The translations under genes were made by a program, and so were the position numbers. A stretch of 56,810 bases of DNA from assembly GCA_938083005.1 (NCBI GenBank), contig CALKCU010000036.1:1-56810 (forward strand), in the 5' to 3' direction. This stretch comes from an uncultured Sulfolobales archaeon. Its GTDB lineage: Archaea; Thermoproteota; Thermoprotei_A; Sulfolobales; NBVN01. The notes beneath the pieces were generated by a model that saw only the letters and a list, made by a program, of their open reading frames with translations, was not told the DNA's origin and did no database searches. Below, piece after piece: positions 1 to 56,810 of this stretch. How positions within the stretch are numbered: position 1 is the first letter of the stretch; each line of letters starts with the position of its first letter.

Positions 1-462
1 AAGGTCGACACCATAAGCACCAAGGTCGACGCCCTGAGCGGCAAGCTCGACACAGTGACCGCGAACCTGAAGAGCGCGCTCGACGCCCTGAGCTCTGTGG
101 ACAAAGACGTCAGCGCCATAAAGACCGACGTGGGTACCATAAAGACCGACGTCAACTCGATAAAGGCTGACGTTGCTGACCTCAAGGGCGTCAAGGCCGA
201 CATCGCCGGAATCAAGTCGGACGTGGCGGCGCTCAAGGCCGACGCTACCGCGATCAGGACGGAGCTAACCGCGATCAGGACGGACCTAGGAGCCGTGAAG
301 ACCGACGTGTCGGGAGTGAGGACCGACGTCGCGGCGATACCGGGTAAGGTCGACTCGGCCACGGTAGCCTCGTACATAGCGGTGGTCTTCGCCCTGCTGG
401 CCTTCGTTATGGCCACCCTGGCGTTCCTGACCATAAGGAAGGTAACCGGGGTTCCGAAGTAG
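1..462 (+). CDS. C-terminal part of a coiled-coil, membrane-anchored surface/stalk-like protein (5' end lies outside the window)
   Basis: Frame is open from base 1; heptad repeats [KR]-[TAS]-[DE]-[VLI]-x-x-[IVL] then a C-terminal TM helix ASYIAVVFALLAFVMATLAFLTI and a short basic tail. Confidence 0.75.
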   Translation, partial: KVDTISTKVDALSGKLDTVTANLKSALDALSSVDKDVSAIKTDVGTIKTDVNSIKADVADLKGVKADIAGIKSDVAALKADATAIRTELTAIRTDLGAVKTDVSGVRTDVAAIPGKVDSATVASYIAVVFALLAFVMATLAFLTIRKVTGVPK

Positions 463-558
463 CATCCGCTCTCACTAAGCTAAACGCGATTTTTCTCCCG
501 CTGTTTCCCCGTTTCTTCCCGGCCAGAGCTCTTTTAGCCCCCACCTCACCTAACCGGG

Positions 559-1194
559 GTGTCGCAAGCGGTTAGGGTCTACGTCCTGAGGAAGTTCGAG
601 ACTCGGTCTAGTATCGCTGACCTCCTGAAGCCCGAGCCGAGTGTCGACGGTCTGGTCCTGGAGGTCTGCTCCACCAAGGACCGAGTGCCGGTCATCTGCC
701 CGACCGAGGAGTCCGGAGACCTGGAGGGGGCCTACGCGGAGCTCGGCCTGCCCAGGCTAGAAGAGATCCTGGAGAGCGCCGGAGCGAGCGTGCTCCTCTA
801 CGTCAGGAGCCCCCAGATCGCGGACTCCGCGGCCAGAGCAGTGGAGTCCGCCAGCTCTGCTGAGAGGGTCCGCCTCGTTGTCGAGGACCTCCTCCACGCG
901 AGAGTGGCGAGGAGCGCGTCGGAGCGAGTGAGGGTGGTCCTCAAGCTCTCCAACCCCTACCCCAACGTGTCCCTCCTGGCTAGGGAGGGAGTGGCCGGTC
1001 TAGCCATGCCGGCCCCGGTGCTGAGGCCGAGGGTCGTCAGGGAGTGCTCGAGCAGGGGGTTGGAGGTCTACGCGTGGCTCGTGAACGACGTCTCCCAGGC
1101 CCTCAGGGTCCTCAAGTACGGAGTAGAGCTCCTGGTCACCTCCAGGCCCGATCTCAGGAGAGAGCTTCGCCAGTATCTCGGAGAGCTCGTGTGA
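559..1194 (+). CDS. Glycerophosphodiester phosphodiesterase-fold protein, probably catalytically degenerate
   Basis: C-terminal GDPD-like pattern (GLEVYAWLVNDVSQALRVLKYGVELLVTSRPDL); N-terminal LEVCSTKDRVPVI resembles the ExDvxxTkDgxpVv strand but catalytic HRG and HD are absent. Confidence 0.55.
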   Translation: MSQAVRVYVLRKFETRSSIADLLKPEPSVDGLVLEVCSTKDRVPVICPTEESGDLEGAYAELGLPRLEEILESAGASVLLYVRSPQIADSAARAVESASSAERVRLVVEDLLHARVARSASERVRVVLKLSNPYPNVSLLAREGVAGLAMPAPVLRPRVVRECSSRGLEVYAWLVNDVSQALRVLKYGVELLVTSRPDLRRELRQYLGELV

Positions 1195-1201
1195 GCCCGG
1201 C

Positions 1202-1900
1202 CTAAAAGCCCAGGTACTTCGGGGCCTCCTGGGAGGCCTCCTCCACGTCCTTGAGAGTATCTATGGACCTCCAGTAGCACCCCCTGAAGGCCTTCCCGAC
1301 GAGCTTGCCCTCCGCGGCAAGCCTCGGGAAGGTGTCTCTCTCTACGTCCCCCTTGGGCGGCAGGTAGTCGAAGATCTCGGGCCTCATCACGTAGACCCCC
1401 GCGTTTATCAGGTGCTCCTCGAGCACAGGCTTCTCTCTAAACGAGCTCACTCTCCCGGACCCGTCTACCTCGACTATCCCGTAGGGGGACCTCAGGGGGA
1501 CCAGAGCCACGGCCGCTACGGCCTCTGGGAAGCCGTTCAGGTACTCGACGAGCTCCCCCACCGGGATGTTCGTTATCACGTCCCCGTTCACGGCCACGAA
1601 GGTCTCCCTACCGATGACGCTCTCGGCGCTCTTTATCGCACCCCCCGTCCCCAGGGGCTCGTCCTCGACCACGTAGGCGACCCTGACGCCGAACCTGGAC
1701 CCGGAGCCCAGGAACTCTATCAGCCTCTCTCTGTGGTAGCCGGCGAGGATGATGAAGCTGTCGATCCCGCACCTCTTCAGCCACTCGATCTGCCACTCGA
1801 TTATGGGTCTTCCCGATACCTCGACCAGCGGCTTGGGCCTGTCGTCCGTGAGGGGCCTGAGCCTCTTACCGAGGCCCCCAGCGATTATGGCGGCCTTCAA
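1202..1900 (-). CDS. Sugar-phosphate nucleotidyltransferase (NTP_transferase family)
   Basis: MKAAIIAGGLGKRLRPLTDDRPKPLVEVSGRPIIEWQIEWL signature; GTGGAI motif. Confidence 0.9.
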   Translation of the reverse strand: MKAAIIAGGLGKRLRPLTDDRPKPLVEVSGRPIIEWQIEWLKRCGIDSFIILAGYHRERLIEFLGSGSRFGVRVAYVVEDEPLGTGGAIKSAESVIGRETFVAVNGDVITNIPVGELVEYLNGFPEAVAAVALVPLRSPYGIVEVDGSGRVSSFREKPVLEEHLINAGVYVMRPEIFDYLPPKGDVERDTFPRLAAEGKLVGKAFRGCYWRSIDTLKDVEEASQEAPKYLGF

Positions 1901-1989
1901 GCTGCCTCCCAGGGGGGCTACGCCCGGATTAAAAAAGCCCCGAAGGTCGCAGGCTATTTTAGCTTCGTCCGCGAGACCGCGGGGGAAAT

Positions 1990-2550
1990 TTGGGCGTGCT
2001 GAACACCGCGTCCCTGGTGCTAGCGGTATCCGTATTCCTCGCGGCTCTATTCGCGGGGCTGGCCTCTCCTCTACCCATCGAGAGCATAGAGGAGCAGGTC
2101 TCGACGATCGTGGGGCCGGTGGTGAGCTCCGGCGACCCCGCCAGCGTGCTGGCCGGTCTGCTCAGCGTGATACTCTACAACAACGTCGGAGTGGCCGTCA
2201 GGTGCGTGACCCTGGGCTTCACACTCGCCTTCCCTCTCTACGTCCTCTACGCGAACGGCTACATGCTCGGCTCGGTCGTGAGCCACGCCGGGTACGGCTC
2301 TCTGGCCCTGGTGCCCCACGGGGTCTTCGAGCTCCCCGCGATCCTGTATTCGAGCTACCTCGGAGTTAGGATTGGAGTGCTGACCCTGGTCTCGCTGCTC
2401 CTGAGGCTCGCGGGGGGGAGGAGCACTCACTCCCTGTACCGGGAGTACTGGGAGGCGCTGAGAAGACTCGGCTTCGCGCTCCTATTCCTAACCCTGGCCG
2501 CGCTCCTAGAGGTTTTCGTCTCGTTGCCTCTGGGGCGCATGCTTAGGTGA
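1990..2550 (+). CDS. SpoIIM/DUF95-like integral membrane protein
   Basis: Multiple TM segments with VPHGVFELPAILYSSYLGVRIG motif typical of the SpoIIM/DUF95 family. Confidence 0.7.
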   Translation: MGVLNTASLVLAVSVFLAALFAGLASPLPIESIEEQVSTIVGPVVSSGDPASVLAGLLSVILYNNVGVAVRCVTLGFTLAFPLYVLYANGYMLGSVVSHAGYGSLALVPHGVFELPAILYSSYLGVRIGVLTLVSLLLRLAGGRSTHSLYREYWEALRRLGFALLFLTLAALLEVFVSLPLGRMLR

Positions 2551-2556
2551 TGCGAG

Positions 2557-2925
2557 GTGCCCGGTTGTCTCGAGGCGGCCGAGAGGCTCCTCGCGGCGCT
2601 CGACCAGTACTTCAGGAAGAGGGGCCCGGCGACGGCTAGCTACGTCGAGATCACCGGGCAACCGGACGTGAAGGTGGCTCTGCGGGCTGTATACCTCCAC
2701 TACGAGGGGACGGCGGAGCTTCCGCGCCTCGAGGACGCGCTCGGGGTTCTCGGTGCGGAGAGGCTCTTCGACTACCTAAAAGAGAGGCTTGGGTGGAGGC
2801 TGCTGAGCGTGGAGGGAGAGGAGTACGTCTCCATACCATCCGACCAGTACCTAAGGTTCGCCGGCTCCTCCAGGGAGCCTTTGAGAGAGCTCCTGGTGGA
2901 CTACTGCCGCTCGGTCTCCGGATGA
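2557..2925 (+). CDS. Hypothetical protein
   Basis: GTG-start ORF directly after the SpoIIM-like gene, same strand, coding-like composition; no recognised motif. Confidence 0.5.
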   Translation: MPGCLEAAERLLAALDQYFRKRGPATASYVEITGQPDVKVALRAVYLHYEGTAELPRLEDALGVLGAERLFDYLKERLGWRLLSVEGEEYVSIPSDQYLRFAGSSREPLRELLVDYCRSVSG

Positions 2926-3043
2926 TCCTTATAAGCTCTCTCCCGAGATCGCGCGGGGAAGCCTGGGTCGCGGAGATGGGGAGAGTCATGCCCACTGAGC
3001 AGTGATGTCGTTTGGGGTAGCCGACTCCCGGGTTCTCGAGCTC

Positions 3044-3811
3044 CTACAGCACTAGGCTCAGGAGCATGAACTTCTCCGCGGCGTAGGAGTGAGGGTGGAG
3101 CCTCCTCGCCTCCCTCTCCAGGACCCCTCTGTCCTTGTACCTGGAGGATATGTGGAAGAGGAGGAGAAGCCTGCCCCCAGCAGAGGAGGCGAAGGAGGCT
3201 GCTTCGAGGGCCGTTGAATGCTTGAACTCCCTGGCCCTCTCCAGGTCCATCCAGGAGAACGTGGAGTCGTGCACCAAGACCTGGCACCGGAGCCCGAGCC
3301 TCTCGGGACTCAGAGGCCTCGTGTCGGTCAGGTAGCAGACACCGGTATCCCCGCCTAGGCCGACCGCGTAGCCGAGGGTCTCCACGGTGTGGTCCAGGGG
3401 GACTGTGCTGACCGGGGTACCGCGCAGCCTGAGCTCCTCAGACCCCCTCACCTCCTGGATCTCCAGGGAGTCTCCCGGGTCGAAGTAGAGGGAGCTGAAG
3501 CTCTCAGACAGGTACCTCCTGATCCCGGGAGGCCCGACGACCACTAGTGGCGGTGCTGGCTTGAAGAGCAAGGACCTGGTCTGTATGAGCGGTACCAGCC
3601 CCAGGACGTGGTCTCCGTGGAGGTGAGTCACTAGGACTGCGGTCACCTTGTTGAGCCCGAGCCCGGAGCTGACCAACTTGTGCTGGACCCCCTCCCCGGA
3701 GTCCAGGAGTAGAAGAGTCGAGCCTGCTCTTAGGGCCACGGCCGGCATGTCGTCCGGGCCTGCGTCGGGAGCGCTGGTGCCGAGGAAGAGCAGGGAGGTC
3801 CTCACTTCCAC
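3044..3811 (-). CDS. rnz: Ribonuclease Z (metallo-beta-lactamase fold)
   Basis: VTHLHGDHVLGL motif, FLGTSAPDAGP N-terminus, HDSTFSWMD. Confidence 0.85.
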   Translation of the reverse strand: MEVRTSLLFLGTSAPDAGPDDMPAVALRAGSTLLLLDSGEGVQHKLVSSGLGLNKVTAVLVTHLHGDHVLGLVPLIQTRSLLFKPAPPLVVVGPPGIRRYLSESFSSLYFDPGDSLEIQEVRGSEELRLRGTPVSTVPLDHTVETLGYAVGLGGDTGVCYLTDTRPLSPERLGLRCQVLVHDSTFSWMDLERAREFKHSTALEAASFASSAGGRLLLLFHISSRYKDRGVLEREARRLHPHSYAAEKFMLLSLVL

Positions 3812-3913
3812 ACCCAGCTGAGCTTCGCACGGCCCTTAATCTGGATCTCGGTCCCGGAGCCGCCGCATCGCAGCTATATTGCCTCGGCTGCGAGTAGTCG
3901 GGGGCGAGGGGAG

Positions 3914-4342
3914 GTGCCGAGCGGGGTAGCGGGCCTCAACTACGAGGAGATGCTCGAGAGGCTGTACTCCAGGCTACCGTCCAGGAGGACTGACGTCCAG
4001 ATCGAGATACCACAGCTCGAGGTCGAGGTCGTGGGGACGCACACGAGGGTCAAGAACTTCAAGCTAGTCTGCGAGATCATAAATAGAGACCCGAGGCTCG
4101 TGCTGAGGTACCTGCTCAAGAGCATGGGAGCCAAGGGGGGTCTGGACAGCGACGGGAACGCTGTCATACACCAGAACGTGAGTAGAGCGTCTCTCAACAA
4201 GCTCTTCGAGAAGTTCATCGAGCTCTACGTCAGGTGTCCCACGTGCCACTCGTACCAGAGCGAGCTCACCAGGAGGGGGAGGATATGGGTCCTCAAGTGC
4301 TTGGGTTGCGGGGCCGAGACTACGGTGAGGTCCGCGTGGTAG
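3914..4342 (+). CDS. Translation initiation factor aIF2 subunit beta
   Basis: RTDVQIEIPQLEVEVVGTHTRVKNF..., C-terminal zinc ribbon VRCPTCHSYQSEL...KCLGCGAETTVR. Confidence 0.95.
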   Translation: MPSGVAGLNYEEMLERLYSRLPSRRTDVQIEIPQLEVEVVGTHTRVKNFKLVCEIINRDPRLVLRYLLKSMGAKGGLDSDGNAVIHQNVSRASLNKLFEKFIELYVRCPTCHSYQSELTRRGRIWVLKCLGCGAETTVRSAW

Positions 4343-4364
4343 AGCCGCTCCCGCGGGTCGATAG

Positions 4365-4724
4365 GTGATGGTGGAGGAGGGGCCAGCTGAGCGCGCCGAG
4401 GAGGCCGGGCGCAGGGCGTCCGTATACGTGAGGGTGGTTGAGGTGGACGAGGGGGGAGTCGTTAGAAGAGTCGCGGGGGTCTGCGACGAGGAGCTCCTCG
4501 GTAGGGTATTTCGCGAGGGGGACCTGGTTCTCGAGGTGAACGAGGAGTTCTTCGGTGGGCATGTCGTCGAGCTCGACGAGGCGGTGGCCATAGTGGAGTC
4601 CTCGGACAACGTGATGGCGGTCGGGGAGCTCGTGGTGAGCAGGCTGATAGAGGCTGGACTCGTCCACCCGCTCTCGGTCAATAGGATAGCCGGCATCCCC
4701 TACGCACTCATACTCAGGTACTAG
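4365..4724 (+). CDS. DUF424 family protein
   Basis: Archaeal DUF424-like sequence (GDLVLEVNEEFFGG...VMAVGELVVSRLIEAGLVHPLSVNRIAGIPYALIL), next to aIF2-beta and NMD3. Confidence 0.75.
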   Translation: MMVEEGPAERAEEAGRRASVYVRVVEVDEGGVVRRVAGVCDEELLGRVFREGDLVLEVNEEFFGGHVVELDEAVAIVESSDNVMAVGELVVSRLIEAGLVHPLSVNRIAGIPYALILRY

Positions 4725-4726
4725 CC

Positions 4727-5578
4727 TTGGGAAGGTTCTGCGCTGGTTGCGGCCGCGAGGAGTCTCCCGGTAGCCCGCTGATAGACGGGCTCTGCCCCGA
4801 GTGCTTCGTAAGCGCTAGGAGGCTGGTCCAGGTACCCGAGAGGATCGAGGTGGTTAGGTGTCGCGTTTGCGGTGGTGTAAGAACTCGCAGGGGTAGGTTC
4901 TCCCGCACCAGCCTGGAGGACTACGTCCGAGAGGCTGTCGAGGAGAGCGTCGCTAAGGGTAGGCTGGCGGCGGGCGTTGAGCGGGTAACCGTGAGCGGAG
5001 TCGAGCTGCTGGAGGAGGTCCTGGTCGAGCTCGTCGGGGAGGCCTCCGGAGCGACCCTGAGCCAGGCCCTGAGGATCAGGGTGGTTCTCAGGGACACCAC
5101 CTGCCCCGAGTGCCTCATGCGTAAGGCCGGGAGCTTCGGGGCCGTGGTGCAGCTGAGACCCGGCAATCCGAGGGCCGCGCCACTCGTCTCGAGGATAACC
5201 AAGGAGCTCGAGGAGCGGCCGGGGGTGGTGGAGATCAGGGAGGCGGGGGACGGCGTGGACGTGCATGTAGCGGATAAGTCCGCGGCTACGCGGATAGTCA
5301 GGGACCTCAGGTCCAGCTACGTAGCCAAGGTCCTCTCCACGTGGGAGGGGTTCAAGTACGCTCAGAAGAAGCCTAAGGCCGTCTTCTCGGTCAGGATCTA
5401 CGCGGTAACCAGAGGGGACGCGGTCGAGCTACAGGGGAGGGTATACGAGATAGTCGAGGCCAGCCCGCGCGCGGTGGTTTTCCGCGACCCGAGAACTGGC
5501 GAGGTCTTCAGCCTCGATCTGAACAGCTTGTGGAGGCGCAACCCCACCATTCACGAGGGGACCCGAGGCTCGGTTTAG
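4727..5578 (+). CDS. NMD3 family ribosome biogenesis protein
   Basis: N-terminal CxxC pairs (FCAGCGRE, LCPECF, RCRVCGGVR, TTCPECL) typical of archaeal NMD3; TTG start. Confidence 0.8.
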   Translation: MGRFCAGCGREESPGSPLIDGLCPECFVSARRLVQVPERIEVVRCRVCGGVRTRRGRFSRTSLEDYVREAVEESVAKGRLAAGVERVTVSGVELLEEVLVELVGEASGATLSQALRIRVVLRDTTCPECLMRKAGSFGAVVQLRPGNPRAAPLVSRITKELEERPGVVEIREAGDGVDVHVADKSAATRIVRDLRSSYVAKVLSTWEGFKYAQKKPKAVFSVRIYAVTRGDAVELQGRVYEIVEASPRAVVFRDPRTGEVFSLDLNSLWRRNPTIHEGTRGSV

Positions 5579-5861
5579 CCGTAGCGCCCCCGGCTGGCGG
5601 TGTCTCCGCTAACCGGGTGGCCCACCAGCGGAATCGCCAACGTTACGCGCGGGGCGTTAGGCCCGCCGAGACTGATGCCGCGGTTTTCCACCGCGCTGCG
5701 AGAGGCGCGCAGGGCCGGACGCTCTCTATTCACCGCTTCCCCGAAGCTCTCATTTACGCCGGTGAGCGCTCGCGGCGCCTTTACAGGAGGTGGCCCGCGC
5801 TTCTATCCGGGATGCGGTAGCCCCGGGGATCAAACAATTATTATAGCGTGGGAGTGCACGT

Positions 5862-6194
5862 TTGGTGGTGGAGAAGCTGGGCCAGTCCAGACCGAAGGAC
5901 GTACCCGTACCGGAGGGCAAGACGCAGGTCATCTGCGTAGTCAGTCAACTCATCGGCGCGAACTACGTCAAGGTGGTGTGCGCTGACGAGCAGGCGCGGA
6001 TTGCCAGGATACCCGGGAAGCTCAGGAAGAGGGTGTGGATATCCCCGCTCGACGTCGTTCTAGTCGAGCTCTGGGCCGAGGTGAGCGACAGGGGCGACAT
6101 ACTCTACAAGTACTCCAGGGACGAGAGGAAGAAGCTTATTGAGTACGGGTACCTGGACCCTAAGCTCATAGAGTACGCTTCCGGTGCCGTGTAG
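5862..6194 (+). CDS. Translation initiation factor aIF1A
   Basis: GANYVKVVCADEQARIARIPGKLRKRVWISPLDVVLVE S1-like core; upstream attattatag TATA-like element. Confidence 0.93.
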   Translation: MVVEKLGQSRPKDVPVPEGKTQVICVVSQLIGANYVKVVCADEQARIARIPGKLRKRVWISPLDVVLVELWAEVSDRGDILYKYSRDERKKLIEYGYLDPKLIEYASGAV

Positions 6195-6979
6195 TGAGCA
6201 GGGATGTCGAGAGGTTCCTCGACGAGTACTACAGGCTCACGTCGAGAGAGCCGCGCAGGGTAGACAAAGACCTATTCGAGACGGTCGAGGAGGTATTCGA
6301 CTCGGCTACCCTGAGGGCTCTCCTAGAGCTTGTCCGCAGGAGGGTGGTCTACGAGATAAAGGGGGCCGTGAGCGCCGGGAAGGAGGCCAGGGTCTACTGG
6401 GGCAAGGACTTTGAGAGGAGAGACGTAGCTCTAAAGATCTTCCTGACCTCGTCCGCCGAGTTCAGGAAGGGGATAGTCAAGTACCTGGAGGCGGATCCCA
6501 GGTTCTCCGGGAAGGTCCCGAGCTCGACTAGGAAGCTGTACTCCCTGTGGGCCAAGAAGGAGTACAGCAACTACTCTAGGATGTACAGAGCGGGGGTATC
6601 CGTGCCCAAACCCGTGGCCGTGTACGAGAACATACTCGTAATGGACTTCATAGGGAGCGAGGGGGTCCCGGCACCGCTCCTGAAGGACCTCGACCTGGGC
6701 CTGGAGGAGCTAGAGGCCCTCTTCGAGAACATAGCAGAGGACCTGGAGAGGATGGTCTCGAAGGCCAGACTGGTCCACGGGGACTTCAGCGAGTACAACA
6801 TCATGATCTGGAGGGGGAGGCACTACATAATAGACGTGAGCCAGGCCGTGGCCCTGGACCACCCAAACGCGCGAGACTACCTGCTCCGAGACCTGACCAA
6901 CATTGTAAGGTTCTTTAGGAAGAGGGGTCTCGACGTCCCGTCGCCCGACGAACTTCTGAACAGACTGTGGAGGGGCTAG
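6194..6979 (+). CDS. RIO1-type serine protein kinase
   Basis: GAVSAGKEARVYWG, LVHGDFSEYNIMIW, YIIDVSQAVALDHPNA. Confidence 0.95.
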   Translation: MSRDVERFLDEYYRLTSREPRRVDKDLFETVEEVFDSATLRALLELVRRRVVYEIKGAVSAGKEARVYWGKDFERRDVALKIFLTSSAEFRKGIVKYLEADPRFSGKVPSSTRKLYSLWAKKEYSNYSRMYRAGVSVPKPVAVYENILVMDFIGSEGVPAPLLKDLDLGLEELEALFENIAEDLERMVSKARLVHGDFSEYNIMIWRGRHYIIDVSQAVALDHPNARDYLLRDLTNIVRFFRKRGLDVPSPDELLNRLWRG

Positions 6980-7140
6980 CTGGGGGCGCGCCCCGCTTCT
7001 CGGAGCCTCCGCGAGGACTGCTCCGGGGAGGTGAGTAGCACTCGAGCGGAGCTACCTTTGACCAGCGCGGGAGGGGTCCCGGGGCTTCCGAACGCACGTA
7101 AAGTCCTTAAGCCCTTGAAGCGTATACCTCGGGGTCGGGG

Positions 7141-8397
7141 TTGAGGAGGCTGAAAATCGTAGTGGTAGTCGCGGATGGCCTGGGGGATAGACCCGTCCCG
7201 GAGCTCGGGATGAGGACTCCGCTGGAGCTGGTAGACTTCAGCCCGGTAGCCGATCTGCTGTCCAGATCCGCGGTGGGCCTCTGGGACCCCATACGGCCGG
7301 GCGTGAGACCCGGGAGCGATACTGCGCACCTAGCCCTTTTCGGAGTAGACCCCATCAACAACTACCCCGGCAGGGGACCTTTCGAGGCCATAGGTGCCGG
7401 GGCCTCGCTGAGGCCGGGGGACGTAGCGTTCAGGGGGAACCTCGCCACGGTCAGTGACGAGATGGTGGTCATCGACAGGAGAGCGGGTAGAGTAATACCT
7501 GAGGCGAAGCAGCTGGTCGAGTACCTCAACCAGAACATCGGCGAGATAGAGGGGGTGAGAGTGGAGGTCTACCACGCGACTGAGCACAGGGTGGCCGTGG
7601 TGTTTAGGGGCCCGGGCCTATCCGATGCCGTTAGCGACACCGATCCCCACTCCGAGGGGGTAAGGGTGCTGGAGTCTAGACCTCTGGCCGACGATGAGGC
7701 TGCGCGCAGGACTGCCAGGGTCGTGAACGCGTTCACCAAGAGAGTCGCTGAGCTGCTGAGGGACTGTCCCCTGAACGCCAGGAGAGAGGAGAGGGGAGCG
7801 CCCCCAGTCAACGCCATACTGCTCAGGGGCGCGGGCAAGATGGTGAGGTACCCGAGGTTCTCCGAGAGGGGGGAGCTGGATGTAGCGAGGGCTGTGGCTA
7901 TCTCGGCTACGGCGCTGGTGAAGGGCGTATGCGCTCTCCTAGGCTTCGAAGTGGTGACCCCCGAGGGAGCCACCGGGGGGATAGACAGCGACCTAATGTC
8001 CAAGGCCCGCGCGGCAGTGGAGTTCTACAGGAGGGGCTACGACCTCATCTACGTCCACGTCAAGGGCGCGGACGCGGCCTCCCACGACGGGAACCCCTAC
8101 GCCAAGGTGGATATGATCGAGAGAACCCTGAGGGTTCTATCGTACATAGCGGACAACGTGGACCTGGAGGACGTCGTGATATCGTTCCTGGGAGATCATA
8201 CGACCCCGGTGACCGTGAGAGACCACACCTCGGATCCCGTGCCGGTAGCGGTCTACGCTCCCGGGATCCTCACCGATGGGTTCTCCAGGCTCACCGAGAA
8301 GGAGGCCAGGAGGGGTTCCCTCGGGAGACTGAGGAGCGTGGAGCTCTTCGGGACCTTGATGGACTACGCTGGGAGGATCGAGAAATTCGGTGCCTGA
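7141..8397 (+). CDS. apgM: 2,3-bisphosphoglycerate-independent phosphoglycerate mutase (archaeal type)
   Basis: VVVVADGLGDRPVPELGMRTPLE, HLALFGVDP, GRGPFEAIGAG, LGDHTTPV. Confidence 0.95.
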   Translation: MRRLKIVVVVADGLGDRPVPELGMRTPLELVDFSPVADLLSRSAVGLWDPIRPGVRPGSDTAHLALFGVDPINNYPGRGPFEAIGAGASLRPGDVAFRGNLATVSDEMVVIDRRAGRVIPEAKQLVEYLNQNIGEIEGVRVEVYHATEHRVAVVFRGPGLSDAVSDTDPHSEGVRVLESRPLADDEAARRTARVVNAFTKRVAELLRDCPLNARREERGAPPVNAILLRGAGKMVRYPRFSERGELDVARAVAISATALVKGVCALLGFEVVTPEGATGGIDSDLMSKARAAVEFYRRGYDLIYVHVKGADAASHDGNPYAKVDMIERTLRVLSYIADNVDLEDVVISFLGDHTTPVTVRDHTSDPVPVAVYAPGILTDGFSRLTEKEARRGSLGRLRSVELFGTLMDYAGRIEKFGA

Positions 8398-8399
8398 AG

Positions 8400-10847
8400 T
8401 TGGAGGTGCCGTTCGGAGAGGTTAGGAGCAAGCTCAGGGAGCTCACTCGAGGGGAGGACTACCGCGAACTGCTGAGGGCCTTCAAGAGGAGCGCTAGAGC
8501 TTCTCAAGCCCTCAACCAGAGGAGAGTCGTGGTGCTGTGCGGGGAGGACGACCTCAAGCTGGCTGGGCTGACAGCCGAGCTTGTGATAAGGTATCTCAGG
8601 GCGTCGAGGCGCTTCGCTCGCGATGGGGGCAGAGCCAGGGTCCTCTACTTCTACCACGACGAGTCTCCCGGAGCCGTAGCCAGGATGACGGTGGTCAGGA
8701 AGGTTCTGAGGCACTTTGCGAAGTCCTCGAGCAGATCGGTGGAGCTGGAGTTCGCGGTTTACGAGAAGAGCGCTGAGTATCTGGGAACCACGGTTCAGGT
8801 CCTCGTGCTGGACCTCATAGACGACCTCAGACCGAACGACATCGGCAGGCTCCTCGGGATAGTCGAGGGGGGAGGCGTAATATTGTTCCTCACACCGCCG
8901 CACAACTCGTGGCCGGAGCGCAAGACCTTCTTCAAGCAAAGTCTAGCGGTGCCAAACCGCCCGGAGCCCAGGCACATATTCATACGGTGGTTCCTCCGGC
9001 ACCTCTACGAGCACAGGGGGTTCATAGTGTACGACGTCGAGGGGGGCGAGCTCCTCAAGAAGGACGCTGAAGAAGGAGTGGAGGAGCGCCCTAGGAGGAG
9101 GGAGCTGGAGATACCTCGGGAGAAGACCTTCCCCGAGGAGCTCTACAGACTCGCGCTTACTCAGGACCAGGTGAGGGTGATAGAGTCGATAGAGAAGGAG
9201 ATGGTCGAGAGGTTTAAGGGCTTTAGGCGCCAGGCTATCGTCGTAACGGCCGACAGGGGGAGAGGGAAGTCCTGCGCTGTCGGGATAGGCATCGTGGGGC
9301 TGATAGGGGAGCTGCTCAAGTTCAAGAACAGGGTCAGAGTTGCCGTGACGGCCAACGAGCCCAGCTCCGTGCAGTCGATGATGTCTCTCGCGGCCCGGGC
9401 TCTAGAGGTCACCGGGAGGGAGTTCAAGGTCGTCAGGAGGAAAGGCTTCGTGATAGAGATAAAGGGCGACAGGTTCAGCATAGAGTACTGGCCCCCGCTA
9501 GACGTCTTGAGGCTTAACGTGGACGTGGTTGTAGTCGACGAGGCGGCGGGGATCCCGGTCCCCCTCCTCCACAAAATCTGGAGGAGGTTCGGGCGGACTA
9601 TATTCTCTACGACGATCCACGGATACGAGGGTGCGGGGAGGGGCTTCTCGGTCCGCTTCCTCAAGAGAGTGAGGGAGGACAGGAAGACTAGGCTGACCGT
9701 AGTCGAGATGAGCGAGCCGATAAGGTACTCTGCCGACGATCCGATAGAGGAGTTTCAGTTCAGAGTGCTGCTGCTAAACGCGGAGCCCGCGGAGCTCACC
9801 GAGGAGGACCTGGAGGCTATAAGGAGGGGCGAGTACACTTACGTCGCCTACGACCCGGAGGAGCTATTCAAGCCCGAGAACGAGGAGACCCTCAGGCAGC
9901 TCTTCGGGATCTACGTCCTCGCCCACTACAGGAACGAGCCGGACGACCTCGGGATGATAGCCGACGCTCCCCACCACTCCGTGAGGGCGGTGGTTTTGAA
10001 GAACGGGAAGGTAATCGCGGCTGCTCAGCTCGCGGAAGAGGGAGGCCTCGCGGACGAGTACGTAGACGAGCTACTCAGGGGAGGTAAGATACCCGGCAAC
10101 ATAATACCGGACAGGCTCCTCAAGCACCTCAGGAGGAGGATATTCGGGAGGGGGGTAGGGTGGAGGATAGTAAGGATAGCCGTTCACATAGACGCTCAGG
10201 GCATGGGCGTAGGCTCCCAGCTCACCAGGAAAATAATCGAGGAGGCTAGAGCGAGGGGCTACGACTGGGTGGGCGCGGGCTTCGGGGTAACCTACGAGCT
10301 GCTCAACTTCTGGCTCAAGAACGGGTTCAAGGTACTTCACCTATCCCCCGAGAGGAACCCTGTGAGCGGGGAGTACACGGCCCTCGTGATATACCCACTC
10401 GCGGACTCCTGGAGGGAGGCCGTCGAGGAGTCTCTCGAGGACTTCACGATAAAGTTTGTCGAGTCCCTGCCGATGGTCTACAGAGACTTCGAGTCCGACG
10501 CCGCCTACCTAATACTCAGCTCTCTCGAGAGGCCCCTCGGGGTCTCGGAGCGAGTAGTCTTGAGGGAGACGCAGCTGGAGAGGCTTGAGCTGTACGTAGC
10601 CGGGGTCTTCACGCTGGAGATAGCGTTCGACGCGGCGCTGGCCGTCGTGAAGAAGTTCGTCTTCGAGGGCAGGCTGAAGGAGCTGGGTCAGGAGGGGGGT
10701 CGGGTGCTGATAGCCAGAGTGCTCCAGGGCAAGACGTGGGACGAGGTTAGCGGGGAGCTCGGGATCGGTAGGGTGGCCGCTGCTAACAGCGTGCGGAGCT
10801 CCATAGCGAAGATCCTCGAAGCGCTGTTCGGAGGGGCGGTGAGCTAA
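8400..10847 (+). CDS. tmcA: tRNA(Met) cytidine acetyltransferase
   Basis: Helicase plus GNAT architecture: VVTADRGRGKSCAVG Walker A, VVDEAAGIPVPLL, HIDAQGMGVGSQL. Start set at TTG 8400 after the apgM stop; the ORF-track extension to 7929 is out-of-frame apgM sequence. Confidence 0.92.
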   Translation: MEVPFGEVRSKLRELTRGEDYRELLRAFKRSARASQALNQRRVVVLCGEDDLKLAGLTAELVIRYLRASRRFARDGGRARVLYFYHDESPGAVARMTVVRKVLRHFAKSSSRSVELEFAVYEKSAEYLGTTVQVLVLDLIDDLRPNDIGRLLGIVEGGGVILFLTPPHNSWPERKTFFKQSLAVPNRPEPRHIFIRWFLRHLYEHRGFIVYDVEGGELLKKDAEEGVEERPRRRELEIPREKTFPEELYRLALTQDQVRVIESIEKEMVERFKGFRRQAIVVTADRGRGKSCAVGIGIVGLIGELLKFKNRVRVAVTANEPSSVQSMMSLAARALEVTGREFKVVRRKGFVIEIKGDRFSIEYWPPLDVLRLNVDVVVVDEAAGIPVPLLHKIWRRFGRTIFSTTIHGYEGAGRGFSVRFLKRVREDRKTRLTVVEMSEPIRYSADDPIEEFQFRVLLLNAEPAELTEEDLEAIRRGEYTYVAYDPEELFKPENEETLRQLFGIYVLAHYRNEPDDLGMIADAPHHSVRAVVLKNGKVIAAAQLAEEGGLADEYVDELLRGGKIPGNIIPDRLLKHLRRRIFGRGVGWRIVRIAVHIDAQGMGVGSQLTRKIIEEARARGYDWVGAGFGVTYELLNFWLKNGFKVLHLSPERNPVSGEYTALVIYPLADSWREAVEESLEDFTIKFVESLPMVYRDFESDAAYLILSSLERPLGVSERVVLRETQLERLELYVAGVFTLEIAFDAALAVVKKFVFEGRLKELGQEGGRVLIARVLQGKTWDEVSGELGIGRVAAANSVRSSIAKILEALFGGAVS

Positions 10848-10875
10848 AAAGCCCCTGCTCCAGACTGAGTACTCG

Positions 10876-11559
10876 GTGAAGCATACGAAGGTTAGGTGGC
10901 TGGGCCACGCGGCCTTCTACGTAGTCGTGGGGGGAGCGAGGTTCCTCATAGACCCCTGGCTGAGCAACCCCGTCTACGTGAGCAAGCCGGAGGAGTTTTC
11001 CGACGTAGACTACGTAGTGGTAACGCACGACCATGGGGACCACCTGGGGGACGCCGTCGACGTTATGAAGGCTGCCCCCAAGGCTAGAGCGATAGCCGTA
11101 TACGAGATCGCGGAGTACGTGGGGGAGAGAGTCGGCAGGGACAGGGTCGTGGGAGCGAACGTCGGGGGGCCGGTAAAGCTCGAGAGGGGGCTGACAGTGG
11201 TGCTCACACCAGCTTACCACTCGACGGTTAGGGGCGCCCCCACGGGCGTGGTGATAATGTCTGGGGAGGAGTCCGTTTACCACGCGGGCGACACCGGCGT
11301 CTTTTACGACATGAAGCTCGTGGGAGAGCTCTACGAACCCAGGGTCGCTCTGCTGCCGATCGGTGGACACTTCACCATGGGTCCGAGAGAGGCGGCTCTG
11401 GCGGTCGAGCTTCTCAGACCTAAGTACGTGGTCCCGATGCACTACGGTACCTTCCCGGTGCTCTGGGGGACTCCCCAGGAGTTCGTGAGCGAGGTCAGGA
11501 AGAGAGGGCTCCCGGTAGAGGTGATCGTCCTCAGGCCCGGAGAGGAGGCGACCCTGTAG
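10876..11559 (+). CDS. Metal-dependent hydrolase, UPF0173 family
   Basis: VRWLGHAAFYV, VVTHDHGDHLGDAV, GHFTMGPREAALAVELLRPKYVVPMHYGTFP. Confidence 0.92.
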   Translation: MKHTKVRWLGHAAFYVVVGGARFLIDPWLSNPVYVSKPEEFSDVDYVVVTHDHGDHLGDAVDVMKAAPKARAIAVYEIAEYVGERVGRDRVVGANVGGPVKLERGLTVVLTPAYHSTVRGAPTGVVIMSGEESVYHAGDTGVFYDMKLVGELYEPRVALLPIGGHFTMGPREAALAVELLRPKYVVPMHYGTFPVLWGTPQEFVSEVRKRGLPVEVIVLRPGEEATL

Positions 11560-11951
11560 GCGGCTCTCCGACTCCAACGGCATAGCCCGCTCCCCCCAGC
11601 AGCATCGTTTTGCCTTGCGTAGCTCCTCTTCCCGCGGTAGTCTTTTTGGGGAGCTCGGACTCCCAGCACCCGAGCCCCTCGGCCCCGTCGGAGAACCCTC
11701 GGAGCCGGAGGCGGGGCCCCTACGTCTTCTCCCACCTACCGCGCCTGCTCGGTTCCTCGCTTTGCGTACCGAGCGTATCGACCTCCGGCGGCTGTCTGTC
11801 GAGCTTTACGCTAAACGGAAGTCGTCGCCGGACCCCTCTACCACTACACCTGGAGCTGTTACCTGCGACGCGGATTTCGCTGCGCGCCGGAGAGCGGCCT
11901 TTCTCCGGCTTTTTAGGCTTTCGCCCCAGACCTCTGGGGTGCGAGGCCGGA

Positions 11952-12431
11952 GTGAACAAGAGGAGGAAGAAGGGGCAATCGCACGCGACTAGGCCTCCTA
12001 CTGGCGTAGCCCCTAGGTGGGTTCAGTTCACCCCCGAGGAAGTCGAGGCCATCGTGGTGGAGCTTGCCAAGAAGGGGTACCCGCCTTCCATTATCGGAGT
12101 GATCCTGAGAGACCAGTACGGGGTTCCACTAGTCAAGACAGTAATCGGGCAGAGGATCGCGAAGATCCTTGAGAGGCACAACGTAAAGCCCGTGATACCC
12201 GAGGACCTCTACAACCTGCTCAGGAGGGCCGTTAACCTAAGGAACCACCTCGCAGCGCATCCAGGGGACGAGCATAGCCGGAGGGGGCTGATAGAGATCG
12301 AGTCTAAGATCCACAGGCTAGTGAGGTACTACAAAAGGATCGGGAGGCTTCCCAGGGATTGGACGTACAGGCCTGATGCGGCATCCGTGCTAGTATCCCA
12401 GCCCCTGTACAGGATAGAGGGTAGCGCGTAG
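11952..12431 (+). CDS. rpsO: 30S ribosomal protein S15
   Basis: NKRRKKGQSHATRPP...APRWVQFTPEEVEAIVVELAKKGYPPSIIGVILRDQYGVP; GTG start at 11952 trims the ORF-track 5' extension. Confidence 0.96.
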   Translation: MNKRRKKGQSHATRPPTGVAPRWVQFTPEEVEAIVVELAKKGYPPSIIGVILRDQYGVPLVKTVIGQRIAKILERHNVKPVIPEDLYNLLRRAVNLRNHLAAHPGDEHSRRGLIEIESKIHRLVRYYKRIGRLPRDWTYRPDAASVLVSQPLYRIEGSA

Positions 12432-12439
12432 GGGGCTTC

Positions 12440-13537
12440 TTGGGGTCACTGCAGCAGAGGAGGGATAGGCGCCGCATTAGGAGCCTGTCCGAGCTAGTCC
12501 AAGAAGGAGAGCGCCTAGTCGTCGTCGGAGACGTCAGCGCCGAGCCCCTGGTCTCCAGCGGAGTAATCCTGCGCGCGCTGAGGACTCTGGGGATAGACTT
12601 CGAGTTCTACCTCTCGACAGACCCCGTGGACTTCGGTCGGATGAAGGAGAGGGTCGTGGGGGTCGAGGCCCACATCCAGAACTGCGCGACCTGCCTGGAG
12701 CTGGCGGACCTAAAGCCGAGGAGGGCTTCCCGGCACGTCTTCCACGTGGTCCTAGACCTACTGCGAGAGGAGGTCGCCATCTCCAAAGAGGAGCACGTCC
12801 TCTTGCTCTCGTCGGCTCTGACGAGGTACACGCCCAGGCCCCTCGCTGGCGCTCCCGAGCAGGAGGTCCAGGAGCTGGTGAAAAGCATGGTCGCCTCGGG
12901 GATAGTAAAGGAGGTGGTGGCGCCCAGGCTGATCGGCTGGGGCTCGATGCCGCCGGAGGAGGTGGTTCAGCGCAGCGTCGACGCCTGCGTCCTGAGGTAC
13001 TTCGGGAGGCCCGCGGCTAGGGTTACCGAGAGTGACGTAGCCAGAGAACTGGGGGTCGGATCCCTCAAGGAGCTCGAGGACAGGACGTACGTGCCCAGCT
13101 ACGACGCTGGCGTCCTAGATCTCTACGAGGCGGCCTACGTCATAGAGTACGCCATAGACGTCGAGGGTCCGGAGTACGCGGTCTCAATGCCGTTAAACTA
13201 CAGCTACTTCCTCTGGGCCGTGAGAGCGTTCAGGGAGTCCGCAGAGCGCCTGCGCGAGTGCGTGGACTCGGTCCTGGAGAGGAGGTTCGAACGCGAGGGG
13301 CCATTTTACATACTGGAGTGCGATCCCGAGGCGTCCGGAACCGTTGTAACGAAGATACTGAGGAGCCTTAAGCTCATCGAAGAGGGCTCGCTAGTAGTGT
13401 ACAGGGCAGCCGGGAAGTACTACACTCCGCTGCAACCGCTCGCCCGGTCCCAGAGGGTTAGGCTCTCGGGCTCCAGGATCGAGGGGGGCTACGCGGTTCT
13501 GGACGGTAGCGCCCTCGGCAAGCTTCGAGCACCATAG
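12440..13537 (+). CDS. Degenerate DHH/RecJ-fold protein, Cdc45/RecJdbh-like
   Basis: Follows rps15 as expected for archaeal DHH/RecJ-like genes; RecJ-like Rossmann start VVVGDVSAEPLVSSGVILRALRTLG, but no DHH catalytic motif. Confidence 0.55.
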   Translation: MGSLQQRRDRRRIRSLSELVQEGERLVVVGDVSAEPLVSSGVILRALRTLGIDFEFYLSTDPVDFGRMKERVVGVEAHIQNCATCLELADLKPRRASRHVFHVVLDLLREEVAISKEEHVLLLSSALTRYTPRPLAGAPEQEVQELVKSMVASGIVKEVVAPRLIGWGSMPPEEVVQRSVDACVLRYFGRPAARVTESDVARELGVGSLKELEDRTYVPSYDAGVLDLYEAAYVIEYAIDVEGPEYAVSMPLNYSYFLWAVRAFRESAERLRECVDSVLERRFEREGPFYILECDPEASGTVVTKILRSLKLIEEGSLVVYRAAGKYYTPLQPLARSQRVRLSGSRIEGGYAVLDGSALGKLRAP

Positions 13538-13648
13538 CCGCAGCGGGCGCACCGAGTCGGAGAGCACATTCTCTTCGACACGATCTCGAGAGCTCGGAGC
13601 GAGCGGACGCCCGATCCGCTTAAAAAGCCTGGCTGCCATGTAGCACCG

Positions 13649-14803
13649 GTGTCCCGTATTGTGGAAGAGCCTGTCCAGGTAGGCCCCTGGGCCGCCGAGG
13701 CTTTCGTAGACTACGAGAGGTTGCTCAAGATCTTCGGGGCCAAGCCGCTTACGGACGCGGAGGTCAGCCACTTGGAGAGGCTCGCGGGAGGATCTCACCT
13801 GATGTTGAGGAGGAGAGTGTTCTACTCGCACAGGGACCTGGACGTGTTCTTGAGCATGTACGAGGCGGGGTACAGGTGCGCTCTGTATACGGGCAGGGGA
13901 CCGTCGGGGTCGACCCACCTGGGTCACATCCTGCCCTGGATATTCACCAGGTGGCTGCAAGAGAGACTAGGCCTAGACCTCTTCTTCCAGATGACCGACG
14001 ACGAGAAGTTCCTGCACGAGGAGAGGCTAGAGCTCTCGGAGAGCAACAGCTACGCGTACGAGAACGCGCTGGACCTCATAGCCCTGGGCTTCAACCGAGA
14101 GAAGACGCATATAATCATAGACACCGAGGACATAGGCTACCTGTACTCGATAGCCGTAAGGATCGCTAAAAAGATCACGTACTCCGTGCAGAAGGCCACC
14201 TTCGGGTTCGACGACTCGACCAACGTGGGGCTGATATTCTACCCGGTCCTCCAGATGGCGGTCTCCTTCCTCCCGACGGAGCTCTACGGGGAGGAGACCT
14301 ACGTCTTGATACCGGCTGGCATAGACCAGGATCCCTACTGGAGGATAGCTAGAGACCTGGCCCGGAGTCTGGGCTACCCCAAGCCCTCCCAGATACACAA
14401 CAAGCTGCTCCCGGGGCTGGGCCCGGAGGGGAAGATGTCGTCCTCTAAGCCTGAGACGGCCGTATATACCACGGACCCGCCAGAGGTAGGAGCTCGCAAG
14501 ATCATGAGGGCCTTTACGGGTGGGCAGCCCACCGTGGAGATGCAGAAGAGGCTCGGAGGCAACCCCGATCGCTGCTCGGTCTACAAGATGTACGAGATGA
14601 TATTCGAGGACGACGACGGTAGGCTCCGGGAGAGGTACCTGAGCTGCCGCTCTGGCGCTCTGCTATGCGGAGACTGCAAGGCGGAGCTAGCCTCTAGGGT
14701 CCAGCGCTTCCTGCGGGAGTTCCAGGAGAAGAGGGAGAGAGCCCGGGACTACGTGGAGATGTACCTCCTCAGAACGAAGTTCGAGGCTCCCAAGCGCAGA
14801 TAG
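13649..14803 (+). CDS. trpS: Tryptophanyl-tRNA synthetase
   Basis: YTGRGPSGSTHLGHILPW; KMSSSKPETAVYTTD; archaeal/eukaryal TrpRS pattern. Confidence 0.95.
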   Translation: MSRIVEEPVQVGPWAAEAFVDYERLLKIFGAKPLTDAEVSHLERLAGGSHLMLRRRVFYSHRDLDVFLSMYEAGYRCALYTGRGPSGSTHLGHILPWIFTRWLQERLGLDLFFQMTDDEKFLHEERLELSESNSYAYENALDLIALGFNREKTHIIIDTEDIGYLYSIAVRIAKKITYSVQKATFGFDDSTNVGLIFYPVLQMAVSFLPTELYGEETYVLIPAGIDQDPYWRIARDLARSLGYPKPSQIHNKLLPGLGPEGKMSSSKPETAVYTTDPPEVGARKIMRAFTGGQPTVEMQKRLGGNPDRCSVYKMYEMIFEDDDGRLRERYLSCRSGALLCGDCKAELASRVQRFLREFQEKRERARDYVEMYLLRTKFEAPKRR

Positions 14804-14895
14804 CGAAGACTGCTTGGGCAGAGCATATTAGCTTTGAGGTGGGAACTCTCTCGAGAGCCGCGGCACGCTCCGCGCTCCGGGAATCGCGCGGGCGA

Positions 14896-14943
14896 ATGAT
14901 GAGGGTTAAAAGCTATGAGGGGTGATTTGAACCGGGATCCTGA
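14896..14943 (+). ncRNA. Candidate C/D box sRNA with a guide complementary to a tRNA T-arm
   Basis: C ATGATGA (14896-14902), 12-nt spacer, D'-like ATGA (14915-14918), 3 nt, C'-like GTGATTT (14922-14928), 11-nt guide gaaccgggatc, D CTGA (14940-14943); intergenic between trpS and rpoK. Confidence 0.4.
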
Positions 14944-15232
14944 GCACTCCGCAGCTCCGGTCTCGCGCTGCGCGCACAGCTTCGGACCTTCCTCCTCGCC
15001 GGGAGCCTTCGGGGCGAGTGGCGAAGGGCTAGCGCTCGCCTTCCGATGCGCGTGTCCACTCGAGCTTCCCGCCGCCCGCACGTACCCGGGCGCACCGACC
15101 TCAGGTAGCCGCTCGCGTGTGGGACGGTTGAGCTTTACGCTAGGCGAAGCGGTCGCTAAACCCCGCGGCTGGCGCGTGGAGCGCGGTCACTTTATAACCT
15201 AATAACCTAAACACAAAAGACCTGAGAGTCCG

Positions 15233-15547
15233 GTGGTGGAGGTGAGCTCGCCAGTCGAGGAGATCTCGGGTGCTGGCGTTCGCGTGTGGCTACCGAGGCT
15301 GACCAGGTTCGAGAAGGCGAGGATCATAGGAGCCAGAGCGCTGCAGCTGGCCATGGGAGCTAGGCCTCTAATAGACGTAAGCAAGATGCCCGTCAAGGAC
15401 TTCGTCCACATAGCTGGGGAGGAGCTCGCGAGGGGGGTCCTCCCGTTCACGATAGTCAGGAGACTCCCGAGCGGGGTCAGGGAGCTTATACCGGTGTCCC
15501 TCCTCATAAAGTCTGAGAAGAAGATCTTCGGTGGAGTAGAGCTTTGA
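15233..15547 (+). CDS. rpoK: DNA-directed RNA polymerase subunit K (Rpb6-like)
   Basis: LPRLTRFEKARIIGARALQLAMGARPLID ... ELARGVLPFTIVRRLPSG. Confidence 0.93.
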   Translation: MVEVSSPVEEISGAGVRVWLPRLTRFEKARIIGARALQLAMGARPLIDVSKMPVKDFVHIAGEELARGVLPFTIVRRLPSGVRELIPVSLLIKSEKKIFGGVEL

Positions 15548-16620
15548 GGGAGGAAGTCGAGAGGGTACTCTCGAGGTACGCTAGCGTCGAGCTGACGTAC
15601 GAGGCCCCGTCCTTCCTAGAGTACCTCGTGACCGGCGGCAGCATAGAGAGGAGCTTCGACGACGTCTTCAGGGAGCTAGTGGGGCTAGGCTACCAGCCCC
15701 TGCTAGTCGTAAAACCGGGACAGGAGGTGCTGCGCGTCTTCAGGGTGGGAGTTGGGGGAGCTAGGAGAGTGGCCGCCTACGCCCTCGCGCTGGCAACCAT
15801 GGTGGCGGTGGCCGTGTCGGGCTACTTCTCGACTCTATCCTTTTACGAGTGCCTGGGGAGAAGCGGGAGTGAGATCATCGAGTCGGTCATAGCCTTCATA
15901 CTAGCAGTGCTGGTCCCGCTATCCCTTCACGAAACGGGTCACTTCATGGTGTCCAAGAGGATGGGCATCCCGACCCCGCTGCCCATGTTCATTCCGGCCC
16001 CCCTAGTATCGCCCCTAGGCACCTTCGGAGCGGTGATCGCGACCAGGTTCCTACCCCGGGACAGGAAGTCTCTCGCGCTCCTGGGACTCTCGGGACCCCT
16101 AGCGGGGGTAGCCGCGTCCCTCCTGCTTATGGTGTTCACGCTGAGGATATCCCCGGCGGTGAGGCCGGAGGAGCTGGCCTGCGAGGTCGTGCCGATACGC
16201 TTCATCCCTATGTCTACTTACGCTCTGCTGTCGCTGGGGATCGTGCCGCTAGCAGAGAACGAGATCATCCTTCTGCACCCGGCCGCTCTAGCCTCCATGC
16301 TACTCCTCCTAATACACTTCGCCAATCTACTACCCATAGGCCAGCTAGATGGGGGGCACGTGATTAGGTCTCTGACCAGCATGGAGTTGCACAGAGCGGT
16401 GAGCCTGACGGTCCCAGCGCTCCTCGTGCTACTAGCTCTCCTCTCGCCCGCCTCCTACGGGTGGCTCGGCTTCTTCTCCATCCTCGCACTGCTCATAAGC
16501 GGCTTCAGACCTCACGTAGGCTACTCAAACCAGGCCTCAGGGTTATCTCCGAGGGACAAGCTCTACCTGCTGGTCGCGTACCTAGCGCTACTGCTCCTAA
16601 CCGCACCGGTGCCGCTCTGA
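15544..16620 (+). CDS. Site-2 protease-like M50 membrane metallopeptidase
   Basis: SLHETGHFMVSKRMGIP (HExxH) and LPIGQLDGGHVI with multiple TM helices. Confidence 0.9.
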   Translation: MREEVERVLSRYASVELTYEAPSFLEYLVTGGSIERSFDDVFRELVGLGYQPLLVVKPGQEVLRVFRVGVGGARRVAAYALALATMVAVAVSGYFSTLSFYECLGRSGSEIIESVIAFILAVLVPLSLHETGHFMVSKRMGIPTPLPMFIPAPLVSPLGTFGAVIATRFLPRDRKSLALLGLSGPLAGVAASLLLMVFTLRISPAVRPEELACEVVPIRFIPMSTYALLSLGIVPLAENEIILLHPAALASMLLLLIHFANLLPIGQLDGGHVIRSLTSMELHRAVSLTVPALLVLLALLSPASYGWLGFFSILALLISGFRPHVGYSNQASGLSPRDKLYLLVAYLALLLLTAPVPL

Positions 16621-16631
16621 GGTCTGGGAGC

Positions 16632-18644
16632 TTGTCCCTGCCGAAGAAGTACGTCCTGGTGATAGCGGAGAAGCCTAGGGCTGCGGCTAAGATAGCTGAG
16701 GCGCTGGGAGCGAGTTCGAAGCTCAGGATCGGCGGGGTCCCGGTGTGGGTGGGAAAGCTCCGCGGCAGGGACATCGTAATAGCCCCCACCGCCGGACACC
16801 TCTTCACCCTCTACACGGACGAGAAGGGCTTCCCGGTGTTCAGCTACTCCTGGGGTCCTAGGTGGGTTTATGAGCCCGAGTCGAAACACCTCGCCAAGTT
16901 CTACGAGGTTCTCAGAAAGCTCTCCCTCAACGCCGAGTACTTCATCAACGCGTGCGACTACGACATCGAGGGCTCGGTCATAGGCTACAACATAATACGG
17001 TACCTTGGCGACGCCTCGAGGGCCGGCAGGGTAAAGTTCTCGGCACTGACCAGAGAGGAGATCCTGAGAGCGTTCGATAACCCGCAGCCTCTCGATTGGG
17101 GAAACATCGAGTCGGGGCTTGCGCGGCACATCCTCGACTGGATATGGGGGATCAACGTGAGCAGGGCCTTAACGAGCGTTTACCATAAGCTCTTCGGAAG
17201 GCACCCGGTTCTCAGCGCTGGGAGGGTTCAGTCGCCCACGCTGATAGAGCTGGTGAGGAGGTACGTGGAGAGGGCGACGTTCGTCCCCGTCCCGCTCTTC
17301 ACGGTCTCGGTGAAGGTGGAGCACGGCGGGAAGGAGTACGCGCTTACCAACCGCTTCGAGCCCTTCAGGAGGCGGGAGGACGCGGCAAGGCTCGCGAGGG
17401 CTCTGAGAGTGAGGAGAAGCCTGGTCGTGGGTAGTGCGGAGAAGAGAGTGGTCAGCCTGGAGCCGCCACCACCCTTCAACCTCACCGAGCTCCAGCTCGA
17501 GGCCGCCAGAGTCTTCGGCTACTCTCCGGCCAGGACCCTGGAGATAGCGGAGGAGCTCTACCTCAGGTCCCTGATCAGCTACCCGAGGACCAACTCGGAG
17601 AGGATACCGCCCACTATCGACAACGCCTGGATACTGCGGAGGCTCTCGGCCCTGCCCGAGCTCGGTGCTTACGCCTCGGAGCTTCTGAGGCGGGGCCTGT
17701 TAGTCCCGAGGGAGGGTCCGGGGGAGGATCCAGCGCACCCAGCTATACACCCGACCGGGTACCTACCAGCGGAGGAGCTCAGCCGGGAGGAGTCGAACGT
17801 ATACGAGCTCATAGTCAGGAGGTACCTAGCATCCTTTTACCCGAGCTCCAGGGTAGAGGAGATCGTCTACACCGTGGTGGAGCCGGGGACGAACGCGACT
17901 TTCAGGCTCACGGGCAGGAGAGTCTTGTCCCAGGAGTGGCTCAGGGTTTACCGCTACAGGAGAGTCGGCACCGTGGAGGTGCCGGTTCTGCGCCCCGGTG
18001 AGGAGGTGCCGGTATCTTCCGTCAGGGTGCTCAGGCTGTACACGCGCCCGCCACCGCTCTACACGAAGGCCTCTATCCTCAAGTGGATGGAGTCCGTTAA
18101 CATAGGGACCGAGGCTACTCGAGCCGAGATAATAGAGAAGCTCTTCGAGAGGGGTTACGTGAGGGGGAGCAGCATAAGCGTCACGAGCCTGGGCCTGGCG
18201 GTGGCGCGGGTACTGAGCACTCTGTTCAAGGAGATAACCGAGGTGGAACTTACCAGAGAGCTCGAGAGGGGGCTTCGAGAGATAGCGTTCGGCGGGGCTA
18301 AGAGGGAGGAGGTGATCGGGGAAGCGGTCTCGAGACTCCGCGCCAAGCTCGAGGACGTGAAGCGCGCGCTAAGCGATAGCGATGCGCTGGAGCTGAAGAG
18401 GAGGCTGGGCCTCTCAGTGGGGCGCTGCTGGGTGTGTGGGAGAGACTCCAGTGAAGAGGAGGATGGAATAATGCTCTGCCACCTCCACCTCAGGGCTTAC
18501 CAAAACCTCAAGGAGACCTACGCAGCCTGGAGAGAGGGGACCGGTGCGAGCTTCGAGGAGTACGCTGAGACGCTGTCCAGGCTTTCGGGTACCGGGAGGT
18601 TCGTAAGGGAGGTCTTAGCGTATCTGATGAAGAGCGTGAGGTAG
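16632..18644 (+). CDS. Type IA DNA topoisomerase
   Basis: Toprim VIAEKPRAAAKIAEALG, NACDYDIEGSVIGYNI; active-site SLISYPRTNSERIPP; C-terminal CWVCGRD zinc motif; TTG start at 16632. Confidence 0.92.
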   Translation: MSLPKKYVLVIAEKPRAAAKIAEALGASSKLRIGGVPVWVGKLRGRDIVIAPTAGHLFTLYTDEKGFPVFSYSWGPRWVYEPESKHLAKFYEVLRKLSLNAEYFINACDYDIEGSVIGYNIIRYLGDASRAGRVKFSALTREEILRAFDNPQPLDWGNIESGLARHILDWIWGINVSRALTSVYHKLFGRHPVLSAGRVQSPTLIELVRRYVERATFVPVPLFTVSVKVEHGGKEYALTNRFEPFRRREDAARLARALRVRRSLVVGSAEKRVVSLEPPPPFNLTELQLEAARVFGYSPARTLEIAEELYLRSLISYPRTNSERIPPTIDNAWILRRLSALPELGAYASELLRRGLLVPREGPGEDPAHPAIHPTGYLPAEELSREESNVYELIVRRYLASFYPSSRVEEIVYTVVEPGTNATFRLTGRRVLSQEWLRVYRYRRVGTVEVPVLRPGEEVPVSSVRVLRLYTRPPPLYTKASILKWMESVNIGTEATRAEIIEKLFERGYVRGSSISVTSLGLAVARVLSTLFKEITEVELTRELERGLREIAFGGAKREEVIGEAVSRLRAKLEDVKRALSDSDALELKRRLGLSVGRCWVCGRDSSEEEDGIMLCHLHLRAYQNLKETYAAWREGTGASFEEYAETLSRLSGTGRFVREVLAYLMKSVR

Positions 18645-19030
18645 CCGACTAGCGGGACCTTGATCGGGCTACCTCCCAGCTCCAGAACCTTCCCGAGCAC
18701 TGCCTGGAACTTCACCGGGGGGTCCGGTAGCCAGTTGTTGTCTCCCTTGGTGATAAGAGCGTCGCCCTCTATTCTGATGACCCTGTGTATTATCAGGGTC
18801 CCGCCCCGGCGGTAGACCACCACGTCGCCCACGGCTATGTCCTTCGGGGAGATCCTCTTGACGATTACGATCAAGTCCCCCGGCTGAAGTGTTGGCTCCA
18901 TAGACCGCCCCTCGACAACCGCGAGAGCTATGTAGTTGAGCAAGATCAGAGCGACTAGAGAGAGAACCGCTGCGGCAACCGCCACCTCCACAGCCGCGGC
19001 GATCGCTCTCCGGATCCGGGCAGCCCTCAC
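18518..19030 (-). CDS. Signal peptidase I (S26B type)
   Basis: AVVEGRSMEPTLQPGDLIVI, VGDVVVYRRGGTLIIHRVI, TKGDNN; overlaps the topoisomerase 3' end antisense. Confidence 0.88.
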   Translation of the reverse strand: MRAARIRRAIAAAVEVAVAAAVLSLVALILLNYIALAVVEGRSMEPTLQPGDLIVIVKRISPKDIAVGDVVVYRRGGTLIIHRVIRIEGDALITKGDNNWLPDPPVKFQAVLGKVLELGGSPIKVPLVGYLTLFIRYAKTSLTNLPVPESLDSVSAYSSKLAPVPSLQAA

Positions 19031-19354
19031 CTACCCTTCCCCGGACAGGATGTCGCTTATGTCTACCTCTATCACCTTCCCCCTGCCCTCCGGGGCTTCC
19101 CCCCTCTCTATCGATCTGCCTCTCCCTCCCTCTAGCTCTACATCGTGCTCTCCACCGACCCTTACCACACCGACCCTGCTCCTCCAGCCGTGCCCGCAGC
19201 TGGGGCACTTGAAGGAGCCCATTATCGTTATGGCGATCCTCCCCCTCGCGTCCGGAAGAGGTGAGGTCAGGTGCCAGGTCTTCAGGGGCTGGGTTTCGCG
19301 ACCGCACTTAGGGCATCTCACTCTCCTCCCCCCACTCTGCGTGGACGTAGCCAA
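19031..19354 (-). CDS. Small zinc-ribbon protein
   Basis: CPKCGRE...CPSCGHGW zinc ribbon with acidic C-terminus, immediately upstream of the signal peptidase. Confidence 0.75.
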   Translation of the reverse strand: MATSTQSGGRRVRCPKCGRETQPLKTWHLTSPLPDARGRIAITIMGSFKCPSCGHGWRSRVGVVRVGGEHDVELEGGRGRSIERGEAPEGRGKVIEVDISDILSGEG

Positions 19355-19530
19355 AATATAGGACCCCCGGAGCTAGCCACGGCCGCTCACGCTTCTCGAG
19401 AGACACGCTACCTGGCTCTCCAAGGAGATCTCCGGTCACTTGAGAGAGCGCCGAGCCTCCTGAAAGCTCTCCCCGGCTATAGGGCTCAGGCGGTGAAGAT
19501 ATAGGCGGCGAGCACCGGTATCGCGTTGGA

Positions 19531-20232
19531 GTGCGAGCGGGGTTGAAGAGGGCCATAGCCCTGTACAGCGGCGGCAAGGACTCTCACTACTCTGTCCTCC
19601 ACTCCTATCGCCAGGGGGTAGCAGTGGAGGCTTTAGTAGTAGCCGCTCCGAGCAGAGAAGACTCCTGGCTCTTTCACTCGGTAAACGTCCCCTGGAGCAC
19701 GCTCCACGGGGAGGCGATGAGCCTCCCGGTCTACGTGGTCCCGGTGAGCGGGGTCAGGGACGTGGAGCTCGTTGAGCTCGGAAACCATCTGCGCCGGGCG
19801 CTCGAGAGGCACCAGCACGTGGACTACCTGGTGGTGGGCGCCGTCAAGTCCAGGTACCAGTTAGAGAAGTTCAAGGCCCTCTCGGAGGAGCTAGGTCTGA
19901 GGCTCTACGCCCCCCTGTGGGCCCTAGACGAGGTCGAGCTCCTGAGGATGGAGGTCGAGGAGCTGAGCTTCATCGTAACTGCCGTCCAGGCGTACTGCCT
20001 CGACCTGCGCATACTCGGGACCCTGTCGAGTCGAGAGCTGTTCAACCGCCTCCTCAAGGCCCGCGAGGAGTGCGGTGCGAGCCTCGTGGGTGAGGGAGGA
20101 GAGTACGAGACCTACGTCATCGGGTCTCCACTCTTCAGAGGCAGGGGCATAGCGATAAGCAGAGCGAGGATAGTCCTGCGCCCGAGGGAGTACTCTGGCT
20201 ACTTCATCATAGAGGACGCTAGGCTCGCCTGA
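19531..20232 (+). CDS. Diphthine--ammonia ligase-like ATP pyrophosphatase (Dph6 family)
   Basis: AIALYSGGKDSHYSVLHS PP-loop; GEGGEYETYVIGSPLF. Confidence 0.9.
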   Translation: MRAGLKRAIALYSGGKDSHYSVLHSYRQGVAVEALVVAAPSREDSWLFHSVNVPWSTLHGEAMSLPVYVVPVSGVRDVELVELGNHLRRALERHQHVDYLVVGAVKSRYQLEKFKALSEELGLRLYAPLWALDEVELLRMEVEELSFIVTAVQAYCLDLRILGTLSSRELFNRLLKAREECGASLVGEGGEYETYVIGSPLFRGRGIAISRARIVLRPREYSGYFIIEDARLA

Positions 20233-20348
20233 CGACCTCGGCTGCCGGCTCCGGGGTCGCGGGTCCGGTCAACCAGAGGACCCTTCTCTACTCCCTACCC
20301 GTAGTGCCGCCAGCTACCCCGAGCGCGGACCCCGATGAGGGTCGGAAC

Positions 20349-20766
20349 TCACTCCCCGAGCTCCTGGAACATTATGTAGGAGACGCTGGACTTAGGGATT
20401 ATAAGCGCTCTGTCGCCAACCCTGAGGCCGATCTCGTATCTAGACACCTTCGAGAGCTTTCCGGAGACTTTGGTGCCATTCTGGAAGACTACAGTGACTT
20501 CGGTCCCGGTCATTTCGGGCGTTATGATGACGTCCTCGAGCTCCTCGCTCGAGAAGCCGTGAATGTCCGTCTGAGACACCTCGACGTAGGCTATAGAGTG
20601 CCTAAAGACTACAGCAGGACCCTTCGGGGTCCTGATCCCTATCTCGTACCTAGAAACCTCGTCCACTACCCCCTCCAAGGGCTCCTCGGCGCCGAGGAGG
20701 TGCAGCCTTACCGCCTTCCCCTCGAACCTCTTGTCTAAGATGTTCTCCCGCGTCTTGACTCCCCAC
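20349..20766 (-). CDS. Tandem Hfq/Sm-like protein; 5' boundary unresolved
   Basis: Two related units: FEGKAVRLHLLGAEEPLEGVVDEVSRYEIGIRTPKGPAVVFRHSIAYVEV and MTGTEVTVVFQNGTKVSGKLSKVSRYEIGLRVGDRALIIPKSSVSYIMF. Track start is TTG 20678, but homologous coding continues upstream in frame without ATG/GTG/TTG. Confidence 0.65.
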
Positions 20767-21112
20767 CTAGGGTTTCTGGGAGCATCCTAATAAACGGTTC
20801 CCACCCTAGGGAGCAGAAGGGAGTGACGCACCATTAGGGGACGCTTTCACCCTAGACTTCTACTTAGCAAGTCGCGGGGTCCGCCCGACGCGTTATGCTT
20901 GCGGAGGGTGGCTCCCGGTACGCGTAGCCCGGGGGAGCGAATGGATAGGGTTCGCGAAGTTGGTGTATTTTTAACCAGACTGACGGAACCCGGTGTGAGC
21001 ACTCCTCGAGGTTCTAAGCTCGGGAGTATTACCTCCTTTTAAAACCGCGGCATCCTTCAAAGCCGCCTCGTTGAGTTAAGCACCGGTATCGCAGAACGTT
21101 TGGGCGTTTAGA

Positions 21113-21283
21113 GTGCCAGTCAAGGTGGTCAAGGCCGGTCGGGGCAACGTGCTCTCGTACGTGACTGACATGACCCGCAAAGGGTTTAGATGCGTCGAGG
21201 TGAGTCCCGGAGAGTACAGATGTACGAAGAGGATAAACGAGATCCAGGACTATACCGTCATACTGCTCTCCTCCTCGAGCTGA
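21113..21283 (+). CDS. Small 56-aa protein absent from the ORF track
   Basis: GTG-start ORF MPVKVVKAGRGNVLSYVTDMTRKGFRCVEVSPGEYRCTKRINEIQDYTVILLSSSS; TATA-like TTTTAAAA (21037-21044) and gagttaagc (21073-21081) upstream. Confidence 0.5.
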   Translation: MPVKVVKAGRGNVLSYVTDMTRKGFRCVEVSPGEYRCTKRINEIQDYTVILLSSSS

Positions 21284-21589
21284 GCTTTTCTCTCCTAGCG
21301 GCACCTCACTCCCTCCGTCTCCATTAACGAAGCTAGCTTGTCCGCCGAGCCGTCGGCAGCGTGGTGTCCCGTCGAGGCCGATGTCGCGGACTCTCCCGGC
21401 TCACCTTTTCTTCGAGAGAGGATGAGGAAGAAACGTACGCGAGCATTAGATTTCTGCCCTCTGCTTGTCGTCACGTGTGATGCGGCTCAGAATCGAGCTG
21501 TCCGCCGGAGCTCTCTACGAAGACCACGCCGAGTCCGCAGGGGAATGCGCGAGACCGGTAAGAACCCTCCGGCAACGCGCGTTAGCGGC

Positions 21590-21636
21590 TCAGAGCTTTG
21601 GCCCCTCATCACGGGTCAGGAGCTAAAACTCATCAC
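21590..21636 (-). ncRNA. C/D box sRNA whose C box contains the stop codon of the KH-domain gene
   Basis: Minus strand: C GTGATGA, gttttagctc, D' CTGA, ccc, C' GTGATGA, ggggccaaagct, D CTGA; flanks ggc/gcc can pair. All four boxes match consensus. Confidence 0.8.
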
Positions 21637-22241
21637 GGCCTCTTCCACAGATCTACGGCCTCCCTCCTCTTTAGCTCTTTGAGCGCCCGGTCGAGGAACC
21701 TGTAGACGGTGGAGTGCTGGCGCCCCCGAGCCAGCATCTCCACGGCCTGCCTCACAAGCTCCGCCCTGTTGTAGTCGCCTATTATGGCCACGTAGTCCCG
21801 ACAGACACTGATATAGGTCCCGGACATCTCCTCTAGCACTAGCCTGGTCCTACCGCCCTCCCCTATGATCCTCCCCTTGATCCTCTGAAGGTGGTTCTCG
21901 CCGGACCCAGCGAAGTCCTTCAGGTCTATAACCATCAGGATCGCATCGTCGTCGTAGAGCCTCGAGGCCCTCTCATAGGAGAAGCAGTAGTCCACCGCCC
22001 TGACTATCTCCTGGCACTTTAGCAGGTTCGTGACCGGGGTGTAGGCGCTGGCGGGCTCTATGATCACCGACCCGTCTATCGAGTCTACCGTTATCTTAAC
22101 GCCTAACCGCGCCTCCATGTCCTTGACCACAGCGCCGCCCCTCCCTATTAGGACCCCTAACCTGTCCTCGCCAACCCTCAGGTATATCTTGGTGACGCCC
22201 GGCACCACTCTGCGCTCCGACATCGAACGCCTCCGCTCCAT
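21633..22241 (-). CDS. KH-domain RNA-binding protein (Pno1/Dim2/Krr1-like)
   Basis: RVGEDRLGVLIGRGGAVVKDMEARLGVKITVD and LQRIKGRIIGEGGRTRLVLEEMSGTYISV: two KH GxxG motifs. Confidence 0.9.
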   Translation of the reverse strand: MERRRSMSERRVVPGVTKIYLRVGEDRLGVLIGRGGAVVKDMEARLGVKITVDSIDGSVIIEPASAYTPVTNLLKCQEIVRAVDYCFSYERASRLYDDDAILMVIDLKDFAGSGENHLQRIKGRIIGEGGRTRLVLEEMSGTYISVCRDYVAIIGDYNRAELVRQAVEMLARGRQHSTVYRFLDRALKELKRREAVDLWKRP

Positions 22242-22299
22242 GCATTAAGCCCTGCGGAATTAATAGGAGCTTAGTCCGAGCGAAGCGCTCCCGGGACCT

Positions 22300-23565
22300 T
22301 TACCGCACGCCCGCCAGCTGCTCGCGCCCTTCGGGAAACTCGTAGCTTTTCAGACTCGTCGAGGCGATCGCCGTAGCCGCGAGTAGCATCGAGGCCGAGA
22401 GGGCGAACGGAGCGAGCGGGGATAGGGATCCGTAGAGGAACCCTCCCAGGTACGGTGCCGGTATGCTGGTAACGCTCCTGACAGCATTCACGGAGGCGAA
22501 GACCTCTCCCACGTTCTTGAACACCTTAACCACGTAGACGTTGTAGCTGGGTATCCAGAAGCTTATGCTAATACCGATGAATAGCATCGCCGCGGCAGAG
22601 TGAAGTGCGGCGGGGAGAGCGAGGAGAACCGCTGCCAGAGCCGCAGCAGCCTCGGAGAGGACTAGGGCCGACGAGCTCCCCACCCTGTCCACGAGCTTGC
22701 CAGCTAGCGGGGTCCCCACGGCCTCGATCACGTTCGAGAGGGAGATCAGGGCCCCCACTCCCACCTCGTCGTATCCGCGGCTCAGCAGATGCGCGCTGAG
22801 CATCGGGTACCAGAGGTACCACGCAGCTCTATCGAGCGATGCGAACAGGTATAGGAGGCCAAGCCTCCTGTCTGGTGAGAAGACTCTCCTGAACGAGTCG
22901 GCGAAGCTCGTCCTGCTGGGCTTCTCGACTCCTCCAGGCTCCGTAGAGAGGGCTAAGAACACGAGCGAGCCAGCCGCGGATACGGCGGCGAGGGCTAGGA
23001 AGGTCTCGGGATACCCGTAGCTCGCCACCATGAACCCACTTAGTGCTGGACCAACAGCTCTGGCTGCGGTAAACACGGACGTGGTCAGACCGACGACCGT
23101 CCCGAGCCTCCCCCTGTCTACTACCCTGGCCAGGAAGACCATCCTGGCCGGCTGGGCGAAGTGTATGGAGAGGTGGAAGAGAGAGTAACCGAGAGCCAGC
23201 GCAGCCATGCTCTCGGAGAAGGCGACGAGAGCCAGCGCCGCGCTTATCATGAGGCCAGTGATGGCCGTGATGACCCTACTGCTGTATACCTCTAGCATGT
23301 AGCCGACTGCTGGCGAGAAGAGCGCCCCGAGGACGTTCGAGAGGGTAACGGCGACGCCTATCTCTCCTAGGGAGTAGCCAAGCCTACTCATGTAGGCCGA
23401 GAACATAGCGCTGAAGCCGCTGGCCGCCAGACCCCTGAATACGTTGAACGCGGCGGTACTTACTACGTTCCTAGTCTCCTCAGACTGGTGGTCTATCACG
23501 AGTGTTGAGTACGCCACGTCCATAAAAAGCTTAGAAGTAGCCGACCCACCTTTCGGAACGACCAA
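22300..23565 (-). CDS. Major facilitator superfamily transporter
   Basis: 12-TM-like pattern; GVALTLSNVLGALFSPAVG-type and GTPLAGKLVDRVG MFS loops. Confidence 0.85.
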   Translation of the reverse strand: MVVPKGGSATSKLFMDVAYSTLVIDHQSEETRNVVSTAAFNVFRGLAASGFSAMFSAYMSRLGYSLGEIGVAVTLSNVLGALFSPAVGYMLEVYSSRVITAITGLMISAALALVAFSESMAALALGYSLFHLSIHFAQPARMVFLARVVDRGRLGTVVGLTTSVFTAARAVGPALSGFMVASYGYPETFLALAAVSAAGSLVFLALSTEPGGVEKPSRTSFADSFRRVFSPDRRLGLLYLFASLDRAAWYLWYPMLSAHLLSRGYDEVGVGALISLSNVIEAVGTPLAGKLVDRVGSSSALVLSEAAAALAAVLLALPAALHSAAAMLFIGISISFWIPSYNVYVVKVFKNVGEVFASVNAVRSVTSIPAPYLGGFLYGSLSPLAPFALSASMLLAATAIASTSLKSYEFPEGREQLAGVR

Positions 23566-23683
23566 GAGCCCGCTCGCAGCCCCTCGACCGAGGACTATCA
23601 GGGTCCAGCGCGAGGCTTAGGTCGCCCTCGCATCGAGTCCCCCTCCTTTTAAGGTCGCTCACCGTTAGGGATGGGCGGTAGGG

Positions 23684-25108
23684 ATGAGTATGGGCGCTGA
23701 GGGCGACGCCGAGGGTCCGGGTGAGGCGTACTATACAAAGATAAAGGAGCTGATAGAAGCGGGTGGAATCGAAGAGGCCGCCAGACTGTTCGACTCTCTT
23801 GACCCTCCCTCCGCTTACGCGGTTACGCTCAGGCTGAGCAGCGACGAAAGGTACCGGCTGTTCGCCAAGACGTCCCTCGGCAGCCTGGCGGAGGTCCTAG
23901 CCAGGCTGCCGGACGAAGTGGTCTACGAAATAGTGATAGTCAAGGGAGTCGACGAGGTCTTGAAGATCCTGCTCTCCCTACCCCTCGATGAGATTGTGGA
24001 CGTGCTGGAGAAGCTGCCGCCGAGGTATAGAGCCAAGCTCGTGGAGCTGATGCCCAGGGAGCTCTCTGACGAGGTCTCCAGAATACTGAGGTACCCCCCC
24101 GAGAGCGTCGGGAGCGTCATGACCCCGCAGGTCCCCGTGTTTAACTGGAACACAAAGGTGGGCGACGCCATCTCAGTCTACGTGTCTAGGGATAAGCTAG
24201 GTCTCTACGATAGGCACCACTACATCTACGTAGTGAACGACGAGGGCAAGCTCTTCGGGTGGATAGACGTGAAGACATTCCTCACGAAGCCCAAGGACGC
24301 CACTCTCAAGGCCTGCGTGCAGAAACCCCCCGCAGTCGTCGAGGTCACGAGGGATAGGGAGCACGCGGCCAAGCTCGCGGTAGACTACGACCTTCTCGAG
24401 GTTCCGGTAGTCGATCACGGTGGGAGGTTCCTGGGCGCGGTGACCCTAGACGACATTCTCGATGTGCTCGTGAACGAGTACTCAGAGGACTTGCTAAAGT
24501 TCGGCGGCTTTATTGAGGCCGTCAGGGGGAGCTACATAGCCCTGTCTCCGCTCAAGCTGACCCTCAGGAGAGTACCGATGCTACTCTACCTATACGCTAT
24601 GAACGCCATCACCGGGTCCATAGTGGCCTCCTTCACTAGCACGATAGAGAGGCTGGCAGTCCTCGCGGCCTTCCTGCCGATGCTGGCAGATAACTCGGGG
24701 AACATAGGCGCTCAGGCCTCGACCTTGATCCTGAGGAGCATGGCGTTGGGAGAGGTGAGACTCTCGAGAATAGACGCGTTCAGAGTGCTCCTCAAGGAGT
24801 TAGTGGTGAGCTCGCTAATGGCGTTCATACTCGGCCCCATGGCTTTCGCTATAGCGTTCGGCGTCGTCTGGTTCACCACAGCTAGCGTCGCAACAGCGTT
24901 GAGAGTGTCCCTTGTAGTCGTGATAGCTCTCATCGCGTCGTGCTACGTATCCGACCTGGTCGGGGCTTTTCTGCCCATGCTGCTGGCCAGACTGAGCGTC
25001 GACCCGGCCGTAGCCTCAGCGCCCCTGATAACTACGATAGGTGACATAGCAGCAGCGACGGTCTACTTCTGGGTGGCCGCGGGACTTCTCTTCGCAGCGA
25101 GCGCTTAG
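23684..25108 (+). CDS. mgtE: MgtE-type magnesium transporter
   Basis: MgtE N domain, CBS pair (VGSVMTPQVPVFNWNTKV...), TM domain with LPMLADNSGNIGAQASTLILRSMALGE. Confidence 0.93.
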   Translation: MSMGAEGDAEGPGEAYYTKIKELIEAGGIEEAARLFDSLDPPSAYAVTLRLSSDERYRLFAKTSLGSLAEVLARLPDEVVYEIVIVKGVDEVLKILLSLPLDEIVDVLEKLPPRYRAKLVELMPRELSDEVSRILRYPPESVGSVMTPQVPVFNWNTKVGDAISVYVSRDKLGLYDRHHYIYVVNDEGKLFGWIDVKTFLTKPKDATLKACVQKPPAVVEVTRDREHAAKLAVDYDLLEVPVVDHGGRFLGAVTLDDILDVLVNEYSEDLLKFGGFIEAVRGSYIALSPLKLTLRRVPMLLYLYAMNAITGSIVASFTSTIERLAVLAAFLPMLADNSGNIGAQASTLILRSMALGEVRLSRIDAFRVLLKELVVSSLMAFILGPMAFAIAFGVVWFTTASVATALRVSLVVVIALIASCYVSDLVGAFLPMLLARLSVDPAVASAPLITTIGDIAAATVYFWVAAGLLFAASA

Positions 25109-25117
25109 CAGCCCTGG

Positions 25118-25138
25118 CCAGCTCCCGCGAGTATGCGG
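25118..25138. terminator. Hairpin between convergent genes (terminator-like)
   Basis: CTCCCGC-gagtat-GCGGGAG perfect 7-bp inverted repeat between mgtE and the acetyltransferase. Confidence 0.4.
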
Positions 25139-25152
25139 GAGACCGGGATGGT

Positions 25153-25707
25153 CTAGAGCTCTCTGGCCATCAGGTACGCGTCTTCGCCGTCCAGGTAGTA
25201 CCCCCTCAGCACCTTGACCTTCTTGAAGTTGAGCTTCTCGTAGAGCCTTATCGCTGGCTCGTTGCTGACCCTCACCTCGAGATAGACCTCGCCGACCCCG
25301 TATTTCTCCTTCATGATCTCCATGGCCTTCAGCATCAGTGCCGTCGCGATCCCCCGGCGCCTGAACTCGGGAAGGACGGCGATGCTGACCACGTGCCCCT
25401 GCTTCAGAATGCCCCTCTTCACGTGCCCTATGCCGTACTCTACCCTACACATGTTGTACCCTACTATTTCCTCCCCGACGAGGGCCACGAGGAATACGTC
25501 TCTCCACAGGTTGAAGTGCTCGAGCCAGAAAAAGTAGGGGTAGTGCTCTGGCAAGGTCTTCATGTTGATCTCGATCACTCTCTTTAGCTCCTCCTCGGAG
25601 GCCACGGGCCTGATAGTGAACCCCTGCGTCCACACGCGAGTCCCCGAAGGTGAGAACCCGTGGGGTTTTAATGAGTTGTCGACCCTCGGCAGACCAACGC
25701 CCTCCAT
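25153..25707 (-). CDS. RimI/Ard1-like N-terminal acetyltransferase
   Basis: GNAT: VVSIAVLPEFRRRGIATALMLKAMEIM, YLEVRVSNEPAIRLYEKLNFKKV. Confidence 0.9.
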   Translation of the reverse strand: MEGVGLPRVDNSLKPHGFSPSGTRVWTQGFTIRPVASEEELKRVIEINMKTLPEHYPYFFWLEHFNLWRDVFLVALVGEEIVGYNMCRVEYGIGHVKRGILKQGHVVSIAVLPEFRRRGIATALMLKAMEIMKEKYGVGEVYLEVRVSNEPAIRLYEKLNFKKVKVLRGYYLDGEDAYLMAREL

Positions 25708-25882
25708 CGCTGCGTGAGGAGTCCACCGCCTCCAGACCTTGCTCGGTGGATGGCGACGAAGCTCCTCCTGCCGCTCCTACGAGGAACTAAGGGGGTCCTC
25801 TCGGGGCGGAAAGCCCGCGCTTAGCTCGGCCCCGTCCCCTCCACGTGACGAGCGTAAGCTGGCCGAGTCCTTCGAGCTCTTA

Positions 25883-25907
25883 ATGGGGATCGCTCTGCGA
25901 TCCCCAT
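25883..25907. repeat. Perfect 11-bp inverted repeat with 3-nt loop
   Basis: ATGGGGATCGC-tct-GCGATCCCCAT in the 25.7-26.0 kb intergenic region, flanked on both sides by TCGAGCT. Confidence 0.8.
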
Positions 25908-25998
25908 GTCGAGCTAGACCAGCGCTGGCTGTCGCGAGCCAGATAAGCTGGGTTCACGACTTCATTCACTAGTTTTTAAGGCGCTGCCTACACATCGT

Positions 25999-26286
25999 AT
26001 GGAGCACGTAGTGGGTCGGTTAGAATCGTACGACGTGCTGAAGAGGCTTTTCTGGATGCTGAGATCCGGACGGCTGGACGCGTCAGCCGTGGAACTGGTA
26101 GTCGTCGATAGGTCTGTGCTGGAGGGAGTAAGGGTCGTAAAGCTCTCCGAGGACGCGATATTGATGAAGGATCGCGTAGTCCTTCCCAGCGGTGGCACCC
26201 AAATACCTCTGCACCGCGTAGTGGAGGTGAGAGTGAGCGGTGAGACTCTTTGGAGAAGAGGCAGTGGTGCCCCGACGAGGTCCTGA
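25999..26286 (+). CDS. UPF0248/DUF504 family protein
   Basis: Small protein ending IPLHRVVEVRVSGETLWRRG as in DUF504; TATA-like tttttaag about 25-30 nt upstream of ATG. Confidence 0.75.
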   Translation: MEHVVGRLESYDVLKRLFWMLRSGRLDASAVELVVVDRSVLEGVRVVKLSEDAILMKDRVVLPSGGTQIPLHRVVEVRVSGETLWRRGSGAPTRS

Positions 26287-27275
26287 GGAGGCTACCGACC
26301 TACGAAGAGATAAGAGAGTTCGTGCTCAAGGTGGGTAGGGAGCCTATAGCGCTCCCGAAATCCGCTGGCAGGAAGGGCCTGTTAAGGTATCGCTTCAGGG
26401 TCGAGAGGGTATACGACTACATCTCGAGGAGCGTGTTGGAGCCCCTCCGGACCCTGAGGAAGGTTCTCGGAGTCGGCTTCTACGAGAAGATAGCTTCCAA
26501 CGCCCTGCCGGAGGGGCTGTCGGCGGGGGAGATAGTCGAGAGGGTACTCGGTAAGCTGGGGGTAGTCAAAAAGCTCTCGGCGGAGTACAAGCTAAAGATC
26601 TCTGCGAGCTTCGACGCGGCGGAAGCCAGGGAGCTCTACAGAGAGTACGTCGGGAGGGTACTCTCCGTCGTTAGGAGGCAGGCAAGCTACATAAGTCTAA
26701 TCAACAGAGCTGTAGCCGAGCTCAGGAGGACTCCCTGCGTAGACCCGGAGCTCCCGGTCGTCGCGGTCGCTGGGCTCCCCCAAGTGGGGAAGTCCACCCT
26801 TGTCTCCGCTATATCAACCGCGAAGCCCAGGTCCTCCCCCTTTCCCTTCACCACCAAGGAGATAATCATGGGGCATGTGATCGCGGGGTTCACGCGGTTC
26901 CAGATACTCGACCTCCCGGGGATACTCGACAGGCCTCCGGAGGAGATGAACGAGATCGAGAGGAAGGCCTTCATAGCCGTGACCGAGGTCGCGAATCTCG
27001 TCCTCTTCCTGATCGACCCATCGGAGGACTTCTACTACGGTCTCGAGAGCCAACTCAACCTCCTCGGATCGCTGAAGGGGTGGGTGAAGGCGGACATGCT
27101 GGTGGTGATCAACAAGGTCGACAGGGTGAGCAGGGAGAGAGTAGAGGAGGTCTCCGGGGCCGTGGCCAGGGCACTCCCGGGCTCCGAGGTCGTAGCAATA
27201 AGCGCCCTGAGAGGAGACGGGCTGAGAGACCTGCTGGACTCTATAGCTAGACGTCTAGGCGGCGCTCCTAAGTGA
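26250..27275 (+). CDS. NOG1-like GTPase
   Basis: VAGLPQVGKSTLVSAIS, FPFTTKEIIMGHV, ILDLPGILDRPPEEMNEIERKA; NOG1 N-terminal domain. Confidence 0.93.
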   Translation: MEKRQWCPDEVLRRLPTYEEIREFVLKVGREPIALPKSAGRKGLLRYRFRVERVYDYISRSVLEPLRTLRKVLGVGFYEKIASNALPEGLSAGEIVERVLGKLGVVKKLSAEYKLKISASFDAAEARELYREYVGRVLSVVRRQASYISLINRAVAELRRTPCVDPELPVVAVAGLPQVGKSTLVSAISTAKPRSSPFPFTTKEIIMGHVIAGFTRFQILDLPGILDRPPEEMNEIERKAFIAVTEVANLVLFLIDPSEDFYYGLESQLNLLGSLKGWVKADMLVVINKVDRVSRERVEEVSGAVARALPGSEVVAISALRGDGLRDLLDSIARRLGGAPK

Positions 27276-27425
27276 GAACGCCCAGAGGACGAGCACCGCC
27301 GCGGCTAGCGAGCACGTCTGGAATAGCCTCAGTGTCCAGTCCTCCGAGAGGTTGAGCGCCAGGCCGAGCAGCATGAGGAGGGTTAGGACCAGGGGCTTAT
27401 AGAAGCTCCTCAGAGCACTCTTAAT
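27255..27425 (-). CDS. Small two-TM membrane protein with apparent ATT start (CedA2-like candidate)
   Basis: AGGAGGTG Shine-Dalgarno, 7 nt, ATT, then MKSALRSFYKPLVLTLLMLLGLALNLSEDWTLRLFQTCSLAAAVLVLWAFSLRSAA. Not in the ORF track. Confidence 0.6.
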   Translation of the reverse strand: MKSALRSFYKPLVLTLLMLLGLALNLSEDWTLRLFQTCSLAAAVLVLWAFSLRSAA

Positions 27426-28756
27426 CGAAGTCCACCTCCTAGGAACCTCGATAATGCGTAGGAGGAAGCCGATAGTATCGCGAGATAGGCCGACGGGAGC
27501 AGCAGGTAGGAGTACAGGTAGGACACGGCCGCGGTCAGGAGCGCGTTGAGGTAGTCCACCACGTCTCCCACGTCGACGTAGTGTCTCTCCTCGGCGTCCG
27601 GTCTCGGGTAACCGTCTCCGGAGTAGCTGATGCTAACGAAGCTCTCTCCGGCCTTCAGCGAGACGTAGCATTCCTCGATCTCGAGACCCCTCCAGCTGAA
27701 CGAGCTCCAGGCGCATCCGACTCTCTCCCCGTTTACCACCGCCTCGCTCACCTGGACGGACTTCAGCTTTAGGAGGATCAGCGTTGCTTCGGGGCTTAGC
27801 GTGTTGATCTCCAGCTCCACCGACCCCAGCGAGAGGTTGGAGGCTCGCAGTTCGAGTACTCCTACCATCATGAGGGCTAGACCCCCTCCTGCGTAAAGAG
27901 CGTTGCCGATCCTCAGAACCCCGGACCACGGAACTACGACGCTCGCCGGGTCGGGTCTTAGCCTGTATCCCATGAAGACCACTTCGACCTCGAACTCCTC
28001 TCCCAGGGGTATGAGGTCCTGGGGCGGACCGAAGTAGAACTCGCCCTCGGCATCTCCGACGATAGTAGCAACGGGGTCCCTAGAGCCTCTGTACAGGGAG
28101 ACTATGGGGTAGGGAATGGAACCTCCTAGAACGTCCACCACGCTCCCGGAGATGCTCCCGTATCTGTCGCCGGCTGTCGAGAGCTGGGGAGACTCGAACG
28201 CGAGAGCGAAGGCGGGCATGAGCGGGAGCCCCACGTAGTAGATCAGTGAGAGAGCCACCATCGCCGCCCCCACCCCCTTCCCGACTCTCAGCGGGATGGC
28301 GTAGAGGAGCACTCCGAGGGCCAGTATCTTGTCCCTGAGGCTGTAGACTATCATCGATATCAGGTAAATCATCTTTATGGCCGTGAGGGAGGCCGCTACG
28401 AGGTTCCCAACGTGTTTTAGCAGCTCTAGTAGTACGTCAGCCCCCGAGAGCTTCAGAGTTGCCGCTAGAGACTGTAGAGCCAGGTACACCGTGACCAGGG
28501 TAGCCGTCCTACCGGTCAGCCAGGCTATGAAGGACGGCCAGCTGGCGCCCAGGACCCCGAGGAGGTACTCACCGAGCCTCAGCAGTAGGCTGTAGGTAGA
28601 CACGAGCACCGCGGACGCCAGGCCATCATACATCATCGCGACGCCCCACCTCTTCACGGACCTGACGGGTATGGGAGACCCGTAGAGAAGGGCTCCCAAG
28701 CTGTAGGTGAGCAGCGCGAGGGCGTACGCGAGCGGTAGCATCTCCATGGGGGACAC
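27410..28756 (-). CDS. Polytopic membrane protein, CedA-like candidate
   Basis: N- and C-terminal TM blocks around an extracytoplasmic beta-rich insert; YGSPIPVRSVKRWGVAMMYDGLASAVL matches a motif in the upstream small membrane protein. Confidence 0.5.
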   Translation of the reverse strand: MSPMEMLPLAYALALLTYSLGALLYGSPIPVRSVKRWGVAMMYDGLASAVLVSTYSLLLRLGEYLLGVLGASWPSFIAWLTGRTATLVTVYLALQSLAATLKLSGADVLLELLKHVGNLVAASLTAIKMIYLISMIVYSLRDKILALGVLLYAIPLRVGKGVGAAMVALSLIYYVGLPLMPAFALAFESPQLSTAGDRYGSISGSVVDVLGGSIPYPIVSLYRGSRDPVATIVGDAEGEFYFGPPQDLIPLGEEFEVEVVFMGYRLRPDPASVVVPWSGVLRIGNALYAGGGLALMMVGVLELRASNLSLGSVELEINTLSPEATLILLKLKSVQVSEAVVNGERVGCAWSSFSWRGLEIEECYVSLKAGESFVSISYSGDGYPRPDAEERHYVDVGDVVDYLNALLTAAVSYLYSYLLLPSAYLAILSASSYALSRFLGGGLRLRVL

Positions 28757-28759
28757 GCG

Positions 28760-29062
28760 CTAGGGAGATGGTGGAGGAGGCATCGGGAGAGATATGGAGG
28801 AGGCGATATAGGAGATCAGAGCGAAAATCGTCGTTCCCAGCGCGAGCCAGAAGGCCGCAAGCACGGAGTCTTCTATGAGGCTCTGCCCCACTCTCTTCAG
28901 GCTCCTGAAGGGCACCGGGGAGCCCCTCAACGCCCAGCCGACGGCCCACGCTATCAGGAACACGAACCACGCCACGCTCATGACTGCGAGAGCCGTCTGC
29001 CTGACGAACTCGACCAACTCCGCGGTTTCCACCCACTCCCACAGTGCCTTATATAGCGTCAC
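28760..29062 (-). CDS. Small two-TM membrane protein, CedA1/conjugative-pilin-like candidate
   Basis: 100 aa; two hydrophobic helices joined by a basic loop (RGSPVPFRSLKRVGQSLIED); immediately upstream of the CedA-like gene. Confidence 0.5.
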   Translation of the reverse strand: MTLYKALWEWVETAELVEFVRQTALAVMSVAWFVFLIAWAVGWALRGSPVPFRSLKRVGQSLIEDSVLAAFWLALGTTIFALISYIASSISLPMPPPPSP

Positions 29063-29078
29063 GCGCTGGGTCGCTACG

Positions 29079-29834
29079 GTGTCGTGCGTGAACGTGGCCT
29101 CGCACTTCGTCTCGAGGAGGGCTACCGTGGACCCTGGAGCTTATCTCACGCCACCCCTCGTGATCCTGGGTCCCACGGAAGTGGGACCGGGCTCGACGCT
29201 CTTCAGCTTCACGCTTCTGGGGTTCCCGGTGAGGAGGAAGCTGCTGGAGGCTCTTGGGTCGAGCCGCCTGACTCTAGAGAGGCTCGACGAGTTGAGCTCG
29301 GGTAGTAGGTTGGGGGCCAGAGTGATCGTAAGGTCGCACTGCGTGATCTACGAGGACGTCGAGCTGGGGGACGGGGTAGAGCTCGGTCACGGCGTTCTCG
29401 TAAGGGAGGGCACGGTGATAGGTAGGGGAGCGAGAATAGGGAGCGGTACGGTAATAGACGGCCGCGCGGTCATCGGAGCCGAGGCCAACGTGCAGTCGGG
29501 GGTCTACATACCGCCCGGGACTAGGATAGGTAGCAGGGTCTTCGTGGGCCCCAGAGCGGTCGTAACGAATGACAAGTATCCCCCGAGCAGGAGGATAGTC
29601 GAGACCGTTGTGGAGGACGACGCGGTTGTGGGAGCGAACTCGACGATCGTAGCGGGGGTCAGGATCGGGAGGGGAGCGGTGGTGGCCGCCGGGGCCGTCG
29701 TCACGAAGGACGTCGAGCCCGAGACCGTCGTCGCCGGAGTGCCTGCCAGACCCATTATGACGAGGAGGGAGTACGAGGAGAGGAAGAGGCTCTACGAAGA
29801 GGGCGCGGAGCGGGGACGGCCCGGAACAGTTTAA
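29079..29834 (+). CDS. Left-handed beta-helix (hexapeptide) acyltransferase
   Basis: Hexapeptide repeats (VELGDGVELGHGVLVREGTVIGRGARIGSGTVIDGRAVIGAEANV) and AAGAVVTKDVEPETVVAGVPARPI; GTG 29079 about 25 nt after TATA cttatatag. Confidence 0.88.
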   Translation: MSCVNVASHFVSRRATVDPGAYLTPPLVILGPTEVGPGSTLFSFTLLGFPVRRKLLEALGSSRLTLERLDELSSGSRLGARVIVRSHCVIYEDVELGDGVELGHGVLVREGTVIGRGARIGSGTVIDGRAVIGAEANVQSGVYIPPGTRIGSRVFVGPRAVVTNDKYPPSRRIVETVVEDDAVVGANSTIVAGVRIGRGAVVAAGAVVTKDVEPETVVAGVPARPIMTRREYEERKRLYEEGAERGRPGTV

Positions 29835-29883
29835 GTGCTTTTATTCAATACGGGGTGTAAGTATCCGAGCGACGAGTGAAAGT

Positions 29884-31137
29884 ATGCTTAACCTTAAGGA
29901 GATCGCCGAGAGCGTATTGAAGAAGCCCGGAGTTTTCCTCGACGAGACGAGGCTCTACCCGGAGTACGTCCCCGACGTCTTGCCGCACAGGGAGGAGCAG
30001 TTTAAGCAGCTGGCCAAGCTCTTCAAGCACGTCATCGTGATGCCCGGCTCCTCCTCCGCCAGAGTGATCCTCTACGGACCCCTCGGGACCGGTAAGACCG
30101 CCACGGCCATATCCTTCGGCAAGGTGATAACCAGGCTGGCGAGCGAGAGAGGCGTGAAGCTGAGGTACGTACACGTGAACTGCGCTAGCGCTAGGTCGGC
30201 CCTCTCGGTGCTCAGGGAGATCAAAAACCAACTCGGCCTGAGCGTACCGGACAGGGGGCTGAGCTTCTCAGAGTTTACCCAGGCCCTGCTCAAGGAGATG
30301 GAGGTCGAGGATCTCTACGCCATCGTGTCCCTCGACGAGTTCGACTCCGTTCTCTACAGCTTCAAGAAGGAGGACAGGTACTCCCTCATAAGGTTCTACG
30401 ACATATTCCATGTAGAGAAGTTGAGGCTCAATTTCATATACATAAGCAGAATGAGACCCACCGAGGCGATAAAGACCCTCGACGAGGTCTCGGAGGGCTA
30501 CATGATGAGGAACACCATAGTCTTCAGCCCGTATAAATCTCGAGAGCTGTACGACATACTCAAGTACAGAGCCGAGGGAGCCTTCTACCCGGGCGTTGTC
30601 GGGGACGACGTCTTCGAGTACGTAGCCAACCTGGTCGGTTACGACACCGGCGGCGACGGCAATGCTAGGAAGGCTTTGGCTATACTCTACGCAGCCGGCA
30701 AGCTAGCGGAGAGGGAGATGGAGGAGGGTAGGGCCTCGAGGGTCCTCGTGGATCACGTCCGCGCGGTCTCGGCTAGCGAGGACCTGGGCTTGATTCACGT
30801 ACTCGACTCCCTGAACTACCTAAGCCTGCACCAGCTGCTGCTACTGAAGGCGATAGCTCTGGGGCTGAGGGAGACGGGGAGCGACTACGTGAACATAGGC
30901 TACGTGGAGGAAGTGTACAGGAGGCTTTGTCGCAACCTGGGCCTCGAGCCGAGAAAGCACACTCAAGTCTACTACTACGTGACGGAGCTTGCGAGTCGAG
31001 GGGTTGTAATGACGAGAAAGACGATGAAGGGGAGGAGGGGTAGGAGTAGTTACGTAAGCTTCGGCGCAGCACCCCTGGACAGTCTACTGAGCGCTCTCGA
31101 AAAGGCGATAGCCGTGAGGCGTGAGGTCGGTGAGTAA
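29884..31137 (+). CDS. Orc1/Cdc6-type replication initiator AAA+ ATPase
   Basis: ILYGPLGTGKTATAISFGKV, VSLDEFDSVLYSF, C-terminal winged helix. Confidence 0.88.
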   Translation: MLNLKEIAESVLKKPGVFLDETRLYPEYVPDVLPHREEQFKQLAKLFKHVIVMPGSSSARVILYGPLGTGKTATAISFGKVITRLASERGVKLRYVHVNCASARSALSVLREIKNQLGLSVPDRGLSFSEFTQALLKEMEVEDLYAIVSLDEFDSVLYSFKKEDRYSLIRFYDIFHVEKLRLNFIYISRMRPTEAIKTLDEVSEGYMMRNTIVFSPYKSRELYDILKYRAEGAFYPGVVGDDVFEYVANLVGYDTGGDGNARKALAILYAAGKLAEREMEEGRASRVLVDHVRAVSASEDLGLIHVLDSLNYLSLHQLLLLKAIALGLRETGSDYVNIGYVEEVYRRLCRNLGLEPRKHTQVYYYVTELASRGVVMTRKTMKGRRGRSSYVSFGAAPLDSLLSALEKAIAVRREVGE

Positions 31138-31396
31138 CCTGGGAGACCTTGTTGCCGAGGTAATGTCCAGTAAGGTCAGGGTCAAGATCCTAAAGCTCTT
31201 AGTGGAGAGAGGATCCATGAACATATCAGCCATAGTTAGGGAGACCGGGCTTAACCACAAGATAGTCAAGGAGAACCTAGATTACCTGGCCGAGCGGGGC
31301 GTAGTCCACGAGATAGACCTCGGGAGGGTCAAGGTGTACAGGCTGAACTACTCGAGCCCCGCGGCTAGGGTCATAAGAGACCTGTTTACTTCTTAG
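31121..31396 (+). CDS. Winged-helix (ArsR-like) transcriptional regulator
   Basis: SSKVRVKILKLLVERGSMNISAIVRETGLNHKIVKENLDYLAERGVVHEI. Confidence 0.85.
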   Translation: MRSVSNLGDLVAEVMSSKVRVKILKLLVERGSMNISAIVRETGLNHKIVKENLDYLAERGVVHEIDLGRVKVYRLNYSSPAARVIRDLFTS

Positions 31397-32804
31397 AGAA
31401 GTTGTCCAGTCCTTTAGAGCTCCCGGTCCTCCTCCCCCTTGATGACTCGGGGCTCGGTCGGGCCGGCCGGGTCCCGAGAGCCGTCTCACCCCCCCGTCTC
31501 ACCCCTGCTCTCGCCAGCTCCCGCCTGAGATCGTCTACGAGCTTCACTATCGCGTCCCCGTTGTGCTCAGAGAGGTACCTGATCATGGACTCGCTCATGT
31601 TCAGCCCCAGCGCTAGCCTGGCTGCGTACTGGGGGTTGCTGTCAAATATGACCTTAAGCAGAGGCATGACGTCAGACTTCGCCGTCGAGGTAGAGCACTT
31701 CAGGTGAGACGCGATCAGTTTAGCCAGGTCCTCCCTCACCTGCCTGACCTCTCTGGTCCTCGCTATGAGCCTGAGGACCTCCGGGAAGGAGTACTTGACC
31801 CACTTGAACTTGTACTGGGTGTTCTTTATCGAGAGAGCTACTCCCGCGGTCATCATGTCGACGGCGTAGGTCAGGAGGTCCCAGCTACCGCTCTTGACTA
31901 TCCTAGAGAAGTATACGTCCGCCCTCGATAGAGCCTCGTAGGCCCTCCACAGGTCCTCGGGGTCCTGAGCCTGTCTGGGCAGGTTCTCGTGTATCCACTT
32001 GATCAGCTCGTCCGGGGAGAGGTCCGTCTGGTTCGAGGCTTCCCTGGCCTGCCAGGCGTACTTGGACATCAGTATCTTCCTGACTACTTCGAAGACGTTG
32101 AGGTCCCTGTCCCTAGACCTGAGGAGGGCCTCAGCGGCGGAGCGCGTGACCTTACCGAAGCCCTCTCCGACGGCCTCCAGGTCGTTGATGGCAGACCTAA
32201 GATCCCCCTCGGACCTCTCAGCGATGAAGTCTAGGGCCTCCTCATCGCACACGAGCTTCTCGCTCAAGCAGATGGAGTGGAGGACCTTCTTTACGGCGGT
32301 CTTGGTCAGCCTTCTGAACTCTATCATCAGGCAAGCGTCCCGCAGCTCCCTGAGCTTAGGATCCCAGGGGTCGTTGGCTATCAGCACGACGGGGTACGAC
32401 GAGCTCTTAATGAGGTCCAGTATAGCGTCGAGGGCTCCCAGGTCGGCCGTAGCCGATATGCCGTCCACCTCGTCCAGTACTATTATCTTCCCGCGAGCAC
32501 TCGTCAGGCTCCTCCCCCTAGCGGAGGTCTTGACTATCCTCTCAATGTCCGAGGACCTTCGGTAGTCGCTAGCGTTCATCTCGATAAGCTCCAGCCCTCG
32601 CTCGTTTGCCAGGGCCTCGACGAGGGAGTTCTTACCCGACCCGGGGGGTCCGTAGAGGAGGGACGCCCTCTTCTCTGGCTTGCCCCGAAACCAGGAGTCG
32701 ATCCACTCTATGAAGAGCTTCTTCGCCTCCTCTTGGTCTACCACCTCATCGACTCTCCTCGGTTTATACTTGACCACCCAGGGTACCTTCCTAGCGGAGG
32801 GCAT
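31386..32804 (-). CDS. rfcL: Replication factor C large subunit
   Basis: PWVVKYKPRRVDEVVDQEEAKK, SLLYGPPGSGKNSLVEALA, IIVLDEVDGIS. Confidence 0.95.
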   Translation of the reverse strand: MPSARKVPWVVKYKPRRVDEVVDQEEAKKLFIEWIDSWFRGKPEKRASLLYGPPGSGKNSLVEALANERGLELIEMNASDYRRSSDIERIVKTSARGRSLTSARGKIIVLDEVDGISATADLGALDAILDLIKSSSYPVVLIANDPWDPKLRELRDACLMIEFRRLTKTAVKKVLHSICLSEKLVCDEEALDFIAERSEGDLRSAINDLEAVGEGFGKVTRSAAEALLRSRDRDLNVFEVVRKILMSKYAWQAREASNQTDLSPDELIKWIHENLPRQAQDPEDLWRAYEALSRADVYFSRIVKSGSWDLLTYAVDMMTAGVALSIKNTQYKFKWVKYSFPEVLRLIARTREVRQVREDLAKLIASHLKCSTSTAKSDVMPLLKVIFDSNPQYAARLALGLNMSESMIRYLSEHNGDAIVKLVDDLRRELARAGVRRGGETALGTRPARPSPESSRGRRTGSSKGLDNFSKK

Positions 32805-32808
32805 CCGT

Positions 32809-33828
32809 TCACCGCCTGGCCGGCTTGGGCGGCTGGGGCTGCTGCCTCAGGGGCTTGCCCAACAAGACCAGCTTGGCGAGGAGGGCGCTCAGCTGTATCT
32901 CGTCGTCCGCTCCCTCGACTAGCCTGTACTGCACTTCGCCCAAGTAATCGGCTATCTCCACCCTCAGCTCCTCGGAGATCGTCACCTCGGGGCTGAACAC
33001 CTCTCTGTGCAGCTGCCTTACTATGTCCACGCCGGACAGTCCGTAGGTAACCATGAGCTTCCTGAGCGTGTCCCTAGCTTTGAGGAAGTCTCCCTCGAAG
33101 AGGGCCGTCTTCAGCAGCGCCCTCACCTCAGCTGGCGTAGCCAGCCCCACGACCTTGTACACGTTGGACACGTTCACTTCGCCAAGGGCCGCCGCAGCCT
33201 GGAGCACGTTTATGGCCTTTCTCATGTCTCCTCCGGACACCTCGTATATGGACTCCAGCCCCCTGTCGTCGCAGGCGACCCTCTCCTGAGAGCATATCCA
33301 CTTCAGCCTGGTCACCACGTCTTCCTTCTTGAGGGACGCGAACCTGAAGACCGCGCACCTGGACTGGATGGGCTCTATTACCTTGCTGGGATAGTTTGCG
33401 ATGAGTATGAACCTCGTCACGTCCACGTACATCTCCATGAGCCTCCGCAGGGCCTGCTGAGCGTCCGCCGTCATGTTGTCCGCCTCGTCCAGTAGCACTA
33501 TCTTGAACGGAACGTTCGCCGGCAGCTTGCTCCTCGCGAACTCCTTCACCTTGGTCCTTATGACGTCTATGCCGCGCTCGTCCGACGCGTTCAGCTCCAG
33601 CATGTATAACCTGTAGTCCTCTCCGTAGAGGTCGTGCGCCAGCGCGTGCGCAGCGGTGGTCTTGCCGGTCCCCGGGGGTCCGGCGAAGAGAAGGTGGGGC
33701 ATGTTCCTCTCCTTGACGAACACCTGGAGCCTCCTAACGACGTCCTCCTGGTTCACCATGTCCTGGAGAGATCTAGGCCTGTACTTCTCGGCCCACAATA
33801 GCTCCGCCAGCGTGCTCCTGGAGCTCAT
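32809..33828 (-). CDS. rfcS: Replication factor C small subunit
   Basis: LWAEKYRPRSLQDMVNQEDVV, LLFAGPPGTGKTTAAHALA, ELNASDERGIDVIR, LLDEADNMTADAQQALRR. Confidence 0.96.
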   Translation of the reverse strand: MSSRSTLAELLWAEKYRPRSLQDMVNQEDVVRRLQVFVKERNMPHLLFAGPPGTGKTTAAHALAHDLYGEDYRLYMLELNASDERGIDVIRTKVKEFARSKLPANVPFKIVLLDEADNMTADAQQALRRLMEMYVDVTRFILIANYPSKVIEPIQSRCAVFRFASLKKEDVVTRLKWICSQERVACDDRGLESIYEVSGGDMRKAINVLQAAAALGEVNVSNVYKVVGLATPAEVRALLKTALFEGDFLKARDTLRKLMVTYGLSGVDIVRQLHREVFSPEVTISEELRVEIADYLGEVQYRLVEGADDEIQLSALLAKLVLLGKPLRQQPQPPKPARR

Positions 33829-33909
33829 CGACGCACCGGAGTAGTCTAGGCTCTCAAGAAACTTAAATACGTTAAGCCCCCAAGGCCTTGCCGAAGCGGC
33901 TGATCCTCC

Positions 33910-34425
33910 TCAAAGCCCTCCGCATTTTACGATGAAGGTCATTAAGCCGTGGTAGGCCGTGTAGAACCTCACTAGATAGCTATGATCTTCAACCAGCTCC
34001 GGAGCCCCCTCAGTCTCCCACTCGCAAGCGACAACCTTACCACTAGGAGCCCAGTGCGGGAGCGAGGCGTTGGGCCCTATCACCACGTAGCCTCGGAACC
34101 CCGCCTCTATCTCTATACCCTCTCTACACACGTATTTTCCACCCCCAGCTACGATCTCGATCCTGAGTATAGTCTCGGACCTGGCCCCGATGTTATTAGC
34201 GTAAAGCACGAGCACTGGCACGCGGTCCAGCTTGCTATACATAACGTAGAGTCGCGGCCCGAGCTCGAAGTACTCTCTGGTCGAGGTGACCAGGCCGCGC
34301 ATGTACACTACCATCGCCGCTATCACGATTAGAGCCAGAGCGACCAACACCAGCTTTACAACGAGGGGGTAGATCCCGCGCCCAAGCTTCCGGGAGCGGA
34401 TCCCCCGGTCCACGCTACGCGACAC
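33910..34425 (-). CDS. Archaeal type IV pilin-like protein
   Basis: N-terminal RKLGRGIYPLVVKLVLVALALIVIAAMVV resembles a class III signal/pilin helix; downstream of the TadC and ATPase genes. Confidence 0.5.
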   Translation of the reverse strand: MSRSVDRGIRSRKLGRGIYPLVVKLVLVALALIVIAAMVVYMRGLVTSTREYFELGPRLYVMYSKLDRVPVLVLYANNIGARSETILRIEIVAGGGKYVCREGIEIEAGFRGYVVIGPNASLPHWAPSGKVVACEWETEGAPELVEDHSYLVRFYTAYHGLMTFIVKCGGL

Positions 34426-36190
34426 CTATGGAGTAGATCGTGGCCAGAGTAACAGCGATGGTGATCAGCGTCATGATTATCACGTGTTTGAAGCCTGCGC
34501 ATACGGACTGCTCGGAGGTGACGCCGGCTATCAGACCCATAATCGCGGAGTTTATGTAGGAGCCGATAGCGAGGTGAGCTATGAGGGGCACGACGGCCTC
34601 CGGTCGCACCTCCCCCGCGAGGGACGCTAGCATCCACAATATCATAACCGGAGCCGAGGCCAGCATTATCGACCCGAAGTAGGGTAGGAGAACGTACGTC
34701 CTTAGCCTCCTCCTGAGCTCTACCTCGGACTCCGCGAGGACCATAGTGAACCTAGCCAGGGAGTCCATTATTTCTGGGGACCCTCCCCCGACGGTTATAG
34801 AGTCTACCAGAAACCTGAAGACTATGAGGGTGAACCACTCACGAATCCCCGCCAGAGCCCTCCTAACGGCTATGTCTACGGAGATCCCAGAGTACAGGGC
34901 AGCGGCTGCTTTCCTGACCACACTGGATAGGGTCCCGTAAGGTCTCGCCGAAAGGCTTACGATGCACCTCTCAGGGCTCAGACCGGTCTTGCGCACCTCG
35001 CTCAGGTCCCTCAGGAACGACGCGGTGCTCCTCACCAGCCCTCTGTGCCGCCTGGATATCCTGGAGTAAACTACGGCCGGTGGAGCGAACGCCGCTAGTG
35101 TGAAGGCCGTTAAACCCGCGAGCAGGGCTACGAGCTCCCTTCCGCTGACTACGCCGCCGGATAGCCTGGGGGATATGGCCAGAGCCACCATAGTCCCAAC
35201 TATGCCCCCCACCGGGAGAGAAACCGGTAAGACCAGCAGGGGCTCTCTCACACCTATGGGTGCTTTCGGTATCGTAACGTGTATGGATAGCAGGACAAGG
35301 GTGCCTACTGCTGGGACTACTACGAAGTTGTAGAGGGTCGGAAGAGCGGTGTCCGCTCCGAGCCCTATCGGGAGTGCCACCGGGACTGGACCCCCGGCGG
35401 CAAGCCCTACAGCTCCCATGGAGGCGAAGAGGACGAAGACTGTTAGGGACACTACCACGCCGAAGACTATGTAGGCCTCCATGTATGAGGCCAGCCTTGC
35501 GATGAGGGCTTTGATGTCGTTCATCCTGTTGTTGAGAGCTTCCTCGGTTCTTATCATCAGGTAGTGGAGGACGTCCCCTCCGGTCTTCAGAGTAGTGGTG
35601 TAGCCCAGTATGACGTCCCTGAACCTACTGTTCGGGTGGTCCATGGCCACTCTCTCCATCGCTGTAACGGGATCCTCGCCGAAGAACCTGTACCTCGCTA
35701 GAATCCTCTGGGCTTCAGCCCTCATGCCGGCGAAGAGTTTGAGGTTAGCTACCCTCTCCATCACTCTCTCGAGGCTAACCCCGCCCCTGAACATGGTCGC
35801 GGCGTAGACGAGGAAGAAGGGGAGCTCGTTCGCTACTGAGGAGCTCCTGGAAGAGGCCTTCAGGTACGGGTAGGCGAAGCCGAAAGCTAGAATGAGCAGG
35901 GGGACCACGACGGCCACCAGCACGAACAACGCTTTCAACACTACTGGCAAGCCGATGGTCAGAGCTGCGGTGAGCAGCGGAGCGCTCAGGACTGCGGCGG
36001 ACGTAGCGGTGTTCAGAAGCACCTTGGCCGAGTAGGTCACCGGGTGCGATGTTATGGCAGCCCGTCTGAAAACAGTCTCCAGCTGAAACGTCTGCGCTAC
36101 CCTCCTCGCCGCCCCCTCGAAGACCACGAGGGCCAGCGCTGTGTAGACCTCCGAGAGGCTGTAGCCAGGCCTACCTCTCCTCGAAGCCAA
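34415..36190 (-). CDS. T2SF/TadC/ArlJ-type pilus assembly membrane protein
   Basis: Two T2SF-like modules (NELPFFLVYAATMFRGGVSLERVMERV... and LRDLSEVRKTGLSPERCIVSLSAR...) with TM clusters. Confidence 0.85.
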   Translation of the reverse strand: MASRRGRPGYSLSEVYTALALVVFEGAARRVAQTFQLETVFRRAAITSHPVTYSAKVLLNTATSAAVLSAPLLTAALTIGLPVVLKALFVLVAVVVPLLILAFGFAYPYLKASSRSSSVANELPFFLVYAATMFRGGVSLERVMERVANLKLFAGMRAEAQRILARYRFFGEDPVTAMERVAMDHPNSRFRDVILGYTTTLKTGGDVLHYLMIRTEEALNNRMNDIKALIARLASYMEAYIVFGVVVSLTVFVLFASMGAVGLAAGGPVPVALPIGLGADTALPTLYNFVVVPAVGTLVLLSIHVTIPKAPIGVREPLLVLPVSLPVGGIVGTMVALAISPRLSGGVVSGRELVALLAGLTAFTLAAFAPPAVVYSRISRRHRGLVRSTASFLRDLSEVRKTGLSPERCIVSLSARPYGTLSSVVRKAAAALYSGISVDIAVRRALAGIREWFTLIVFRFLVDSITVGGGSPEIMDSLARFTMVLAESEVELRRRLRTYVLLPYFGSIMLASAPVMILWMLASLAGEVRPEAVVPLIAHLAIGSYINSAIMGLIAGVTSEQSVCAGFKHVIIMTLITIAVTLATIYSIGVA

Positions 36191-37793
36191 TCTCCTTGAG
36201 CACCTCCCCGGGTCTATAGTAGTAGTTGTAGACGTAGGAGGCTATCTCCCTATACGACCTCCTGCCAGTAGCGGCCAGGTATTCGAGGACGGCTTTCCTC
36301 TTCACGATATCGTCTACAAGCTCGCTTACGCTAACGCCCTTCATTTTAGCTATTCTCTCCACTATAAGGGACTTCCTGAGATCTACCCCGAACCTGTCCC
36401 TTAGGGGGTCCCACGACGCTACCTCCCTGTACTTCCCGTGGTCCTCTATCTCCCACACCGTCGTGATTCTCCTCGCCGGCCTGGGCCTCCCGAACTCGTC
36501 CAGCCTGGTCACTCTCTTTATCACCAAGGCCATGTTGACCAGGGGTATGTAGGACTCAGGTATGTTCATGGGTGGAGAGGTGAGCCTCTTGACGGCCGCG
36601 TCTATGTCCTCCGCATGGAGGGTGGTTATACCGCTGTGTCCCGTCGCTATTGCCTGGAAGAGCACGTAGGCCTCCTCGCCTCTGACCTCTCCAACTATTA
36701 TGACGTCGGGCCTATACCTAAGGGATACCTTGACTAGGTCATAGAGCTTTATCTCGGAGACCCCCGATACGAGGTACGAAGGTCTGCCCGTTAGCTGCAC
36801 CCAGTTCTCCTGGGGTAGCCTGAGCTCCGGAGTGTCCTCGATCGTCACGATCTTGTAGGTGGGCCTCAGGAGGTTCGCTAGAGCGTTCAGGGTCGAGGTC
36901 TTGCCAGAGCCCGTCACGCCCAGGACGAGAGTGGTCATCTTGTAGTCCATGGCTAGCCAGAAGTACGCCGCTATCTCGGATGATATGGTACCGTAGTTTA
37001 TGAGGTCCACTATCGTTATCGGGTCCTCCCTGAACTTCCTTATCGTGAAGGTCGAGCCCCTAGTGCTGACCTCCGTCTGAAACGTCGCCGCCACTCTGTG
37101 ACCACCGGGCAGTATGGCGTCCAAGACGGGGTATGCTACCGAGATGTGCTTACCAGCGAGGTGGGCCAGCTTGACTACGAACTCGTCCAGCTCCTGCGGA
37201 GTCCTGAAGACCACCGAGGTCGGTACGTACTCGTACCTCCTATGCCACACGTAGACAGGAACTCCCGGTCCGTTACAGGATATGTCCTCCACGTTGGGGT
37301 CCCTCATCAGGGGGTCTATGGGACCGTACCCGACGACGTCCCTCTCTATATAGTAACCTATCTTGCTCCAGGATAGACCGGGCGTTCTCCCAAGCTTGAG
37401 CTGGAAGAGCCTTATGGCCCTCTTGGCGAACCTGGCGATGTACTCCCTAACGTCCTCCACGGGGACCTTGGGCGGCTCCAGCTCCCACATTATGTAGTCC
37501 ACTATGCTCTTGTACACCGACTCCTCTTGGGGGGTTAAGCCAACCTCGTAGACTATGTAACTTATGGTGCCCGTCTTCAGGTCCTCCGCTATATAGGCAT
37601 AGGCCCAGGGCTCGTAGAGCGCGTAGCTCTCGAGGAGCCTGGAGTCTCCACGGATTATCGACAGCCTCAGCCTCTCCGGGCTCACGAGCGGTTTAACAGG
37701 CTCTACGTCCACTAGGGAGTCTGCGGCGTCTCTCGCACCACTCTCGCCCTTTGACGTCTTCCTTACCCCAAGCCTAGGGAGCTTCAGCTTCAC
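36171..37793 (-). CDS. Type II/IV secretion (GspE/TadA/ArlI) ATPase
   Basis: DPLMRDPNVEDISCNGPGVPVYVWH, LVLGVTGSGKTSTLNALA, IVGEVRGEEAYVLFQAIATGHSGITTLHAE. Confidence 0.93.
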   Translation of the reverse strand: MKLKLPRLGVRKTSKGESGARDAADSLVDVEPVKPLVSPERLRLSIIRGDSRLLESYALYEPWAYAYIAEDLKTGTISYIVYEVGLTPQEESVYKSIVDYIMWELEPPKVPVEDVREYIARFAKRAIRLFQLKLGRTPGLSWSKIGYYIERDVVGYGPIDPLMRDPNVEDISCNGPGVPVYVWHRRYEYVPTSVVFRTPQELDEFVVKLAHLAGKHISVAYPVLDAILPGGHRVAATFQTEVSTRGSTFTIRKFREDPITIVDLINYGTISSEIAAYFWLAMDYKMTTLVLGVTGSGKTSTLNALANLLRPTYKIVTIEDTPELRLPQENWVQLTGRPSYLVSGVSEIKLYDLVKVSLRYRPDVIIVGEVRGEEAYVLFQAIATGHSGITTLHAEDIDAAVKRLTSPPMNIPESYIPLVNMALVIKRVTRLDEFGRPRPARRITTVWEIEDHGKYREVASWDPLRDRFGVDLRKSLIVERIAKMKGVSVSELVDDIVKRKAVLEYLAATGRRSYREIASYVYNYYYRPGEVLKEIGFEER

Positions 37794-37866
37794 TCAATAG
37801 AGCCCAGAACATCTGCCTAGAAATAATATAAACTCTTTCATCAATTTTGTAATGCACGGTGTTAGT

Positions 37867-40800
37867 ATGCGCTCGGAACTCTTGACGACCATGCTGATCT
37901 TACTGATAGTCGCGTCGCTAACCGCGTGGATAGATTCCTCCTCTGCCGGGACCGTCGATGTCCCGCACCCGCTCGTCTTAAAATACGAGTTTAACTTCAC
38001 TATAATTGATGTCCTGGTTTTGAACACCACTCACGTAGTCTTGGTGGTAAACTACGGGGATCACTCGGCCGTCGTAGTCGTCAGCCTGGAGGACCCCGTG
38101 GGGGGCCCCAGGGTCGTCCAGTCCTACCCCATGGCTGGCAGGGTGACGGCTACAGCCGTAGACGGCTACCCGTCTACGCGGTTCGCCGTGGGTAGCGATA
38201 GGGGTGAGGTGTATCTGTTCAGGATAGATGGGGGGAGGCTCTACGAGCTGCTGCACCTGGTTCAGGGCGCGGACTTCAGGGTCATCGCGCTCTTCATAGC
38301 TAGAGCAGCCGGTGGGTACAAGCTGATAGCTACGGTCAGTGAGGGGACCCCGACAAGTCCCTGCTTCAACTGCTACGTCTACGCGTTCGACGAGAACCTC
38401 CTAGGAGCCTTCATTGTATCCCCGCACGCCGTCGCGGCAGCGGCGGGCTACTACAAGCGGGTCTACCCGCAGATCGCGGTCCCAGCCAGGGTCTACACCC
38501 CCGGCGGCTACTACTACAGAGCGGATGCCGTGGCGCTTTTCTGGGCTCCCTACATAGACGCGGTTATCGCAGAGGTCGTCCTCTCTCAGCTCGTCAACGC
38601 CACCGCGTCGGAGCCGGCGGCGAGAGCGCTGATAGAGGTATCGCTCCTGGACCCGGTCGCTAAGGTCAGGAGAGTGTACGGCTGGAACGCCGACACTGGG
38701 GGGAGAGCCCTAATCCCGATACCCAGGGGCTACCTAGCTAACGTAACCGCGATCGGCTCCACTAGGAGATTCCTGTTGCGGGCGAACGTCAACACCTCGG
38801 CCATAGCCAGGAGGTTCAGAATAGAAGCGGTAATAGGCGAGAGGGCCTCCACGGAGCTCGCAGAGGAAGTCTACGGACCCCCGTTCTTCGCTAAGTACTA
38901 TATAGACGTCCTGGACGTCACCAACGCTCCGGCCAGCTACAGGGTGGTAAAGTCTCTCGAGAAGGAGTTCTACCCGACCGTCTCCCGCCCCCACTTCGTC
39001 GACTACAGAGGAGGCTACTTGCTCGCTATGATCAATAGAACCTCCCTGGAGGTCTACAACCTCGACTACGCGTTTAGCCCAAGGCCGTCGACTCCCGTAG
39101 CTCTAGAGTACCTGGGTGCGGCACCGGTATCCATAGTGGATGTGATAGCCCACTCCAAGGACGACCTCGTTGTAGGCCTCTCGGACGGTAGGGTAAAGCA
39201 CTACAGGTTTAACGCTTTCAGAGATAGGTACGAGTTCGCTCAGGGGATAGTGACCCTCGGCTCCTTGGTGAGGATACTACCGCTAACCGAGTACTCGTAC
39301 TTCACCTTCTCCACCAGGGGCGTGCAGGTGATCGTCTTGACCCCGTTCCAGTTGCCGATATTAAGGACGGGTACGCGAGCCGAGTTCTCGGTAGAGGGCC
39401 TCGTATCGGCCTCGTCACTGCCAGGGGCGGGGCTCATAGCCCTGGCGACTCCCTCGGAGCTCTACGCGGTCATCAACCTAGAGCCGGCCATAGCCAAGTC
39501 CATCCCGGTAGATCTCGATAGATACGTTGCTCCCTCGCTTATCGTCAGGGTGCTGCCGCCGTCAGCCCAGGAACGGATCAACGGGTCTAGGGTGACCCTT
39601 AGGTACGAGATAGGCGGTAGGATGAGAGAGGTAACGAAGACGCTCGTCGGAGATAGCGTAACATTTACGAACATAGTTCCGGGTCTCAGGTACTGGATAA
39701 CGGTAGTTCCGCCGAGGGACTACATCCTCGACTACACCGCGACCGTCGACTTCCCCTACTGCGAGGAGAGCTGCCGCAGCATCGTAATGCTAGCGGTGCT
39801 CGGCTACAGGGACTTCAACTTCAGGCTCGTCCTCCGGGACGAGTTCGGAGGCCCACCGCTCGGAAGGCTGAGGGTATTCGTGGGCGGCAGCGTCTACAGC
39901 TACGAGGCGCCTGAGGGCCTAAACGTCAGGCTGCTCTACGGCCAACACGAGATTCGTATAGAGTCCATCGACGGCTACTACCCGGTCCACACCGTTCAGG
40001 TGAAGGTCGAGACGGACGCCGTGCTAGCCCTAACTCTAAGGAGGTCGAGGTACGACCTGACCCTGCTGTTCATCGACGGGCTGACGAGGAGGGCCGCGGA
40101 TCCCAGACTCATCGTCTACATAAACGGCACGACATACTCTCCGGACCCGCACTCCACTCTCTCGGTGACAGTCCCGTCCGGTGCGACCAACATCACGGTG
40201 GTCCCCTCGGCGGAGGTAAGCCGCGTGTACCGCAGGCACTCGATGGTCGTAGTGGTTAACAGGAGCGCGGCCGTCGAGGTGCTCATCGAGAGGGAGGAGT
40301 ACAGTCTCACGGTATCAGCCATCGATGATCTGACGAACCTGGAAATCCCCGTTGAGGCCTCGGTGTATATCAACGGAACGGAGGCGTACAGAGGCCCTCT
40401 GCCCAAGAGCCTGAGCCTTCCGTACGCTTACTACTCCATCGAGGTGCGCCCGATCGGAGCGTACGCTGCTACCTTCTCAAGTGGTACGGCGGAACTCGCC
40501 CTGGACTCCAATAGAGCGGTGCCCGTACGGCTCTTCAGGAGGGTCTACGTTCTCGATATAGTTTTCAGGGACAGGTACTCGGAGAGGCCCGTAGTGCCGC
40601 TGAGGGTACTGCTAAACGGCACCCCCTACTCCACACTGATGGCGCCAAGGCTTTCGCTTCCCCTGAGGGCGGCGATCTACGTTATCAGAGTAGAGCCGAT
40701 CGAGGAGCACCGAGATAGCTACGCGCCCGTGGAGAGGGTCCTAAGCTTGAAGTCGGACTCCGAGCTGGTGGTCGAGCTCGAGAGGCGAAACTACACCCTG

Positions 40801-41433
40801 AACCTGAAGCTCGTCGATACCAGCGTTCGCGGATACCTAGAGGGCCGGTTCAGGGTCAGCCTAAACGCTACCGTGAGCCTCGTAGTGGAAGGCTTCGAGG
40901 CGTTCCGGGGGATCAACATCTCCGTACCCTACGGCAGGTACGTGCTGACGGTGGTGCCCGTGGACGCTTCGGAGAGGATCTACGCGGCGCCATCACCCGC
41001 GACTATCGACGTGTTCTCCGGCGTGAGCTACACGGTCAGGCTGAGTAGGAGAACGTACACTCTCACCGCGATCGTGGTAAATGACCTGGAGGAGAGAGTG
41101 GCTAACGCCTACATCCGGGTGATCGACCCGAAAACCGAGCTGGAGCTATCGTTGGCTTACACGAACGAGTACGGTGAGGTCAGGCTGAGCCTGCCGGCCG
41201 GGGCTGTATTGGTGGGGGTCTCGAAGGTAGGCTACCATGAGTACACGGCAACCGCTCAACTCGATAGGGACCTCGTGTTGACGCTGCGGCTGAGCCCGAC
41301 CCTGGTAACGCTGATTAGTAGGTTCACTCACGTCATAGCGCTCTCCATCGTGGCTGTCGCGGCGATCGTGATAGCCCTTAAGGTGAGGGCCAAGCTGGCT
41401 GGGAGACTAGCTACCGCCGAGGAGGTGTTCTGA
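37867..41433 (+). CDS. Giant surface protein: signal peptide, beta-propeller-like region, tandem beta repeats, C-terminal TM
   Basis: MRSELLTTMLILLIVASLTAWIDSSSA signal; roughly six 80-90 aa units starting Y/F-x-L...D/N and ending GxYxIxVxP; C-terminal VIALSIVAVAAIVIALKV. Confidence 0.75.
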   Translation: MRSELLTTMLILLIVASLTAWIDSSSAGTVDVPHPLVLKYEFNFTIIDVLVLNTTHVVLVVNYGDHSAVVVVSLEDPVGGPRVVQSYPMAGRVTATAVDGYPSTRFAVGSDRGEVYLFRIDGGRLYELLHLVQGADFRVIALFIARAAGGYKLIATVSEGTPTSPCFNCYVYAFDENLLGAFIVSPHAVAAAAGYYKRVYPQIAVPARVYTPGGYYYRADAVALFWAPYIDAVIAEVVLSQLVNATASEPAARALIEVSLLDPVAKVRRVYGWNADTGGRALIPIPRGYLANVTAIGSTRRFLLRANVNTSAIARRFRIEAVIGERASTELAEEVYGPPFFAKYYIDVLDVTNAPASYRVVKSLEKEFYPTVSRPHFVDYRGGYLLAMINRTSLEVYNLDYAFSPRPSTPVALEYLGAAPVSIVDVIAHSKDDLVVGLSDGRVKHYRFNAFRDRYEFAQGIVTLGSLVRILPLTEYSYFTFSTRGVQVIVLTPFQLPILRTGTRAEFSVEGLVSASSLPGAGLIALATPSELYAVINLEPAIAKSIPVDLDRYVAPSLIVRVLPPSAQERINGSRVTLRYEIGGRMREVTKTLVGDSVTFTNIVPGLRYWITVVPPRDYILDYTATVDFPYCEESCRSIVMLAVLGYRDFNFRLVLRDEFGGPPLGRLRVFVGGSVYSYEAPEGLNVRLLYGQHEIRIESIDGYYPVHTVQVKVETDAVLALTLRRSRYDLTLLFIDGLTRRAADPRLIVYINGTTYSPDPHSTLSVTVPSGATNITVVPSAEVSRVYRRHSMVVVVNRSAAVEVLIEREEYSLTVSAIDDLTNLEIPVEASVYINGTEAYRGPLPKSLSLPYAYYSIEVRPIGAYAATFSSGTAELALDSNRAVPVRLFRRVYVLDIVFRDRYSERPVVPLRVLLNGTPYSTLMAPRLSLPLRAAIYVIRVEPIEEHRDSYAPVERVLSLKSDSELVVELERRNYTLNLKLVDTSVRGYLEGRFRVSLNATVSLVVEGFEAFRGINISVPYGRYVLTVVPVDASERIYAAPSPATIDVFSGVSYTVRLSRRTYTLTAIVVNDLEERVANAYIRVIDPKTELELSLAYTNEYGEVRLSLPAGAVLVGVSKVGYHEYTATAQLDRDLVLTLRLSPTLVTLISRFTHVIALSIVAVAAIVIALKVRAKLAGRLATAEEVF

Positions 41434-41682
41434 GAGCTGTTCCGCTCTCGAAAACTCATTGGCTCCCCGGGCTCGCGGCTGCTGAGCTCGTCCTGAGAAT
41501 CGGGATGGACTTCCTCGCTGTCAGGCCGCGGTATGCTGCTAGGATCGCGTTGTCCGCGCCCACGAAGCTAACCTTGCTGACCGGGTCACCTGGAGCGCGG
41601 AACATCCTAGCCATTCGACCTGGATCAGGGACGCCGGGTCTTGAGAGCCTCTAATGGGGGAGAACCCGAAGGCCGCGGTGTG

Positions 41683-41731
41683 TCAGGGGGCTCCTAAGTC
41701 TTCATCTATCCGAGACCGCCACACTCATCAT
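41683..41731 (-). ncRNA. Candidate C/D box sRNA
   Basis: Minus strand: C ATGATGA, gtgtggcggtct (12), D'-like CGGA, tag, C'-like ATGAAGA, cttaggagcccc (12), D CTGA; just downstream of the 41747 CDS. Confidence 0.45.
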
Positions 41732-41746
41732 CCGGACTCCTACCAG

Positions 41747-42067
41747 TCATATGCTTAGCTCGCGCTCCCTCCTCTCAGCTACCGTGGGGACCTTTATCTC
41801 CCCGAACACCTTCTCGAAGCTCTGAACATTGTTTAGCAACGCCATGGCTAAGGACTTCATCCCAACCGGGGATAGCTTTATCTCGACCAGGAGCTCCCTC
41901 TCGACGGCCTCGATAACCATGGAGCCGTCGGGATTCACCCTAGGTATCGGTTTCTCTACGAAGAATATTATCGTTGCCTCGTTCGGGTTTAGTGCGACTA
42001 TAGCTCCGCTTGCGTGTAGGGTCCTGTAGTCCCCGGATCTCTTAATCTCGAACCTAGGTAGGGTCAC
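41747..42067 (-). CDS. DUF3467-like small protein
   Basis: LPRFEIKRSGDYRTLHASGAIVALNPNEATIIFFVEKP...LSPVGMKSLAMALLNNVQSFEKVFGEI; GTG start at 42067 chosen from promoter spacing. Confidence 0.6.
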   Translation of the reverse strand: MTLPRFEIKRSGDYRTLHASGAIVALNPNEATIIFFVEKPIPRVNPDGSMVIEAVERELLVEIKLSPVGMKSLAMALLNNVQSFEKVFGEIKVPTVAERRERELSI

Positions 42068-42178
42068 ATGTTCACCAGCGGATACTCCGTTCCGAGCAAT
42101 TAAGCACAAGTAGCTGGAGCAGACTCCCCGCTTCGGTCAAGAGGTAGCCTTATATACACCCACGCCCTACCAGCCTCG

Positions 42179-43363
42179 GTGGGAGACGTGGAAAAGGTTA
42201 AGACAACGGTCTCGGTAATCAAGGCGGACATAGGTTCGGTCGCTGGACACGTGGTCGTCCACCCGGACACTATTGCCGTAGCTACGAGGGTCTTGGCGGA
42301 GGCCAAAGCCAAGGGGGTTATAACGGACTTCTACGTGACGAACGCGGGCGACGACCTTGAGCTAATAATGACCCACAGGAGGGGGGTGGACTCCCCAGAG
42401 GTACACGAGATCGCTTGGACGGCGTTCAGAGAGGCAGCCAAGGTGGCGAGAGAGCTCGGCCTCTACGCGGCGGGCCAGGACCTGCTAAGCGAGGCGTTCT
42501 CGGGCAACGTGAGGGGCCTGGGGCCCAGCGTCGCTGAGATGGAGTTCTACGAGAGACCCTCGGAACCCATAGCCGTGTTCATGGCCGACAAGACGGAGCC
42601 GGGAGCCTTCAACCTACCGATGTTCAGGGTCTTCGCCGACCCCTTTAACACCGCCGGCTTGGTGATAGACCCGAAGCTCCACGCAGGCTTCAAGTTCGAG
42701 GTGTACGACGTATTCGAGGGCAGGTCCGTCGTTCTGAACGCTCCTGAGGAGATGTACGATATCCTGGCCCTGATCGGAACCCCCGGGAGGTTCATAGTCA
42801 GGAGGGTCTACAGGAGGATAGACGACGAGATCGCAGCTGTGGTTAGCGTGGAGAGGCTAAACTTGATAGCCGGGAGGTACGTCGGTAAGGACGACCCTGT
42901 CGCCGCGGTCAGAGTGCAGGCGGGCTTCCCCGCGATGGGCGAGGTTCTGGAGGCGTTCGCGCTCCCGCACCTCGTGGCCGGGTGGATGAGAGGATCGCAC
43001 TTCGGACCTCTCATGCCGGTGCCCCAGAGGTACGCCAGGTGCACTAGATTCGATGGGCCACCGAGGTTAGTGGGCTTAGGGTTCCAGGTCAAGAACTCCA
43101 AGCTCGTAGGCCCCGTGGACCTCTTCGACGACCCGGCTTTCGACGAGACGAGGAGGACTGCTCAACTGATAGCCGACTACATGAGGAGGCACGGCCCCTT
43201 CATGCCCCACAGGCTAGGACCGGAGGAGATGGAGTACACCACTCTCCCCGAGATCCTGGAGAAGCTCAAGGACAGGTTCACCAAAGTCGAGGGAGCGCCC
43301 AAGGCCGCGGAGCCGAGGGTGAGGACGGAGTTACTAAGCAGGGAGTCTAAGGAGGGAGACTAG
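42179..43363 (+). CDS. fbp: Fructose-1,6-bisphosphate aldolase/phosphatase (archaeal type V)
   Basis: KTTVSVIKADIGSVAGHVVVHPDTI...GDDLELIMTHRRGVDS...MRGSHFGPLMPVP. Confidence 0.96.
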   Translation: MGDVEKVKTTVSVIKADIGSVAGHVVVHPDTIAVATRVLAEAKAKGVITDFYVTNAGDDLELIMTHRRGVDSPEVHEIAWTAFREAAKVARELGLYAAGQDLLSEAFSGNVRGLGPSVAEMEFYERPSEPIAVFMADKTEPGAFNLPMFRVFADPFNTAGLVIDPKLHAGFKFEVYDVFEGRSVVLNAPEEMYDILALIGTPGRFIVRRVYRRIDDEIAAVVSVERLNLIAGRYVGKDDPVAAVRVQAGFPAMGEVLEAFALPHLVAGWMRGSHFGPLMPVPQRYARCTRFDGPPRLVGLGFQVKNSKLVGPVDLFDDPAFDETRRTAQLIADYMRRHGPFMPHRLGPEEMEYTTLPEILEKLKDRFTKVEGAPKAAEPRVRTELLSRESKEGD

Positions 43364-43383
43364 CCGAAGGTGTCTCTACGGCC

Positions 43384-44109
43384 GTGCTGGACCTCTGGGA
43401 GCCGATACTTGTCGTAAACTTCAAGGCCTACGAGACCGCTATTGGGAGCAGAGCGCTCGCCGTGGGGAAAGCGATTGAGAGGGTTCACCTAGACTTTAGG
43501 GGCTCAGCAACGATCATAGTCGCTCCTCCCTTCACCGAGCTGAGGACCCTCTCAAGCTCCCTCGAGGTCCCCGTCTTTGCTCAGCACGCTGATCCCGTCG
43601 AACTGGGGGCCAGCACGGGCGCGGTACCCCCGGAGGCGGTCAAGGAGGCCGGGGCCTCCGGGTTCATCGCGAACCACAGCGAGAGGAGGCTAAGGCTCGA
43701 CGAGATAGGCTTCCTGGTCGAGAAGGCCAGGTCCCTGAGGCTCAGGGTCCTGGTATGCGCGGCTAAGCCCGGGGAGGCTGCTGCGGTGTCCGTCTTGGAG
43801 CCGGATATGGTAGCGGTAGAACCTCCCGAGCTGATAGGCACGGGGCTTGCGGTGTCCAGGGTGAAGCCTGAGGTAGTCACGGACTCTGTAGTCGCGGTGA
43901 GGCGGTACAACAGAAACGTGGTGATACTCACCGGCGCGGGAATAACGACGGCAGAGGACGCCGAGGCCGCCGTACGCCTGGGGACTAGTGGGGTCCTGGT
44001 AGCGTCCGCGGTGATGAAGTCTCGCGAGCCCGAGAAGACCGTGCGGAGCATGGTCGAGGCTATGCTCAGAGCTATTGAGAAGCGCGAGACCTCTCGAGCA
44101 CAGCCTTGA
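43384..44109 (+). CDS. tpiA: Triosephosphate isomerase
   Basis: VVNFKAYETAIGSRA, AQHADPVELGASTGAV, GFIANHSERRL, VEPPELIGTGLAVS. Confidence 0.95.
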   Translation: MLDLWEPILVVNFKAYETAIGSRALAVGKAIERVHLDFRGSATIIVAPPFTELRTLSSSLEVPVFAQHADPVELGASTGAVPPEAVKEAGASGFIANHSERRLRLDEIGFLVEKARSLRLRVLVCAAKPGEAAAVSVLEPDMVAVEPPELIGTGLAVSRVKPEVVTDSVVAVRRYNRNVVILTGAGITTAEDAEAAVRLGTSGVLVASAVMKSREPEKTVRSMVEAMLRAIEKRETSRAQP

Positions 44110-44707
44110 TCCTCATCATCCTGACTTTCTCCTCTCTCTCCATTTCATCGAACTTCATCTTGAGGTAGGCTATGGTCCTCAGGATCCTGGGTATGAGGAT
44201 CTTCTCGAGCATGGTCACCTTCCTCCTGGTCCTGGCTATCTCGCTCCCTATGAGCAGGAGGGACTTCTCATACTCGGCTAGTGAAACCAGCAAATCTAAG
44301 AGCTCTTCTCTCTTGAGCTGCACACCGTAAGACTCTATCGGAACCAGGGGAGAGCTCTGGGGCACGCCCCTCAGCTCCAGCATCGGAACGCTTACCCCCA
44401 CGGTATTCCTCGTCCCGGCGACTATCCTGAGCTCCGTCGCGGTAAACCTTGAGGCGAGATCCACGAGCTCGTGGCCGTGGATCCTCAGCGCCGCGTAGTA
44501 GCTCTGATAGACCTCCGAGAGCAGCTCGTTGATCCTCTCCCTTAGCTCGAAGGCCTTGCGTAGCGCTATGTAGAACTCCTGGAGCAGTAGGGTCAACCTA
44601 TCGCGCAGGATCCTGTGTAGCCTCCTGGCTAGGACGAGCCTCCTCCTGAGCCTTATCAGCTCTATCTTCGTGGGCCTCGAGATCTTTATCATCTCGCCGG
44701 AGCTCAT
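44072..44707 (-). CDS. atpD: A/V-type ATP synthase subunit D
   Basis: ISRPTKIELIRLRRRLVLARRLHRILRDRLTLL N-terminus; downstream of subunit B. Confidence 0.92.
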   Translation of the reverse strand: MSSGEMIKISRPTKIELIRLRRRLVLARRLHRILRDRLTLLLQEFYIALRKAFELRERINELLSEVYQSYYAALRIHGHELVDLASRFTATELRIVAGTRNTVGVSVPMLELRGVPQSSPLVPIESYGVQLKREELLDLLVSLAEYEKSLLLIGSEIARTRRKVTMLEKILIPRILRTIAYLKMKFDEMEREEKVRMMRIKAVLERSRASQ

Positions 44708-44716
44708 GCGCTCGCC

Positions 44717-46144
44717 CTACCCGCTTCGGGTCCGCACCTCGAGTCTGTACTTAACGTGGTACTTCTTCAGAGTCTGAGGGCTTATTTGCTTAAGCTCTTC
44801 CTCAGGCAGCACCGACAGCACCTCCCACCCCGTATCTAGAGTCTGCTCGAAGGTCCTTCTCTCGCGCTCCCCCTGGTTTATGAACCTCCTCTCAAAGAGG
44901 TCCCCGAACTCCAAGTACTTCTTGTCCCTGGAGGTGAGAGACTCCAGCCCAACTATAGCCGAGAGCTCTCTGAGGTACTGGGCCTCGGCGTACGAGGATA
45001 TGAGCTGCGCGAAGAGCTCCCTATGGTCTCCCCTAGTCTTGCCCTCGCCTATTCCCTCCTTCATCAGCCTCGAGAGGGAGAGAAACACGTCAACGGGCGG
45101 GTAGATGCCCTTCCGCCACATGTCCCTCGAGAGGACTATCTGACCCTCCGTGATGTACCCGGTGAGATCGGGGATCGGGTGGGTTATGTCGTCGTCAGGC
45201 ATCGTGAGTATGGGCATTATCGTCATGCTCCCCCTCCTGGTCGCGACTCTCCCGGCTCTCTCGTAGATCGTCGCCAGGTCCGTGTACATGTACCCGGGGT
45301 AGCCCCTCCTCCCCGGTACCTCCTCTCGAGCAGCCGAGATCTCCCTGAGGGACTCAGCGTAGTTGGTCATGTCCGTCAGGATCGTCAGGACGTGCATGTC
45401 GTAGTTCCAGGCCAGGAACTCCGCAGCCGTGAGCGCGACCCTCGGTAGTGCTAGCTTCTCCACGGTGGATGCCGAGGCGGGGGCTACGAAAGCCACGGTC
45501 CTGTCCAGGGCACCCATGGACCTGAGCTCGCGCAGGAAGTACGCAGCCTCCTCGTACGTGACCCCTACGGCGCCGAAGACGACAACGAACTTCTCCTCCG
45601 ATCCCCTCACGGACGCCTGCCTGACCACCTGCATCGCTATCCTGTTGTGCGGGAGCCCGGAGCCGCTGAAGATCGGTAGCTTCTGACCTCTGACTAGGGT
45701 CAGCAACCCGTCTATAACCGATATACCGGTCTCGATGGGCTCGGATGGCGGAACCCTCAGAGCCGGGTTGAGGGCGCTTCCGTGGATATCCAGATATTCC
45801 TCGGGGATCACTTGGGGACCCCCGTCGATCGGCCTAGCGAGGCCGTCAAATATCCTACCGAGCATGTCTGACGACACCGCTATCTTTATAGTCTCTCCGT
45901 AGAACCTTACGATGCTCTTCCCAGGGGTCACTCCAGTAGTGGAGCCGAAGACCTGGACCACAGCCGCCTCTCTACTTACGTCTATGACCTGGCCCAGGAT
46001 TGAGGTCCCGTCTAGAGATACCTCAACCAGCTCCCCGTACCTTATCCCCCCTATAGCCCTCACGAACAGTAGTGAGCCCCTGACTCCGAAGATCTGCTTA
46101 GTGGACTTGACGAACAGCCTCTCGCGCGACACCCCACTACTCAC
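44717..46144 (-). CDS. atpB: A/V-type ATP synthase subunit B
   Basis: [78 protein letters not shown]. Confidence 0.97.
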
Positions 46145-47909
46145 CCAACAGCTCCCTGAAGTCCGACTTTATGTCGTCCAAGACCTTCTTGAATATCCCC
46201 TCGGATAGCTGCTTGGAGGTATAGTACTTCATCTGGGCTATCTCCGACCTGCTCTTCAGCTCCCGTACTCTGGCGACGCTTATCCCCTTAGCCAGGGCTC
46301 TCCTGGCCATCCTATAGAACTCCATGATGGTCTCCGCAATCATCACGCCCTTCTCGGGCGACGAGTAGGCGTCGACCGGGTTTAGCGCGCTCTGCTGCAG
46401 GAAGTCCTCCCTTATCATTCTCGCGATCTCCAGCGTGAGTTTGTCCTCCTCGGGCAGGGCCTCGGGACCTACGAGCCTCACTATGTCGCTGAGCTCCGCC
46501 TCCCGCTGGAGAATCTTCAGGAACGTCTCCCTGTACTCGCTCCAGCTAGTCAGCTTATCCCAGTAGCCCCTTACGAAGTCGATGTAGAGGCTGTAGCTGA
46601 GGAGCCAGTTGATCGCCGGGAAGTGCCTGCGGGTAGCCAGGCCATAGTCTAGCGCGTAGAAGCACTGGACGTACCTAACGGTCGACCTTACCACCGGCTC
46701 GCTGAAGTCTCCTCCGGGGGGCGACACGGCACCGAATATCGTAAGGCTCCCGTACCTCTCGGGCCTCCCCAGGGTTCTGACCCTTCCAGCCCTCTCGTAG
46801 AACTCCGCGAGCCTGCTCGAGAGGTAGGCCGGGAAGCCCTCCTCCCCTGGCATCTCCTCCATCCTACCGCTTATCTCCCTCATCGCTTCGGCCCACCTAC
46901 TCGTCGAGTCCGCTACCATGACTACATCGTAGCCCATGTCTCTGAAGTACTCGCCTATCGTGACCCCGAGGAACACGCTCGTCTCCCTAGCGGCCACCGG
47001 CATGTTGCTCGTGTTGGCTATGAAGACGGACCTCTCCATCATAGGTCTTCCCCGCCTCGGGTCCATGAGCTTCATGAAGCTCGTTAGCGCGTCCGACATC
47101 TCGTTACCCCTCTCGCCGCAGCCTACGAAGACGGCTATGTCAGCATGGCTCCACTTGGTTATCTCCTGGAGGGCCACGGTCTTCCCGGTGCCGAAGCCTC
47201 CCGGTATAGCGGCCTTCCCTCCCTTCGCTATCGGGAACACGTAGTCTATGACCCTTATTCCGGTGATCAGGGGCTCGACAGGGTTCAGCTTCTCCGCGTA
47301 TGGTCTAGGCCTCCTGATGGGCCAGAGCTGGTACATCCTTACTTCGAACTCCTTATCGCCCGAAGCCACCACGGCCACTGGGTCCTCTATAGTGTACTCG
47401 CCGTCCTCGGCGAGCCACTTGACGTATCCGCTGATTTCGGGCGGCACCATCACCTTATGCGATACAAGGGGGGTCTCACTGACGAACCCGATCACGTCCC
47501 CGGGACCGACTTTGTCTCCAGGTTTTACGTCTCTACTCCTCTCGTATCCCCACTTGACGTCGCGGCGTAGCGACGGGACGTTTACGCCGCGCCTTATGAA
47601 TATGCTCCCGGTTCTAGAAGCTATCTCCTTCTCCGGCCTCTGGAGCCCGTCGTAGATAGATCCTATCAGGCCGGGGCCCAGCTCGGCCGAGAGGGGTCTA
47701 CCGGTAGCTACCACTCTTTCGCCGACCGTCAGCCCCGAAGTCTCTTCGTATACCTGGACGTACGCTCTGTCGCCCCTTATTGCTATCACCTCGCCTATCA
47801 GTTCCTCCTCGCCCACCCTGACGACCTCGTACATCATGACGCCCGAGAGGCCCTCGGCTACGACGAGGGGACCCGAGATCCTGTATATCCTCCCGGTGAT
47901 GCTACTCAC
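46137..47909 (-). CDS. atpA: A/V-type ATP synthase subunit A
   Basis: [68 protein letters not shown]; no intein interruption. Confidence 0.97.
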
Positions 47910-47913
47910 CCTC

Positions 47914-48216
47914 TCACCCCAGGTAGACCTCGTATCCTACGAACTTACGTATAAGGTCCCGGTAGTAGTCCCTGGGTTTCACCTCGAGGTCGTGCGGCTC
48001 GTCGGGTATCTCGACCACTATCGGGTAGACGCTGGTGTATATCTCCGCGGGGAGCTTCGCCGCTCTTAGTAGGGACTTCTGCACCAGTACGACGGCCACC
48101 TCTCCCGAGCTCAGGAGCTCTTGCACAGCCATGGACGCGTTTACCCCGTCCTCCGCCTCTACGACATCGGCTATCCCCAGGATTCTGATCAGGGGCGCTA
48201 GCTCCCTCCTGACCAC
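47914..48216 (-). CDS. atpF: A/V-type ATP synthase subunit F
   Basis: Small protein in the conserved operon slot between C and A; VVLVQKSLLRAAKLPAEIYTSVYPIVVEIPDEP. Confidence 0.85.
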   Translation of the reverse strand: MVRRELAPLIRILGIADVVEAEDGVNASMAVQELLSSGEVAVVLVQKSLLRAAKLPAEIYTSVYPIVVEIPDEPHDLEVKPRDYYRDLIRKFVGYEVYLG

Positions 48217-48252
48217 CGCCGCGAGCTTTAGTCTCCTGGGCTCGGGCGAGGC

Positions 48253-49086
48253 TCACCACCTCCTGAGGACCTTGGGTATGAAGGCGTAGCGCGCCACCTT
48301 GGGTTCGTAATACTTGGTGGCCAAAAATACGGTGAGCAGATCGACTAGACCCTCCCTGTGGAAGAGCATGTGGGTAGCCATGCTTAGAGCCTCAGCAGCC
48401 TCGTAGATAGTGTACTTGGACAGCCTAGCTTTGTCGACGCGGCTTAGAGAGTCCACAGCCTTCCCGAGGAGCAGTTCGCTCAGAGGGTTTAGCCTCAGGG
48501 CTTCGACGAACTTCCCGAAGCCCTCCGTCCCGAGCTTGAGTAGCTCGGCGTTCTTCAGGTACCTGTAGTAGTGTAGCGCCACCAGGGATTTCGTGAACTC
48601 GTAAGCCCAGCTCCAGTCCTCCCTTATCCTAACGAGAGACGCTCTCACTCGCTCCAGATAATCCGCGTAGAACCTCTTGACCTCCCCGCTGTCGCAGGGA
48701 GGGCTCCCCAGTGCGGCGCCGATCTCCTTCGCGGAGGAGGACTGCGGGCGCGGTCGCGATTCCGGGTCTGACCGAGATAGGCAGTAGCGCTCCAGATCTC
48801 CCAGTTCGAGGAAGGTCTTGGCGAAGCCTAGGTACTCCTGCGGCAGAAACTTAACCGTCTCCTCGATTTCGCTTTTGGCTATGGCATAGGTTTGCTGGTC
48901 TAGCTCCTCGTACGACCTCACATCGCGAAGGTTTAGGTACATAAGCCTGGACCCGTGCTGCTGGAGCACGGTCTCGAGGCTCAAGTCTAGGTCCTTCAGA
49001 GCCGCGTTAATCATGTCGACTACTCTGGGGGGCCTGGCCAGCAGGGTCCGTATGAGACCTATGGAGACCTCTTTAGAAGGCTTCAA
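48253..49086 (-). CDS. atpC: A/V-type ATP synthase subunit C
   Basis: Operon position plus LYLNLRDVRSYEELDQQTYAIAKSEI/ADYLERVR helical protein pattern. Confidence 0.75.
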   Translation of the reverse strand: MKPSKEVSIGLIRTLLARPPRVVDMINAALKDLDLSLETVLQQHGSRLMYLNLRDVRSYEELDQQTYAIAKSEIEETVKFLPQEYLGFAKTFLELGDLERYCLSRSDPESRPRPQSSSAKEIGAALGSPPCDSGEVKRFYADYLERVRASLVRIREDWSWAYEFTKSLVALHYYRYLKNAELLKLGTEGFGKFVEALRLNPLSELLLGKAVDSLSRVDKARLSKYTIYEAAEALSMATHMLFHREGLVDLLTVFLATKYYEPKVARYAFIPKVLRRW

Positions 49087-49682
49087 AGAACCGTCTCCCC
49101 CATGAAGCCTCTGCTCAGTCTCGAGGCTAACGCTGAGATTCTCGAGTCGTAGCTGTTGTCCACCCTCACCCTGCCCTCGCGGTCTTCGACTACGACGCCC
49201 CCGGAGATTCCGGTGGTGCGGAGCTCTAGCTCTACTCCGCGAAGCCGCGCCACCTCGTCGGCGGCTCCTCTCGCGAGCTGAGCGTCCCTCTCAGAGACGT
49301 ACACTACTAGCCCGCTCGCCCTGCCCAGACTCCTCTCGACCTCCTCTACTGCCTCCTCAAGGAGGTTCCTCAAGGAAGCCAGCCTAACCTCGGGGGGTAA
49401 GCTTTCCAGGAGCTCCAATGCTTTGGAGATAGCCCTGCTTACGACTTCGTGCCTAGCCTTGCTAACGAGGATCCTCGCTCTCACCTTAGCTTCGGCTACT
49501 CTAGCCTCGTAGTCCAGTTCTGAGAGCACTCTACTCCTCTCGGCCTCCACTACGGCTCTCTTCCTCTCCCTAGCCTCCTCGAGGATCCTCTTGGCGCTCT
49601 CACGAGCGCTGGCTACTATCCTCTCGGCCTCCTCGCGTGCCTTCCTCAGGACGGCCCCTCGCAGCAACTCGATAGAGTTCAT
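49083..49682 (-). CDS. atpE: A/V-type ATP synthase subunit E
   Basis: Long coiled-coil N-terminus then subunit E-like domain (GISGGVVVEDREGRVRVDNSYDSRI). Confidence 0.9.
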   Translation of the reverse strand: MNSIELLRGAVLRKAREEAERIVASARESAKRILEEARERKRAVVEAERSRVLSELDYEARVAEAKVRARILVSKARHEVVSRAISKALELLESLPPEVRLASLRNLLEEAVEEVERSLGRASGLVVYVSERDAQLARGAADEVARLRGVELELRTTGISGGVVVEDREGRVRVDNSYDSRISALASRLSRGFMGETVL

Positions 49683-50161
49683 CAGACCACCAGTGGAACC
49701 ATCAGGAGCCCGAAGACCAGCCCCAGCATCCCGAAGAGCTCCTCGTACGCCGCTAGTATCAGCCCCATCGAGAATATGCCGCCCCTGGTCTTAACCAGGA
49801 GGGATACGGCGTCGGCACACACCGTGCCCTGCGCCCACGCCGAGAACATCTCCGCAAACCCGACGAATAGGGATATCCCCAGGAACCCCAGGGCTGTCGT
49901 CGCGGGCACAAGCCCACCGTACTTAGCCGCGGCGGCCGGTAGGTGCTGCGAGTACATGAAGTAGGCGAACACGAAGCCGTAGACGAGAGTCTGTGTCGCT
50001 GGGAGGAAGGACAGCGCGAGGACCGACGCGCGCATAGCGGGCTCCTCGGATATTATAGAGAGACCGACGGACGCGGCTCTCCTAATCCCCAGGGTTGTCC
50101 CTATGACGGCTAGGGCTTCCGCCAGGGCCGGCGCTAAGTAGGCCAGTATCCCGGTCTCCAT
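49682..50161 (-). CDS. atpK: A/V-type ATP synthase membrane rotor subunit K/c (duplicated hairpin)
   Basis: Two hairpins: SFLPATQTLVYGFVFAYFM and GLILAAYEELFGMLGLVFGLLM. Confidence 0.92.
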   Translation of the reverse strand: METGILAYLAPALAEALAVIGTTLGIRRAASVGLSIISEEPAMRASVLALSFLPATQTLVYGFVFAYFMYSQHLPAAAAKYGGLVPATTALGFLGISLFVGFAEMFSAWAQGTVCADAVSLLVKTRGGIFSMGLILAAYEELFGMLGLVFGLLMVPLVV

Positions 50162-50366
50162 GGTCAGTCCTCCTGGATTGGACTAGAGCGGAATTTAAGG
50201 AGCGCGCCCAGACGTTGAAGCGGGAGTAGTAAGCTTATTCTGTTCAAACAAACAGGCACGGAGAGGCTCTACGGAAGATCGAATGCGCGATCGCCACGCT
50301 ATCCGTTAGTGGCTCGAGCCCGTACTCAGATCGGTCCACCGCGACCTGGTTTTGCGAAGGGGCGGG

Positions 50367-52304
50367 CTAGACCGTTATCTTCCCGATCACCATCTTCACG
50401 GGCTTTATCTTTCTTCCTTGAGCCTCAAAGAACTTAGACGATATTTCGAAGAGGCAGAGCCTCAGGGAGTGGACGAAGGGGCCTACAGCCGAGAGGGCTA
50501 GGTTCAGAGTGTGCAGGAGCAGCGCTAGGAGGACTCCTAGCCCGATTCCAGCGACATAGCTTAGTCCCGCGAAGCTGCCGACGGCTCCGAAGAGGATGCT
50601 ATTGAACGCCTCCGCTAGGAACGCCGTCCCGCAGGCTATGCCGGCTATCCTGACGTAGGAGAACACGTCGCCCGCTATCCCCACTACGTCGAAGAGCCAC
50701 AGGAAGCCTCCGATGCTACCCACGGTCTTGATCTTGGCGAATACCACCAAGGCTAGTCCCGCGAGGACTAGGAGCCGGGAGACTTCGAAGAGGTGGTCCG
50801 GCACGTCCATCCAGCGGAGACCAAAGACTTTCGTAACTAAGAGAGGGCCGCCAACCATCAGAGTCAACACGCCTACCTCGTAGAGGGAGTCGTACACTCT
50901 GCGGAGCTTGACGCTCTTGGCTAGAGCTACGGTGTGCGACACGAAGGTGAACGCGAGCCCCAGCGCGAGGCTCATCCCTATCATCCACATTATGTCGAGC
51001 GTATTGATGAGAGGCCTCTCCACCGGTACGAGCCAGCCCAGCAGGGAGCCGAGGAAGCTCTTGGACGCTACCCCCACGACAGCGCTCAGTAGCCCGCTCA
51101 CGTACAGCACCCTCTTCAGCCTCACAAATCCCGGGGACTCCGGGTCGGCGACGAACTTGGGCAGCAGGTACCTCGTAGCCAGGACTATCCCCAGCCCGTA
51201 GCCAACGTCGGCCATCATTAGGGAGAAGAAGATCAGGAAGGAGTAGGCGAGCAGCGGTGTCGGGTCCCACTCGTGCGGCGAGGGCATTCCATAGAGCTCC
51301 GTGAGCAGCTCGAATGGTCTGAATGGCCTAAGGTTGTTGAAGTCGACCGGGGGGTTCTCACCCTCGATAAAAGTGGCATAAGCGGGGTAAGAGCTTAGCT
51401 TCCTGAGCAGATCTCCCGCCTTGGACCTTGGCACCCAACCAGCGATAACCACCGTATACTTCGAGCTCGCAGCGCTCTGGAGCATCCTGAGCCTCTCATA
51501 CTCGCTCTCCACTAGGGACTTCAGCACTGCTATATCCCTAACCGCCGCTCCAAGCTCTTCCCTCCTCCTACTCACGAGCTCCTCTACGGACCTCCTCACC
51601 TCAGCTATCCGCTCGCTTAGCTTGAAGGCGATGGTCTTCAGGGATTCGCCGGAGTACTCCCGGAAGTCGAGGAACTCCACCCCAGCTCCGGTAGCTTTAG
51701 CTAAGCCCTTAAACGTCTCGGGGCTAAAGGCTAGTGTTGATGCTACTCCCCTCTCGCACTCTACTTCCGCGAGGACGGCGATAGAGCTCCCCCTCAGCTG
51801 CTCGTAGGCTTCCCTAACGGCTAGCACGGATTTGATTACCAACACGTCCCCGGTATAGTCCAGCAGGGAGGCTCCCCCCTCGGGGTGCCCGTCCAACAGG
51901 GCCTCCACCAGCTTCTTCGCGGCCACCAGCTTCTCCACCTCCGCCTCGCGCGAGCCGATCACCTCGTTAATGCTCTTGACCTTGCTGTAGACCTCCTCTA
52001 CTCTCCTCACCAGGGACTCTACCGCGTTTCTGACGCTCTCCTGGGGGACTTCAACGCGCACTACGACTCTCTCCTCGATGTTCGACTCGAGGTAGTTGTA
52101 CATGCTCTTCGCCTTCTCGAGGAGTGAGAGGTAGTTCTCGAGCTCCCTGAGAACCGGGGCGCCCGGCTCTAAGACTATGGGTTCTATAACCCCTAGCTTT
52201 ATCAAGAGCTCTGTGACCTCCCCGGCGTAGTCTTTCGGTACCGCCAGTACCAGCCTCAGCGCGACGTCGGGGTCGCTTAGGAAGGCCCGCCTGGCGCTAC
52301 TCAA
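50367..52304 (-). CDS. atpI: A/V-type ATP synthase subunit I/a
   Basis: Soluble coiled-coil N-terminus; membrane half PSPHEWDPTPLLAYSFLIFFSLMMADVGYGL...HTLNLALSAVGPFVHSLRLCLFEISSKFFE. Confidence 0.93.
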   Translation of the reverse strand: MSSARRAFLSDPDVALRLVLAVPKDYAGEVTELLIKLGVIEPIVLEPGAPVLRELENYLSLLEKAKSMYNYLESNIEERVVVRVEVPQESVRNAVESLVRRVEEVYSKVKSINEVIGSREAEVEKLVAAKKLVEALLDGHPEGGASLLDYTGDVLVIKSVLAVREAYEQLRGSSIAVLAEVECERGVASTLAFSPETFKGLAKATGAGVEFLDFREYSGESLKTIAFKLSERIAEVRRSVEELVSRRREELGAAVRDIAVLKSLVESEYERLRMLQSAASSKYTVVIAGWVPRSKAGDLLRKLSSYPAYATFIEGENPPVDFNNLRPFRPFELLTELYGMPSPHEWDPTPLLAYSFLIFFSLMMADVGYGLGIVLATRYLLPKFVADPESPGFVRLKRVLYVSGLLSAVVGVASKSFLGSLLGWLVPVERPLINTLDIMWMIGMSLALGLAFTFVSHTVALAKSVKLRRVYDSLYEVGVLTLMVGGPLLVTKVFGLRWMDVPDHLFEVSRLLVLAGLALVVFAKIKTVGSIGGFLWLFDVVGIAGDVFSYVRIAGIACGTAFLAEAFNSILFGAVGSFAGLSYVAGIGLGVLLALLLHTLNLALSAVGPFVHSLRLCLFEISSKFFEAQGRKIKPVKMVIGKITV

Positions 52305-52602
52305 CGGGAACCCCCGCGACTCTCGAGGCGAGCCTCTTAGCTAGCTTGACTAAAGCGTCCTCGGGTAGGGAGAGTATCCTCTTCGCCTCACTTTCTGCCC
52401 GCAGCAGGATTTCTCGTACCTCTCTCTCGAGGGCACTCTCTAGCGATGCCCTGTACTCCTCTAGCTCCTTCTTGTAACTCTCGTCGGCCAAGAGGCGCTC
52501 GGCCTCCGCCTTAGCCTCGGCTATGATGGCCTGGGCCCTCCTCCTCGCATCCTCGAGTATCCTCTCCGCCTCGGCCTCTATGCTCGCTACGACGTCGCTC
52601 AA
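52297..52602 (-). CDS. A/V-type ATP synthase subunit H-like coiled coil
   Basis: DVVASIEAEAERILEDARRRAQAIIAEAKAEAERLLADE; first gene of the operon; taatatatatta TATA-like element upstream. Confidence 0.8.
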   Translation of the reverse strand: MSDVVASIEAEAERILEDARRRAQAIIAEAKAEAERLLADESYKKELEEYRASLESALEREVREILLRAESEAKRILSLPEDALVKLAKRLASRVAGVPVE

Positions 52603-52756
52603 CGGGACACCAAAGACCTTACAAAGAGAGCCGAATAATATATATTACCTCGATGCCGAGCCTTTTCCCGCACGCCGAAACCGGGTCTCATCTGCGACTC
52701 CTCCTTCGAGCGCTCAAACTCTGCCCACCAGCGTAGACGGTTGGGTACATTAAGGC

Positions 52757-53296
52757 TCATAAGTCCGGGAGGGGACTATCTCCACTCCGGAGGGGTAGAG
52801 CGTTGGTCGTGAGGTCTGTGGGGTAAGATATAGCGAACTGGAATATCGTAGAGTAGTCCCTCCTCAGCTCGTAGAGCTGCGGCTTGTAGAGGAACAGCGC
52901 GCCGCCCCGATACTCCAGGCCTAGTATTCTGCTTACGAGCTCTGCCGCGTATCTGTCCTCCACTACGCCGACGAAACTCTCGGACTCCGGAACTATGGTG
53001 ATAATTATCGGGAGGAGTATTCGATCCCAGCTCTCTCTATCGATAAAGTTCGAGATCCTCTCTAGCTCTTTTTTCCTAAAGAAGTGCAGGGTTCCGTCTC
53101 TGCATAAGACTCTCGGGTACTCCTCGCTCAGTAGCTCCTCAAGGGACTTTCTGGTGCGCGGGAGGTGTTTGTTCGCTACCCCGAGCTCCTCCCTAAGCAG
53201 GGCCTCGAGCAAGCTATCGCGCTCCACCGCTCTCCCGAAGGCTAACGCTCTCACGGTAATATAGGCAGCTCGCCGACGGTAGAGACGCTGGAGCAC
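52757..53296 (-). CDS. UPF0216/DUF61-like protein
   Basis: Resembles archaeal UPF0216 (EYPRVLCRDGTLHFFRKKELERISNFIDRESWDRILLPIIITIVPE). Confidence 0.6.
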   Translation of the reverse strand: MLQRLYRRRAAYITVRALAFGRAVERDSLLEALLREELGVANKHLPRTRKSLEELLSEEYPRVLCRDGTLHFFRKKELERISNFIDRESWDRILLPIIITIVPESESFVGVVEDRYAAELVSRILGLEYRGGALFLYKPQLYELRRDYSTIFQFAISYPTDLTTNALPLRSGDSPLPDL

Positions 53297-54546
53297 TCCT
53301 CGAGGGGGTTGATTAGCGTGACATCGACCCTGGAGCCCTCCTCGTACCCCTCAAGCTCTTCAGGTATCTCGAGGATAGCGTTGGCCCTTATCAGAGTCGA
53401 GAGTATCCCGGAGCCGGTGAGCCTTAGCGGTATTACTAGGACCTCGTCTCGATCCCTGCAAGCGACGACCCTGTAGAAGGACCTGAAGCCCACCTCGTTT
53501 GATAGCCTTCGCACTAGCCTGCCGGAGACCCTCGGCCTCGCCTCCTGAGGGGAGCCATAGGCCTTGCTCAGCAGGGGAGCTAGGAAGAGGTCCAGGCTTA
53601 TGTAGGCGGCCACCGGGAGGCCGGAGACCAGGAGCACCGGCTTCCCGCGCACCGCGTAAGCGCTCGCGGTCCTCCCCGGTCTTATCCTAACGCCCCGGAA
53701 TATCTCATCGGAGCCTTCGAGTTTCGCGACGGCGTCCGGGGCTACGTCCCTGGCTCCGACCGACGTGCCTCCAGTAACCACTACCGCGTCCGCGATCTCC
53801 AGCGCTTCCCTAAGAGTTTTCGAGAGCTCCTCGATGTCGTCTGGGACGACTCTCCAGTAGACGACGTCTCCGCCTATCTCCCTTATGTACGAGGCTACTA
53901 CGTAGTACGTCACGTTCGGGACGAGCCCCCTCAGTATCTCGTCACCGGTGTTCAGCACGGCTATTCTCGGTCTCCTGAAGACCTCGACCTCGCTGTAGCC
54001 GGAGGAGGCTAGCGCGGCTATGTGCCACGGTCTCAGCTTGGTGCCTCTGCGGACTATGAGATCCCCCGCTCTGAGATCCTCCCCGCGGAACGATATGTTC
54101 GCGTACCTCGGATAGGCTCTGTAGACGTAGACCATCCCCTCCCTCAAGAGGCAGTACTCGATGGGTATCACGACGTCCGCTCCCCTGGGTATCGGGGCAC
54201 CGGTGGACACTAGCACGGCCTCGGAGCGCTCCACCAGCGGGATCTCGCTACTGTCCACGTCCACACTGCCAACTAGGATGAGCACCGCGGGAGAGCTCTC
54301 GGAGGCGCCAGCGACGTCGGGAAATCTCGCTGCGACCCCGTCCACGGCGGACCTATCGTAGGGGGGCAGATCGACCCTGGAAACGTAGTCCCTGAAGGAG
54401 TACCTGCCAACGGCTTCCCGAACGTCGACGGTCTCTCCATCGATGCTCATGGAGACCCTCCCGAGAAGTCTCTCGAGGGCCTCAGCGAGCCCCACGAACT
54501 CCAGTACCTTGCCCGTAGCCCAACACCCTTCCGACTCCGCGGGCAA
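53251..54546 (-). CDS. moeA: Molybdopterin molybdenumtransferase MoeA
   Basis: DLPPYDRSAVDGVAARF, STGAPIPRGADVVIPIE, VVTGGTSVGARDVAPD, VLLVSGLPVAAYISLDLFL. Confidence 0.94.
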   Translation of the reverse strand: MPAESEGCWATGKVLEFVGLAEALERLLGRVSMSIDGETVDVREAVGRYSFRDYVSRVDLPPYDRSAVDGVAARFPDVAGASESSPAVLILVGSVDVDSSEIPLVERSEAVLVSTGAPIPRGADVVIPIEYCLLREGMVYVYRAYPRYANISFRGEDLRAGDLIVRRGTKLRPWHIAALASSGYSEVEVFRRPRIAVLNTGDEILRGLVPNVTYYVVASYIREIGGDVVYWRVVPDDIEELSKTLREALEIADAVVVTGGTSVGARDVAPDAVAKLEGSDEIFRGVRIRPGRTASAYAVRGKPVLLVSGLPVAAYISLDLFLAPLLSKAYGSPQEARPRVSGRLVRRLSNEVGFRSFYRVVACRDRDEVLVIPLRLTGSGILSTLIRANAILEIPEELEGYEEGSRVDVTLINPLEECSSVSTVGELPILP

Positions 54547-54581
54547 TTCTTATAAGTTGCCATAATTAAGCGCTGCTTGGT

Positions 54582-54656
54582 GCCGCGGTAGTATAGCCAG
54601 GCCAAGTATGCGGGCCTTTCGAGCCCGTGACCCGGGTTCAAATCCCGGCCGCGGCA
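54582..54656 (+). tRNA. tRNA-Glu (anticodon UUC)
   Basis: GCCGCGG/CCGCGGC acceptor stem, CGGGC-CTTTCGA-GCCCG anticodon arm, CCGGGTTCAAATCCCGG T-arm; no encoded CCA; intronless. Confidence 0.95.
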
Positions 54657-54661
54657 CTCTC

Positions 54662-54685
54662 CCCCGGGGACGCATGTCCCCGGGG
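54662..54685. terminator. Strong GC-rich hairpin just 3' of tRNA-Glu
   Basis: CCCCGGGGAC-gcat-GTCCCCGGGG perfect 10-bp inverted repeat. Confidence 0.5.
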
Positions 54686-54741
54686 CTGAGCGTGAGAGCT
54701 TATAAGACCAAGGTCAGTAGCGTACTCGGTGCTCTAACCCA

Positions 54742-55095
54742 GTGTCATCCGAGGGCGAGCCCGAGAAGAAGAGGGACATAAGGGCCCTGCTCTCCGTGGT
54801 ACCTCCAGCGGAAGCCCTAAGGAGGCAGAAGAGCCCTCCCCGGGAGAGGAGAGTGAGGTTAAAGTACAACCCGGCAGTGAAGCCCGGCAACCTACACATA
54901 AACCCGGGGCTACTCAAGGAGCTCCCCATAGGCGAGTACGCCGAGATCTCGGTTCACGGGAGGAGGATAAGACTCAAAGTGGTCGTGGACGAGGGGATTC
55001 CACCGGGGGAGGTATGGGGTCCTCCGGACCTAAAGAGCCATGGGATAGCCGACAACAGCATCGTGACTCTCAGACCCGCGGTGGGGCAGGGCTAG
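54742..55095 (+). CDS. Hypothetical archaeal protein with a small beta-barrel-like C-terminus
   Basis: GTG start about 35 nt after TATA-like cttataag; LHINPGLLKELPIGEYAEISVHGRRIRLKVVVDEGIPPGEVWGPPDLKSHGIADNSIVTLRPA. Confidence 0.6.
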   Translation: MSSEGEPEKKRDIRALLSVVPPAEALRRQKSPPRERRVRLKYNPAVKPGNLHINPGLLKELPIGEYAEISVHGRRIRLKVVVDEGIPPGEVWGPPDLKSHGIADNSIVTLRPAVGQG

Positions 55096-55129
55096 CGACT
55101 TAAAAGAACAGCTCTAGACGAGTATCGGG

Positions 55130-56243
55130 GTGCCGAGCATTTAGCTCCGAGGGCCTCGAGATAGGCAAGGAAGAGCTTAAGCGCCTAATCAGGGAGCTGA
55201 GGAAGTGGAGCGCTCACGCGACGACCCTTCTATCCCTGTACGTACCGCCGGGCAGACCCGTGGGCGAGGTAGTGAACATGCTAAGGCAGGAGCTATCCAT
55301 CACCGAGAACATAAAGCTGAAGAGGACCAGGTCCAAGGTTCAGTTCGCTCTGGAGGCGGCTATAGACAGGCTCCTGAGGATACCTAAGATACCCAAGAAC
55401 GGTCTCGTCGTGTTCGCCGGGGAGCACGACGAGACCGGGGACACCATAGTCTTGGTCTTCTCGCCCCCGGAGCAGGTTAGCGTGTTCTTCTATAGAACCG
55501 ACAAGCACTTCCACACGGAGTTCCTCGAGAGCATGGTCGAGGAGAGCGACGTCTACGGCCTCGTAATTGTGGAGCGAGACGAGGCTACCATAGGCCTCCT
55601 GAAGGGAGGAGCGATCACGGTCCTCGACGAGCTGGAGGGCTACGTTCCGGGGAAGCATAGCAGGGGGGGATGGTCTCAGAGGAGGTTTGAGAGGATAATT
55701 GAGGAGATGGTTGAGGAGTTCTACAAGAAGGTCGGCGAGAAGGTCAGTAGCTACTTCATACCGTTGCTAGAAGCCGGCAGGTTGAAGGGGATCATAATAG
55801 GGGGACCGGGCTACGCGAAGCTGGACTTCGCTAAGGGAGGCTACCTTGACTACCGCCTCCGAGGATTGATAGTGGGAAGCCCCCTAGACGTGAGCTCGCA
55901 GGGGGAGCCCGGCCTCAGGGAGCTCGTCGAGAAGGCGAAAGAGTACATCAAGGAGACGAAGTACCACAAAACGAAGGAGATACTGGAGGAGTTCAAGTAC
56001 CACTTAGCGAAGGACGACGGGTTGGCTATCTACGGTGAGACGGAGATAGCCGAAAGCCTCAAGCTCGGCGCTGTGGAGACCCTTGTTGTGACGGAGGACT
56101 ACCCCAGGATGGCGGAGCTGAAGAGCCTAGCTGAATCTAGCGGAGCTAAAGTCGTAGTAGTGGACGAGGAGTTCATGGAGTACGAATGGATTAGGAAGGC
56201 CTTCGGCGGAGCCGTTGCGATACTGAGGTACCGGGTTAGCTAG
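55130..56243 (+). CDS. prf1: Peptide chain release factor aRF1; 5' end requires +1 shift or non-canonical start
   Basis: aRF1 sequence KEELKRLIRELRKWSAHATTLLSLYVPPGRP...QELSITENIKLKRTRSKVQFALEAAIDRLL. Track start GTG 55260 is inside the conserved domain; GTG 55130 is out of frame by one. Confidence 0.85.
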
Positions 56244-56544
56244 ACTCTTCGCCGCCCTCCTCTTCGCTAAGGAGCTCTAGGAGTATCTCGTAGAACTCTT
56301 CCTTCTCCTGCTCTATCTCCTCCCGGCTTCTCGCTAGCCCGCCCCCCTCGCTTACGACGGAGGTGGTCTTCACCTTGGGCTCCGCGCCCGCGCTACCGGT
56401 TAGCCTGTACTTCTCTCCAGTCTTGGAGACCTCCTCGTGACCGCACTTCGGGCACTTGTAGATGTGGCCGTCGCTTGTTCTCTGGGGAACCATTACAGTC
56501 CCACACTTGGGGCAAAACTTCGTGTTAGCCCACCTCTTAAGCAC
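56236..56544 (-). CDS. TFS/RpoM-like single zinc-ribbon protein
   Basis: TKFCPKCGTVMVPQRTSDGHIYKCPKCGHEE N-terminal ribbon; acidic C-terminus, no second TFIIS-type ribbon. Confidence 0.75.
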   Translation of the reverse strand: MLKRWANTKFCPKCGTVMVPQRTSDGHIYKCPKCGHEEVSKTGEKYRLTGSAGAEPKVKTTSVVSEGGGLARSREEIEQEKEEFYEILLELLSEEEGGEESS

Positions 56545-56810
56545 TAAGAGGTTAGGCGTTTATAAGCTTTTCGATAGTAGCGCGCTCGCTCCGCGGCGGA
56601 GTCCTTGATGTGATGGTGCAACGGCCGCGCAGCCTTGGGGGAGGCTAGCTCTAGTGACATCTCTGGAAAGAGCTCACGGACCTCTTCTACCTCAAGACCG
56701 GGGAGGCGGTGGAGTTACGCTCGGAGAGCGATCCGGAGGGAGGTCCCGCATAGCCGAACCGCCCGCGAATACGCGGGGGAGCGGCGGGTGGGGTAGAACT
56801 CCCCGGACGC

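Follow-up and report, generated by a model that had tools for sequence, protein, structure and literature searches.

How is the release factor aRF1 made when its gene opens out of frame? In an uncultured Sulfolobales archaeon, the aRF1 gene is preceded by a GTG at position 55130 that runs into an in-frame TAG at codon 5, and the conserved aRF1 N-terminus begins one base over. The locus lies in a stretch of 56,810 nt (the window), taken from a metagenome-assembled genome of 70 contigs with 83% completeness. A preliminary description of this DNA had pointed out the arrangement and had considered an RF2-like +1 frameshift, an extra T introduced by sequencing error and initiation at an ATA at 55161. 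On direct reading of the sequence, its coordinates and its description of the locus are correct. From the comparison of this locus with its relatives, we estimate a probability of roughly 0.86 that aRF1, here and in most of the order, is made by autoregulatory programmed +1 frameshifting.

The aRF1 locus in the window

55099..55106, + strand: TATA-like promoter element cttaaaag, from direct sequence reading
55101..55103, + strand: TAA, the nearest stop ahead of aRF1 in its own frame
55127..55132, + strand: G-rich Shine-Dalgarno-like GGGGTG overlapping the start codon, a candidate element whose role is a proposal
55130..55144, + strand: 0-frame mini-ORF GTG CCG AGC ATT TAG (start, three codons, stop)
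55139..55142, + strand: proposed slip site ATT-T, at which the P-site tRNA-Ile would move from AUU to UUU
55142..55145, + strand: in-frame stop TAG (55142-55144) and the following C
55143..56243, + strand: aRF1 frame of 366 codons and stop, to be reached by the proposed +1 shift (TIGR03676, Pfam)

From 55143 onwards, the +1 frame reads AGC TCC GAG GGC CTC GAG ATA GGC AAG GAA GAG and stays open until the stop at 56241-56243. As the preliminary description had stated, this frame contains no ATG, GTG or TTG between the TAA at 55101 and a GTG at 55260. The encoded protein is aRF1 and not a member of the bacterial RF2 (prfB) family: it matches the TIGR03676 equivalog with E=8e-130 and 433 bits (cutoff 234.7), and all three eRF1 domains are found in the product (PF03463, eRF1_1; PF03464, eRF1_2; PF03465, eRF1_3). 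The product predicted after the shift begins MPSI-SSEGLEIGKEELK. We scanned the window for an ATG or GTG followed by one or two codons, NTT and a stop, with the +1 frame then open for at least 150 codons, and found the aRF1 locus as the single instance.

Directly upstream of aRF1 lies a 117-codon gene (54742-55095, +) with no Pfam or NCBIfam match, and a tRNA-Glu (TTC) is located at 54582-54657 (+), upstream of the aRF1 region. On the other side, aRF1 adjoins a zinc-ribbon gene (56236-56544, -) that resembles transcription factor S, although its 42 bits against TIGR01384 fall below the cutoff.

Proposed mechanism

In bacterial prfB, slow termination by a scarce factor permits the P-site tRNA to slip (PMC12421855), and it is by analogy with this system that we propose a slip from NUU to UUU in aRF1. 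The mRNA would have a short leader or none, with initiation at GTG 55130 (most relatives have ATG), and the ribosome would read two or three more codons before it meets the in-frame stop with NUU in the P site. When aRF1 is plentiful, termination at the early stop would release a tiny peptide. When aRF1 is scarce, the ribosome would pause and the P-site tRNA could slip by +1 (AUU to UUU), upon which anticodon bases 2 and 3 would pair again and translation would continue in the aRF1 frame. The net effect would be that aRF1 restricts how much of it is made, in the manner of bacterial RF2. The sequences themselves establish the start in another frame, the NTT-T and the stop, together with their conservation, the selection specific to one frame and the absence of a conventional start; from these and from prfB, we infer a shift, its efficiency and a feedback by the aRF1 level.

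Conservation of the layout

Is the out-of-frame start a common motif of aRF1 genes in the order? A first survey identified aRF1 in 60 related genomes, whose DNA ahead of the gene was inspected; the counted sample comprises 157 aRF1 loci from the order and one sister lineage outside it (f12), close relatives included. The layout of a start, one or two codons, NTT and a stop, with aRF1 in the +1 frame, is present in 102 of these 157 loci, and the register of the mini-ORF is the same in all 102. An alignment of close relatives had been set as a check in the preliminary description, and it bears the reading out: in the genus of the window, all seven species, represented by independent assemblies, keep GTG NNN NNN ATT TAG C with aRF1 in +1. 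Conservation at both levels is far above chance.

By family, the layout is found in 31/31 loci of f11 (ATG AGT CTT TGA C/T), 23/23 of f9 (ATG RGY YTT TAG Y), 15/15 of f2 (ATG NCT ATT TAG, with TAA and TGA also present within the family), 4/4 of f3 (ATG AGT ATT TAG) and 25/30 of f1. The form in f4 is GTG AGC TCT ATT TAG, and that in the sister lineage f12 is GTG TTG TAT ATT TAG. One f11 locus (L069/L210) is that of S. acidocaldarius, with an exact match to all 231 aligned residues of the 8HKU aRF1 chain; it reads AGGG ATG AGT CTT TGA C, and L213 encodes the same protein. Judging from this locus and from L080, which is Sulfolobales archaeon Acd1, family f11 would correspond to the Sulfolobaceae. 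The families f5, f6, f7 and f8 show the layout in none of 45 loci, and nearly all of these have an in-frame ATG, GTG or TTG; one of these loci, L075, agrees over 103 residues with the aRF1 of Aeropyrum pernix in 3AGK.

On the aRF1 tree, the layout requires 6 changes, compared to 50.8 when the trait is shuffled, a pattern that fits one old gain and several losses. The sequences thus reach beyond the preliminary description, to most of an archaeal order, to all three stop codons and to a prfB-like CTTTGAC heptamer in the Sulfolobaceae. In many heat-loving archaea, S. acidocaldarius among them, the aRF1 gene would seem to be readable only through a skipped base at an early stop. We consider it very likely, from these comparisons, that an autoregulatory shift within the first 4-5 codons of an mRNA with little or no leader is order-wide and ancestral to the Sulfolobales (GTDB), arose independently of prfB and converged on CTTTGAC.

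Several loci depart from the common form. The layout is lost in one genus of f1 (g10; L024-L028, five genomes), of which 3/5 have an in-frame GTG. The two loci L024 (G022) and L027 (G030) of this genus have neither an in-frame canonical start nor the layout, and their GTG lies 13 nt from the TAG, not 12. In L018 and L019, the stop is preceded by TAT (TAT TAG) and an in-frame ATT is present; TAT-T re-pairs badly. Two f4 loci, L054 (ATT TCT ATT TAG) and L114 (ATA TCA ATT TAG), keep the stop, and the ATT and ATA that take the place of the mini-ORF ATG are possible near-cognate starts. In L060 (G046, f7), the region around the N-terminus lacks both a canonical in-frame start and a shift site; ACG stands before the conserved AGC TAC. 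L064 (G039, f10) carries ATG AGT GTT TAG C together with an in-frame GTG formed from the same bases (ATGAGTGTTTAGC); combining both states, it looks like a transitional form on the way from the frameshift to its loss and the plain state.

Proposed slip site and stop codon

Across the 102 loci with the layout, the mini-ORF starts with ATG (76) or GTG (26), always 9 or 12 nt before the stop. The stop is TAG in 70, TGA in 30 and TAA in 2; such a mix would be expected if aRF1, being omnipotent, could be served by any stop. The codon before it is ATT (44), CTT (36), TTT (18), GTT (2) or TAT (2), so that a slippery NTT-T is present in 100/102. A pyrimidine follows the stop in 99/102 (C 70, T 29, G 2, A 1).

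The shift is followed by Ser, Asp, Glu or Asn, encoded in every case by a codon that forms a stop together with the T before it. For Ser, the codon is AGY in 70/70 cases, versus 39% AGY at the other serines of these genes. Lineages that lack the site also use TCN for Ser at codon 2 (7/20), and their codon 2 would make a stop in only 16/44 cases and would not in 28/44. Taken together, the invariably stop-forming codon, the AGY bias and the 16/44 elsewhere indicate that the stop is kept as a stop and not as sequence.

We also considered a weak stop context at the slip site, argued from stop usage. This was rejected for this genome, since TAG-C is the commonest stop tetranucleotide at ordinary stops in the window (16/52 long ORFs), which sets it apart from contexts regarded as weak terminators.

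No conventional start and selection in the +1 frame

A canonical in-frame start within 30 nt upstream is missing in 90/102 loci with the layout versus 7/55 of the others. Conversely, 48/55 loci without the layout have such a start (Fisher p=2e-21, uncorrected for phylogeny; the value overstates independence because the counts include close relatives). Of the seven, L071 and L162 do carry an ATG, which falls just beyond the 30-nt interval. In a few layout loci, an in-frame start does occur just upstream (L020, L029, L064, some in f2 and f9), unshared by their neighbours. Downstream of the shift, the first in-frame ATG, GTG or TTG is codon 40 in the window, 30 in S. acidocaldarius and 110 in L067, and otherwise is scattered from codon 5 to 110 across the loci. 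There is thus no shared conventional start.

Where does protein-like selection begin? For codons 2-12 after the stop, pN/pS in the +1 frame is 0.27 in f11 and 0.29 in f9, versus about 1 or more in the other frames and upstream. In f1, indels make the corresponding value (0.85) uninformative. Protein-like selection begins directly after the stop and in the +1 frame only. With this selection and the layout in 102/157 loci, the RF2-like frameshift suggested in the preliminary description is the best supported reading of the sequences.

Promoter, leader and G-rich element

In most f1 loci, the centre of the TATA-like box precedes the GTG by 25-31 nt, and in most f11 loci it precedes the ATG by 33-36 nt. 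The distance from TATA box to transcription start in archaea is usually 26-27 nt, and combining the two gives predicted leaders of about 0-4 nt (f1) and 7-9 nt (f11). The leaderless geometry proposed earlier for the window therefore stands as far as the TATA spacing goes, which fits; with a leader of 0-4 nt, the mRNA is better described as leaderless or nearly so. Leaderless mRNAs are established in S. solfataricus, one of them beginning with GUG (PMC11698992).

A GGTG or AGGG precedes the P-site codon by exactly 6 nt in 90/102 loci, with either start codon. The internal Shine-Dalgarno-like sequence of prfB lies 3 nt before the slip codon, a spacing not found here. By analogy with prfB, the G-rich element may stimulate the shift by pairing with 16S rRNA; a spacing of 6 nt would also suit ordinary Shine-Dalgarno initiation. 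A 16S rRNA gene was looked for in the source assembly and none was found. A downstream RNA structure as stimulator was rejected: folding z-scores over 75 nt are about 0 in f1, f2 and f11 and -0.3 in f9, and thus indicate none.

Alternative explanations

Could aRF1 be initiated in its own frame at a non-canonical codon? The only serious rival to frameshifting takes GGTG/AGGG as a Shine-Dalgarno sequence and UUU, 7 nt downstream, as the start codon, with the GTG or ATG and the stop being incidental. The constant 6 nt between GGTG or AGGG and NTT would fit this, as would the UUU that precedes the conserved N-terminus in the aRF1 frame in 100/102 loci and the resemblance of GGTGAT in f1 to an extended Shine-Dalgarno sequence. 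UUU is not known to serve as a start codon, however, and the out-of-frame ATG or GTG at its two fixed distances from the stop would be left unexplained. Neither would there be a reason for the next codon to be stop-forming throughout, given the 28/44 elsewhere that are not, nor for the order to retain UUU when families without the site use ordinary ATG, GTG or TTG. We therefore regard initiation at UUU as unlikely.

Short ORFs that overlap the next gene can be coupled to it by termination and reinitiation. In a regulatory mini-ORF of this kind, the aRF1 level would set termination at the stop, and reinitiation at a nearby non-canonical codon would make aRF1. Such coupling accounts for the conserved stop and start, but no conserved codon is available at which to restart, the first canonical one being scattered as described above, and the conserved NTT-T would be left without a role. 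To us, this makes reinitiation distinctly improbable.

A shorter aRF1 that starts at ATA 55161 or at another internal codon is a very remote prospect. The ATA is in frame, and GTG occupies its position in L015, L016, L019, L023, L025 and L028, but other relatives have ATT, ATC, GTA, GTC, GTT or TTA there. The codon is thus unconserved, and the codons between the shift and the ATA are under purifying selection; on these grounds we rejected the ATA start suggested in the preliminary description. An extra T from sequencing or assembly error, likewise suggested there and conceivable for a metagenome-assembled genome, or a decayed gene has a negligible chance, since the layout recurs in independent assemblies for each of the seven species of the genus, in complete genomes of a single contig (S. 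acidocaldarius, for example) and in 102 loci altogether, and purifying selection after the shift is strong.

Comparison with known systems

Programmed frameshifting as the reading of the aRF1 locus invites comparison with bacterial prfB. In both, a release-factor gene contains an early in-frame stop readable by the encoded factor, with the functional ORF in +1; aRF1 reads all three stop codons (PMC3521657), and TAG, TGA and TAA are those used. Both have a slippery NTT-T before the stop (ATT-T in the window), and the Sulfolobaceae aRF1 heptamer CTTTGAC is identical to the prfB consensus CTT TGA C (PMC12421855). Also shared are the pyrimidine after the stop, mostly C and a C at the window locus, a G-rich Shine-Dalgarno-like element upstream, and repeated loss with reversion to an uninterrupted frame.

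There are also differences. aRF1 belongs to the eRF1 family and is unrelated to RF2; GGQ is all that RF1/RF2 have in common with eRF1/aRF1 (PMC3521657). RF2 reads UGA and UAA, and the prfB stop is TGA in over 99% and never TAG (PMC12421855), whereas the aRF1 loci use all three. The stop is at about codon 26 in prfB but at codon 4 or 5 in aRF1, and the G-rich element is 3 nt from the P-site codon in prfB but 6 nt in aRF1, where it abuts or overlaps the start codon. Finally, the aRF1 mRNA is predicted to be leaderless or nearly so.

A homologous case is known from viruses. The class-I release factor of Mimivirus (R726) and Megavirus (mg280), which is of the eRF1/aRF1 type, is made by a +1 shift at CUU UAG C or CUU UAA C (PMC3521657), and five f9 loci and one f11 locus likewise have CTT TAG C. 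In contrast to aRF1, these genes are viral and have an additional stop that is read through. The same 2012 paper described such autoregulation as absent from the archaeal and eukaryotic homologues of the viral factor (PMC3521657).

Translational frameshifting as such has precedents in archaea, namely the -1 shift in Sulfolobus fucA1 and haloviral and Mg-chelatase cases; the cellular cases are -1, unlike the shift proposed here, and the one named +1 case is viral (PMC8211752). Neither this review of archaeal recoding nor a review of frameshifting (PMC5009743) mentions a release-factor case. In agreement with the preliminary description, which had thought an archaeal aRF1 case new, we found no report of one in openly licensed papers, and it is likely unreported. 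For saci_0999/SSO2339, we found no published transcription start site, proteomic or ribosome-profiling data in such papers; the sole one naming these genes is a nucleoid-protein study. A screen for frame transitions did not detect prfB frameshifts less than 50 nt from the start (PMC3711429), and this blind spot may explain why the aRF1 case was missed.

Implications

In summary, the comparison of aRF1 loci makes a strong case for a conserved release-factor +1 frameshift site in archaea, which would work like that of prfB in an unrelated protein. If true, cellular archaea would provide their first case of a release factor autoregulated by frameshifting, and two unrelated release-factor families would have converged. 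The N-termini of aRF1 would be misplaced by conventional gene calling across the order, including S. acidocaldarius, in which the first in-frame start is codon 30, inside domain 1. It would also make a naturally occurring +1 shift, one on an mRNA with a short leader or none, available in an archaeon amenable to genetics. We anticipate that aRF1 probably controls its own amount, as a different release factor does in bacteria.
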